Shown here in pieces: positions 1-53,893 of a stretch of DNA of 53,893 nucleotides. The stretch is from positions 1 through 53,893 of the forward strand of contig CALVRV010000007.1 in NCBI GenBank assembly GCA_944358865.1, in the 5' to 3' direction. Each line of letters begins with the position of its first letter. The first letter of the stretch is position 1. Below the pieces are notes generated by a model. It was not told where the DNA came from and did not search any database. It worked only from the letters and a program-made list of their open reading frames with translations. Both the position numbers and the translations under genes were made by a program. The stretch is from an uncultured Bacilli bacterium. GTDB taxonomy: Bacteria > Bacillota_I > Bacilli_A > RFN20 > CAG-826.

Positions 1-75
1 ATTGAATTAAAAGATGAATTTGTTAAAATAAGAAACGAGCAAGGACTAAAAAGTCTCACATCAATTGAAAGTTAA
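1..75 (+). CDS. 3' end of a gene entering the window (partial)
   Basis: Frame 1 is open from base 1 for 24 codons to a TAA at 73-75, ending in the residues LKSLTSIES. The composition (Lys/Glu/Ile-rich, helical) is that of an ordinary protein C-terminus. The next gene starts 86 bases later with its own promoter-like sequence. Nothing can be said about function from so short a tail; it could also be a chance open frame. Confidence 0.45.
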   Translation: MELKDEFVKIRNEQGLKSLTSIES

Positions 76-161
76 CACTTAAAAATATACATTTTTAAAA
101 AAATCGGTATTTTTTATTCTCTTTAAAATGGTAAAATTAAATTATTATAAGAGGTTTAGAT

Positions 162-2813
162 ATGAAACAAAAAATTTTATCCATGCTCTTGTTAGCTATG
201 ATAGCTATACCTTTGATAAGCTGTCAAGATAATGAGACTTCTTCATCGATCCCTGATCCTTCAACTACTACTAGTGAAGATATTGGCGGTCATGGTGGAC
301 TTCCAACTGATATTGAATATTTGGATGAACCATCAATTATGATTCATTACCAAAGAAATGATGAAAATTATTCTGACTGGGCATTATGGTTATGGGCTGA
401 TGGTCTAGATGGCCAAGAATACGCTTTTAATTATAGTGATGATTTTGGTGTTATTGCTTATTATGCTTTATCAACCTTTGGTGATAGTGTTCCAGAAGGA
501 CAATTAGGATTTATTATTAAAAGTGTTGGTACTTGGGACGCTAAAGACGTAGATTCTGATCGTTTTGTTGATTTTTCTGCTTTAGAAATTGATGATAATC
601 AAATTTATCACATTTATTTATTAACTGGTGACGCTCACATTTATACCGATAGTAGTTTAACTTTTGCAGATGAATTAACTTCTGTTCGTTTTAATGAAAC
701 TGCTACTCAAATATCAATATCTGCAAATAAACAATTAAGCCATATTAAAGTATTAAAAGATGGTCTAACCATTCAAGAACAATCTGCTTATTCTAATAAT
801 GTTATTGTTTATTTATTAGAAGATTATACCTTTGATATTACAGCATTATATCAAGTAGAAGCGACATTTAGTGAAACAGGAATGACTCTTACTAAACAAG
901 TTGATGCTTATTCTTATTATCGCGGTTCAGTTTTTGAAGAAACATACGCAGTTAGTGATGAAACAAAATTAGGTGCTTATGTTGATGAAAACACAAACAA
1001 AACACATTTTGCTGTTTGGTCACCATATGCAAAAGAGATTAAAGTTAATATTTATAATAACGGAACACCAACTTCTGTTTCACAAACATTAGGTGATGAT
1101 ACTAAATATTTATCATTAGATATGGAAAAAGCTAGTAATGGCTTATTTAGTGTAACTGTTGATGAAAGATTATACGATAAATATTATACCTATACAGTTA
1201 TAAGTGGCACTTATCCAGAAGGAAAAGAAATTGTTGATCCATATGCATATGGTGCAGGTGTCAATGGTTTAAGAGGATTAATTGTTGATTTTGATAAAAC
1301 TAATCCAACTGGTTGGGAAAATGTTATTCCACATAATTATGATCGTAAAGAACTAGTGGTATATGAAACTCATGTTAGTGACATTACTAGTTCTAAAACT
1401 TGGCAGGGCAGTGAAACTAACCGTTATAAATTCCTTGGTCTAATCGAAGAAAATACTACTTATACTCAAGATAATACAACTGTTAAAACTGGTTTTGATC
1501 ATATTAAAGAACTAGGTGTTAACGCTGTACAATTACTTCCTATATTTGATCAAGCTAATGATGAAACTTCTATGACATTTAACTGGGGATATAATCCACT
1601 AAATTATAATGTTTTAGAAGGTTCGTATTCTTCTAATCCATATGATGGTTATGCAAGAATTAAAGAATTTAAACAAGTTGTTCAAGCATTTAATGAAGCA
1701 GGAATTAATGTCATTATGGATGTTGTTTATAATCATACATCTGGTTTAGTTGGTTCTAATTTTGATGTTTTAATGCCTGGATATTATTATCGTTATACAA
1801 ATGAGGGAATCGCTAGTAATGGATCAGGATGTGGCAATGAAACTGCTAGTGAAATGCCTATGTATTCTAGATTTATGAAAGATTCGACAGAATTCTTAGC
1901 TAGTGAATATAAATTAGGTGGATACCGTTTTGACTTAATGGGTCTTCATGACTTAGATACAATGAATGAATTAGTTAGTAATTTAAAAACTGTTAATGAA
2001 AACATTGTTGTTTATGGTGAACCTTGGACAGCAGGAACGACTACACTTTCTTCTTCTAAACAATCTGTTCAAGCTAATGGTAACAAGTATGAAGGATTTG
2101 GCCAATTTAACGATCAAATGCGTGATGCTTTAATAAAAGGTGGTTTAAGTAGTGACGAACAAGTTGGTTGGGTCACCTCCAATAGTGCTGGTACTGCAAG
2201 CGATGTATCAAAAATTATTGCAGGTGTTAAAGGTATCACTCAAGCGGGTGTCTCAATTACCGATCCAGACAAAACTGTTAATTATGTAACATGTCATGAT
2301 AACTATACTTTATATGATAGGATTCACGCTGCTGGTGTTAGTGAAAATGTTGATAAGATGGCAACACTTGCTAATGCAGTGGTATTAACTAGCCAAGGCA
2401 CAACATTTATTCTTGCTGGTGAAGAAATTTTAAGAAGCAAGCAAGGAGATAAAAATTCTTTTGAATCTGGTTATGAAATTAATGAATTAGATTATTCAAG
2501 AAAAATTACTTATAAAGATGTCTTTAATAATTACAAAGATCTCATTAACTTTAAAATCACAAATGATGCATTGCATTTAAATGAACAAGAAGTTAATGAA
2601 AATGTTGATGTTGAATCCATTAATTTTGATACCGCATTTAAAATTACAATTAATGATGTTACTAACAATCAAGAAATTGTTATTTATCACGCTAATGGTG
2701 CAGCTAAAGATATTCCATTAGATTTAGATGGATACAATATTGTTATTGACACTCTTAATCAAACCGATCATAGCAAATTAAACGCTTATCAAACCATTAT
2801 TACTGTTAAATAA
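162..2813 (+). CDS. Type I pullulanase-like GH13 lipoprotein
   Basis: Cell-surface alpha-glucan debranching enzyme, cleaving alpha-1,6 links of pullulan/starch/glycogen. The 883-residue product has a lipoprotein signal peptide with lipobox LISC (Cys21), then a region like the CBM41/PUD starch-binding domain (about 55-150), a CBM48-like domain (about 275-365), and a GH13 barrel. The pullulanase signature appears as FNWGYNP (YNWGYDP in most relatives). The four GH13 regions are visible: DVVYNHT (Asp520), YRFDLMG with nucleophile Asp591, GEPW with acid/base Glu620, and HDN with Asp713. The start has an AGAGG ribosome site about 9 nt upstream and an extended -10 (TGGTAAAAT, 129-137). A hairpin terminator follows at 2933-2963. 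The N-terminal linker is short compared with the other lipoproteins here. The pullulanase assignment is strong; exact substrate range is inferred. Confidence 0.92.
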   Translation: MKQKILSMLLLAMIAIPLISCQDNETSSSIPDPSTTTSEDIGGHGGLPTDIEYLDEPSIMIHYQRNDENYSDWALWLWADGLDGQEYAFNYSDDFGVIAYYALSTFGDSVPEGQLGFIIKSVGTWDAKDVDSDRFVDFSALEIDDNQIYHIYLLTGDAHIYTDSSLTFADELTSVRFNETATQISISANKQLSHIKVLKDGLTIQEQSAYSNNVIVYLLEDYTFDITALYQVEATFSETGMTLTKQVDAYSYYRGSVFEETYAVSDETKLGAYVDENTNKTHFAVWSPYAKEIKVNIYNNGTPTSVSQTLGDDTKYLSLDMEKASNGLFSVTVDERLYDKYYTYTVISGTYPEGKEIVDPYAYGAGVNGLRGLIVDFDKTNPTGWENVIPHNYDRKELVVYETHVSDITSSKTWQGSETNRYKFLGLIEENTTYTQDNTTVKTGFDHIKELGVNAVQLLPIFDQANDETSMTFNWGYNPLNYNVLEGSYSSNPYDGYARIKEFKQVVQAFNEAGINVIMDVVYNHTSGLVGSNFDVLMPGYYYRYTNEGIASNGSGCGNETASEMPMYSRFMKDSTEFLASEYKLGGYRFDLMGLHDLDTMNELVSNLKTVNENIVVYGEPWTAGTTTLSSSKQSVQANGNKYEGFGQFNDQMRDALIKGGLSSDEQVGWVTSNSAGTASDVSKIIAGVKGITQAGVSITDPDKTVNYVTCHDNYTLYDRIHAAGVSENVDKMATLANAVVLTSQGTTFILAGEEILRSKQGDKNSFESGYEINELDYSRKITYKDVFNNYKDLINFKITNDALHLNEQEVNENVDVESINFDTAFKITINDVTNNQEIVIYHANGAAKDIPLDLDGYNIVIDTLNQTDHSKLNAYQTIITVK

Positions 2814-2928
2814 TAAAAAAATAAAAATAAAGCATTTTTGCAATAAAATTGTTCAATTTTGTAGCGATTTTAAAAAATAATCTCTATTTAATTAACTAAA
2901 ACTATTTAAAAACTGTTAAATCCTGCGG

Positions 2929-2966
2929 GGTTATAAAAGCATGGGTTAACGCTCGTGCTTTTTCTT
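2929..2966 (+). terminator. Intrinsic terminator inside a 38-bp dispersed repeat (copy 1)
   Basis: A stem AAAGCATG / CGTGCTTT (one G-U pair) with a loop containing GTTAAC is followed by T-rich sequence, downstream of the pullulanase gene. The whole 38-bp block matches the reverse complement of 18871-18908 at 35 of 38 positions, well beyond what the stem itself requires. Confidence 0.75.
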
Positions 2967-3078
2967 ATATGAAGATATTAAAAACTTATTCTTTTTTAAA
3001 CAAATACAAATTGTCTTATAAGCAATATATAAAAAATAACATTATTTATTTAATAGTATTTTTAAAATAAAAAGCATT

Positions 3079-3105
3079 TAAAAAGACCCAATTTTTTTGA
3101 GTCTT
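3079..3105 (-). terminator. Terminator of the methyltransferase gene
   Basis: Read on the minus strand, AAGACTC and GGGTCTT form a 7-bp stem (one U-G pair) around an A-rich loop, then run into TTTT. It lies 17 bases after the stop of the minus-strand methyltransferase. Confidence 0.7.
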
Positions 3106-3121
3106 ATTTATAAAAATTTTT

Positions 3122-3673
3122 TTATTTTTTAATGATGAAACTTATCCAATCATTACCACGATTTAATGTGTCTTTACTAATATGGATATCAACAATATTT
3201 AAATTATATTTCGCTAATTTTTCTTTAGTTAAGTAAGTATAATATCTTTCCGCAATATAGCCTTCATAATCTCCATATTTAAAAGAACAATAGGCAACCC
3301 CATCATCTTTTAACAAAGATAAGATTTTGTTAAATACCTTGTCTAAATCTTGACTTGGGAAATGAATCAATGAAGAGCAAGCCCAAATACCATCGAATTT
3401 TTCATCATCTTCAAATTCCATAATATTAGCTTTTTTACAATTTAACCCTAAATCTTTCGCGTGATTAATAAATTCATCTTCAATATCGATTCCTAAGACA
3501 TCATATCCACGATTTTTAAAATAGAGTAAATCTCTTGCTGAACCAAAGCCAATTTCTAAAATACGTCCTTGTGGTTTTAAATGATGTAAATAAAAGCGAT
3601 ATTCATTACTCATATCCGCTTGGAAGGTCGCTTTTATATATTCCTGCGGATTTAACGTATAAAAGTTTTCCAT
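3122..3673 (-). CDS. Class I SAM-dependent methyltransferase
   Basis: A 183-residue cytoplasmic protein with a Rossmann methyltransferase fold. Motif I is ILEIGFGSA (SAM glycine loop) near residue 40, followed by the acidic strand end DVLGIDIE and the motif IV-like strand FDGIWACSSLIHF. The substrate cannot be told from sequence. The ATG at 3673 is preferred over an upstream TTG at 3691. There is no ribosome binding site, but TATAAT (minus strand, 3680-3685) lies only 6 nt upstream, so the mRNA is probably leaderless. It is a single-gene unit, convergent with the pullulanase. Confidence 0.8.
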   Translation of the reverse strand: MENFYTLNPQEYIKATFQADMSNEYRFYLHHLKPQGRILEIGFGSARDLLYFKNRGYDVLGIDIEDEFINHAKDLGLNCKKANIMEFEDDEKFDGIWACSSLIHFPSQDLDKVFNKILSLLKDDGVAYCSFKYGDYEGYIAERYYTYLTKEKLAKYNLNIVDIHISKDTLNRGNDWISFIIKK

Positions 3674-3818
3674 GTATTTATTATAAAACAAGTTTTAAAA
3701 AGTAAATAGCAAATTTCTTCTTAAGGGATTACACTTAAATTGATTCTCAAATAATAATTTATATTTCTTAGTATGAACATATTTGTTAATATATACTATC
3801 CTAAAGGAGAAGATAGAA

Positions 3819-6170
3819 ATGAAAAAGAAACAAATTTATCCAATATTAGCCCTTGTTATGTTATCAGTGGTTTCATTAACTAGTTGTAATTTTATCACTA
3901 ATAGTTCTTCTAGTAATGATTTAGTTAGTTCATCTACTACCTCAACCACTAGTGATACTAGTTCTAATTTTTCTACAACTAGTAGTTCATCTACTACTAC
4001 AACAACAACGACAACAACTACAACAATAACAACTTCAAACCCAACCCCTCCTAAAGAATTAGTCAGTGTCTCTTTAACTTTAAATAATGATAATTATTAT
4101 GTTGGTCAATCTTATAATGGTATGTTAGATATAACTATTTTTGCTAATTATAGTGATAATAGTAGTGTAGATATTACTCAAGATATTAATAATTTAGAAA
4201 CTTATGTAGTAGATACAAGTGATTCACATCAAATTTCTGGAATGTCAATTCTACATTCTTCTGGCTATTATAATGGTTTTATTTCTTTTTCATATTTAAA
4301 TGAAAATTATGATTTTAATGAAACATTCTTTCTTCAATCCTTATTAGACAATGAAAATAAAACTATAACTAGTATTGAAATTCTTAATTATGATAGTAAT
4401 CCTAGTATAGGAAGTGTGTATAACAAAGAAAGCTTAGATTTAAAAATTGTTTTTGATAATGATACTGAAGGATATGAATTAATTAAATACAACGATAATT
4501 TATCTTCTCGATTAAATTTAATATTAAATTTAGGTAATGGCGATATTAATTTAATTGATAATCCTTTAAATGCATCATCAGATACATATTATTTATATGT
4601 TGAAGATAGCATTACTAAAATTAAAAGTACCACTGTTACATTTACAATTAGTGGCGGTGGATTTGTTAAATTAGAAAATGTCAGTATTGTCGCTAGTGAT
4701 GTTGATAGCGGATACGCTCCTAGTTTGGGAGACGTAAAAATTTTAGTTATTCCTATTCATTTAAATCGTGGGAATAGCTCAATAACTGCTTTAAGTTTTA
4801 ATAATAGTGATCTAACTAGATTAAATAAATTATATTTTGGTTCAAATCTTGATGCACAAGATGAAGACTGGCCCTTTTCCTTTAAAGATTATTATGAAAC
4901 TGCTTCCTTTGATCAAATGAGTATTTCTGGTATGGTTAGTGAAGTATATTATGAGGAACAATATACGATTTATAGTGTTAATAACGATCAAAGCATGGAG
5001 TCATTATATAATGTGTTTTCTAATGCTTTAGATTTTGTCTATCAAAGTCATAGCGATATCGACTGGTCTAGTTATGACATTAACAATGATGGCTATATTG
5101 ATAACGTTCATTTTATTAATAATGCAGGAAATGGAGTTGAGTGGTCGGATGTTTTATGGCCTCATATGTCACAAGCAAATATTCAACCAACTAATAATAG
5201 ATTAGGAATAAATGTTTATAGCATGTCACAATTAACATCTTTTGATGATGGAATTTCTACTGCAGTGCACGAACAAGGTCATATTTTTGGTCTAATGGAT
5301 TATTATGATTACACGAGTTCTAGTGAAGGTGGATTTGTTGACTATATTGGTTATGCTGATATGCAATCTGGCAATGCCTTTGATTGGAATTCTTATTCTA
5401 AACTAAGTATGGGATGGATTGAGCCATATGTTATTGATGGCACAAAAGATAGTGTTACTATTACTTTACAAGCCGCATCTTTAAATGGTGATTGTTTAAT
5501 TATACCCGCTAATTATGGGACTTTTAATGGCTCGGCTTTTGATGAATATTTTCTTATTGAATTATTTTCACCTTATAACAACAATGAATTTGATTGGTAT
5601 ATGTGGGATAATCAACTAGGCTCATCATATAGTAGTGTTGATTCTTCTTTTTCTGGTTTAGGTGATTATGGAGTAAGAATGTATCATGTAAATTCTACTT
5701 TATATGAATTTACTAACGCTCAATTTATGTCAGATTGGTATAGTTACTATATGTATTTTGATGAGAAAATAAAAATTAATACCAAAGAAGAATTATTGCA
5801 AGCCTATAATTCATCAACAAGTTATGCTGGTTTATTTATTACAAATTCTTCTAATTCTAGTGATTATCTTGGATTTAATGTTGATGATCCAATTATTGAA
5901 GATAGTAAATTATTAACTATTATTCAGGCTAAAAATGAAAATACTTTTGCAAGCGAAACATCATATTATTATGACGATCATGTTTTAGATAGTGAGGACA
6001 TGTTTCAAGAGGGAGACGTCTTTACTTTTGATGAGTATTCTCACTTTTTAAGTAAAGGTGATAGACACAATATAACCACTATGGATAACGGTGAAATATT
6101 CCCATATGAAATAATTTTTGATAAAATGAGTAAGGAAAGTGTTACCATTACAATTAATAAAGTTATTTAA
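3819..6170 (+). CDS. M6-family metalloprotease lipoprotein
   Basis: Secreted, membrane-anchored zinc protease of the immune inhibitor A (M6) type. Of 783 residues, the first 23 form a lipoprotein signal with lipobox LTSC. A Ser/Thr linker with a run of about eleven Thr codons (ACN repeats near 3992-4035) follows, then two Ig-like beta regions (about 70-290) and the catalytic domain. The zinc site HEQGHIFGLMD (HExxHxxGxxD, first His about 484) is complete. An EF-hand-like stretch DINNDGYID lies about 60 residues before it. The start was moved to the ATG at 3819 because AGGAG (3805-3809) sits just upstream; an upstream TTG at 3783 has no such site. The zinc-ribbon gene follows after 14 nt. Substrates are unknown. 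Confidence 0.88.
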   Translation: MKKKQIYPILALVMLSVVSLTSCNFITNSSSSNDLVSSSTTSTTSDTSSNFSTTSSSSTTTTTTTTTTTITTSNPTPPKELVSVSLTLNNDNYYVGQSYNGMLDITIFANYSDNSSVDITQDINNLETYVVDTSDSHQISGMSILHSSGYYNGFISFSYLNENYDFNETFFLQSLLDNENKTITSIEILNYDSNPSIGSVYNKESLDLKIVFDNDTEGYELIKYNDNLSSRLNLILNLGNGDINLIDNPLNASSDTYYLYVEDSITKIKSTTVTFTISGGGFVKLENVSIVASDVDSGYAPSLGDVKILVIPIHLNRGNSSITALSFNNSDLTRLNKLYFGSNLDAQDEDWPFSFKDYYETASFDQMSISGMVSEVYYEEQYTIYSVNNDQSMESLYNVFSNALDFVYQSHSDIDWSSYDINNDGYIDNVHFINNAGNGVEWSDVLWPHMSQANIQPTNNRLGINVYSMSQLTSFDDGISTAVHEQGHIFGLMDYYDYTSSSEGGFVDYIGYADMQSGNAFDWNSYSKLSMGWIEPYVIDGTKDSVTITLQAASLNGDCLIIPANYGTFNGSAFDEYFLIELFSPYNNNEFDWYMWDNQLGSSYSSVDSSFSGLGDYGVRMYHVNSTLYEFTNAQFMSDWYSYYMYFDEKIKINTKEELLQAYNSSTSYAGLFITNSSNSSDYLGFNVDDPIIEDSKLLTIIQAKNENTFASETSYYYDDHVLDSEDMFQEGDVFTFDEYSHFLSKGDRHNITTMDNGEIFPYEIIFDKMSKESVTITINKVI

Positions 6171-6184
6171 GGAGGAATTTAACA

Positions 6185-6568
6185 ATGAAAAGATGCCCTT
6201 ATTGTAATAGTGAAAATTTAGATGACGCGACAATATGTCAAACCTGTGGTAGCAGTTTAACTAATGTCGCTGTTAGTCCAATGCCTTCTAATAATATTTC
6301 TAGCAAACCAACTTCTTCTAGTTCTAGTGCTGTCGGTTGGGGATTTTTAGGATTTTTTGTTCCTATTGCTGGTTTAATTTTATTTTTAGTTTGGCGAGAT
6401 GATAGACCTGAAGATTCTAAAGCGGCTGGTATTGGTGCATTGGTTTCTGTAATTATTAGTGTCGTATTTTCTACATTGTTTACTATTTTTTATGTTTTAA
6501 TTGCAGGCGGTGCTTTGGCTGCCTTGTTTGAATCATTAGAAAACGCTATGTCATCTACTAGTTTTTAA
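6185..6568 (+). CDS. Zinc-ribbon membrane protein
   Basis: 127 residues. The N-terminus carries a zinc ribbon, CPYCNSENLDDATICQTCG, with two CxxC pairs (about residues 4-22). A Ser-rich linker and two hydrophobic segments follow (about 55-75 and 85-115), with WRDDRPEDSKAAG between them. This arrangement is common in small Firmicutes membrane proteins of unknown role. A strong AAGGAGG site precedes the start, and the gene lies 14 nt after the M6 protease, so the two are probably cotranscribed. A terminator follows at 6598-6626. Function unknown. Confidence 0.8.
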   Translation: MKRCPYCNSENLDDATICQTCGSSLTNVAVSPMPSNNISSKPTSSSSSAVGWGFLGFFVPIAGLILFLVWRDDRPEDSKAAGIGALVSVIISVVFSTLFTIFYVLIAGGALAALFESLENAMSSTSF

Positions 6569-6597
6569 TTAATATAATTAATTACAAATAATAAGAG

Positions 6598-6626
6598 CCA
6601 TATAATGAATATATGGTTTTTATTTT
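6598..6626 (+). terminator. Intrinsic terminator after the zinc-ribbon gene
   Basis: CCATATA and TATATGG form a perfect 7-bp stem with a 5-nt loop, followed by TTTTTATTTT. It closes the protease/zinc-ribbon unit. Confidence 0.75.
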
Positions 6627-6959
6627 ATGCAAAAAGGTGCAATTAATGAATTAAATACTAAAAATTTTAAAGTCAATTTAATTTTTATATCTAATAGTTT
6701 TGTTTTTAATTGTGCTATCCAAATATTAGTAAAATAAAACTTGCTCTATGATAATTGCGGCGTCTTTAACAATCCTCATGTTATTATTAGAAAATCTAAA
6801 TCTAATAAAGAACATTTTATATAATCAACAAACTTGGATTTATAATTTATTACCACTATACTATTTTAACATTGCTTTAGTGTGCTAATTTTATTAAAAT
6901 AAATTTTAGTTAGTAAGTTTATTGCTTAGTGCATCTTAAAATTTTTGGAGAATTTAATT
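6627..6959 (+). other. Gene-free stretch with one possible gene fragment
   Basis: Mostly AT-rich, without a credible full gene. An open frame at 6748-6888 (46 codons, no ribosome site) reads as hydrophobic sequence including LLPLYYFNIALVC. This faintly resembles the conserved segment of YwaF/TIGR02206-type membrane proteins and may be a gene remnant. The ribosome site of the next gene (GGAG, 6947-6950) ends this stretch. Confidence 0.3.
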
Positions 6960-9900
6960 ATGAATAGAAAATTTATTGTGGCTATGATCGCCTCGTTAAT
7001 GGTTATAATTTTAAGCAGTTGTCAACTTGATAATATTTTTAAATCGTCTTCATCTAGCAATATACCTTCATCGAGTTCTAGTATTTTTGATACAAGTTCT
7101 ACAACTAGTAGCGATTCATCTACTTCTAATAGCAGCACCACAACAAGTGAGCCACCAGTAGAACACGTTATTAAGATAACTCATAACAACCAATCTAATA
7201 GTTTGTATGTTGATGAAACATTACAGCTTTCCTTATTAGTGGATAATTTGCCATATGATGGTAATGATATGTATTGGTCTAGTAGTGATAATTCAATAGC
7301 TATAATTGATTCGACTGGTTTAGTAAGAGCTATAAAAGAAGGAAATGTTAACATAAGTGTTTCTTTATTTATCGACGAAAAATTATATGATGATAGCATC
7401 TCTTTAGAGATATTACATATACCTGTTTTGCCTACCTCTATTAGTTTAGACGTAGAATCAATTACTTTAAATATTGATGATACTTATCAACTAACACCGA
7501 CAATTTATCCAGAAAACGCTGATAATAAATCTATTACTTATATAAGTAATGATACTGATATTGCTACTATTTCTAATGATGGTTTAATAACTGCTTTAAA
7601 AGGAGGAAAAACAAGCATAACAGCCACTACAATTAATGGCTTAACTGCTCAAGTTGAATTAGTTGTACATACTCCCGTTGTTTCTTTTGTTAATATTGAT
7701 AGTGTAACATTAGATGTTGGTGATATAAAAACAATAACCGCAAACATTAGGAATTATGATAATGGCACATTAACTTATTCAAGCAGCAATAGTGAAATTG
7801 TTAGTGTTGATAGCCAAACTGGTCAAATAAAAGCTTTAAAACATGGAACCGCGACTATTAGCGCATCAATAACACTTAATTCTTTTACTTATAGTGATGA
7901 GTATGATGCTATTGTTAGAGACCCCAGCGAATATACCAGTGGTTTACAATTTACTATTTCAAGTGACGGGACATATTATAGTGTTACCGGTTATAATGGA
8001 GCAAATCATAACGTAACTATTCCTTCTATATATAATAATTTGTCAGTTGAAGAAATTGCTGATAAAGCTTTTTATAATAACGACACAATAAAAATTGTTA
8101 ACATTCCATATAGTATAAAAACAATTGGAGTTCAGGCTTTTGGTGGAGGCTGTGATTATTTAGAAATTATAAACATCCCCTATAATAGTCAACTAACAAC
8201 CATAAAAAAACAAGCATTTGAATTTTGTGACACACTACGCTCAATTAGAATTCCTAAAACTGTTTCAACTATAGAATTAAATGCATTCGGCAATTGCTTT
8301 TATGGTAAATTCACTATATATTGTGAAACAACTAGTAAACCTAGTGGTTGGGACGATTATTGGATGGGATATCCAAACATTTATGATTTGCCTATTATTT
8401 ATTGGAATGCTAGTGGAATAGACAGAGATAACTTTGTTTATTTATATTCTTATGATAATTTAAGTAAAGAATATTATATAGAAATCACAGATTATATTAA
8501 TGAATCTAATGTTGATTCGATTACAATTCCTCATACAATAAATAATTTTGTTGTTAAAAGTATTGGCTCGAGAGCTTTTGAAGATTGCAATAACATTAAC
8601 TTTATTTTGTTTGAAGAAAATTGTGAAATTAATAATATTGGCGATTACGCATTTTTGGATTGCTATTTGTATTACATCATCATACCATCTAGTGTTCAAA
8701 TTATAGGTGAAGGAGCTTTTGAAAATAGTTCTAGAGTTATATATTGTGAAGACTCTTCAATCCAAACTGGATGGCATGAAAATTGGAATTCTTCAAATAT
8801 TTTAACTATTTTTAATTGTCATGATTTTGGAATATATAATGAAGAAAATTATTATTTTAATTATCTAATTGTAAATGATGATGTTGATGCTTACGCTGCT
8901 ATTATTTCGTTTGGTTTAAATTCTCGGACAAGCCTTGACGTTATTATTCCTAGCGCTATAAATATTGACGGGGGTGATATTCCAGTTAAATTAATTAATG
9001 AATATCTTTTTTATGACTTTCCAGAATATATACAATCAGTTTTTATTCCCTCTAGCGTTGGAATTATTACTGGAAGGATATTTTCTTCACAATCTTTTAG
9101 CAAAATTTATTGTGAAATTTTAAGTGAAGCTGAAGGTTGGGATGATGAGTGGAATTATTATGATAATCCTGTTGTTTGGGGATATACAGGTATTAGCAGT
9201 TCAACTGATGAAAACCATAGTAACAATTACAATTTAGAATATAGCGTTTCTAAAGATTTTGATGGCAGTAAATATATAACTATTACAAAATGTAATGTCG
9301 ATGAAGGCTATTATGTTTATGTAGATATCCCAGAATTATTCAATATAGACGGAGTGGATATTCCTGTTAAAATCATTGCTGAAAATTCTTTTTCAAACAC
9401 AGATCAAATAAGAGGAGTTAATATACCTAGCAGTGTTACTATAATTAAAACTGAAGCTTTTCGAAACTGCAATTATATAAACTTTAAAATAGATTTTGCT
9501 GAAAATAGCAAATTAGAAATAATTGAAGATTATGCATTTGCTGGATGCAATTTAGAAAATACTTTTAACATTCCTAGCAGTGTAAAAAGTATAGGAAATT
9601 ATGCATTTGCTGGATGCAATTTAGAAAATACTTTTAACATTCCTAGCAGTGTAAAAAGTATAGGAAATTATGCTTTTGAAGATTGCGATTTTGAAAATAT
9701 ATCGTTTGGTGAAAATAGCAAGCTAGAAACATTAGGAATAAACGCTTTTACTGACTGCAACAGTTTAACTAATGTTGAAATTCCGAAAGGTGTAAAAACA
9801 ATTAATGCTTTTAATAGTTGTGATAATTTAGAAACTGTAACATTTGAAGAAGGAAGCCAACTTGAATCAATAGCGGGCTTTATGAATTGCTTAAATCTTA

Positions 9901-10925
9901 AAAATATTAGTATTCCTGACACTGTCAAAAGAATTGAAAATTCAGCTTTTGAATATTGCAGTTCTTTAACTCATGTTGTTTTTCCGTCTTCTCTTACTTA
10001 TATAGGAGATCGTGCTTTTGATGGCTGTAATTTAAGTAGCTTAACGCTGCCTGAAGGACTTATTTATATAGGTGATTATGCATTTAGAAATAATAAAGAT
10101 ATTTCTTCTATAACAATTCCCAGTACTGTTACTTCAATCGGTTCTTATGCATTTTATAACTGTTCCAATTTACTTGTTTCTTTTAAAGATAATAGCAAAT
10201 TGGAAACTATCGGTAATTATGCTTTTGCAAATTGTCTAGATTTGCGTAATATTTCTATTCCTAGTACTGTTACTTCAATCGGAGAAGGAGCTTTCAGTGG
10301 TTGTAGTAATCTAAAAAGAATTACATTTTCAGATGACAGTCAATTAGAAAATATTGGCACTAGAGCATTTGAAAATTGTAGCTCTTTAGAAGAAATTATT
10401 ATTCCTGTAACTGTTACTTATATTGGCTATTATGCCTTTGATGGATGCAATAAATTATTTATTTTTACTAAATTGTCAAGAGCACCAATAAATTGGCTGT
10501 CAAGTTGGAATTCATCGTATAGACCAATTGTTTATGAATATTACAGTAAACTTAGCGCTAGTAGTGATTATTTATATGCGTTATGTCAAGATAAAGATGG
10601 TAATTTTTATATTACTATATATGGTTATACAGGCGATGAAGATGTGCTAAAGATTTCAAAATACATGTATGTTACCCTTGAAGAATATGGCAGAATAAGA
10701 GTACAAATTAAAGCAATTGCTGAAAATGCCTTTTATTATGCAAGCGGCTTTGAGGCAATATATATTCCAGACACCATAGTTGATATAGGTCGATATGGTA
10801 TATATGGTTCTGGTTTTTTAACAATATATTGTGAAGTAGATAATAGACAATCAGGTTGGGATAGAGAATGGATTTCTTATAACTATGAATCAAAAGTTAA
10901 ATGGGGATCTTTTATGACCGCATAA
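6960..10925 (+). CDS. Giant BspA-type leucine-rich-repeat lipoprotein with Big_2 domains
   Basis: 1321 residues, exported and lipid-anchored (lipobox LSSC near residue 20), then a Ser/Thr linker. Three Big_2-like Ig domains follow (about 62-150, 152-233, 235-317), marked by repeats such as ITALKGGKTSITA and IKALKHGTATISA. The rest is BspA/LRR_5 repeats of the form IPSSVKSIGNYAFAGC. The LRR array is punctuated five times by a C-x-GW-x-W-type insert. A perfect 69-bp tandem duplication lies at 9531-9668. Such proteins typically mediate adhesion or host interaction; that role is inferred. ATG 6960 was chosen because GGAG lies 9 nt upstream; the TTG at 6945 lies within the ribosome site. No clear terminator follows. 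Confidence 0.9.
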   Translation: MNRKFIVAMIASLMVIILSSCQLDNIFKSSSSSNIPSSSSSIFDTSSTTSSDSSTSNSSTTTSEPPVEHVIKITHNNQSNSLYVDETLQLSLLVDNLPYDGNDMYWSSSDNSIAIIDSTGLVRAIKEGNVNISVSLFIDEKLYDDSISLEILHIPVLPTSISLDVESITLNIDDTYQLTPTIYPENADNKSITYISNDTDIATISNDGLITALKGGKTSITATTINGLTAQVELVVHTPVVSFVNIDSVTLDVGDIKTITANIRNYDNGTLTYSSSNSEIVSVDSQTGQIKALKHGTATISASITLNSFTYSDEYDAIVRDPSEYTSGLQFTISSDGTYYSVTGYNGANHNVTIPSIYNNLSVEEIADKAFYNNDTIKIVNIPYSIKTIGVQAFGGGCDYLEIINIPYNSQLTTIKKQAFEFCDTLRSIRIPKTVSTIELNAFGNCFYGKFTIYCETTSKPSGWDDYWMGYPNIYDLPIIYWNASGIDRDNFVYLYSYDNLSKEYYIEITDYINESNVDSITIPHTINNFVVKSIGSRAFEDCNNINFILFEENCEINNIGDYAFLDCYLYYIIIPSSVQIIGEGAFENSSRVIYCEDSSIQTGWHENWNSSNILTIFNCHDFGIYNEENYYFNYLIVNDDVDAYAAIISFGLNSRTSLDVIIPSAINIDGGDIPVKLINEYLFYDFPEYIQSVFIPSSVGIITGRIFSSQSFSKIYCEILSEAEGWDDEWNYYDNPVVWGYTGISSSTDENHSNNYNLEYSVSKDFDGSKYITITKCNVDEGYYVYVDIPELFNIDGVDIPVKIIAENSFSNTDQIRGVNIPSSVTIIKTEAFRNCNYINFKIDFAENSKLEIIEDYAFAGCNLENTFNIPSSVKSIGNYAFAGCNLENTFNIPSSVKSIGNYAFEDCDFENISFGENSKLETLGINAFTDCNSLTNVEIPKGVKTINAFNSCDNLETVTFEEGSQLESIAGFMNCLNLKNISIPDTVKRIENSAFEYCSSLTHVVFPSSLTYIGDRAFDGCNLSSLTLPEGLIYIGDYAFRNNKDISSITIPSTVTSIGSYAFYNCSNLLVSFKDNSKLETIGNYAFANCLDLRNISIPSTVTSIGEGAFSGCSNLKRITFSDDSQLENIGTRAFENCSSLEEIIIPVTVTYIGYYAFDGCNKLFIFTKLSRAPINWLSSWNSSYRPIVYEYYSKLSASSDYLYALCQDKDGNFYITIYGYTGDEDVLKISKYMYVTLEEYGRIRVQIKAIAENAFYYASGFEAIYIPDTIVDIGRYGIYGSGFLTIYCEVDNRQSGWDREWISYNYESKVKWGSFMTA
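9531..9668 (+). repeat. Perfect 69-bp tandem duplication in the BspA gene
   Basis: Two identical 69-bp units (9531-9599 and 9600-9668) encode one 23-residue leucine-rich repeat each, starting YAFAGCNLENTF. Neighbouring repeats are clearly diverged, so this duplication is recent. It is in frame and adds exactly one repeat. Confidence 0.95.
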
Positions 10926-11029
10926 TTTTAACAATTTGAATAAATATCTAAAATGTGATATGGCTTTTATACTCAACTATAATATTGTCTAAAGAAGTTA
11001 TTAAATATGTTAAATGCTTTTTTAGTTAT

Positions 11030-11387
11030 ATAGTTATCACAAATAAATGCTTTAAAACAAAAAAGCAACTTCAAGAGTTTTTGAAGCAAACAAAGAATTA
11101 TACGAATATAAGCAAAACGCTAAAACAAATTTATTGTCGGTCAAAGGAATCGAGATGAGCGTTAATAGGAGTTCACAGGTTGAGGATGTCTTTGGAATAA
11201 TTAAGCAAGATATGAACTATGAAAGAATTAGACTAAGAGGATTGCAAAAGTATCAGCCAAAATAATGCTTGTTTGTTTAGGACATGTTATAAGAAAAACA
11301 TTTGGTCTTATTGATGGCACAGGAAGCATTGAATATTGGAAGGCGCCTGAAGGCTTAAAACCAGAAATAATACCACAAAAAAATTAG
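11030..11387 (+). pseudogene. Remnant of an IS1182-type transposase (frameshifted)
   Basis: Three frame segments join into the C-terminal part of a DDE transposase like IS1182. The first is NKCFKTK. After a frameshift in the A run at 11059-11064 comes a segment including SVKGIEMSVNRSSQVEDVFG. After a second shift in an A run near 11246-11249 comes VSAKIMLVCLGHVIRKTFG, ending at TAG 11385-11387. The N-terminal part and both element ends are missing. The open frame at 10955-11158 is an artefact of this decay. The family call rests on the RSSQVEDVFG...RLRG pattern. Confidence 0.75.
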
Positions 11388-11429
11388 AAAAAATAAAAAG
11401 GCTATTAAGTTTTTAATTTCTTAACAGCC
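11385..11429 (-). terminator. Terminator of the TM2-domain gene
   Basis: On the minus strand, GGCTGTTAAG and CTTAATAGCC form a 10-bp stem with one mismatch, followed by TTTTTATTTTTT. It lies just past the stop of the minus-strand TM2 gene and overlaps the end of the transposase remnant. Confidence 0.8.
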
Positions 11430-11455
11430 CCTTATTTTGCAACCTTAATTAAAGA

Positions 11456-11671
11456 TTACCACTTTTTAAGGACGTTACCTTCTTTATCTTTAAATGCACC
11501 GGCAAGAATCATAATCCAGTCGACAAAATTGCCAATACCGAAACATCCACCGGTAAATAACCATAAGATGCCAGTACCAATTTTACCAACATAGAAACGA
11601 TGCACGCCTATCCATCCTAAAAAGAAAGATAAAAGGAAAGCAACAAGTCTTGATTTATTTGACTCTGTCAT
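11456..11671 (-). CDS. TM2-domain protein
   Basis: A 71-residue protein that is essentially one TM2 domain. It has two membrane helices (about 8-24 and 30-58) with the family pattern GWIGVHRFYVGK, then G(I/F)GN and a D-I/M-I motif (VDWIMI). An AGGA-type ribosome site precedes the start and its own terminator follows. TM2 proteins are widespread in bacteria, with no settled biochemical role. Confidence 0.9.
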   Translation of the reverse strand: MTESNKSRLVAFLLSFFLGWIGVHRFYVGKIGTGILWLFTGGCFGIGNFVDWIMILAGAFKDKEGNVLKKW

Positions 11672-11794
11672 ATATTAGTCCTCCATATATAAAAATTACC
11701 ATATAAAAATATTTAAAGTCAACATTAAAGTTAGACTAATAATAAATAATTTGTTATAAAAAAACATTTAATTATTAATTAAAATTATTATAAT

Positions 11795-11882
11795 AATTCA
11801 TTGGGAGCTTGGTGAACAGGCTGAGAGGAGTTTAGTCTAACTCGACCATACCTGATCTAGGTAATGCTAGCGGAGGTGAATT
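11795..11882 (+). promoter_or_regulatory. TPP (THI-box) riboswitch aptamer
   Basis: The conserved thiamine-pyrophosphate aptamer elements are present in order: GGGAGC, CTGAGA (11821-11826), then CCTGATCTAGGTAATGC (11851-11867) and AGCGGAGG. The closing P1 helix is AATTCA (11795-11800) with TGAATT (11877-11882). It lies directly before a ThiT thiamine S-component gene, as expected for feedback control of thiamine uptake. Confidence 0.96.
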
Positions 11883-11884
11883 TT

Positions 11885-11905
11885 ATCCTTCGCAAATTGG
11901 AGGAT
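11885..11905 (+). promoter_or_regulatory. Riboswitch expression platform hiding the ribosome site
   Basis: ATCCT (11885-11889) can pair with AGGAT (11901-11905), enclosing the ribosome site GGAGG (11899-11903) of thiT. The competing pairing is aptamer CGGAGG (11871-11876) with CCTTCG (11887-11892), one G-U pair. That would free the ribosome site when TPP is absent. The T run after the hairpin could add weak termination. Confidence 0.65.
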
Positions 11906-11911
11906 TTTTTT

Positions 11912-12883
11912 ATGAAATTAGAAAAATATCTTGGATTTGCAACAATTTTGTTGATAGTTGTTGTATCTATTTTTGGACAATTTGTAGTTTTTAATGATGT
12001 TAACTACACATTAATTGATGTATTAAGTGTTCCATTTGATTGGCCAATATTATTAATTATTCTTCCTTATGTTTTATTATTAGGGTCATTAATATTATTA
12101 TTTTTTGTCAATAAATATAAATGGATTTCTTCACTTTGCTTATTGTTATTTGCTTTAGGAGGAATATTATTTTGCTTCGCTAATGGGTTTTATTGTTATT
12201 GTTTAGGCGTTGATGAATCTGAAGTATCACTTGGTGCGATGCCTATTATTTTAGCCATTATTAGTTTTGCACTTTGTTTATATAGCAACTCATTAGTGTT
12301 TAAAGAAAATGCTTTTAGTGTTTCTGATTTAGTTGAAATAGCAATTTTTATTGCTTTGGCTATTGTTATAGATCGTTTAGAATTTTTAAAAATTCGTGTT
12401 GTAGCAACTGGTGGATCAATTAATTTTGCCATGTTCCCTTTAATGATTATTGCAATAAGACATGGATTTATTAAAAGTTTTATCGCATGTGGAATAGTAT
12501 ATGGATTTACAACATGTCTTTTAGATGGATATGGTTTTATTTATTTCCCATTTGATTATTTATTAGGATTTGGCTCTGTTGCATTTCTTGGCTTATTTAG
12601 AAAATGGATATTACCAAGTAATGATAAAAAATTACGATTTAAAGGCATATTATTTTTAATCATAGGGACAATAATAATTATTGCAGGAAGAACAATAGCT
12701 AGTTCTATTTCTAGCATGGTCTATTATCAATATAGTTTATCTGCCGCGTTAATTTATAATTTAAGTTATATACCTGCTTCTTGTGGATTAAGTTTAGTTA
12801 TTGTTATCTTACTTTATAAACCATTGTTAATTATGAATTATAAAATAAGTCGTAAGCATCTTGACCTTATTGAGGCTAAATAA
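11912..12883 (+). CDS. thiT: Thiamine ECF transporter S-component, ThiT-like
   Basis: A 323-residue integral membrane protein that binds thiamine for an ECF-type importer; the EcfA/EcfA'/EcfT module must be elsewhere. The C-terminal ~180 residues match ThiT: VVATGGSINFAMFPLMI, then AIRHG, FDYLLGFG and NLSYIPAS. The N-terminal ~135 residues add about four membrane helices not found in compact ThiT proteins. The ATG at 11912 follows the ribosome site at 11899-11903; an upstream TTG at 11864 lies inside the riboswitch and is rejected. Expression is controlled by the TPP riboswitch. Confidence 0.9.
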   Translation: MKLEKYLGFATILLIVVVSIFGQFVVFNDVNYTLIDVLSVPFDWPILLIILPYVLLLGSLILLFFVNKYKWISSLCLLLFALGGILFCFANGFYCYCLGVDESEVSLGAMPIILAIISFALCLYSNSLVFKENAFSVSDLVEIAIFIALAIVIDRLEFLKIRVVATGGSINFAMFPLMIIAIRHGFIKSFIACGIVYGFTTCLLDGYGFIYFPFDYLLGFGSVAFLGLFRKWILPSNDKKLRFKGILFLIIGTIIIIAGRTIASSISSMVYYQYSLSAALIYNLSYIPASCGLSLVIVILLYKPLLIMNYKISRKHLDLIEAK

Positions 12884-12994
12884 ACATTTTAATTATATTA
12901 GTTTTACATATGAATAAGTCTTTATCTTATATCTTTTTTGTTGCTTATTTTATTAATGTTAAATATTATTATATTTATCGAGGAGGACAAATAT

Positions 12995-14119
12995 ATGTCA
13001 GAAAATAAATTGTCTGAGCAAAATAAGCTCGATGAAAATCAAAATAATAATAACACTACAAACAATAACGAAAATGTTATTGCTGGTTTATCAAAAGAAA
13101 GTGTTGATGAAGCTTTATACACAGTTGATAAAAATATTGATGTAAATACTTTTGAAAGTGAAGTAGAGGAACAAAGAAAACAATATTTTGAAAAAGCAAA
13201 TCGTTCTAGATTAATTTCAAAAATTTCTAATGCCATTTTAATTGTTATTGCTGTTATCGGTTTAGTTTTACTATTTGTTGATCCAGAAAACGATGTTTAT
13301 AATTACGTTGGATATGGTTTAACTGGTGGGGCGATATTGTTATTAATTATTGTCTATATAATTTTAAGATTTATTAGACCTGATGCATCAAAATACATTG
13401 CTTTTATTACAAAAATATTTAACAACTATACATATTTAGATTCTCGATATAGTAAAGTTATCGCTGATAGTAATGAAAGGATTCAACTTGCTCAAGTTTC
13501 TAGTGATAAGGTTTATTTAGGAATTTCTGATATAGGTTCAAGAAATGTCTGTAAAGGATATTTTAATAAAAATCAATTTCTTGCATGTGAATTATCATTA
13601 GGCGCGAAAGATAAATCAGGAACTTCAGATTTATTTTTAGGCAAATATATTACATATGAAAATTTATTAAAATTTGATGGCAGAATTATTATTAATATCA
13701 AATTAAGTGATGATGGTTCAGTCAAAAATTTTGATTTACCTAGTGATATTTTAGATTTAAAAGAAGTTGTTAAAGATAAAACTTTAACTATTTATTCTAG
13801 CGATGGTTTACATTATCAAGATATTGTTGATGATAAATTTTTAGATTTATTAAAAAAATTCACCGTTTCAAATGAAAGTCATCTATTAAATATCAATGTT
13901 GTTATTTGGGGAGGTCACAGTGCGATTTATTTATCGTACGATAATGAAATATTATCTCTACCTTATAAAAACGTTTTTACAAAAGATAACATCCTTAAAT
14001 TAGCGCAAGATCAATTACAAGCTTTAGAATTATTGCAACTTTTATTAAAAGATAAACATATTAAAACTGATGAAGTAGCCACGGTAAAAGAAGAAGACTT
14101 GCCTAAAGAAAATAATTAA
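12995..14119 (+). CDS. Two-helix membrane protein of unknown function
   Basis: 374 residues. The first 40 are Asn/Gln/Glu-rich and probably disordered. A short coiled-coil-like segment (EVEEQRKQYFEKANRSR) precedes two membrane helices (about 73-92 and 100-122). A large soluble C-terminal part contains no motif I recognise. The start at 12995 has a GAGGAGG site; an ATG-less frame further upstream is not used. DUF402 and the t6A genes follow closely (19 nt to the next start), so it may share their transcript. Confidence 0.7.
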   Translation: MSENKLSEQNKLDENQNNNNTTNNNENVIAGLSKESVDEALYTVDKNIDVNTFESEVEEQRKQYFEKANRSRLISKISNAILIVIAVIGLVLLFVDPENDVYNYVGYGLTGGAILLLIIVYIILRFIRPDASKYIAFITKIFNNYTYLDSRYSKVIADSNERIQLAQVSSDKVYLGISDIGSRNVCKGYFNKNQFLACELSLGAKDKSGTSDLFLGKYITYENLLKFDGRIIINIKLSDDGSVKNFDLPSDILDLKEVVKDKTLTIYSSDGLHYQDIVDDKFLDLLKKFTVSNESHLLNINVVIWGGHSAIYLSYDNEILSLPYKNVFTKDNILKLAQDQLQALELLQLLLKDKHIKTDEVATVKEEDLPKENN

Positions 14120-14138
14120 TTATATTTTGAGGTTATTT

Positions 14139-14699
14139 ATGAATTTAGTTAATCGATGGGTAGAGATTAAATCTTTTAAGCACGATGGAACTTTTCATCG
14201 TTTTTGGGATCGTGGTTACGTCTTGCACAATGATAGAAATTATATTATTGTCGCAACTAAAAGATCTAAAGTTAAAGAAACAAATGGGCGTAGTTGGTTT
14301 ACTAAAGAACCTGCTATAAGTATTTTTAGTAAACACGATTGGTTTAATGTTATTTGTATGATAAAAGAAAATGGTATTTCATATTATTGTAATATCGCTT
14401 CGCCATGTCTTATTGATAATCGTTGCATAAAATATATTGATTATGATTTAGATATTAAATATAACGAAAAAAAACAACTCAAACTATTAGATAAAAAAGA
14501 ATATGAATTTCATCGCAAACAATATAATTACAGTGAAGATTTAAATCTTGTTTTATGGAATCAAATTCTTGAATTATCTGATTTAATAAAAAACAATAAA
14601 TTCCCATTTAACGATAAACAAATATTATTTTATTATGATATGTTTTTACAAAGGACAGCAAAAAATGGAAAAGAAAATAACACTGATACTTCAAAATGA
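14139..14699 (+). CDS. DUF402-family protein (nucleoside di/triphosphatase-like)
   Basis: A 186-residue cytoplasmic protein resembling the YgaC/Ntdp (DUF402) family, some members of which hydrolyse nucleoside tri- and diphosphates with a metal ion. Supporting features are length, the FKHDGTFHRFWDRGYVL opening, the conserved SKHDWFNV segment, and the acidic YIDYDLDIK strand. The start at ATG 14139 has TGAGG upstream. Its last 35 bases overlap tsaE, so translation is probably coupled. The activity is from the family, not shown here. Confidence 0.75.
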   Translation: MNLVNRWVEIKSFKHDGTFHRFWDRGYVLHNDRNYIIVATKRSKVKETNGRSWFTKEPAISIFSKHDWFNVICMIKENGISYYCNIASPCLIDNRCIKYIDYDLDIKYNEKKQLKLLDKKEYEFHRKQYNYSEDLNLVLWNQILELSDLIKNNKFPFNDKQILFYYDMFLQRTAKNGKENNTDTSK

Positions 14700-15126
14700 A
14701 GAAGATACGATTAATTTAGGCCGATTAGTGGCTAAATATGTTTATCCTAATTTAGTCATTACTTTAACTGGTGATTTAGGTGCAGGAAAAACTACTTTTG
14801 TAAAAGGTTTAGCTTTAGGTTTAAATATAAAAGAAAAAGTTTTATCGCCTACTTTTAATATTTTAAAGTGCTATTTTAATAAACCTTTAAATCTATATCA
14901 TATTGATGCTTATCGGTTAGAGGACGCCAATAAGGATATTGGTCTAGAAGAATTTATTGATGGAGATGGAGTATGTGCTATTGAGTGGCCAATGTATATT
15001 GATGAATATATTCCAACTAATAGATTAGAAATTAATCTCACCCATTTAAATAACAACAAAAGAGAGGCTCTAATCTCATCAAATATTGATAAGTTAAATG
15101 ACTTATTTGAAGCCTTGAAAGGATAA
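14665..15126 (+). CDS. tsaE: tRNA t6A synthesis ATPase TsaE
   Basis: 153-residue ATPase of the TsaB-TsaD-TsaE complex making N6-threonylcarbamoyladenosine at position 37 of ANN-decoding tRNAs. The P-loop GDLGAGKTT is at residues 36-44, followed by the family motifs SPTFN, YHIDAYRL and the C-terminal CAIEWP. The ATG at 14665 follows AAGGAC and overlaps the DUF402 gene by 35 nt. First of a tight tsaE-tsaB-rimI-tsaD cluster. Confidence 0.95.
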   Translation: MEKKITLILQNEEDTINLGRLVAKYVYPNLVITLTGDLGAGKTTFVKGLALGLNIKEKVLSPTFNILKCYFNKPLNLYHIDAYRLEDANKDIGLEEFIDGDGVCAIEWPMYIDEYIPTNRLEINLTHLNNNKREALISSNIDKLNDLFEALKG

Positions 15127-15132
15127 ATATTT

Positions 15133-15714
15133 ATGTATGATTTAATTTTAGATTCATCCAATAGTGAACTTCTAATTGCAATAGCAAAAGATAACAATAT
15201 CATTGATAGAATTGAATATGAAGCTTGGCAAAGACAAAGCGAATTAATGACTTTTGAATTAGATAAATTATTAAAAAGAAACAATATTGATAAAAAAGAC
15301 ATTGATTCAATCTTATTACCAATAGGACCCGGTTCTTATACTGGAATAAGAATATCTTTAACAATCGCAAAAATTTTTGCTTACGCATTAAATATTAAAA
15401 TTTATCCTTTTTCATCTTTACAAATATTAAAAACTATAAAAAAACCTTCGATTTGCTTAATAAACGCTAGAAGTGGTAGATCATATATTGGTGTATATGA
15501 TGATGAAAATATTATTTTGAAAGACACTATTTTAAAAAATGAGGAAGTCATTGAATATATAAATAATCATCCAGATTATGATGTATGTGGTGACCTTAAA
15601 TATTTAAATTTAAATGGCAAAACTAATGATAAGGTTTTAAATATGTTGACTTTAAAACAATATATAAAACCATTAGATTCTTTTCATATTAAACCAGTTT
15701 ATTTAAAGGATTAA
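15133..15714 (+). CDS. tsaB: tRNA t6A synthesis protein TsaB
   Basis: 193-residue ASKHA-fold partner that dimerises with TsaD in the threonylcarbamoyl transferase complex. It shows the TsaB hallmark GPGSYTGIRISL and the opening LILDSSNSELLIAI. At 193 residues it is slightly short for the family (about 220-230), with a reduced C-terminal lobe. AAAGGA ribosome site; 6 nt after tsaE and 3 nt before rimI. Confidence 0.95.
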   Translation: MYDLILDSSNSELLIAIAKDNNIIDRIEYEAWQRQSELMTFELDKLLKRNNIDKKDIDSILLPIGPGSYTGIRISLTIAKIFAYALNIKIYPFSSLQILKTIKKPSICLINARSGRSYIGVYDDENIILKDTILKNEEVIEYINNHPDYDVCGDLKYLNLNGKTNDKVLNMLTLKQYIKPLDSFHIKPVYLKD

Positions 15715-15717
15715 TTT

Positions 15718-16197
15718 ATGTCTTTATTATATGAAATAAAAAAAATAGAAGAAAAAGATATTGAATTAGTAGCTAAAGTAAGTGCTTTAATTTTTAATAA
15801 TGATTTTGATAATGAATATAAACATTTTCTTTATGAAGCAAAAGAAAATCCTTGTGCGATTATCTTAGTAGCTAAAGCAAAACAAATAATATATGGATAT
15901 ATTGATTTTTGGATTACCTTTGATAGTGCGACAATATGTAATATTGCAACATTTCAAGAATATAGAAACAAAGGAGTGGCAACATCTTTAATTAAAGAAA
16001 TGTTTAAATATTTAATAAAAGAAAACGTCATGTTTATTACTTTAGAAGTACGAAAATCAAATATTCCTGCATTTAATTTATATAAAAAATTTGGATTTAA
16101 TGTTGTCAGTGTAAAACCAAATTATTATAAAGATGGGGAAGATGCATTATATATGATAGGAGATGTTAACTATGTCAAAAACAATACTTGCTATTGA
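15718..16197 (+). CDS. rimI: GNAT acetyltransferase, RimI-like
   Basis: 159-residue GCN5-type N-acetyltransferase. The acetyl-CoA-binding motif is EYRNKGVATSLIKEM (about 80-94). A LEVRKSNIPAFNLYKKFGF segment is typical of RimI, which acetylates the N-terminal Ala of ribosomal protein S18. Its place between tsaB and tsaD is the classic Firmicutes position for rimI. It starts 3 nt after tsaB, and its 3' end overlaps tsaD by 26 nt. Target is inferred from the family. Confidence 0.88.
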   Translation: MSLLYEIKKIEEKDIELVAKVSALIFNNDFDNEYKHFLYEAKENPCAIILVAKAKQIIYGYIDFWITFDSATICNIATFQEYRNKGVATSLIKEMFKYLIKENVMFITLEVRKSNIPAFNLYKKFGFNVVSVKPNYYKDGEDALYMIGDVNYVKNNTCY

Positions 16198-17188
16198 ATC
16201 TAGTTGTGATGAAACAGCGTGCGCAATAATCAAAGATGATGTTTTGCTTTGTAATGTTATTTCAAGTCAAGTTGATGTTCACGCAAAATATGGTGGTGTT
16301 ATGCCAGAAATTGCTTCAAGATTACATGCTGAAAATATTATTCCTGTTATAGATGAAGCATTAAATAAAGCTAATATAAAATTAGAAGAAGTTGATGCTT
16401 TTGCTGTTACTCGTGGTCCTGGTTTAATTGGAGCGTTGCATGTTGGATTACAAGCCGCTAAAAGTTTATCTTTAATTTATAATAAACCATTAATTCCTGT
16501 TCATCATTTAGCGGGGCATATTTACGCAAATACATTTATTAAACCATTTATTTTTCCTTTACTTGCAATTGTTGTAAGTGGTGGTAATTCTGAATTTGTA
16601 TTAATGAAAGAAGATTTAGATTTTCAAATCATTGGTCAAACTAAAGATGATGCGATAGGAGAATGTTTTGATAAAGTTGCCCGTGTTTTAGGATTACCTT
16701 ATCCAGGTGGTGTACATATTGATAATCACGCTAAAAATGGTAAACATACTTATCATTTACCTCATCCGATGGCATCTTCTAATTATGATTTATCATATTC
16801 AGGATTAAAAAGTAATATTATTAATCTTGTTAATCATGCAAAACAAAAAAATGAAGAAATTAATATTGATGATTTAGCAAGATCATTTCAAGATACAGCT
16901 TGTAATATGATTATTGAAAAAGTTAAACATATTTTACGAGACTTTGATGTTAAACAAATTGTCTTAGCTGGTGGTGTCAGCGCTAATTCGTATTTAAGAA
17001 GTGAGATGGAAAAATTAGCAAAAGATTATAAAAAAGACATTATTTTGCCACCGCTATGGGCGACAACAGATAACGCTGCTATGATTGCTAAAGTTGCTTG
17101 TTTGCTTTACGATCGAAAAGTTTTTGCAAATTTAGATATTGGTAGCGATCCTAACTGGCAAATTGAAGACTATTTAAAGTTTGAATAG
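16172..17188 (+). CDS. tsaD: tRNA N6-adenosine threonylcarbamoyltransferase TsaD
   Basis: 338-residue catalytic subunit transferring threonylcarbamoyl to A37 of tRNA. Features are the opening AIESSCDETACAI, the iron/metal site HHLAGHIYAN, and the ASKHA motifs VVSGGNSE and LAGGVSANSYLR. Two in-frame starts exist; ATG 16172 is chosen because GGAG (16159-16162) abuts the other one at 16163. Overlaps rimI by 26 nt. A promoter and dyad for asnS follow immediately. Confidence 0.97.
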   Translation: MSKTILAIESSCDETACAIIKDDVLLCNVISSQVDVHAKYGGVMPEIASRLHAENIIPVIDEALNKANIKLEEVDAFAVTRGPGLIGALHVGLQAAKSLSLIYNKPLIPVHHLAGHIYANTFIKPFIFPLLAIVVSGGNSEFVLMKEDLDFQIIGQTKDDAIGECFDKVARVLGLPYPGGVHIDNHAKNGKHTYHLPHPMASSNYDLSYSGLKSNIINLVNHAKQKNEEINIDDLARSFQDTACNMIIEKVKHILRDFDVKQIVLAGGVSANSYLRSEMEKLAKDYKKDIILPPLWATTDNAAMIAKVACLLYDRKVFANLDIGSDPNWQIEDYLKFE

Positions 17189-17190
17189 GC

Positions 17191-17219
17191 TTAACTTTAT
17201 CATATGTTTATGATAAAAT
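17191..17219 (+). promoter_or_regulatory. asnS promoter with an overlapping dyad
   Basis: An extended -10 (TGATAAAAT, 17211-17219) with a TTAACT -35 (17191-17196) at 17-bp spacing. A dyad TTATCAT-N6-ATGATAA (17197-17216) covers the spacer and part of the -10. An identical arrangement with a different N6 is found at 47943-47962. A regulator binding here would block the promoter; this is inferred. Confidence 0.5.
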
Positions 17220-17239
17220 CACTAAATAGGAGAAGATTT

Positions 17240-18616
17240 ATGGATTATTTAAAATTCGATAACGATAAACTTTATGAAAAGATTCAACATAATGAAAAAG
17301 TTGATTATGTTTTATTAAATGGTTGGGTTAGAACTAATCGTGATAATGGTTCTATTGGGTTTATAGAATTTAATGACGGAACTTATTTTAATAATATTCA
17401 ACTTGTTTATACTTTAGAAAATGTTAAAGAAAATTATTCTAAAATTAAAGCTATAAAAACAGGTGAAGCTATTTCTTGTAAAGGAAAAGTAATTTTAACT
17501 CCTAACAATCGTCAACCTTTTGAAATTCAAGTTGATGATATAGATGTTTTAGGAACAGTTAGTGATGATTATCCTTTACAAAAGAAAAGACATAGCTTTG
17601 AATTTTTAAGAGAAATTGCGCATATTCGTCCACGTGCGAATACTTTTTATGCTTTATATAAAGTTAGAAGTGTTTTAGCTATGGCTATCCATGAATTTTT
17701 CCAAACTAATAATTTTGTTTATGTCCACACACCAATTATTACTAGCAATGATTGTGAAGGTGCAGGACAAGTTTTTGATGTTACCACTAAAGGCAAAGAT
17801 CCATTTTCATTTTTTAAACAACATGTTAATTTAACAGTTTCTGGCCAATTACATGTTGAGCCTTTTGCTCTAGCGTATAAAAAAGTTTATACTTTTGGTC
17901 CAACATTTAGAGCCGAAAATTCTAATACACCGCGTCATGCCGCGGAATTTTGGATGATTGAACCAGAAATAGCTTTTGCGGATTTAAATGATGACATGAA
18001 ATTAATTCAAGATTGTGTTAAATATTGTATTAAATATGTCTTAGATAAATGTCCAAATGAAATGAATTTTTTCAATACAATGATTGATAAAACTTTAATG
18101 GATAGATTAAATCATGTCTTAAATTCTGATTTTAAAGTTGTTACATACACTCACGCGATTGACTTATTAAGTGATGCAGTTAAAAATGGTCATAAATTTG
18201 AAAATAATAATATTGTCTGGGGTATGGATTTACAAAGTGAACACGAACGCTATATCACTGAACACATTTTTAATTGTCCAGTATTTTTAATTGATTATCC
18301 TAAAGAAATTAAAGCTTTCTATATGCGTTTAAATGATGATAATAAAACTGTCGCAGCTTGTGACTTACTTGTTCCTAGTGTTGGTGAATTAGTGGGAGGC
18401 TCACAAAGAGAAGAACGATACGATTTATTAAAAAAACGTATGGAAGAATTAAACATGAATGGCCTTGATTGGTATTTAGATACAAGAAAATATGGAGGAT
18501 GCAAACACGCCGGATTTGGTATTGGTTTTGATCGTTTATTAATGTATATCACTGGTATGTCAAATATTAGAGATGTTCAACCATATCCTCGTACCGCAAA
18601 TAGCATTAAATATTAA
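17240..18616 (+). CDS. asnS: Asparaginyl-tRNA synthetase
   Basis: 458-residue class IIb aminoacyl-tRNA synthetase that charges tRNA-Asn. An N-terminal OB-fold anticodon-binding domain (about 18-110, [20 protein letters not shown]) is followed by the catalytic domain. Motif 2 is [21 protein letters not shown] and motif 3 is [12 protein letters not shown]; the RENSNT-type signature separates AsnRS from AspRS. ATG 17240 has AGGAG upstream. With AsnRS present, the GatCAB enzyme encoded at 29794-32987 is probably used for Gln-tRNA. A 40-codon gene follows after 4 nt. Confidence 0.96.
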
Positions 18617-18620
18617 AATT

Positions 18621-18743
18621 ATGGAAAACAATGAATTTAAAAAAGTATTAGCGAGAAGAAGAAAATATTTTGCTTTAATTGGTATTTTAATTGCTTTAAT
18701 TTGTTATATTATTTATCAATTTATTTATATATTTTTGATATAA
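18621..18743 (+). CDS. 40-residue single-helix membrane peptide
   Basis: A short open frame starting 4 nt after asnS and ending just before its terminator. The product has a basic N-terminal segment (FKKVLARRRKYF) followed by a roughly 24-residue hydrophobic helix to the C-terminus. No separate ribosome site is visible, so translation would be coupled to asnS. The positive-inside layout and position inside the transcript argue that it is real. Function unknown. Confidence 0.55.
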   Translation: MENNEFKKVLARRRKYFALIGILIALICYIIYQFIYIFLI

Positions 18744-18769
18744 AAATTGATTTTTGCATACTTTTTTTA

Positions 18770-18800
18770 AAAAAAGAGCTACTTTTTGTAGCTTTTTTAA
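18770..18800 (+). terminator. Terminator of the asnS unit
   Basis: AGCTAC and GTAGCT form a perfect stem (extended by A-T pairs) with a TTTTT loop and then a T run. It closes the asnS/40-codon gene transcript. Confidence 0.85.
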
Positions 18801-18870
18801 TTGGAAATTTCAAATTAAGATCATATATAAAATAGACCAATATAAATTATTTTTTAATAATCTATTTTAA

Positions 18871-18908
18871 AAGAAAAAGCATGAGAATTAACCCATGCTT
18901 TTATAACC
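18871..18908 (-). terminator. Terminator in the 38-bp dispersed repeat (copy 2)
   Basis: Minus-strand stem AAAAGCATG / CATGCTTTT with a GGTTAATTCT-type loop, followed by TCTT. Its 38 bp match 2929-2966 at 35 positions in the opposite orientation. It lies 28 nt past the stop of a minus-strand lipoprotein gene. Confidence 0.75.
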
Positions 18909-18935
18909 TCATTTAATATTAACAAAATCTATCTT

Positions 18936-20990
18936 TTATTCAACTACATTTAAATAGATAGTTTCAGATATTGAATTTAAATTATTAAATAAATTTTGTC
19001 CATATAATGTAAATGTTACTGTACCATTTGTTGGTTTTTCATTAATAGTAATAGTTTTGTTTTCATTATTGACAGTAATATATTTATATCCTGAGGAAAT
19101 ATTATAAATTGCATCACTACTTTCTTCAAAATTAAATAATGCAAAATCTAAACTAATAACATCGCCAACTTTAACATCATATGTAGTGCAATTATTGCTG
19201 TTAATATAACCTTGTAAAGCAACGCTATTAACTGTTAATGTTTCATCAATTAATGGATAGACAGCAGTAGGTAAATCAACAAATTCTTTAAAGTCATCAG
19301 TTAAACCTAAATATGCATTCATTGCTTCTAATTGCATTTCTAAATATGTTTCATCTAATTTTGCTAAAGCAGGTTTGCTTGATAATGTAGTTTCAAAATA
19401 TGTTTTTAATTGTGTTAATTGTTCAAAAACTGGATTAATGATGTTATATTCTTCTAACATGCTATTTAATTCATTATTTAAGGTAGTGAAATAATCAGCG
19501 TCTAAATCTTTGTTTTTGTATAAATTAATAGTTACAAATTCAAATGTTTTTACACTAGCTTCACCAGTTGTAGTATCGGTAATATTACATTTAGCTTCGA
19601 CTATTAATTCAACACCTTCAAATACGTTGCTTTCACTATAGTTAAATTGTAAATAAACATCACTAATACTTGTTGGTAATAACATTTTAATAATTGGAGC
19701 AAAAGCAGCAAATTCTGGTGGGAGTAATGTAGGAAGTGTTACATTAACAAATCCTTGATATAGTGTATCTAATTGTGTGATTAAATCACTACTTAAATGG
19801 ATAGCGTTTTCTTCATACACTAAGAATTGATTTAAAACAGTTAATAAAGATAAATCAAAATTACCAGTGCTAATTAAAGGAAGTAGTGAAGGAAGTAAGC
19901 CACTTAATAAACCACCAATTGTAGAAAAGCCGCTTCCTAAAACATCAAATAAATCACTTTCTTGATATGCAGTAACAGTGTAGTCACTTGTTTGAGTAAT
20001 TTCTTCGCTATCATATTGACTAAAAGCACTTCTTAAAACTAAATCTTTGTCTAAATAAACATCTAAAGAACGAGCACTGTTGTCAATGCCAGGGAAACTA
20101 GTAAATAATTCTGGTAATAACATACCATAAACCATTGTGTAGAATATAGTTTGACCCCAACCAGGATCACTTCCATTTAATGAATCTTGGAAATCCAAAG
20201 ATAAATGTAAACTAGATTTATTTTCTTCTAGATTAATTAAATTACTGTCTAATAAAATATCTAAATCTAAAGGAATAGAAAATTTAGCTGGAGAACCAGA
20301 GAATATATCTCCATCAAGTGTTAATAAAACATCTGCACCTAATTGGACACCTGTGGAATATGAATAATTGCTAAATGAATTTACCATGTCTTCAACATAA
20401 GTTGGCATAACATAAACTAAAATCTTTTCAGAAACATCTTGGTCATAAATAGATGTAACATTAATAGTTGCAAAGCCACTTGAAATACCAGAAATTTGTC
20501 CATTTTGGTCGACTTTTGCAATGCTTTCGTCAGCACTTGCCCAAATTAAGGTATTATCTGGTCCATAGACAGTGTAATCAATTTGCTTTTGTTTGTTGAC
20601 ACCTAAAGACACTAAAGTTGGAACTTCAATACTAGTTTGTCCTAATGAAGCAGTGTCTTTAATAAAATTAGCATCAACATAATAAGTATCTAAGTTAACA
20701 CTAAATTGATAAGGAGCATCCAATATCTCACCATTTAATGTTACGTTTTCAATTGCATAACCATTATTTGGTTCAACAATTAATGTAACATCTTCACCCT
20801 TATTTACTGTAGTGCTGCCACTAGATAAAGAGACTTTACCATTTGTGATACCTTTTGAAATTATAATTGTTGATGTTTGATTAACATCTTGACTTGTAGT
20901 CGAAGTAATACCTGTTGTATTACATGATGATAGCGTTACACTTGATACCATCAAAGCTATAGCGCTTAAAAATAAAAATGTTTTTTTCAT
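18936..20990 (-). CDS. Big_2-containing lipoprotein of unknown function
   Basis: 684 residues with a lipoprotein signal (lipobox LSSC near residue 23). A segment like the divergent InlB-B/Flg_new repeats (about 42-108, NKGEDVTLIVEPNNGYAIENV) is followed by a Big_2 domain (about 120-195, ISGISSGFATINV). The remaining ~490 residues contain long stretches rich in Leu, Ser and acidic residues, and no catalytic motif I recognise. The gene starts with GGTGA-type sequence upstream (CGAGGTGATT), giving a plausible ribosome site. A divergent lipoprotein gene starts 113 bp away. Surface location is well supported; role is unknown. Confidence 0.8.
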   Translation of the reverse strand: MKKTFLFLSAIALMVSSVTLSSCNTTGITSTTSQDVNQTSTIIISKGITNGKVSLSSGSTTVNKGEDVTLIVEPNNGYAIENVTLNGEILDAPYQFSVNLDTYYVDANFIKDTASLGQTSIEVPTLVSLGVNKQKQIDYTVYGPDNTLIWASADESIAKVDQNGQISGISSGFATINVTSIYDQDVSEKILVYVMPTYVEDMVNSFSNYSYSTGVQLGADVLLTLDGDIFSGSPAKFSIPLDLDILLDSNLINLEENKSSLHLSLDFQDSLNGSDPGWGQTIFYTMVYGMLLPELFTSFPGIDNSARSLDVYLDKDLVLRSAFSQYDSEEITQTSDYTVTAYQESDLFDVLGSGFSTIGGLLSGLLPSLLPLISTGNFDLSLLTVLNQFLVYEENAIHLSSDLITQLDTLYQGFVNVTLPTLLPPEFAAFAPIIKMLLPTSISDVYLQFNYSESNVFEGVELIVEAKCNITDTTTGEASVKTFEFVTINLYKNKDLDADYFTTLNNELNSMLEEYNIINPVFEQLTQLKTYFETTLSSKPALAKLDETYLEMQLEAMNAYLGLTDDFKEFVDLPTAVYPLIDETLTVNSVALQGYINSNNCTTYDVKVGDVISLDFALFNFEESSDAIYNISSGYKYITVNNENKTITINEKPTNGTVTFTLYGQNLFNNLNSISETIYLNVVE

Positions 20991-21065
20991 AAAATCACCT
21001 CGGTGATTATATTAGCACCAAAATATAATTAATCAACACTTTTAAAAAATTTGTTGATTATCTTA

Positions 21066-21093
21066 TTGCTTTTTATTTTATTTTAAATATAAT
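21066..21093 (+). promoter_or_regulatory. Promoter of the 479-residue lipoprotein gene
   Basis: TTGCTT (21066-21071), 16 bp, TATAAT (21088-21093). Only 10 nt separate the -10 from the ATG at 21104 and no ribosome site is present, so the transcript is likely leaderless or nearly so. Confidence 0.6.
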
Positions 21094-21103
21094 TTAAATC
21101 GTT

Positions 21104-22543
21104 ATGAAAAAATTAGTTTATTTATTACCTCTAGTGTGCTTAGTTAGCGCAGTATCATCTTGTTCAAGCAGCGAAAGTTCTTCACTAGATATTAATAAAG
21201 TTAATTTAAATATTATAAATAATGAAAATTTAGGCACAGTTGTTTATGATGACAAAGATTATTTTATAGGTGATATTTTTTCTTTTACTATCAATGAAAA
21301 AACATATGATAATAAAGTTAGTTATGTGACTATTAATAACATTAATTATATTACTAATAGTGAAAATTATTTTTCTTTTGAGATAAGAAGTGATGTTAAT
21401 ATCGCTATTAATTATCATCAAGAAACAAGCGATGAATTCGTTGATGTTAATTTTGAAGATAATGAACAAATTGATATGAGTAGCGAACAATTAATTTTAT
21501 CTAACAAAGCCTATATTAATGATTTTATAAAGATTAATTATTCTTTATCTAATAATTATCGTTTAGCGAATTTTGTTTTAAATGATGATTATATTATTTC
21601 TACTAATTCTAAAGGAGAATATGAATTTAAAGCGATGTTTGCTTTAAATAACATTAAAGCAGTTATTTTAAATGATGGTGATATTGATGATGACATTTAT
21701 TTAGACTTTGTTAATTATGTAGGAGAAAAAGAAATAAGTGATATTGATTTTTCATCACAAAATGTCTTTAAACCAATTGATGTCGCTAACATATCTTTTT
21801 TAATGTTAAAAAATAATCCTTCTTTTTATGTATATAGTTTTAATAAAGCTGTCTCAAAAGCTCTATTTATTACTAATACTCAAAATACAAATTCTATTTT
21901 TATTAAAAATGACAACGGAATTTTTAAAGAAAATATCGCTGTTGGTGATAATTTAAAAATGGCAGAGAGATTTTTAAATTATAAAGAAAATAATATTGAT
22001 CATTATCAAGTATCAGGTTCTAATGTCATAGATTATGATCACGCTACATATGATATCAATAGTGTTGCAACATATAATAATGACTCGTATAAACAACATT
22101 TTGGTGTTGGAATTGATGACATCTTCCATTATAAATTAGATCGTCAATATGAATTAGATGGTGAAGTTGTTATTGATAATATCGAATTTGAAAATTCTAT
22201 TGTTAAAACCAATAATCAATATGAAATAAGTTTAAATCTTAATCCTTTATCTGCAGTTGGATATTCGACCTATATGACTACAACAACTAATTTTGAAGGC
22301 GCACCTTCTATTTCTTATCAAAAAGAAGTTCCTACTTTTAAAGATATTGGTATTAAACTTATTTTAGATTTAAATTTAAGACCACTAAAGTTTATTACAC
22401 GCGAGACATATGTTGTTCATGCATTAATGGATGTAGATACAGATTCATATTCTAAAAGTATCTTTTATTATGAACATAAAGACGCTCCAAGTTTTAATGA
22501 AAGCATTTCTTACGATAGTATTTATAACGATATAAATTTATAA
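21104..22543 (+). CDS. Lipoprotein of unknown function
   Basis: 479 residues with lipobox VSSC (Cys near 20) and a Ser-rich start. The mature part is rich in Asn, Asp, Ile and Tyr. It contains no domain I recognise, though an early segment (IINNENLGTVVYDDKDYFIGDIFSF) is of the kind seen in InlB-B-like repeats. Probable surface protein. No ribosome site; a -10 box lies 10 nt upstream. Its stop codon directly abuts the stop of the convergent gene at 22544, leaving no room for a terminator between them. Confidence 0.75.
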   Translation: MKKLVYLLPLVCLVSAVSSCSSSESSSLDINKVNLNIINNENLGTVVYDDKDYFIGDIFSFTINEKTYDNKVSYVTINNINYITNSENYFSFEIRSDVNIAINYHQETSDEFVDVNFEDNEQIDMSSEQLILSNKAYINDFIKINYSLSNNYRLANFVLNDDYIISTNSKGEYEFKAMFALNNIKAVILNDGDIDDDIYLDFVNYVGEKEISDIDFSSQNVFKPIDVANISFLMLKNNPSFYVYSFNKAVSKALFITNTQNTNSIFIKNDNGIFKENIAVGDNLKMAERFLNYKENNIDHYQVSGSNVIDYDHATYDINSVATYNNDSYKQHFGVGIDDIFHYKLDRQYELDGEVVIDNIEFENSIVKTNNQYEISLNLNPLSAVGYSTYMTTTTNFEGAPSISYQKEVPTFKDIGIKLILDLNLRPLKFITRETYVVHALMDVDTDSYSKSIFYYEHKDAPSFNESISYDSIYNDINL

Positions 22544-23422
22544 TTATTGATTTTTAAAATCATTATCGATCACATTATCATCTTTTTTTATTTCGTTGTT
22601 ATTATTTAAGTTTGCTAAAGATGAAATGTTATTATTTGGATTATTTATATTATTGTTAGGTGAATTATTAAAAGCGTTAAATACTTGATTGATTCTTGCT
22701 TGATTAATGGCTTGTTGATTAGCTCTTACTTGTTGCATATTTTCTTCATTAAGATTAAAGTTTTCTAAGTTTTTATTATAAATAGAATCACTTAATTGAT
22801 ACATTTTAATTGTTCGAGCAAGCAGGGCTTGTAAATCAATTAAATACCATATCGCACCTACTAAAAAGATTGGAACAAAAAAGTAAGAAAATAAAGCATC
22901 AACAGAAAAATGTGGTTCATTTAGCATTTGTGTTGGCCAACTTGTAATTATTTCAAACATTCCAAAAAAATCTGTGTGTGTCGCGCTTTGCCAATCTGGA
23001 ATAAAGAATAATGTAGTAAAGCCATATCCACCCTGATAATAGATTTGACCTTCTTCATTTATTATTTTTTGTCCATGATCAAAAATGTTATATTCAAAGT
23101 CATAAACACTTCCAGCAATTAATAGTAAAATAAAAGCAAAAATTAAAATAATAAGCGGAATCCACGCAGTTTTGAAAAAATATCGCCAGTTTTTCTTTCT
23201 TGCAACTTTGATAAAATCTTTTTTATTTGTCACTACTCTAGTAATGACAATATCATGCATCATCGTGTCCATTTTTTTGCCTTGATGTTTCATGATTCTA
23301 GATATTAAAAGGCCAATATAACCTGCGACAACAAAAAGGAATATTAAAAGAAAACATAATGCGATAAGCACTCTTTTATCAGTTTCAGATAAGGATATTA
23401 AAATATTAATCATGTTTATCAT
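22544..23422 (-). CDS. Multi-pass membrane protein of unknown function
   Basis: 292 residues with four predicted membrane helices (about 18-42, 88-110, 120s-140s weak, 190-215) and a soluble Asn/Gln-rich C-terminus (NNSPNNNINNPNNN). A basic cytoplasmic loop (RVVTNKKDFIKVARKKNWRYF) precedes helix 2. It is last of a three-gene minus-strand operon and overlaps the middle gene by 17 nt. No family recognised. Confidence 0.7.
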   Translation of the reverse strand: MINMINILISLSETDKRVLIALCFLLIFLFVVAGYIGLLISRIMKHQGKKMDTMMHDIVITRVVTNKKDFIKVARKKNWRYFFKTAWIPLIILIFAFILLLIAGSVYDFEYNIFDHGQKIINEEGQIYYQGGYGFTTLFFIPDWQSATHTDFFGMFEIITSWPTQMLNEPHFSVDALFSYFFVPIFLVGAIWYLIDLQALLARTIKMYQLSDSIYNKNLENFNLNEENMQQVRANQQAINQARINQVFNAFNNSPNNNINNPNNNISSLANLNNNNEIKKDDNVIDNDFKNQ

Positions 23423-24053
23423 TTATCCCTTCTATAGTTACACCACTAGAATATTCTTCTTCATCATCAATTTCTTCTTCTTCATAAAATGGTTTTTGGT
23501 CATTTTTAATTGATATTTCTTCAATTTTATCTTCATTATTCAATTCTTTATTTAAATTATGTTGAATGTGTTTATCTTTTTCATCATCGATTTGTAAAGG
23601 TATTTCTTCTTCTGGAATTGGCTCTTCATTTGGCTCTAATATATCAATAGTTTTCTTTTCTTCTTCATCTAATTTAATTTCATCACTTTTAGATATGATA
23701 TCTTCTTCTAATGTTTTATCTTGTATTAATTCTACATAAGGTGGTTCTTGTCTAATTTGTGAAACTGGTTCTTGACTTATTTGGCTTTGTTTTATTTGTT
23801 CTTGTTCTTGTCTTACTTTTTCAATCGCACCAAGAGGATCCATTAATGCATCCATACGTTTTTTAGCTTCAATATCCTCTTTTAAATCGCCAGTTATTGA
23901 TTCACCTTTAAAAAATAAAATTAATCCTTTAATTGATAAAACAATAAAAGCAAATAAACTAAAAACAAAATAAACTGCTAAAAACACTACTAATAATGGA
24001 AATGTTATAACATATAGAATGCCTTTTAAAAATGTCTTAAAAAAATTTGCCAT
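23406..24053 (-). CDS. Membrane-anchored acidic protein
   Basis: 215 residues. Two closely spaced hydrophobic segments (about 8-32 and 35-48) anchor a long, strongly acidic Glu/Asp/Gln-rich tail (from about residue 55), probably disordered and cytoplasmic. Middle gene of a three-gene operon, overlapping the downstream gene by 17 nt and starting 3 nt after the upstream gene. It has an AAAGG ribosome site, unlike the first gene. Function unknown. Confidence 0.7.
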   Translation of the reverse strand: MANFFKTFLKGILYVITFPLLVVFLAVYFVFSLFAFIVLSIKGLILFFKGESITGDLKEDIEAKKRMDALMDPLGAIEKVRQEQEQIKQSQISQEPVSQIRQEPPYVELIQDKTLEEDIISKSDEIKLDEEEKKTIDILEPNEEPIPEEEIPLQIDDEKDKHIQHNLNKELNNEDKIEEISIKNDQKPFYEEEEIDDEEEYSSGVTIEGINDKHD

Positions 24054-24056
24054 ATT

Positions 24057-24971
24057 TTATGCCTTTATTTTATCTTTTTTTCTTCTTGTTAACAATTTAT
24101 AGTTAATAAAATAATCGATAATTATTAATAATGTAAAACAATCAATTGTTAAAAAAGATTTAGTTTTATCCATAAATTGGTAAGTAGATAGGAATATGAA
24201 AATATTAATAAATAATAATATAGCAGCGCTTATAATATATAATTTTGGTTTTTTAATAACTCTTTTATAAAAATAATCACTAAAAAATATAATAGATAAG
24301 GCCATCATCAAATAGGCAAAATCAACAAAATAAAATGAAAAAACAATTTTTAAAATAGTAAATAAAACGACTAAAATAACGTTTATGTATAAAAATCTAT
24401 CATCATTATTTATTGGATAATTAAATTTTTTTAATTCATCTTTTATTATTAATATAGATAATAACGATTGTAAAAAAGAAAATATAAATAGTAATGTCGG
24501 AACAAGAATATAAAAATTTTGATAACTTGCTAAACCTAATAAACTTTGCAATGTTAATAAGACATCTTGTCCATAAAAAAATCTAATGACAGGAATAAAT
24601 AAATAATTAAATCCTAAATTAATTAATGATGAGGCGACAACAAGATATACAGCAGGGATATTTAATCTTATAAGAAAAGATAAAACAAAACCGCTAATTA
24701 AAGCAGGAAAAATATAAAATAAAGTATTTAAAGGATCATACATTGTTACTAAAAAACAAAGAAGCAATGTACATATTATATAAAGAGGATAATATCTTTT
24801 TTTACAATATAATCCCACTAATATACTAGTTAATGGTAGTATCAATACCAAAATTATAGCAAGATAAAAAACAAAACTAATAAGTAAAGAAACAATAACA
24901 TTAATCGCACTCATTAATGCCATGAAAGTCATGTTTTCTAACAACGTATTTTTGCTTTTAAAAAAATTCAT
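24057..24971 (-). CDS. Polytopic membrane protein, possibly ECF-S/DUF2232-like
   Basis: 304 residues with about nine hydrophobic segments. The arrangement and the opening (LENMTFMALMSAINVIVSLL) resemble ECF S-components and YybS/DUF2232 proteins, but no ligand-binding motif supports either. First gene of the operon with 23406-24053 and 22544-23422. There is no ribosome site; an extended -10 (TGATAAAAT on the minus strand, 24978-24986) ends 6 nt before the ATG, so the mRNA is probably leaderless. Confidence 0.65.
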   Translation of the reverse strand: MNFFKSKNTLLENMTFMALMSAINVIVSLLISFVFYLAIILVLILPLTSILVGLYCKKRYYPLYIICTLLLCFLVTMYDPLNTLFYIFPALISGFVLSFLIRLNIPAVYLVVASSLINLGFNYLFIPVIRFFYGQDVLLTLQSLLGLASYQNFYILVPTLLFIFSFLQSLLSILIIKDELKKFNYPINNDDRFLYINVILVVLFTILKIVFSFYFVDFAYLMMALSIIFFSDYFYKRVIKKPKLYIISAAILLFINIFIFLSTYQFMDKTKSFLTIDCFTLLIIIDYFINYKLLTRRKKDKIKA

Positions 24972-25026
24972 GAAAATATTTTATCATTTTTTTAGTACTT
25001 TTTAATTTTTTTGACTATTAGTAAGT

Positions 25027-25476
25027 ATGGGATATGTTAAAAAACTTCTATCTGTATATCTAATTACATTCATATCTTCAATCAGCTTTTCTTGCAAAAA
25101 TATTTCTAATACTCACTTCCGAACAAGTTACGATTATGTCGACTTAATAAATGAACATATCCCATTCTCACAAATATTTAATATTCCAATGGATGAATAT
25201 TATGTTTATATATATCAAAAAAATTGTCTGCATTGCATATTGATTAAACAAAGCATCCTTTCATACGGGTTAGCACATGATGATTTGTTTTTAATCGAAG
25301 CAAGTGACGATATTCCAATTGGTAATAATATTGAACAAACAATCGGAGCAGATTGTATTGAAAAATTATTTATCATTGGCACTCCTACACTTATAAAAAT
25401 TAAGGAGGGGAAGGTGGTGATAAATACATATCAAGAAGATATTATTTTATCATTATTAAACACTCAAGCTAATTGA
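25027..25476 (+). CDS. Thioredoxin-like lipoprotein
   Basis: 149 residues. A signal sequence ends in a lipobox-like SFSC (Cys23), so the protein is probably lipid-anchored outside the membrane. The thioredoxin-fold features are NCLHC (Cys67, Cys70) and the cis-Pro loop GTPTLI (about 117-122). It is likely a surface thiol-disulfide or thiol-holding protein; the CLHC pair is unusual and its direction of action is not predictable. It starts 55 nt from the divergent membrane gene, without a ribosome site. Confidence 0.7.
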   Translation: MGYVKKLLSVYLITFISSISFSCKNISNTHFRTSYDYVDLINEHIPFSQIFNIPMDEYYVYIYQKNCLHCILIKQSILSYGLAHDDLFLIEASDDIPIGNNIEQTIGADCIEKLFIIGTPTLIKIKEGKVVINTYQEDIILSLLNTQAN

Positions 25477-25501
25477 AAACTACATATAAATTTGATATTA
25501 T
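25473..25501 (+). promoter_or_regulatory. pcrA promoter
   Basis: TTGAAA (25473-25478), 17 bp, TATTAT (25496-25501). The ATG at 25516 is only 14 nt past the -10, with no ribosome site, implying a leader of a few nucleotides. The -35 overlaps the end of the preceding gene. Confidence 0.6.
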
Positions 25502-25515
25502 ATTGCTTGCAATAT

Positions 25516-29737
<4,222 letters not shown>

Positions 29738-29793
29738 ATTCTTTAAAAGTTATTTAAATAGTAATAATATTTAAATACTCTAGGAGGGCGATT

Positions 29794-30090
29794 ATGAAAA
29801 AAGTAACTATCGAAGTATTAAAAAAAGCCGCAAATAATTTGCTGTTTGATATGTCAGATGAACAATATCAAACTTTACTTAATGAATTTGATATTATTCA
29901 ACAACAAATGGAAATCATTGGAACTTTAAAAAATATTGATGATGTTTCACCAATGACTTTTCCTTTTGATGTATCGATTTCATATTTAAGAGAAGATGAA
30001 CCAAGTCAACCACTTAAACAAGAAGAAGCTTTAAAAAACGCTCATGATGTTGTTCTTGGCCAAATTAAACTTCCAAAGGTGGTACATTAA
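29794..30090 (+). CDS. gatC: Asp/Glu-tRNA amidotransferase subunit C
   Basis: 98-residue small subunit that wraps around GatA and stabilises the GatCAB amidotransferase. It has the expected length and hallmark C-terminal pattern with YLREDEPSQPL and ALKNAHDVVLGQIKLPKVV. A strong TAGGAGGG site precedes it; gatA begins 1 nt after its stop. Confidence 0.93.
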   Translation: MKKVTIEVLKKAANNLLFDMSDEQYQTLLNEFDIIQQQMEIIGTLKNIDDVSPMTFPFDVSISYLREDEPSQPLKQEEALKNAHDVVLGQIKLPKVVH

Positions 30091-30091
30091 T

Positions 30092-31555
30092 ATGTCATAC
30101 TTAGATTTCACTGTTAAAGAAATTCATGAAGCATTAATAAATAAAAAAGTCACTCCATTAGAGTTAACAAAAGAAGCATTAAAAAGAGCAAAAGAAAATA
30201 ATGATAATTGCTTTGAATATATTTGCGAAAAAGAAGCATTAGAAAAAGCTACGCAACTAAAAGAACCAACCGATAATTTATTTTGGGGTATTCCATATGT
30301 TTTAAAAGATAATTTTTCGACAAAAAATATTCCTACAACTGCCTCAAGTAATATTTTAAATGGTTATATTCCTTTATTTGATGCGACTGTAAAGCAAAAA
30401 TTAGATGAAGCAGGCGCAATCTTAATTGGGAAATCTACTCTTGATGAATTAGCAATGGGTGGAACAGGTACATCTGGTCATTTAGGAACTACTTATAATC
30501 CTTATGATCCTAATCATAATCATTTAGTTGGTGGTTCTTCTTGTGGTTCTGCAAGTTTAGTTGCTTCCTTAGTAGTGCCATTTTCTATTGGTTCTGACAC
30601 TGGTGATTCAATAAGAAAACCAGCGCATAATGCTGGCTTAGTTGGATATAAACCAACCTGGGGTTTAATTTCTAGATATGGTTTATTTCCATTTTCTCCT
30701 TCATTAGATCATGTTGGCTATTTTACAAGAAGTGTTTATGATGCTGCATCATTATTAAATATTTTATCTGGCCATGATGAAAATGATATGACTTCTTCAT
30801 ATAAGGAAAAAATTGATTATTGCCAAGGAATTGAAAACGAAAATAAGAATTTTAAAATTGCTGTTATTGAAGAAATCTATAATGAAGTTATAAATCCAAA
30901 AATTAAAGAAAGTTTTGATAATTTGGTGAATCAATTAAAAAATATAGGTTTTGCAATAGATTTTATTAAATTTGATAATGATTTATTAAAAGCAATATAT
31001 CCGACATATTTTATTTTATCGTGTGCTGAAGCGACAAGTAATAACGCTAATTTGGATGGTATTAAATTTGGACCACGTTTTGAAGGAAACACATATCAAG
31101 AAGTAATGACTAAGGCAAGAAGTGAAGGCTTTAGTGAACTTATTAAAAGAAGATTTGTTATTGGTTCATATTCATTAATGAAAGAAAATCAAAAAGAATT
31201 ATTTTTAAGAGCTAAAAAGGCTCGTCATCTCATTGTTGATGCTTTTAATGATGTTTTTAAAAATTATGATTTTATTATGACACCTGCTTCTAAAGATGTC
31301 GCACCTTTAAAAGAAGGCGCTAGCGATGCTTTAAGAAAAGAATATAAAATTATTGATGATTATCTTGCCTTTGCTAATTTTGGTGGATATCCATCTATTA
31401 CTTTACCTTTAGGACAAGACAAAGATAATTTAAATCTACCATATGGTGTTTCTATTAACGCTCCTATTTTTAAAGATAAAGAATTATTTAATTTTTCTAA
31501 TACCGTCGAAAAAATAACTAACTTAAAAAATTTAAATAGCAAAGGAGTCAAATAA
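30092..31555 (+). CDS. gatA: Asp/Glu-tRNA amidotransferase subunit A
   Basis: 487-residue amidase subunit releasing ammonia from glutamine. The Ser-cisSer-Lys triad is visible: Lys in YVLKDN (about 74), cis-Ser149 in GGSSCGSAS and nucleophile Ser173 in GSDTGDSIRKPA. Two positions usually Gly are Cys151 and Asp172, variations next to but not in the triad. AAAGGTGG ribosome site; gatB starts 1 nt after the stop, so the three genes are coupled. Confidence 0.96.
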   Translation: MSYLDFTVKEIHEALINKKVTPLELTKEALKRAKENNDNCFEYICEKEALEKATQLKEPTDNLFWGIPYVLKDNFSTKNIPTTASSNILNGYIPLFDATVKQKLDEAGAILIGKSTLDELAMGGTGTSGHLGTTYNPYDPNHNHLVGGSSCGSASLVASLVVPFSIGSDTGDSIRKPAHNAGLVGYKPTWGLISRYGLFPFSPSLDHVGYFTRSVYDAASLLNILSGHDENDMTSSYKEKIDYCQGIENENKNFKIAVIEEIYNEVINPKIKESFDNLVNQLKNIGFAIDFIKFDNDLLKAIYPTYFILSCAEATSNNANLDGIKFGPRFEGNTYQEVMTKARSEGFSELIKRRFVIGSYSLMKENQKELFLRAKKARHLIVDAFNDVFKNYDFIMTPASKDVAPLKEGASDALRKEYKIIDDYLAFANFGGYPSITLPLGQDKDNLNLPYGVSINAPIFKDKELFNFSNTVEKITNLKNLNSKGVK

Positions 31556-31556
31556 T

Positions 31557-32987
31557 ATGTCTAATTTTGAAGCAGTAATTGGTTTAGAAATACATGTTGA
31601 GATGAGAACAAAATCAAAAATGTTTTCATCTGCTCCTAACACTTATGGTGCTTATCCAAATTGTGAAGTAGCGCTATTAGATATGGCTTTTCCTGGCACA
31701 ATGCCTGTTGTAAATAAACAAGCCGTTATTAATGGAATTAGAGTTGCTCATGCTTTACATATGGAAATTGATCATGAATTATGGTTTGATCGTAAAAATT
31801 ATTTTTATTCAGATTTACCAAAAGGATATCAAATCACTCAAAACGAACGTCCAATAGGAAAAAATGGATATTTAATTATTGAAACTAGCCAAGGTGAAAA
31901 AAAGATTAGAATAGAAAGAATTCATCTTGAAGAAGATACCTGCAAACAACTCCATTTTAACGACTATACTTTAATTGATTATAATCGTGCTGGAATTCCT
32001 TTAGCAGAAATTGTTTCTTTACCAGATATGTCAAGTGGTGAAGAAGCCATGCGTTATGTTGAAAAAATTAGAAGTATTGTTAGCTATCTTGATGTTAGCG
32101 ATGGAAAAATGGAAGAAGGCTCTTTAAGATGCGACGTTAATATTTCATTAAAAGAAAAAAATAGCGATGTATTAGGGACAAAAGTCGAAATTAAAAACCT
32201 TAATTCAATTTCTAATGTAAAAACCGCGATTGATTTTGAAATCAAAAGACAAGAAGAAATATTATTAAATAATGGTAAAGTAATTCAAGAAACTAGAAGA
32301 TTTGATGAAGCTAGTAAAACAACTGTTTTAATGCGTGTTAAAACTGACGCTGTTGATTATAAATATTTTACTGAACCAAACATTCCTCCAATCAAACTTA
32401 GCGATGATTTTATAAATGAAGCAATTAAAACATCAAACGAACTAGCGGATTCTAAACTACAACGTTATTTAAAACTCGGTTTAAGCAAAAGTAATGCTAA
32501 TATCTTAGTAGCGAATCGATTAATTTCATCATATTTTGATGAAACTTTAAAATATGACGCTGATTATACTTTAATTGCTAATTGGCTCATTGTTGATGTT
32601 CAAGCTTATTTAAATAAAGAAGAAATTGATATTAATTCTTTTCCAATTAAACCAGAAAGATTATGTCAATTAGTTAAATTAATTCAAGATGGCATTATAT
32701 CTAACAAACAAGCAAGAGAAGTATTTAATAAAATGCTTGTTGATTTAAATGCCTCTCCAAAAGATATCGCTAATTCATTAGGATTAATTCAAATATCTGA
32801 TGCCAGCCAATTAGAAGAACTTATTGCTGAAGTCATTAAAAACAATCAACAATCTATTATTGATTATAAAAACGGCAAAGATCGAGCGTTAGGTTATCTT
32901 GTTGGACAAGTAATGAAACAAAGCAAAGGAAAAGCTAATCCTTCTTTAGCAAAAGAATTAGTCTTAAAAGCTATCAATAAGGAGTAA
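31557..32987 (+). CDS. gatB: Asp/Glu-tRNA amidotransferase subunit B
   Basis: 476-residue kinase/transfer subunit that activates Glu-tRNA(Gln) or Asp-tRNA(Asn). The N-terminal signature is VIGLEIHVEM and the cradle domain contains DYNRAGIPLAEIV and SLRCDVNIS. The C-terminal tail is the YqeY-like helical domain (RALGYLVGQVMK). Since asnS is present nearby, its main physiological job here is probably Gln-tRNA formation; absence of glnS cannot be checked in this window. Confidence 0.96.
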   Translation: MSNFEAVIGLEIHVEMRTKSKMFSSAPNTYGAYPNCEVALLDMAFPGTMPVVNKQAVINGIRVAHALHMEIDHELWFDRKNYFYSDLPKGYQITQNERPIGKNGYLIIETSQGEKKIRIERIHLEEDTCKQLHFNDYTLIDYNRAGIPLAEIVSLPDMSSGEEAMRYVEKIRSIVSYLDVSDGKMEEGSLRCDVNISLKEKNSDVLGTKVEIKNLNSISNVKTAIDFEIKRQEEILLNNGKVIQETRRFDEASKTTVLMRVKTDAVDYKYFTEPNIPPIKLSDDFINEAIKTSNELADSKLQRYLKLGLSKSNANILVANRLISSYFDETLKYDADYTLIANWLIVDVQAYLNKEEIDINSFPIKPERLCQLVKLIQDGIISNKQAREVFNKMLVDLNASPKDIANSLGLIQISDASQLEELIAEVIKNNQQSIIDYKNGKDRALGYLVGQVMKQSKGKANPSLAKELVLKAINKE

Positions 32988-32989
32988 TT

Positions 32990-34003
32990 ATGTCAATTTT
33001 AGTTACTGGTGGTACTGGTTATATTGGTTCACATACCGTTGTAGAATTATTAAATAACAATAAAGATGTTGTTATTGTTGATAATTTATGCAATTCTAAA
33101 GTTGAAGTTTTAAGCAGAATTGAGCAAATTACTGGCAAAAAGCCTAAATTTTATCAAATATCAATATTAGACGAAGATAAATTAGAAGAAGTATTTAAAA
33201 ATGAAAATATTGATTCTATTATTCATTTTGCTGGTTTAAAATCTGTCAAAGAATCTGTTCTTGAACCAGAAAGGTATTATCATAACAATGTTGAAGGCTC
33301 AAAAGTTTTATTTAAATTAATGATAAAATATAATGTAAAAAATATTGTCTTCTCTTCTTCTGCTACTGTTTATGGTAGTCCAGAAAAAGTACCTATTAAA
33401 GAAGACGCTAAAACAGGGCAATGTTCTAATCCTTATGGTTTTAATAAATATGAAATTGAACTTATTCTTATGGATTTAGCAAAGCAATATCAATGGTTAA
33501 ATGTCATTATATTAAGATATTTTAATCCTATTGGCGCGCATCAAAGTGGTCTAATGGGTGAAGATCCTAATGACATTCCAAATAATTTAATGCCGTATAT
33601 TAGTCAAGTTGCAGTTAAAAAACTAGATCATTTAAATGTTTTTGGAAATGATTATGACACGATAGATGGCACAGGAGTAAGAGATTATATCCATGTTATG
33701 GATTTGGCAAAAGGACATATTTTAGCTTTAGAAAAATTAAAAAATAAAACCGGAATTCATATTTATAATCTTGGTCGTGGAGAAGGTGTTTCTGTCTTAC
33801 AATTAGTGCACGCTTTTGAAAAGGCTAATAATATTACTATCCCATATGTAATCATGCCAAGAAGAGAAGGCGATATTGCTATATGTTACGCTGATACAAG
33901 CAAGGCTAAAAAAGAATTAGGTTTTATATGTAAATACGATATAGTACAATGTTGTAAAGATTCATATAATTGGCAAACTAAAAATCCAAATGGATACAAT
34001 TGA
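32990..34003 (+). CDS. galE: UDP-glucose 4-epimerase
   Basis: 337-residue short-chain dehydrogenase/epimerase interconverting UDP-glucose and UDP-galactose with bound NAD. Nucleotide motif TGGTGYIGS (about 6-14), catalytic SSSATVYG and Y-x3-K (NPYGFNKYE), and the GalE-specific RDYIHVMDLAKGH. AAGGAG site overlapping the gatB end, 2 nt after its stop, so part of the same transcript. Supplies galactose for surface glycans or lipids. Confidence 0.94.
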   Translation: MSILVTGGTGYIGSHTVVELLNNNKDVVIVDNLCNSKVEVLSRIEQITGKKPKFYQISILDEDKLEEVFKNENIDSIIHFAGLKSVKESVLEPERYYHNNVEGSKVLFKLMIKYNVKNIVFSSSATVYGSPEKVPIKEDAKTGQCSNPYGFNKYEIELILMDLAKQYQWLNVIILRYFNPIGAHQSGLMGEDPNDIPNNLMPYISQVAVKKLDHLNVFGNDYDTIDGTGVRDYIHVMDLAKGHILALEKLKNKTGIHIYNLGRGEGVSVLQLVHAFEKANNITIPYVIMPRREGDIAICYADTSKAKKELGFICKYDIVQCCKDSYNWQTKNPNGYN

Positions 34004-34012
34004 GGAGGGTTT

Positions 34013-34939
34013 ATGGAAATCAAAAGACAAAGAATAGAACTTATTTTAAAAAATCGTAAAAAATTATATGGCCTTTCTTGGACACAAGATGAGTCATTAA
34101 AAGGAAATATTATCATTGTAACAGGAATGGAAGAAACTGCTTCTCGTTATAATGATTTTGCTATTTTCTTATGCAAGAATCATTTTAATGTTTATTGTGT
34201 AGATGCTTTTGGACAAGGTGAAAATGTTGATTCAGATAAATCTAATTTAGGCATTTGGCCCACTAGTGGTTTTAGAAAAATGGTTACCGCTATTGATGAT
34301 TTAGTCGCGCTTTTACGTTTGTCTATGGTTCCGATTTATATATTCTCTCATTCTATGGGTTCATTTATTTGCCAAGATTTTATTCAACGTTATCCAGAAC
34401 ATGTTAGTAAAGTTGTTTTGTGTGGCACAGGTTCTAAAAATTATGCGGTTCCATTTGGCTTCTTACTAGCAAAAATGATAGTTAGAGCGAAAAATCGCGA
34501 TAAAAAAGCAAAAATATTAGATAAATTGATGTTTGGATCGTTTAATAAGAAAATTTCAAATCCTCGCACAAAATTCGATTGGTTAAGCTATGATGAAAGT
34601 GTTGTTGATAATTATATTGCTGATTCTTTATGTGGATTTGGCCCAACAAATGGATTTTGTTATGAATTTTTAAAAGGCTTGAATCGTTTATATAAAGATC
34701 GTTTCTTAAAAAAGATTAACAAAAAACTTAAATTATTTATTATTGCTGGTGATGAAGACCCAGTAACTGGTTATGGTAAATCACCTGAAAAGATGAAAAA
34801 ATTATATAATCGTTATGGAATTAACGATGTTCAAACAAAAGTATATCCACACGCTCGTCATGAATTATTAAATGAATTATCACCAGTTAAAGAAGAAGTT
34901 TATCAAGATATTTTAAATTTCTTTGTTGATGAAAAATAA
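34013..34939 (+). CDS. Alpha/beta hydrolase, lysophospholipase-like
   Basis: 308-residue serine hydrolase of the monoacylglycerol lipase/lysophospholipase type. The nucleophile elbow is FSHSMGS (about residue 115). The acid is probably Asp in AGDEDPVTGYG and the His in HARHELLNE near the C-terminus. No signal peptide, so cytoplasmic or membrane-associated. Very strong GAGGAGGG site 9 nt after galE. Likely lipid turnover; substrate not determinable. Confidence 0.85.
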   Translation: MEIKRQRIELILKNRKKLYGLSWTQDESLKGNIIIVTGMEETASRYNDFAIFLCKNHFNVYCVDAFGQGENVDSDKSNLGIWPTSGFRKMVTAIDDLVALLRLSMVPIYIFSHSMGSFICQDFIQRYPEHVSKVVLCGTGSKNYAVPFGFLLAKMIVRAKNRDKKAKILDKLMFGSFNKKISNPRTKFDWLSYDESVVDNYIADSLCGFGPTNGFCYEFLKGLNRLYKDRFLKKINKKLKLFIIAGDEDPVTGYGKSPEKMKKLYNRYGINDVQTKVYPHARHELLNELSPVKEEVYQDILNFFVDEK

Positions 34940-34955
34940 TAGAATTGTCTATTAT

Positions 34956-35031
34956 GGCCTTCTAGTGTAACGGATAACACAACGATCTCCTAAATCGTAG
35001 ATTACAAGTTCGATTCTTGTGAAGGCCGCCA
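34956..35031 (+). tRNA. tRNA-Arg (anticodon CCU)
   Basis: A 76-nt cloverleaf. The acceptor stem GGCCTTC pairs with GAAGGCC (35021-35027), then discriminator G and an encoded CCA. The anticodon arm ACGAT-CTCCTAA-ATCGT gives anticodon CCT, reading AGG. The T arm is ACAAG-TTCGATT-CTTGT. It lies 16 nt after the hydrolase gene, so it may be cotranscribed. Confidence 0.96.
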
Positions 35032-35201
35032 AAGGAGATAAATATTTTTTCTATGAATCAATTATTAAATTGATTTAATGGAAAAATATAAAATATTTAT
35101 AAATAAAGTTACTTATTGTGATTGATCTATAAATTTAAATACTTTTTATTTTTTTATAATTTTTATATTTTATGCTTATAATTAAATGAAGAGGTGATTT
35201 T

Positions 35202-35819
35202 ATGAAAGTTTTAATGATAAATGGTTCTCCACATTTAAATGGTACGACTAATGCTGCTTTAGAAATTATTGGCGATGTTTTAAAAAATGAAGGCATCGAT
35301 AGTGAAATTGTTTCTTTAGCTAAAGAAAATGTTAATGATTGTATTGCTTGTGGACGTTGTGGCTCAACAGGTAAATGTGTTTTTAATGATATTGTTAATG
35401 ATGTTGCTTTAAAAGCTTTAAACGCTGATGGTTTTATATTTGCTTCTCCAGTTTATTATGCTCATCCAAGTGGAAGATTAATGTCATTTATGAATCGTTT
35501 ATTTTATGCTTATGGACATATTCTTTCTCATAAAGTTGCATCTGGTGTAGTTGTCGCTCGTCGTGCTGGATGTGAATCTAGTCTTGATGTTATTAATAAA
35601 CACTTTACCATTAATCAAATGCCAATTGTTTCTTCGACATATTGGTCACAAGGTTTCGGTATGAATAAAGAACAATTAAAACAAGATATTGAAGGTGTTA
35701 ACAACCTAACTAATTTAGCTAAAAATATGGCTTGGTTAATTAAAGTCATTGATAAAGCTAAAAAAGAAGGTATTGAACCTCCTAAAAATGAAATTAAAAG
35801 AATGAATTTTATTCATTAA
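35202..35819 (+). CDS. NADPH-dependent FMN reductase / flavodoxin-fold iron-sulfur flavoprotein
   Basis: 205-residue flavodoxin-fold protein. The FMN phosphate loop is GSPHLNGTTN (about 8-17). CIACGRCGSTGKC (about 46-58) is a compact Cys motif as in iron-sulfur flavoproteins and related NAD(P)H:FMN reductases, and SPVYYAHPSG binds the flavin ring. Probably an anaerobic redox enzyme. GAGGTG ribosome site and a TATAAT box about 22 nt upstream. Its stop is 2 nt from the stop of convergent cysE. Confidence 0.85.
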   Translation: MKVLMINGSPHLNGTTNAALEIIGDVLKNEGIDSEIVSLAKENVNDCIACGRCGSTGKCVFNDIVNDVALKALNADGFIFASPVYYAHPSGRLMSFMNRLFYAYGHILSHKVASGVVVARRAGCESSLDVINKHFTINQMPIVSSTYWSQGFGMNKEQLKQDIEGVNNLTNLAKNMAWLIKVIDKAKKEGIEPPKNEIKRMNFIH

Positions 35820-35821
35820 AA

Positions 35822-36574
35822 TTATTTTTTATCAATATAAATTAATTTTGGTTTTTCATTAACTACTTTATAGTTATCAGGAATTGATTCTCCCATTATA
35901 AAGACGTTAGAGCCAATAACAACATTGTTTCCAATATTTGCATCGCCACCTAAAATTGATGCATTTGAATAAATTGTTACATTATCTCCGATTGTTGGAT
36001 GTCTTTTAGTGTTTTTTAAATTTTGACCTTTGCTAAGCGATAAAGCACCAAGAGTGACGCCTTGATAAATTTTAACATAATTACCAATAATAGTTGTTTC
36101 ACCTATTACTATACCAGTACCATGATCAATAAAAAATGGCGCGCCAATTGTAGCACCTGGATTTATATCTATTCCTGTTAAAAAATGAGCGTGTTCACTT
36201 ATTATTCTTGCTGCAACTTTCTTATTTAATAAATATATAGTGTGCGCGATACGATAATAAAATATTGCAGTAAAACCTGGATATGTTGTCGCAACTTCTT
36301 CTTTATTATTACATGCTGGATCACTATCAAAGAAAAATTGTAAGTCTAAATTTAAATCGTTTGCTAAATTTTCTAAATTGTGGCAAAAATAATTTACATC
36401 ATCTTCATTATTTGAAATATATTGTTTGAATAATTGACTTGCAATATCACATGCTTCTTGATGAGATTCTTCTATACAAAATAAAGAAGGGAAGATAACT
36501 TTTTTAAGTTGCTCAACAAAACTTAAAATTCCATTTTTATTTAAAATATTATTTTTATCTAATTTTAATTCCAT
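35822..36574 (-). CDS. cysE: Serine O-acetyltransferase
   Basis: 250-residue enzyme making O-acetylserine from serine and acetyl-CoA, the first step of cysteine synthesis. An N-terminal helical domain precedes a left-handed beta-helix of hexapeptide repeats. Catalytic elements are in DHGTGIVIGE and HPTIGDNVTIYSNASILGG. ATG 36574 is chosen over GTG 36580 because the AGGAG site would touch the latter. It starts 8 nt after cysK ends and is cotranscribed with it. Confidence 0.93.
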   Translation of the reverse strand: MELKLDKNNILNKNGILSFVEQLKKVIFPSLFCIEESHQEACDIASQLFKQYISNNEDDVNYFCHNLENLANDLNLDLQFFFDSDPACNNKEEVATTYPGFTAIFYYRIAHTIYLLNKKVAARIISEHAHFLTGIDINPGATIGAPFFIDHGTGIVIGETTIIGNYVKIYQGVTLGALSLSKGQNLKNTKRHPTIGDNVTIYSNASILGGDANIGNNVVIGSNVFIMGESIPDNYKVVNEKPKLIYIDKK

Positions 36575-36582
36575 ATACACTC

Positions 36583-37488
36583 CTAATCAAAATTGTATCT
36601 ATCTCCAGAATCTGGAAATATCACAACTATATTTGCTTTCTTAATATTATTTTCTTTTATGTAATTAATCGCACCTAATAATGACGCACCAGAAGATATA
36701 CCGACATATAAACCTTCATAACGTGATATATCTTTTGCCATTGAAATTGATTCTTTATCATCGACAGTGTTTATTTCATCAATGTATTCTTGTTTTAAAT
36801 TGTTAGGAATAAAATCTGCGCCGATACCTTGAATTAAATGTTTATGCGCTTCACCCTTAGTAATAAGAGGAGATTGTTTTGGCTCTAAAGCAATAATTTT
36901 TGTCTTCTTTTTCTTATTTTTAAAATAATATCCTAATCCAGAAATAGTGCCTCCAGAACCAAAACCTGCAAAAATATAATCAATATTTTTTAGTTGGTTA
37001 TCTAATTCTTTTGCTGTTGTTTTAATATGAGCTTTTACATTATTTGGATTATCAAATTGCCCTAACAAAATAGAATTAGGTATTTCTTTTAATAGTTGAT
37101 TTGCTTTTTTATTAGCTTCACTCATGCCACCTTTAACAAGCACTAATGAGGCACCATAAGCTTTCATAATATCATGTCTTTGCTTAGACATAGAATCAGG
37201 CATAACAATAATCACTTTAAGATTTAAATGTCTTCCTAACGCTGATAAAGAAATACCAGTATTTCCACTTGTGGCTTCAATTATTACAGAACCAGGTTTT
37301 ATTAATTTTCTTTTCTTAAAATCTTTTAATATTTCTAAAACTGCACGATCTTTTATTGATCCAGTTAAATTAAAAGACTCAACTTTTGCATATATTTTGC
37401 ATGAAGTACGATAGATTTTTTCAATGTTTGTTAATCTTATTAATGGAGTATTTCCAACTAAAGAGGTTATTTCATAATTATTTTTCAT
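36583..37488 (-). CDS. cysK: Cysteine synthase A (O-acetylserine sulfhydrylase)
   Basis: 301-residue PLP enzyme converting O-acetylserine and sulfide to cysteine. Schiff-base Lys46 in GSIKDRA, substrate loop TSGNTG, phosphate loop GSGGTISG and GISSGASL are all present. No ribosome site; the extended -10 (TGATATACT) ends 6 nt before the ATG, so the cysK-cysE mRNA is probably leaderless. Its -35 box lies in the terminator hairpin of clpB. Confidence 0.95.
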   Translation of the reverse strand: MKNNYEITSLVGNTPLIRLTNIEKIYRTSCKIYAKVESFNLTGSIKDRAVLEILKDFKKRKLIKPGSVIIEATSGNTGISLSALGRHLNLKVIIVMPDSMSKQRHDIMKAYGASLVLVKGGMSEANKKANQLLKEIPNSILLGQFDNPNNVKAHIKTTAKELDNQLKNIDYIFAGFGSGGTISGLGYYFKNKKKKTKIIALEPKQSPLITKGEAHKHLIQGIGADFIPNNLKQEYIDEINTVDDKESISMAKDISRYEGLYVGISSGASLLGAINYIKENNIKKANIVVIFPDSGDRYNFD

Positions 37489-37494
37489 ATCAGT

Positions 37495-37524
37495 AGTATA
37501 TCATTTTAAATAAAAAAGTGGCAA
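37495..37524 (-). promoter_or_regulatory. cysK-cysE promoter
   Basis: Minus strand: -35 TTGCCA (37519-37524), 18 bp, extended -10 TGATATACT (37495-37503). ATG follows after 6 nt. The -35 is part of the right arm of the clpB terminator stem. Confidence 0.7.
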
Positions 37525-37537
37525 TTATATGCCACTT
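37512..37537 (-). terminator. clpB terminator
   Basis: Minus strand AAGTGGCA and TGCCACTT form a perfect 8-bp stem with a 6-nt loop, followed by TTTTTT. It begins 3 nt past the clpB stop. Confidence 0.9.
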
Positions 37538-37540
37538 AAT

Positions 37541-39655
37541 TTATTGCTTGTTTATGATGATTTGATGGTTAGAATCAATATCGACAAGATATTTATCTTT
37601 AGTGTTTATTTCTTGTTTGATAATCGCTTTTGCTAAAGGAGTTTCTACTTCATTTTGAATAAATCTTTTTAATGGTCTAGCGCCGAATTCTTCATCATAA
37701 GCACTATCTAAAATAAATAGTTTTAATTGATCAGAAAATTCAACACTATAATAATTTTCTAATAATCTTTGTTTTAATTCATTTAACATTTTAGAAACTA
37801 TCTTAAGTTGAGTATCTTTATTTAATGGTGAGAAATAAACAATTTCATCAATACGATTTAAAAATTCTGGTTTAAAATATTGATGCAATAATTTTTCTAC
37901 TTCTTGTTTTTGATTATGTAATAAATATTCACTGCCAATATTACTAGTCATAATAATGATCGTGTTTTTAAAATCAACAAGACGACCTTGACTATCAGTT
38001 AATCTTCCATCATCTAAGATTTGAAGTAATAAATTAAACACTTCTGGATGTGCCTTTTCAATTTCATCAAATAAGACAATAGAGTAGGGGTTTCTTCTTA
38101 CTTTTTCTGTTAATTGCCCACCTTCTTCATAACCAACATAGCCTGGAGGAGCGCCTATTAAACGTGATACAGAAAATTTTTCCATATATTCTGACATATC
38201 AATTCTTATAATATGTTGTTCGCTATCAAATAAGGCTTGCGCTAAAGTTTTTGCAACTTCAGTTTTACCTACACCAGTAGGACCTAAAAACATAAATGAA
38301 CCAATAGGTCTATTTTGGTCTTTAATACCTGCTCTTTGACGAAGTATAGCGTCACTTACTAAATGTAAAGCCTCGTCTTGACCAATAACACGTTTTTGTA
38401 AAGTTTCAAATAAATCTAATACTTTTTCTTTATCGCCTTTTTCAATTCTTGAAACAGGAATATTAGTCATTTTTGAAACAATTTTAGCAATTTGTTCTTC
38501 ATCTACTACTTCTGAGACTAATTTATTAACTTCATCGTTACTTTCAATATCGCTTAATTCTTTTTCTAATTTTGGAATGTATTGATATTGAAGTTTACTA
38601 GCTTTTTCATAATCTCCTTTATTATAAGCAATAGATAGATCAAATTTTGCTTGTTCAATATCTTTTTTTAATTGTTTTGCTTTATTTATATCTTGCTTTT
38701 CTTTTTGCCATTTTAAAGATAATTCTTCTTGTTTTTTCTTAGCTATATTTAATTCTTTTTCTAAAGCTTGAAGTCGTTTTTTAGAAGACTCATCTTTTTC
38801 TTTACTAAGAGCAACTTTTTCAATTTCTAATTGTCTTATTTTTCTATCTACTTCATCTAATTCAACAGGTGATGATTCAATTTCAACTTTAATTGAAGCA
38901 CAAGCCTCATCCACTAAATCGATTGCTTTATCTGGTAAAAATCTACTAGTAATATATCGATTAGATAATGTTACTGCACTTACTAAGGCTGAATCAGTAA
39001 TCTTAACACCATGATAAGATTCAAATCTTTCCTTTAAACCTCTAAGAATTGAAATAGAATCTTCAATAGATGGTTCATTAACTAAGACAGGTTGAAATCT
39101 ACGTTCTAACGCACGATCTTTTTCAATATATTCACGATATTCATTTAAAGTTGTCGCACCAATACAATCAATTTCCCCTCTTGCAAGCATAGGTTTTAAC
39201 ATGTTTGATGCATCAAGTGCGCCATCAGATTTTCCAGCTCCGACAATTAGATGAATTTCATCGATAAATAAAATTATTTTACCTTCTGATTGTTTAATTT
39301 TATTTAAAACAGCTTTTAATCTTTCTTCAAATTCACCACGATATTTAGCACCCGCCACTAAAGCGCCCATATCTAGTTCATAAATTTCTTTACCTTTTAA
39401 AGTATTAGGTACATCATTTTTGACAATACGCTGCGCTAAACCTTCTAATATTGCGGTTTTACCAACACCAGGCTCACCTATTAATATGACATTGTTTTTA
39501 GTTTTTCGAGCCAATATTTGAATGATTTTTCTTATTTCATCATCACGGCCAATAACAGGATCAATTTTCCCATTAACAACTTCTTGGTTTATATTTCGAC
39601 CAAATTTTTCTAATATATTTTCATCATTTGTATAATCTTGCATATTGTTTTGCAT
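37541..39655 (-). CDS. clpB: ClpB disaggregase lacking the N-terminal domain
   Basis: 704-residue Hsp100 AAA+ protein that, with DnaK, extracts proteins from aggregates. D1 contains GEPGVGKTA and D2 GPTGVGKTE. Between them is the ClpB coiled-coil M-domain (about 275-390), including the diagnostic [21 protein letters not shown], which distinguishes it from ClpC. The ~140-residue Clp_N domain is absent, as in mollicute ClpB proteins. Strong AAGGAGG site; CIRCE-overlapped promoter upstream; terminator just after. Confidence 0.95.
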
Positions 39656-39697
39656 AATATCTACCTCCTTTTAGAGTGGTTTTTCCAACCAAATAAT

Positions 39698-39726
39698 AAT
39701 ATATGCGCAAAATTAGCACTTGTCAA
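39698..39726 (-). promoter_or_regulatory. clpB promoter
   Basis: Minus strand: TTGACA (39721-39726), 17 bp, TATATT (39698-39703). The -35 sits in the CIRCE spacer. A leader of about 40 nt with a strong ribosome site follows. Confidence 0.85.
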
Positions 39727-39739
39727 GTGAGAGTGCTAA
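39713..39739. promoter_or_regulatory. CIRCE element (HrcA operator)
   Basis: TTAGCACTT-N9-GAGTGCTAA, matching the CIRCE consensus TTAGCACTC-N9-GAGTGCTAA at all but one arm base. It covers the clpB -35 box, so HrcA repression and heat-shock induction are expected. Confidence 0.95.
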
Positions 39740-39792
39740 AATATTAAAAAAATATTGATTGACACTAATAAAATTTATAATAAATTATTTGC

Positions 39793-40521
39793 TTATATTA
39801 TTTTTTTAATAACATCTACTATATTTTCATTAAATATTAGATCACACATCTTATCGTATTGTGTCTTTTGCTTATTGATTATAATTAAATTATTGCCTTT
39901 AAAATAATTAACAAATCCTGCTGCAGGGTAGACATTTAATGAAGTGCCAATAATAAGCATTGTATCAGAAGTCATAATTGCACTTATCGCACGTTGAATA
40001 TCTAATTCATTTAATCCTTCTTGATATAAAACTACATCTGGCTTTATAATACCTCCACATTTTTTACATCTAGGTATTCCTTTACTATTTTTAATATAAG
40101 AAGCATCATAAAAAGCATTACAATCCATACAATAATTTCTATAAATACTACCATGTAATTCGATAATATTTTTAGAACCCGCTTTTTGATGTAAGCCATC
40201 AATATTTTGTGTGATAATTATTACCCTTTTATTTTCTTTTTCTAAATTAGCAAAATAAAGATGGGCAATATTTGGTTTTGCATCTATTGGCATCATTTTT
40301 TCTTTATAATATTCATAAAATTCTAATGTATGATTGATAAAGAAAGAATGTGATATTATTTCTTCCGGAGAATAATTATTATTTAATTTTTCATTATATA
40401 GACCATCATCACTTCGAAAATCTTTAATACCACTTTCAGTTGATATACCTGCACCAGTAAATATAACTATTGATTTTGAATTTTTAATTATTTGTTTTAA
40501 TTTAGTGTATTTGTCTTCCAT
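39793..40521 (-). CDS. Sirtuin (NAD-dependent protein deacylase)
   Basis: 242-residue Sir2 protein removing acyl groups from lysines with NAD. NAD motifs are FTGAGISTESGIKDFRS (about 21-37) and TQNIDGLH, and the catalytic His is in ELHGS. The four-Cys zinc site is CMDC plus CKKC. No ribosome site; TATAAA on the minus strand (40530-40535) lies 8 nt before the ATG, suggesting a leaderless mRNA. Confidence 0.92.
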   Translation of the reverse strand: MEDKYTKLKQIIKNSKSIVIFTGAGISTESGIKDFRSDDGLYNEKLNNNYSPEEIISHSFFINHTLEFYEYYKEKMMPIDAKPNIAHLYFANLEKENKRVIIITQNIDGLHQKAGSKNIIELHGSIYRNYCMDCNAFYDASYIKNSKGIPRCKKCGGIIKPDVVLYQEGLNELDIQRAISAIMTSDTMLIIGTSLNVYPAAGFVNYFKGNNLIIINKQKTQYDKMCDLIFNENIVDVIKKII

Positions 40522-40631
40522 AACTTTATTTTATATTCTTGAATTTAGAAGTAAATATATAAGAAAAATAAAAGTTTATTAATTGATAAAGTTTTTAATT
40601 ATTGTAATATAAATTATAGGAGGATATTGAA

Positions 40632-41015
40632 ATGGAAGATAAATTCTATCGTTGCCCAATTTGTGGAAATGTTTTTGGAGTTATTCATGATGCTGGAGTT
40701 ACCCCACATTGCTGTGGTAAACCAATGGAAACAATTAAAGCTAATTCAATTGAAGCCGCTACTGAAAAACATATTCCTGTAGTAGTCGTTGAAAATGGTG
40801 TTTGTAATGTTAAAGTTGGTGAAGTCGCACATCCAATGTTAGATGAACACTATATTGATTGGATTATGATTCACACTAATAAAGGACGTCATAGATTTGT
40901 TTTAAAACCACATGAAGCACCAGAAGTTAAATTACATTTAGGAGAAAATGAAGAAGTATTAAGAGTGTTCGCTAATTGTAATTTACATGGTTTGTGGGTA
41001 AAAGAAGTAAAATAA
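40632..41015 (+). CDS. Desulfoferrodoxin (class I superoxide reductase)
   Basis: 127-residue two-iron superoxide reductase converting superoxide to peroxide without making oxygen, typical of anaerobes. Centre I is the desulforedoxin-type FeCys4 site (Cys8, Cys11, Cys27, Cys28). Centre II has EKHIP (Glu46-Lys47-His48), His67, His73, Cys116 and His119. Strong TAGGAGG site; a TTGATA-16-TAATAT promoter is plausible. Terminator at 41036-41070. Confidence 0.95.
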   Translation: MEDKFYRCPICGNVFGVIHDAGVTPHCCGKPMETIKANSIEAATEKHIPVVVVENGVCNVKVGEVAHPMLDEHYIDWIMIHTNKGRHRFVLKPHEAPEVKLHLGENEEVLRVFANCNLHGLWVKEVK

Positions 41016-41035
41016 AATCATAAAATCAGCAAATT

Positions 41036-41070
41036 AAGATCATATGTTTAGACATTATGGTCTTTTTTAT
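41036..41070 (+). terminator. Terminator of the superoxide reductase gene
   Basis: AAGATCATA and TATGGTCTT form a 9-bp stem with one U-G pair and an 11-nt loop, followed by TTTTTTAT. Confidence 0.8.
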
Positions 41071-41187
41071 AATTATCATGCATCGTTAATATTAAAAATT
41101 TTTATAATGGTTTAATTATGATTACACATAGTAAAAAGAATAAATAAAAACGAAGATAAACTTAATTAGGAAAAGGAAAATTTTTTA

Positions 41188-41997
41188 ATGACTAAAAAAT
41201 TTATTAAAACTATAAAAACTTATTTTAAAATCTTAAATTATAAGCCTAAAGATATATTGGATTTTAATAAATTTGAAAAATCTGCATACAAAGCAATATG
41301 TTTTTCCAAAGACAACGATTCTTTAAGGTCTTCTATCTATATTTATACTTATTGTTTAAAAAAATGGGCGAAAATTGAAAAAATTTTTTCTAAACCAAGA
41401 CTATTACAAAAATTTCAAAAAATTAATGATGAATATTTTGCTGATTTTTATAGCCTTACTTATGAAAGAAGAAGAAATCAAATATATCGTTATATATTAA
41501 CTAATAGTTATAAAAATCAAATAATATGTTTTTTTCTAAATGATGTCTATGGATTTCAAATAAATAAAAAAGGCACTTATTTTGTTGAAATAGATAATAA
41601 TAAGTATCAAGTCGTTAATAAAGGATCTAAAGGAACAGCCATATTAAATGAAAATGGAAATCTAATTTGCAATGCTTTTTATAATTTAGATAAGAATTGC
41701 TTAGTTCTATCTAACAACATTTCTTCTTATGATGTTATTGTAGAAGATGATGAAGGAAATAATTATATGGGTATTTATAAAAAAGTAGATTCTGGTGAAT
41801 TTCTTGTCGGGATAATAGACTTTGGTTGGCTTTCTAGCAAATCACCAGAGTCTTTTGCTTCTTTAGAAATATACGAGGATGATGTAGATGAAGCTTTATT
41901 AATATGTTTTGCAATGTCTTTTATTATTTCAACATATAACAATGTTATGTATTGGCGCATGTTGACATTATATGCAGCGTCTTTAAGCCAATTATAA
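41188..41997 (+). CDS. Hypothetical protein, probably altered at its 3' end
   Basis: 269 residues, soluble. The first 100 are Lys-rich and helical; the middle (about 115-215) is beta-rich with a repeating strand pattern (YQVVNKGSKGTAILNENGNLI) that vaguely recalls tubby-like folds. A short hydrophobic segment (LLICFAMSFII) is near the end. The final ~15 codons overlap, in another frame, the start of a SLOG pseudogene, so the natural C-terminus may be lost. Ribosome site AAAGGAAA. Function unknown. Confidence 0.55.
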   Translation: MTKKFIKTIKTYFKILNYKPKDILDFNKFEKSAYKAICFSKDNDSLRSSIYIYTYCLKKWAKIEKIFSKPRLLQKFQKINDEYFADFYSLTYERRRNQIYRYILTNSYKNQIICFFLNDVYGFQINKKGTYFVEIDNNKYQVVNKGSKGTAILNENGNLICNAFYNLDKNCLVLSNNISSYDVIVEDDEGNNYMGIYKKVDSGEFLVGIIDFGWLSSKSPESFASLEIYEDDVDEALLICFAMSFIISTYNNVMYWRMLTLYAASLSQL

Positions 41998-42253
41998 TTG
42001 GCGGTGGAGCTGGAACACTAAGTGAGATAATGATGGCATGGCAAAAATACAAATTAATAATTGCATTAACTTGTGTTGATGGTTGGGGTAAAAGACTTGC
42101 AGGTCAAAAATAGATAATCGTATCAGATATTATGGTATTAATGAAGATTGTATCTATCCTGCAAATAGTATTAAACAAGTTATAAAAATATTAAAAGAGA
42201 AATTAAATTTATATCAAAAGAAATATCAAGGAATAAAGTGGCGAAGCAAGTAA
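41945..42253 (+). pseudogene. SLOG/TIGR00725-type protein remnant (frameshifted)
   Basis: The frame HVDIICSVFKPIIIGGGAG, then TLSEIMMAWQKY and DGWGKRLAG, is the conserved GGG-GTLSE core and following region of SLOG (LOG-like, TIGR00725) nucleotide-binding proteins. A shift at the A run near 42106-42110 leads into KIDNRIRYYG...KEKL and a stop at 42251-42253. The N-terminal half is absent. The fragment begins inside the preceding open frame. Confidence 0.7.
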
Positions 42254-42376
42254 AAATAATTGTTTTTCTTATAAAATTTGTATAAAAATGGCTGATTTGC
42301 GACTTTTTTATTTTGATTTACCTAATATTTTTAAAGTTCTTTAATCTTAACTTAAAATTTAGTATTATATTTACAT

Positions 42377-44434
42377 ATGAGCAGATATCGCTTTGGAATT
42401 ACGACAATAGGGTTTTGGTTAATTCTAGCTATTACAATTGTTTTAATGGAAGGGATTAATTTTTTATTGCCTGTTAAACAAGCTCCATTATCTATATCTG
42501 ATTTAACAATTGTATCTCTTACTATCGCTTTTAGCGCACTTGTTTATTACATTATTGAAAAAAGAGCCAATAAAGCTAAAATTGCTTTTGGTGTTCTTCC
42601 AATTATCTTAATTCTTCTTTTCAGCGGTCTTTTTGGTATTTGGTATTCTCCTAGTGAATATACGATTGGAGATGTTTCTTTTACTTATAATGTTGAATTA
42701 ATTACTAAGGTAACTTGGACATTACAATTAGTTATTGGTTTGTTTGTTATGTATTTAGCTTTTGGTATTTTTTCAAAAAGAATATTAAAAGTTAAATCCT
42801 TAAGAATAATTTTTTGGGGAATAATTGTCTTTGCTTTATTTACAATTATCTATTCTTTAGCAAATGAATTTTCTTCTTATCAAGCAATAATTTTAGGTGA
42901 AAAAGAAAATATTAAATCTATTAAATCTATTTTTATTAATGAAAATGTTTATGGACAAATGCTTTTAATTGGAATTATGGCTTTTATCGCTATTGATGCA
43001 ATTAAATCAAAATGGTGGCATTTTATTTTCTTTGTTATTTTATTTGTCGCTATGATTTTTTCTACATCATTTACTTCACTTTTATGTGCTGGATTGATGT
43101 TTAATTTATACATCATTTACTTATTTTTTAAAACAATTAGAAAACATCCATATCGAAATACTATATTGATATCATTATATGCAACATTTTTAGTCATTTT
43201 AGTATGTTGTTATTGTTTTTTAGATGTTAGTAATTCTGAAATTATTAAAAACTTTAGTGATTTTATTGAAAATTATATTTTGAAAAAAGATTATCATACA
43301 TTTACAGGAAGAACTTATGTCTGGGAATTTGCTTTAAGTACTTTGCAAACTCCTATCGATTATATTTTTGGAAAAGGATATGGCAACTTTAATGAATTAG
43401 TAAATGCCTATCGTAACGCATTTAATGGTGGATCAATGCGTGCGGTCGATTCAACATATGTTCAAATATTAGGATCATTTGGTGTTTTAGGACTATTTGT
43501 TTATGTTACCGCAATATTTGCTTTAATAGGAATTGGCATTTATTGTTTAGCTAAAAAGCGTGTTCGTATAGTTTTACCATCTTTAATCTTATTAATTACT
43601 ATGCTTATTTATGGTGCTTTTGAAACTTGCATCTTGTTTTTACCTAACGCTGCTGGGATGGCTGCATTTGTTTTAATTGCCTTACCTATATTAATTGAAT
43701 TTAATCGTTGCCGTAGTAAACCATATTTTGAGAAGTCGTTAATGTCATTAGATAATCAATTAAATGTTATGCCATTTTCTAATAAGATGATTGTTCAATT
43801 TACATCTTTAATTCTTGGCACATTACTTTTAATTGTTTCAATTAATTTTGTTTATCTTCAAGACTCATTAATAATTAACGCACTTTTATTTGCGGTTGTA
43901 TTGTTGTTATTTATTTTCTATCCATATATGCTTGCGATGTGGCATCAATCTTCTTCACATCGTCTTGTTGTTTTTAGATGTGTAGTGCTTACATTAATAT
44001 TATTGTTAGGACCATTAGCTATTGCTATTCCTATCACTATTAATAATTTTAGTGAAGAATTATTTATGGCTGGATATTTAATCGCCTTTGCTATTATTTT
44101 ATCAATAGAACTTTGCATTACTATGATTGTATCAAGTTCTCCAAAGCAAATGATAAGATTAATTTTCAATTACACAATTAAACCTAATATTGTTTTCTTA
44201 GTTATATTTATACTATTATTTGTCCCACCATTATATTTATTAAATGCTTATTTTGAATTCTCAAAATTATTTATTATATTCTCTTGGTTATTTATTGGTA
44301 TCTGCTATCCATTAAGCCTATACTTTATACCAAATCTTGGTTCAAGTAAGTCATATTATCAAATTGTTATTAATCAACTAAATAATCGATATATATTAAA
44401 GCAAAAAATGCTATTTGTTCTTAATAAAATCTAA
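42377..44434 (+). CDS. O-antigen ligase/polymerase-like membrane protein
   Basis: 685 residues with about 16 membrane helices. The central part has the Wzy_C-type pattern: a large loop with TGRTYVWEFAL, then GKGYGNF and DSTYVQILGSFGVLGL (about 315-375). Such proteins join or polymerise glycan units on the outer face of the membrane. The ~240 C-terminal residues add further helices beyond the usual domain. No ribosome site; TATTAT (42363-42368) lies 8 nt before the ATG. No glycosyltransferases are adjacent, so the substrate is unknown. Confidence 0.75.
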   Translation: MSRYRFGITTIGFWLILAITIVLMEGINFLLPVKQAPLSISDLTIVSLTIAFSALVYYIIEKRANKAKIAFGVLPIILILLFSGLFGIWYSPSEYTIGDVSFTYNVELITKVTWTLQLVIGLFVMYLAFGIFSKRILKVKSLRIIFWGIIVFALFTIIYSLANEFSSYQAIILGEKENIKSIKSIFINENVYGQMLLIGIMAFIAIDAIKSKWWHFIFFVILFVAMIFSTSFTSLLCAGLMFNLYIIYLFFKTIRKHPYRNTILISLYATFLVILVCCYCFLDVSNSEIIKNFSDFIENYILKKDYHTFTGRTYVWEFALSTLQTPIDYIFGKGYGNFNELVNAYRNAFNGGSMRAVDSTYVQILGSFGVLGLFVYVTAIFALIGIGIYCLAKKRVRIVLPSLILLITMLIYGAFETCILFLPNAAGMAAFVLIALPILIEFNRCRSKPYFEKSLMSLDNQLNVMPFSNKMIVQFTSLILGTLLLIVSINFVYLQDSLIINALLFAVVLLLFIFYPYMLAMWHQSSSHRLVVFRCVVLTLILLLGPLAIAIPITINNFSEELFMAGYLIAFAIILSIELCITMIVSSSPKQMIRLIFNYTIKPNIVFLVIFILLFVPPLYLLNAYFEFSKLFIIFSWLFIGICYPLSLYFIPNLGSSKSYYQIVINQLNNRYILKQKMLFVLNKI

Positions 44435-44458
44435 TATTTAATCTAAATATATCTTTTT

Positions 44459-44485
44459 ATACTTTTTATATGGAAAAGTATTTTT
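44459..44485 (+). terminator. Weak AT-rich terminator
   Basis: ATACTTTT and AAAAGTAT form an 8-bp stem with a 7-nt loop followed by TTTTG, 25 nt after the preceding stop. Confidence 0.5.
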
Positions 44486-44495
44486 GATTCAACTA

Positions 44496-44595
44496 TAATT
44501 AATTTGTAATTAAAGACAGCTCATTTAGTAGTGTCTTAATATACAATTTAAATAATTTCAATGAATCATCAAAAGATTTAAGGGGGATTGATTTT
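44496..44595 (+). promoter_or_regulatory. Leader region of the surface-protein gene
   Basis: TATAAT (in CAACTATAATTA, near 44497) would start a leader of about 90 nt. It contains a small hairpin, AAGACA...TGTCTT (about 44513-44538). A GGGGG ribosome site precedes ATG 44596. No known riboswitch consensus is seen. Confidence 0.35.
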
Positions 44596-46299
44596 ATGAT
44601 GAAATTTAAAAAGCCATATGCTTTTTTAGTTGCTGGGCTTTTGTGTGCAACTGTAGGTGCAGCAACTATTAGTTTAAATTCAAATGTGAAACCTAATGTA
44701 GAGCCAGCACAAGCTTTGGCTGGTTATGATTGGGATTTTACGACAAAGGCTTCAAAAAACAGCAATTATACTAATACATGGACATATGATGATGTTGTTA
44801 GTGTTTATGGCGCTTCAAATAATAATGCTCAATGGGGATACATCCGTGTTGGCGGTAAACAAAAAACCAATTTTACTTCAACTTTAACTTCAATTAATGA
44901 ATCTCCTGCTAACATTTCATCTGTCGATTTAATAGCACAAAACACTGCAAGTGGTTCTGGTTATACAATACATAACATTACTTTAGAAGTCGCAAGTGAT
45001 AATTCTTTTTCTTCTTCTTCGATTATTGATACTGTAAGTTATGATGTGGTTTCTACATATATGAATTTTGCTCCTTCTAGTGGTGATTATTGGGCTAGCG
45101 GTTCATATTTCAAATTATCTTTCACATGGAGCTGTCCTGGAGGAAGCAATAGGGGTATGGATGTTGAAAAAGTTGTTTTTAATGAAAAAGTTTCTGCAAC
45201 CGATGTTTTAACAGGAATATCTTATGAAGGTACCCCAGTTACTCAATATTCTAATCGCGCTTTTAATCCTGAGGGTTTAACTTTTTATGGTACTTATAGT
45301 GAAAGTGGTAAAAGAGAAATAGATGTTTTGGACATCACTTTCACACCTGAAACATTGACCGCTGACACTACTGAGGTAGTTGCTACTTATGAAGATTTTG
45401 AAACAACAATTAGCGGCTTTGATGTTATCGAATTATCCGGCATAACTGATGAATTAACAGCCGCTGCCTATTCAAACACCTCATATGCAGATTTTGTTAC
45501 TACAGACGATTTTCCTTCTGGTGCTGTTTATGCTGGGCACGCAACAAAAAATAGCGGCAATATTCAAATTAATACCAGCGGAAGCAATAAAGGCATATAT
45601 TCCATAACCTCTGGTGGGATTATTTCTGCTCTTGAGGTGATATTTGCTAACAATACTGCAGATGGTAGAACGCTTAATATTTTTGCTTCAAACACCGCAT
45701 ATACAACTTCAACTGACTTAGTTGGCAAAAATGACCATGTTGGTCAAATTGTTTGTGGTGAATCAAGTGTATTTACTTTTTCATCTTTAAGTGAACAATA
45801 TCAATATGTTGGCGTATCATCAGATGATGGTGCTATTTACATTGAATCAATTAAATTCTATTGGCAAAAACCAGCCGTTGATCCAGCAGAAGAGTTTGCT
45901 AATAAAATTATTAATGACTTAACTTGTATTAACAATCCTGAAGATCGTGGGGAAGATTATTTAACAAATTTATCTGCTCAATGGTTAGCCTTAAAAGATG
46001 AATTTGATTTGTTAGATGAAGATACAAAACTTGTATTCACTAATGGTACAAGTGATAATGAAGTTGTTAAAGCTGCATTAGCAAAATACGATTTAATCAT
46101 TAAAAATTATGGTAGTGATGATGTTTCATTCCCTAACTTCATGAATAGAGAAGTTGTCAGTGCCGCTAATAACATTACCAATCCTATTTTAAACACTACA
46201 AACAACATTATTATTATTGTCAGTGTTTGTGTATTAGCTATTTCCGCTATTGGTGTATTTATTGTAATTTCTAAAAAAAGAAAAGAAATTAAAAAATAA
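44596..46299 (+). CDS. Surface protein with Ig-like domain and C-terminal membrane anchor
   Basis: 567 residues. A Sec signal peptide (about 1-40, ending near PAQALA) is followed by a beta-rich region (about 45-200) and a Big_3-like Ig domain (about 205-275, ISYEGTPVTQYSNRAFNPEGL). A second beta region and a helical segment (about 430-520) come next. A transmembrane helix (about 535-558) ends in the basic tail SKKRKEIKK. There is no LPXTG motif, so anchoring is by the helix alone. Probably exposed on the outside; binding partner unknown. Good ribosome site; terminator at 46327. Confidence 0.8.
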   Translation: MMKFKKPYAFLVAGLLCATVGAATISLNSNVKPNVEPAQALAGYDWDFTTKASKNSNYTNTWTYDDVVSVYGASNNNAQWGYIRVGGKQKTNFTSTLTSINESPANISSVDLIAQNTASGSGYTIHNITLEVASDNSFSSSSIIDTVSYDVVSTYMNFAPSSGDYWASGSYFKLSFTWSCPGGSNRGMDVEKVVFNEKVSATDVLTGISYEGTPVTQYSNRAFNPEGLTFYGTYSESGKREIDVLDITFTPETLTADTTEVVATYEDFETTISGFDVIELSGITDELTAAAYSNTSYADFVTTDDFPSGAVYAGHATKNSGNIQINTSGSNKGIYSITSGGIISALEVIFANNTADGRTLNIFASNTAYTTSTDLVGKNDHVGQIVCGESSVFTFSSLSEQYQYVGVSSDDGAIYIESIKFYWQKPAVDPAEEFANKIINDLTCINNPEDRGEDYLTNLSAQWLALKDEFDLLDEDTKLVFTNGTSDNEVVKAALAKYDLIIKNYGSDDVSFPNFMNREVVSAANNITNPILNTTNNIIIIVSVCVLAISAIGVFIVISKKRKEIKK

Positions 46300-46326
46300 T
46301 TAAAATTCTCTTTCATTCAATTCAAT

Positions 46327-46354
46327 AAAAGGCTAGCAATCGCTAGTCTTTTTA
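46327..46354 (+). terminator. Terminator of the surface-protein gene
   Basis: GGCTAGC and GCTAGTC form a 7-bp stem (one G-U) with loop AATC, flanked by AAAA and TTTTT. Confidence 0.85.
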
Positions 46355-46382
46355 TAATGGGATATTTTCTATATACAATAAT

Positions 46383-46431
46383 CCACACTAAAATACATAG
46401 ATTTTATAATAAACTCTAGAATCTAGTGTGG
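46383..46431. repeat. Inverted repeat between the surface gene and the TA module
   Basis: CCACACTA (46383-46390) and TAGTGTGG (46424-46431) are perfect inverted copies 33 bp apart, with a nested TAGATT/AATCTA pair. No U tract follows. It may be a mobile-element end or scar beside the toxin-antitoxin module. Confidence 0.4.
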
Positions 46432-46472
46432 TCTAGCGGGGTCAAATAATAATATAATTGAAAAATTATTGT

Positions 46473-46542
46473 TGCGTATTTCTTTTTAAATAATAACGCA
46501 TAATTTGCGTATAATTAAAATTAAAAAACGCAATTATTGCGT
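46473..46542. promoter_or_regulatory. Operator array of the toxin-antitoxin operon
   Basis: Two palindromes ACGCA-N5-TGCGT at 46496-46510 and 46528-46542, with centres 32 bp apart, plus a TGCGT half-site at 46473-46477, 33 bp upstream of the first. A further TGCGT at 46551-46555 forms the promoter -35. Probably bound by the HTH of MntA. Confidence 0.7.
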
Positions 46543-46549
46543 AAAATCA

Positions 46550-46578
46550 TTGCGTTGCAAATAAAAAATAATTATAAT
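46550..46578 (+). promoter_or_regulatory. Promoter of the toxin-antitoxin operon
   Basis: -35 TTGCGT (46550-46555), 17 bp, -10 TATAAT (46573-46578). The -35 contains a copy of the operator half-site, so binding would occlude RNA polymerase. Confidence 0.75.
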
Positions 46579-46597
46579 TAATATCGAGGTAGAAATA

Positions 46598-47068
46598 GTG
46601 ACATTAAAAGAATTAAGAAAATTTCATAATATGACACAAATTGAATGTGCAAAATATTTAGGAATTCCGCTGCGTACATATCAAAATTATGAGCGTGACG
46701 ATGTAAATACTAATACAATTAAATATCAATTCATGCTGTCAAAATTAGAGCAATATGGTTTTGTTGATGAAACGCATGGGATATTGACTATAGAACGAAT
46801 TAAAACAATATGTACACCTATATTAAAAGAATATAACGTTTCTTATTGCTATTTATTTGGCTCATACGCTAAAGGCAAAGCAACTGAGATAAGCGATGTT
46901 GATTTGCTTGTTTATACAGAAATTAAAGGTTTAAAATTTTATGAATTGATAGAAGTTCTTAGGGAAAGTCTTAAAAAGAAAGTGGATTTACTAAATCAAG
47001 ACCAAATAAAAAACAATTTTGTTCTTTTAAATGAAATATTAAAGGATGGAATAAAAATATATGGATAA
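46598..47068 (+). CDS. mntA: HTH-MNT antitoxin (MntA-like nucleotidyltransferase)
   Basis: 156 residues from a GTG start with GAGGT upstream. The N-terminal ~55 residues are an XRE-type helix-turn-helix (MTQIECAKYLGIPLRTYQNYE). The rest is a minimal nucleotidyltransferase with the GS-x10-DxD motif (Gly88-Ser89, Asp100, Asp102). MNT antitoxins of this class inactivate the partner HEPN RNase by AMPylating a tyrosine. Fusion to a DNA-binding domain suggests direct autoregulation through the upstream palindromes. Its last 8 nt overlap hepT. Confidence 0.88.
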   Translation: MTLKELRKFHNMTQIECAKYLGIPLRTYQNYERDDVNTNTIKYQFMLSKLEQYGFVDETHGILTIERIKTICTPILKEYNVSYCYLFGSYAKGKATEISDVDLLVYTEIKGLKFYELIEVLRESLKKKVDLLNQDQIKNNFVLLNEILKDGIKIYG

Positions 47069-47402
47069 TTTTAAAAATGATAACTATTATTTAAAAAAGA
47101 TTGTAAATGATATTGACTTTATTATCGAACATACTAAAGATATCAACACACGTGCAGAACTAGAAAAAGATGAAATATTACTGGATTCGGTTTTATTTCG
47201 TTTAATTCAAATTTCTGAGAATTTGGTTAAATTAACAGAAGATTTCAAAATTAAACACAAAGAAGTACCTTGGCGTGCTATTAAAGGCATGCGTAATCGT
47301 GTAATACACGATTATGGTGAGGTAGATATTGAAATTGTTTATGATACAGTAAAAGTAAACCTGCCTGAACTTGTTGATATATTAAAAAAATTTTGTCAAT
47401 AG
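47061..47402 (+). CDS. hepT: HEPN RNase toxin HepT
   Basis: 113-residue all-helical HEPN protein. The RNase motif R-x4-H-x-Y is complete (Arg78, His83, Tyr85 in RNRVIHDY), Tyr85 being the expected site of AMPylation by MntA. It presumably cleaves tRNA or mRNA when unmodified. Overlaps mntA by 8 nt, so toxin and antitoxin are translationally coupled. Confidence 0.9.
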   Translation: MDNFKNDNYYLKKIVNDIDFIIEHTKDINTRAELEKDEILLDSVLFRLIQISENLVKLTEDFKIKHKEVPWRAIKGMRNRVIHDYGEVDIEIVYDTVKVNLPELVDILKKFCQ

Positions 47403-47450
47403 ACAAACACTTTGAAACCTAACTAAAAAAATTATATAGAATTAAAAATG

Positions 47451-47912
47451 TTAATATTGTTTTAATTTTAATTCGATATCCTTTTTAATACTTTTTTGTT
47501 TTAGATCTTCTCTTTTATCGTATAATTTCTTACCTTTGCCTAAAGCAATTTCTAATTTAGCTTTTCCACCCTTAAAATATAATTTTGTTGGTATAATAGT
47601 AAACCCTTGTTTAATTGTTTTTTGTTCATATTTTAATATTTCTTTTTTATGCATTAATAATTTTCTATCTCTTAATGGATCATGATTAAAAATGTTGCCT
47701 TTATCATAAAGAGATATATTCATGTTTATAATAAAAGCTTGTCCATTTTTAATAACAATATATGCATCATCAATGGAAACTTTATTTTGTCTTAAAGATT
47801 TTATTTCAGTTCCTTTTAATTCTATTCCACATTCTAATGGTTCAGATAGAAAATAATTAAATGATGCTTTTTTGTTTCTTACAATTGGTTTAACGTGTAA
47901 TTTTTCTTGCAT
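47451..47912 (-). CDS. smpB: SsrA-binding protein SmpB
   Basis: 153-residue partner of tmRNA in rescue of stalled ribosomes. Family features are KASFNYFLSEPLECGIELKGTEIKSLR at the N-terminal half, then FIINMNISLY and the basic C-terminal tail that enters the mRNA channel. The ATG at 47912 is chosen over TTG 47918. No ribosome site; an extended -10 (TGATACAAT) ends 7 nt upstream, indicating a leaderless mRNA. Divergent from folC. The tmRNA gene is not in this window. Confidence 0.94.
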   Translation of the reverse strand: MQEKLHVKPIVRNKKASFNYFLSEPLECGIELKGTEIKSLRQNKVSIDDAYIVIKNGQAFIINMNISLYDKGNIFNHDPLRDRKLLMHKKEILKYEQKTIKQGFTIIPTKLYFKGGKAKLEIALGKGKKLYDKREDLKQKSIKKDIELKLKQY

Positions 47913-47919
47913 AGTCAAT

Positions 47920-47928
47920 ATTGTATCA
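47920..47928 (-). promoter_or_regulatory. smpB extended -10 promoter
   Basis: Minus strand TGATACAAT (TGn plus TACAAT, the hexamer at 47920-47925). The -35 region falls in the dyad at 47943-47962 and is weak, as is common with extended -10 promoters. Confidence 0.65.
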
Positions 47929-47942
47929 TAATTTCTATTTAC

Positions 47943-47962
47943 TTATCATTTAAAAATGATAA
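47943..47962. promoter_or_regulatory. Dyad TTATCAT-N6-ATGATAA in the smpB/folC intergenic region
   Basis: A 20-bp dyad with 9-bp perfect arms (TTATCATTT and AAATGATAA, 2 bp apart), 30 bp from the smpB start and 10 bp from the folC start. Same arms and spacing as the asnS promoter dyad at 17197-17216. A regulator site is inferred. Confidence 0.5.
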
Positions 47963-47972
47963 ATTATTATTT

Positions 47973-49211
47973 ATGGTTAGAAACGATGATGAATTAAAGA
48001 CATACTTAAAAAACCTAAGAACAGGTGATTATCAAAAAGATAATTTTGATGCTTTTTTAAAAAAGATAAATTTTATATATGATGTTCCATCCATTCATAT
48101 CGCAGGTAGTAACGGTAAGGGAAGTGTTGGCAATTATTTAAATAATATTTATCAAGATAAAGGATATAAAGTTGGTTATTTTTTCTCTCCATATTACTTA
48201 GATATGAAAGAAATGATATTAATAAATAACAATAAAATAGATTTAACATATATTGATAAAATAATTTCTAGTTATGATAAATATATAAGAAAATATAACT
48301 TAAGCGAATTTGAATTAGAGACTTTTATCGCTTTTAATTATTTTATAGATAATGATGTTGATATTGCTATTATTGAATGTGGAATGGGTGGAGAATATGA
48401 CGCGACAAATATATTTGTTCCAATAATAAGTGTTATTACCTCAATATCATTAGAGCACACTAATTTTTTAGGATCATCAATTACTGAGATTGCTCTATCT
48501 AAATCCGGAATTATTAAAGATAATATTGATGTTGTTATTGGTGAATTAGATGATGAAGCAAATCAAGTTATTTATCAAGAAGCACTTAAAAAACATTCTA
48601 AAGTAATAAAATATGATCCATATTATGATGAAAAAATAAAAGATTTTGGATACTATTTTTCTACATTAAAATATAAAGACTTATATATACCATCTTTAGG
48701 TACATATTCAATTATTGATGCTTTAATCGCTATTAAGGTTATCGACCATATAAATAATGTTTTTCCTGTTGATGAAACAAATATAAAAAACGGTCTTAAA
48801 ATTACTAAGATTAATGGAAGAATGAGTATTATAAATAACAATCCATTAACAATTATTGATGGAGCACATAATCCTGAAGGAATTAATAAATTATGTGAGT
48901 CAATAAATAAATTAAATATTGAAAATAAACAAATTCATGTCATTTTTGCAGCCTTTTTAGATAAAAATATCCAAAATATGCTATCAAGTTTAAATTTTAT
49001 TAGCAATGATATTTATCTAACTACTTTTGATAATCCTAGGGCTAGAAATAAAGGTGATTATTTCTTATATTTAGATGAATATAAATATGAAGATAACCCA
49101 ATTGATATTTATTTTAAATTAAAAGAACAATATCTAGATGATATTATTTTAATTTGTGGTTCACTAGCGTTTGCGTTTTATATGTATGATAAATTAAAGG
49201 AGAACAATTGA
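47973..49211 (+). CDS. folC: Folylpolyglutamate/dihydrofolate synthase
   Basis: 412-residue Mur-ligase-fold enzyme adding glutamate to folates. The P-loop is AGSNGKGSVG, followed by ECGMGGEYDATN and SLEHTNFLGSSITEIALSKSG, the latter typical of FolC. DGAHNPEG marks the C-terminal domain. ATG 47973 is chosen because upstream start codons lie within the divergent promoter. No ribosome site. folT follows directly, and the pair gives uptake then retention of folate. Confidence 0.93.
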   Translation: MVRNDDELKTYLKNLRTGDYQKDNFDAFLKKINFIYDVPSIHIAGSNGKGSVGNYLNNIYQDKGYKVGYFFSPYYLDMKEMILINNNKIDLTYIDKIISSYDKYIRKYNLSEFELETFIAFNYFIDNDVDIAIIECGMGGEYDATNIFVPIISVITSISLEHTNFLGSSITEIALSKSGIIKDNIDVVIGELDDEANQVIYQEALKKHSKVIKYDPYYDEKIKDFGYYFSTLKYKDLYIPSLGTYSIIDALIAIKVIDHINNVFPVDETNIKNGLKITKINGRMSIINNNPLTIIDGAHNPEGINKLCESINKLNIENKQIHVIFAAFLDKNIQNMLSSLNFISNDIYLTTFDNPRARNKGDYFLYLDEYKYEDNPIDIYFKLKEQYLDDIILICGSLAFAFYMYDKLKENN

Positions 49212-49213
49212 TA

Positions 49214-50011
49214 ATGAAAACTTATTCACTTTGGAGGGGATATAATTTTTCCTTGATTCAAAAAATAGCGTTAAGCGGTCTATTTATTGCTTTAGCTTGT
49301 GTTTTTAATAAAATATTCGCTATAAATTATATAAGTGCTGTACCATTTGTAAGAGTCTCTTTTGGTGGCATTGCTATTATTATTTTTGCTAGTTATTTAT
49401 TAGGTCCTTTTTATGGTTTATTAATTGGTGGATTACAAGATATTGTTGGGTATTTTGTTTTTGATATTAAAGCTTATCCTTGGTATCCAACAATTACTAC
49501 TACATATGTTTTATTAGGCTTTTTAACTCCTATTATTATTTATTTAGTTAAAAAAATTAAAAATGTAAATTTGTGTCGTATAACTTGTTATTCTACTATG
49601 TCTATTGTTTTGATTTTAACATCTTTATATATCATAGTTTGTGACCAAGCGATTATTTTTGATAATGTCTACAATATTGATTTATGGATTAAAATAACAT
49701 TTCCAATTTTAAGTTTATGTTTATTAATAACACTAGTGGTGGTATGTGAAATAATTTATCATAAGCAGAAAAAAGATTTATCTAATATTGAAATAAATAT
49801 TTTTCAATTGATGTTTTCTTGTTTTTTAATTGATTTATTTATTATTACTTTATATGGTTCATTAATGAAATCAATTGCCTTTGGAATGGATTTGCTTTTA
49901 ATAATATTATTTTGTCAAGCTCTTACAATGTTTTTTAATGTTCCTTTTAATGTTATAGTTTTAAATATCTTATTAAGAGTAACAAAAAGATATTATCGTC
50001 TAATTAATTAA
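49214..50011 (+). CDS. folT: Folate ECF transporter S-component, FolT-like
   Basis: 265-residue membrane protein with about eight helices. The first ~120 residues match FolT-type S-components: FVRVSFGGIAIIIFASYLLGPFYGLLIGGLQD, then a Tyr/Pro-rich loop (AYPWYPTIT). The C-terminal ~100 residues are extra helices. AAAGGAG lies 11 nt before ATG 49214; a TTG at 49208 overlapping the folC stop is an alternative start. Coupling to folC supports folate as the ligand. Confidence 0.82.
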   Translation: MKTYSLWRGYNFSLIQKIALSGLFIALACVFNKIFAINYISAVPFVRVSFGGIAIIIFASYLLGPFYGLLIGGLQDIVGYFVFDIKAYPWYPTITTTYVLLGFLTPIIIYLVKKIKNVNLCRITCYSTMSIVLILTSLYIIVCDQAIIFDNVYNIDLWIKITFPILSLCLLITLVVVCEIIYHKQKKDLSNIEINIFQLMFSCFLIDLFIITLYGSLMKSIAFGMDLLLIILFCQALTMFFNVPFNVIVLNILLRVTKRYYRLIN

Positions 50012-50172
50012 AAAATTGATGTAGTTACTACAATATATTAAACTTTGTTCTCCTTTTAAATTTAGTTTAAGAATTAACAATATTTTTTTCTATTTTTTAT
50101 AATGTTGCAATATTTTTAATATAATACTAAAATATAGCCAAACAAAAATTGTTTTGTTGTTGTTAAAAAATA
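50012..50172 (+). promoter_or_regulatory. Upstream region of the G-tract surface operon
   Basis: A TATAAT-like box lies near 50118-50123 and another near 50096-50101, so a leader of about 45-70 nt is possible. A small AACAAAA/TTTTGTT hairpin (about 50143-50160) occurs before the start. No ribosome site is visible before ATG 50173. Confidence 0.3.
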
Positions 50173-50838
50173 ATGGAATCAATAAAATTTAAAAACATAT
50201 TAAGAAAGTTGAATAAAATAACCTTCAATCCATTCGGGGGGGGGGTCTTATTTTTAATATGTTTATGTCTTACTAATGGTGGATTTGCTAGTTGGATTAT
50301 TGGTGGGGGCGGAAGCCTGTTACAATCGGTAAACGGGCAAATAAATATAGGGAATGTTTATACCTTTATCAGTTTAAATAAAACAGAATACGAAAATGGA
50401 TATAAATGTTTTACTGTGTGTCAAGATGGGCTTATTAACGAACCAGGTATTGTATCAAATTATGGTGAAGTAATCTATTACCTTAGTGTGGATTCTAATG
50501 CTGCCTCTAGTTTTATTACAAATAATTCAATATCGGTAATATTTACTTTATCAAATAATTCTGGATATTTTATCAATTCAAATAAAAAACTTTTCGATAT
50601 TAGTTATGGGATTAATTATCCATCAACGTATATTCCAGTTGAAGATTCTAATTATCTTACTTATTGTTCAATTGTTACAAATCAAGTGGTTCTTAACATT
50701 CAGCAAAGTTTAACTTTTTCCATTCATTTTAAATTTAATTATATAGGAACTGACTTTAAAACCTTTTTTAATACTTTGCCAGGAGAAGGAGCAGTGACAC
50801 CTAATTTCTCTCTTTTAATTGAAGGAGTTAGAAATTGA
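50173..50838 (+). CDS. Exported protein with a G10 tract in its signal sequence
   Basis: 221 residues. A basic N-terminus (FKNILRKLNKI) and a hydrophobic segment (about 23-46) ending GGFASWII form a signal or anchor. The rest is beta-rich, Asn/Ser/Tyr-rich, with no recognised domain. Codons 22-25 are encoded by ten consecutive G bases (50236-50245), in frame here. The N-terminus resembles that of the next protein (LRKL, hydrophobic stretch, GFAS-aromatic-I). Its TGA stop overlaps the next ATG (TGATG). The short signal recalls SipW-type exported fibre proteins, but that is only a suggestion. Role unknown. Confidence 0.75.
   Translation: MESIKFKNILRKLNKITFNPFGGGVLFLICLCLTNGGFASWIIGGGGSLLQSVNGQINIGNVYTFISLNKTEYENGYKCFTVCQDGLINEPGIVSNYGEVIYYLSVDSNAASSFITNNSISVIFTLSNNSGYFINSNKKLFDISYGINYPSTYIPVEDSNYLTYCSIVTNQVVLNIQQSLTFSIHFKFNYIGTDFKTFFNTLPGEGAVTPNFSLLIEGVRN
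50236..50245 (+). repeat. Homopolymeric G10 tract
   Basis: Ten consecutive G bases in a very AT-rich genome, inside the coding sequence of the exported protein. Nine G would give the stop TAA four codons later; eleven G would give a TAA after about ten codons. A candidate contingency locus. Confidence 0.9.
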
Positions 50839-53789
50839 TGTTGCGCAAATTAAAGTCTTTTTTCCTTCCTCTTTTAACTACAATGCTAGTTTTAAGTGGC
50901 TTTGCCTCTTTTATATTTACTATTTATGACACTAACGATAATATAAATGAAAATGCAGTTGTTGAGATTGATAGAGAATCAAGATATGTTGCTTACATTG
51001 AAAACGATGGAAACAACACTAAATACACTAGCATAGAAAAAGCTTTAGATGATGCAGCTCAAAAAGGTGGAGAACAAACTGTTTTTGTTATTCCTGGAAT
51101 AAGTTCTCCTTCTAACCCTATTAAAATAACGAGAGAGTGTACAATATCTTCTGGTGTAACACTTGCAATGCCTTACGAGTTTGATGATGATAACAAACCT
51201 ATTTATGAACCAGATAAGTATGGACCTAGTATTTTTGGACATAATCCATTTAATAAAATAGATGGCTTTAGTGACGATAATGAAACTTATATTAAGACTT
51301 ATGTTTTAGTAAAAGGAGGCGTTGAACTTAATATATCTGATGGTGGCACTTTAAAAATGGGTGGTTTTAGAAGGAGTACTGCTCCACAAGGATCAACTGG
51401 TGGAAATCATGTTCAACTTGTCTTAGAAGAATATTCTATGATTAATTGTTATGGAACTATCGATTGTGATGGCTATATAAAAGAATCGTTTGATAATAAT
51501 AGTAGTCAAATCAACATTTTTAGCAGTGGAAAACTCATGGAACCACTTGTTATCTATGATTGGTCTAGTGCTAGTAATACCCAAACATATTTAAGTAATG
51601 GGATTTTTCCGTTTAATTTATTTGAATTGCCACAAGTATCTGTAAAAATTAGAATATATTCCGGTGGTGTTTTAAATGCAAAGGCCTGGATTACTGGAAC
51701 TAGAGTCGGCGATGTTACTAGTACTGCTAATCTAATTGGTGGAACTGATGACGGAATATCTCTATTGATATCAAATAAAAACGGAGATTTAAATGATTAT
51801 ATAGATTGGAAGAGCACAGATAAATCTATTGGAAACTCAATTATATACAATTCAGGAGACAAAAATAATACATTAGGAAATCATAAAACAAATATTGATG
51901 TTTGTGGCGAATATAAGTTTGAAAGCATGACATTAGATGTGCAATCAGGATTTGGATCTGTACCGATTGATTCTTCAGAATATTTTCTTCCGTTTTCCTC
52001 CATTTTTGATATAAACATTATAAGTGGTGTGTTTAACATAAATAATAGAATTAAGTTTTTACCAGGTTCAGAAATTACTATTGGCAAAAACGCTATTGCC
52101 AATGCTAAGGCTGGTATAGCCGTTTTTAATAGTCATAAAAATTCTAGTGGACAAGCAATCGCTAGTTATTTGACTAACCAACAAGCAGCTTATTTTGAAA
52201 ATAATGGAACATTTTATCTTGAGTCTGGTTCTTTCTTTGGAAAAATACATGCTTCTTTAGAAAACGGAGATGAAAATTCGAAAATAATTGTTGGAGATGT
52301 CCAATGTTATGCAACAACAAAAGAACTTACTAATAATGATTTTACAGATTCTTTAAAAGCAGATATAAAATTTGCTCAAGATACTTCTTTAATTTCTGAC
52401 TATGATTTATTGCCTAATACTACATATATGTGGGAAGAAGATGAACAATCAAATAAAGCATTTTGGTATATTCCTGGATACGTACTTAATTTTAATATTT
52501 TATCTAGCAGTGGTGGAAACATAAATGACGATTTCAGTTTCGATGTTAGACTAAATAACAATGATAATGAAATTTATAGTTTCAATAATAATAGTCAACT
52601 CTACTTGAGGGTTGAACCTGGAACTACTTTTGAGATTATTAATCCTGTCAACATATCATCCTTTAAATTTGAAGATGAAAGCGATGTAATGTTCAATACT
52701 GTATATACTGCTAATTCAAGCATTAATTTTAATATTAAGCCAAACGAAATTAACGCTGTTGATAAAATAGCCCGTGTTAGTATTTATAATGTGACAGACA
52801 ATTCAGAAAAAGATTCATACTCATATGATAGCGAGACAAAATTAACATTAAAAGCAAAATTCTATGATAGTTCTAATAATGAAATTACTGATGTTTCCGG
52901 TCTAGATATAGAATATAAATGGAGTGTAGATGGTGTAGATCAAAGTAATAATACTGATAATTTTGAATATACATTTAAACAAGAAGAAAATGAAAAGATT
53001 TATAATGTGGCACTATCAGTAAGTTTAAAAGTAAATAATGAAATCGTTTTTGAAGAAAACACCTCTATTAAAATAACAATCAATGTAGACCCTGGGTGCT
53101 TTAGTTCTGGAACTCTTATTACAACTAATAATGGTGAAAAGAAAGTTGAAGATTTAACTAGAGATGACCTAATTTTAACATTCAACCATTATTCTGGTGA
53201 ATATGAATATAAGCCTATTTTAATGCTAATTAACCATGGTGATAGATATCATGATGTTATTGAATTAAACTTTAATGACAATACAAATTTTGAGGTTATC
53301 AATCATCATAGTTTATTTGACATAAGTGAAAATAAGTATGTCGTAATTAATGAAACTAATTATACCAATTATATCGGACATCGTTTTTTAAAATATGAAA
53401 ATGGTTTGAAAAAAATTGTTACTTTAACTAGCGTTAATATTACAACAAAATATACCGGATCTTATACATTGATTACTGATGGAAATTATAATTGTTTAGC
53501 TAATAATTTATTAAATATAACTCCTTCAATTAAAGGTTTCTACAATATCTTTGATTATGATGAAAATCATGTATATAAGGCTTCAAAGGTAGAGCAAGCT
53601 ATTGAAGAATATGGTTTATATTCATATGATTATTGGCAAGATTACATTGATTATGATGTTTTTATTGGATTTAATGTTCCTTATCTTAAGATTTCAGTAG
53701 GCAAGGGTTTAGTTAATGAAGAGTATTTGTTCTATTTAATTAGATGGTATTATTCAATGATTGAATCAGGTGAAGCTATTATTTATTAA
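50838..53789 (+). CDS. Large surface protein with C-terminal Hint (Hedgehog/intein) domain
   Basis: 983 residues. Signal/anchor sequence about 1-30 (LRKLKSFFLP...GFASFIF). A beta-helix-like region rich in Gly/Asn/Ser follows (about 60-540), beginning with a SIEKALDDAAQKG segment typical of parallel beta-helix proteins, then Ig-like regions (about 540-750). At Cys754 a Hint domain begins: CFSSGTLITTNNGEKKVEDL, with block B His823-His824 (EVINHHSLFD) and a closing block to about Asn890 (ITDGNYNCLANNLL). A 93-residue tail of no known family follows. Hint domains cleave the chain at the Cys by N-S acyl shift. ATG 50838 has GGAG 11 nt upstream and overlaps the previous stop (TGATG). Confidence 0.8.
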   Translation: MLRKLKSFFLPLLTTMLVLSGFASFIFTIYDTNDNINENAVVEIDRESRYVAYIENDGNNTKYTSIEKALDDAAQKGGEQTVFVIPGISSPSNPIKITRECTISSGVTLAMPYEFDDDNKPIYEPDKYGPSIFGHNPFNKIDGFSDDNETYIKTYVLVKGGVELNISDGGTLKMGGFRRSTAPQGSTGGNHVQLVLEEYSMINCYGTIDCDGYIKESFDNNSSQINIFSSGKLMEPLVIYDWSSASNTQTYLSNGIFPFNLFELPQVSVKIRIYSGGVLNAKAWITGTRVGDVTSTANLIGGTDDGISLLISNKNGDLNDYIDWKSTDKSIGNSIIYNSGDKNNTLGNHKTNIDVCGEYKFESMTLDVQSGFGSVPIDSSEYFLPFSSIFDINIISGVFNINNRIKFLPGSEITIGKNAIANAKAGIAVFNSHKNSSGQAIASYLTNQQAAYFENNGTFYLESGSFFGKIHASLENGDENSKIIVGDVQCYATTKELTNNDFTDSLKADIKFAQDTSLISDYDLLPNTTYMWEEDEQSNKAFWYIPGYVLNFNILSSSGGNINDDFSFDVRLNNNDNEIYSFNNNSQLYLRVEPGTTFEIINPVNISSFKFEDESDVMFNTVYTANSSINFNIKPNEINAVDKIARVSIYNVTDNSEKDSYSYDSETKLTLKAKFYDSSNNEITDVSGLDIEYKWSVDGVDQSNNTDNFEYTFKQEENEKIYNVALSVSLKVNNEIVFEENTSIKITINVDPGCFSSGTLITTNNGEKKVEDLTRDDLILTFNHYSGEYEYKPILMLINHGDRYHDVIELNFNDNTNFEVINHHSLFDISENKYVVINETNYTNYIGHRFLKYENGLKKIVTLTSVNITTKYTGSYTLITDGNYNCLANNLLNITPSIKGFYNIFDYDENHVYKASKVEQAIEEYGLYSYDYWQDYIDYDVFIGFNVPYLKISVGKGLVNEEYLFYLIRWYYSMIESGEAIIY

Positions 53790-53861
53790 CAAAAAATAAA
53801 AATAACGTGAATTCTTAAACTAAATTCCGTTTCCTGTAGGTAAAATAAATAACGAATTTAA

Positions 53862-53893
53862 TTAGAATAATTTATCAAATGCTTCTTGTCCAA
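53862..53893 (-). CDS. Possible 3' end of a minus-strand gene (partial)
   Basis: Read on the minus strand from the window edge, GQEAFDKLF is followed by TAA (53862-53864). This is a plausible protein C-terminus, but only ten codons are visible, so it may be chance. Confidence 0.3.
   Translation of the reverse strand, partial: GQEAFDKLF

Follow-up and report, generated by a model that had tools for sequence, protein, structure and literature searches.

A G10 tract in an exported-protein gene as a candidate slipped-strand switch in a lineage of uncultured Bacilli

The stretch of DNA analysed here (53,893 nucleotides from an uncultured Bacilli bacterium, referred to as the window) contains a run of ten consecutive Gs within the signal-peptide region of a predicted exported protein, ORF1, and this tract is very probably a slipped-strand phase-variation switch. 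The first-pass annotation had read the tract in this way, and that reading gains support from a second G10 in a diverged paralogue, from ON and OFF states among homologues, from length differences between orthologues, from tracts in promoter spacers across the family and from the missing mutS1 and mutL. Switching at the tract is inferred from sequence, as are its slippage rate, the mixed populations it would generate and any adaptive role. The features concerned are as follows.

50079 to 50172, plus strand: upstream region of the operon, a putative promoter region placed by position only
50173 to 50838, plus strand: ORF1, exported protein of 221 aa whose family was not recognised, with a basic n-region, the tract, the core VLFLICLCL and the motif TNGGFASW
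50236 to 50245, plus strand: G10 tract, candidate slipped-strand switch in codons 22-25 of ORF1, assembled in the ON state
50838 to 53789, plus strand: ORF2, large exported protein with a C-terminal Hint-like domain

The ten Gs at 50236-50245 are present as annotated and occupy codons 22-24 and the first base of codon 25 of ORF1 (221 aa, ATG at 50173), which agrees with the earlier assignment of the tract to residues 22-25 of an exported protein, export being assigned by hydropathy. Computation of the register products gave full-length ORF1 at G7, G10 and G13, whereas in the other registers a stop follows within about ten codons past the tract, yielding 33 aa at G8, 27 aa at G9, 34 aa at G11 and 28 aa at G12; the early stops first traced for G9 and G11 and the claim that one register in three is productive are thus borne out across G7-G13. 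A change in tract length is therefore predicted to alter the frame of ORF1, as slipped-strand switching requires. The tract is also, as had been claimed, the only one of its kind in the window, being the sole run of at least six Gs, but the statement that no G run longer than four occurs elsewhere was incorrect: G5 runs lie at 8970, 44582 and 50305, the last 60 bp downstream of the tract and in the same gene. As just 5.2% of the window's glycine codons are GGG, three GGG codons in succession are unlikely to arise by codon choice alone and the repeat appears to be favoured as DNA, beyond merely coding for glycines.

Across the genome (1.19 Mb in 39 contigs) there are five isolated G6 runs, no runs of G7-G9 and two G10 runs, the second at C20:22770-22779. 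Since about 0.03 runs of at least ten Gs per genome are expected from the conditional G frequencies of the window, the probability of observing two is approximately 4e-4, and the tract is longer than genome composition predicts, as expected of a slipped-strand locus. The C20 gene is a paralogue of ORF1 with 30% protein identity that carries its tract at the homologous codon (FNPFGGG in ORF1, FNPLGGG in the paralogue); both genes use GGG GGG GGG G, and the C20 gene is followed by a homologue of ORF2 (E=7e-60). A third, more distant ORF1/ORF2 pair is found in the same genome on the minus strand (G000:C10:4837-5385 and 3755-4687), on a contig with no G run above six. An AbiEi/AbiEii-like pair adjoins the C20 operon (L005 3072-4665) and a nucleotidyltransferase/HEPN-like pair with a helix-turn-helix lies at 46598-47402 of the window, each of which is, by eye only, a probable toxin-antitoxin module.

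The ORF1 signal peptide was judged by hydropathy, not by a signal-peptide predictor: basic residues precede the tract and VLFLICLCL, the hydrophobic peak, follows it. ORF1 is a putative surface protein. Comparison of ORF1 with Pfam and NCBIfam models, including those of TasA/SipW-dependent exported proteins, gave no match; its GGFAS(F/W) motif presumably resembles that of these proteins and is a lead only. A single-sequence structure model had a pLDDT of 32, too low for use. ORF1 and ORF2 form a conserved gene pair, with homologues of ORF1 in 21 and of ORF2 in 19 of the 126 family genomes. The ORF2 start overlaps the ORF1 stop (TGATG), and an OFF state of ORF1 may also reduce ORF2; co-switching is nevertheless uncertain because ORF2, though starting within the ORF1 stop, carries its own AGGAG. 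The Hint/intein-like domain at the C-terminus of ORF2 (53097-53789 of the window; Hint_2, E=1.6e-4, below Pfam's cut-off) is absent from the C20 paralogue, and it is possible that ORF2 is a self-cleaving or cross-linking surface protein.

The start region was read in 21 copies of ORF1, with starts assigned by eye and frames taken from the assembled homopolymers. Nine copies, in three genera and seven separately assembled genomes, carry G8-G10 at the signal-peptide position; in five the start codon is in frame (ON) and in four it is not (OFF).

ON copies: window G10, C20 G10, G193:C6 G9, G095 G9, G049 G8
OFF copies: G067 G10, G047 G9, G193:C1 G9 (a call that depends on a GTG start, the only start available), G199:C1:391449 G8

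In the OFF copies the start and n-region are out of frame with the sequence beyond the tract, where a conserved frame stays open over about 180-205 codons but lacks a start of its own close by. Each of the 12 copies without a tract reads in frame, compared with 5 of the 9 that carry one (Fisher p=0.021, the copies not being fully independent). G047 and G067 have orthologous copies (78% across the 516 bp surrounding the tract), the first with G9 and the second with G10. A congener, G004, keeps the three glycines as GGGGGAGGG, which interrupts the tract and would lock the gene ON. Comparison with homologous loci had been proposed at the outset as the means of checking the switch; the lengths in relatives are not uniform (G8, G9 and G10), and differing lengths together with ON and OFF states at a homologous locus are what slipped-strand switching predicts.

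The window locus belongs with a set of candidate switches found across the lineage. The LigA of this genome matches genomes of uncultured Bacilli from rumen and gut, the best at 85%; among the named cultured genera listed, the closest reach only about 52% identity. G runs of at least nine are present in 58 of 126 family genomes. The 110 such runs collected from the family left 106 usable; C52 runs in L092 and L112 (G086), beside Ns or at a contig end, are likely poly-G sequencing artefacts and were left out of the counts. When flanking hexamers were scored against TTGACA and TATAAT at a spacing of 15-19, promoter-like spacers (score of at least 9/12) held 48 of the 106 tracts (45%) against 7.8% of random placements, and at a score of at least 11 the figures were 15% and 0.1%. 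L147, for example, reads TTGACA-aaatggtc-G10-TATTAT and its orthologue L149 has G9. Where the genes downstream of spacer tracts could be assigned, by N-terminal sequence, they mainly encode lipoproteins, other exported proteins or membrane acyltransferases. Other tracts lie in coding frames: type I specificity genes are interrupted at the tract in L129 and L141, and further examples are an N6/N4 DNA methylase (L136), an MBOAT protein (L071), an FkbH-like protein (L138) and a DUF285 leucine-rich protein (L064). L129, L141 and L136 are thereby candidates for phase-variable DNA modification in uncultured Bacilli. Among cross-species ortholog sets, with one genome per species, tract lengths differ in six of seven, L150/L152 having the same length. 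Not every run is a switch: L167, by eye, lies in a GGGTGTG motif resembling FtsZ. It is somewhat probable that this family, whose genera mostly lack MutS1, possesses a multi-locus poly-G phasome acting on surface proteins through frame and promoter spacing and on DNA modification through specificity and methylase genes, and is a phase-variable lineage outside the known pathogens.

Two further observations concern the surroundings of the family tracts. In 73 of 106 tracts (L061-L167) a C directly precedes the G run, against 18% C among the bases there, and this excess is seen in promoter and coding tracts alike. In L090 (G052:C1, 1502-1510) a G9 occupies the extreme 3' end of a gene, and the start codon of the next one, an ORF2 homologue, follows 9 bases later; the tract may influence ribosome binding at that site or translational coupling.

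MutS1 and MutL matches above cut-off were absent from all five genomes of the genus, in which only a MutS2-like C-terminal match was found, while 11 of 14 control genomes passed for MutS1 and 11 of 14 for MutL. Mononucleotide switching in meningococcus rises 100- to 1000-fold when mismatch repair is mutated (PMC3639595), and given that MutS1 and MutL are lacking, runs in this genus should be very unstable. MutS1 occurs in about 20 of 116 family genomes, and tracts are found in 48 of 96 genomes without it compared with 5 of 20 with it (Fisher p=0.05). A strict link between the loss of mutS and the presence of tracts was rejected, as the correlation is weak and G runs also occur in other families of the order that retain MutS1; the connection of the tracts with missing mismatch repair is suggestive only.

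The proposed switch would operate as follows. Replication errors would add or remove a G in the tract; at G7, G10 or G13 the hydrophobic part would be read in the frame set by the start codon and basic n-region, and ORF1 would be made and exported, and in the other two registers translation would stop soon after the tract, leaving a fragment of 27-34 aa. Without MutS1 and MutL, slippage would be frequent and reversible and would produce mixed populations, in which selection by host, phage or competitor could shift the balance of ON and OFF. Across the lineage, G-tract switches would act either on reading frames or on promoter spacing.

Given that glycines are common at the tract position in homologues, and that G004 retains three of them with an interrupted repeat, it is possible that the run merely codes for a conserved Gly-Gly-Gly between the n- and h-regions and that the DNA repeat is incidental and stable. 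However, this is improbable: both paralogues use GGG GGG GGG G despite the rarity of GGG among glycine codons, several ORF1 homologues have no such glycines, and the four homologues that are out of frame at the tract weaken a glycine-only reading. The large share of family tracts held by promoter-like spacers raises the possibility that the window tract is likewise the spacer of an internal promoter, which is very unlikely and was rejected, since the window tract scores 7/12 and the C20 tract 8/12, values typical of random placements, and each is embedded in an open frame that is conserved before and after it.

Transcriptional slippage can occur at long homopolymers, and the intact downstream frames of the OFF copies would suit RNA-polymerase slippage or ribosomal frameshifting at the run, giving a blend of products in each cell with no genetic switching. 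As the sole explanation this is highly unlikely, as it accounts neither for the length differences between orthologues nor for the promoter-spacer tracts nor for the many in-frame copies, although such slippage may coexist with a switch and leak in OFF cells. There is, finally, the concern that the source is a metagenome-assembled genome and that evident poly-G junk occurs in some related records (C52 in L092 and L112); an artefact of sequencing or assembly is barely credible here, given that the window tract lies internally between unique flanks and the frame runs open across it, and this reading was rejected because the tract recurs at the homologous site in seven genomes, each assembled separately.

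Inverted 22-mers flank the operon at 50057-50078 (plus strand) and 53807-53828 (minus strand), the left copy with two mismatches. There are ten exact copies of GGAATTTANTTTAAGAATTNAC in the genome, nearly all of them no more than about 80 bases from a contig end (control 0), including copies near the ends of G000 contigs C3, C4, C16, C19, C20, C25, C26 and C29, and another genus (L101) has the repeat at 98.7% identity across 75 bp. GGAATTTANTTTAAGAATTNAC probably marks the end of a mobile insertion sequence where the assembly is interrupted. The operon was considered as an invertible or mobile cassette and this was rejected, the flanking repeat being multi-copy, mostly at contig ends, and mismatched twice in its left copy.

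Multi-switch genomes have been described mostly from pathogens, and no earlier report of such switches in this lineage was found in the open-access literature. The class of mechanism is already known; what is new is its spread through uncultured gut and rumen Bacilli. With tracts of at least nine Gs in 58 of 126 genomes, many at switch-like sites, the matter is testable with existing rumen and gut metagenome reads and is relevant to how commensals might cope with phages, antibodies of the host or competing microbes. It also carries a warning, in that OFF copies will be annotated as pseudogenes.

The surface-antigen variation of Mycoplasma and Ureaplasma (PMC2268961, PMC3047005) likewise concerns variable surface proteins in small, AT-rich, Bacilli-related genomes, but uses DNA inversion or recombination in place of a G homopolymer. 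With the poly-G switch of NgoAV hsdS (PMC9577141) the relatives share, in L129 and L141, a G9/G10 between two specificity domains; these tracts lie outside the window, and a change of specificity is only predicted. Neisseria porA (PMC3639595) has G9-G11 between -35 and -10, an arrangement shared by other tracts of the family, whereas the window tract is coding and its promoter-spacer score, like that of C20, is at control level. The closest likeness is to the intragenic poly-G/C contingency genes of Neisseria, Campylobacter and Helicobacter (e.g. lgtG; PMC3639595, PMC8355987, PMC2823697), with which the locus shares a G homopolymer of 8-11 early in the coding region, one productive register in three, surface-related genes and many loci per lineage. 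In contrast to those genes, the host is an uncultured Bacilli bacterium and not a host-restricted proteobacterial species, the gene family is new and switching is predicted from the DNA sequence; at that level, the window locus has the features of an intragenic poly-G contingency gene.
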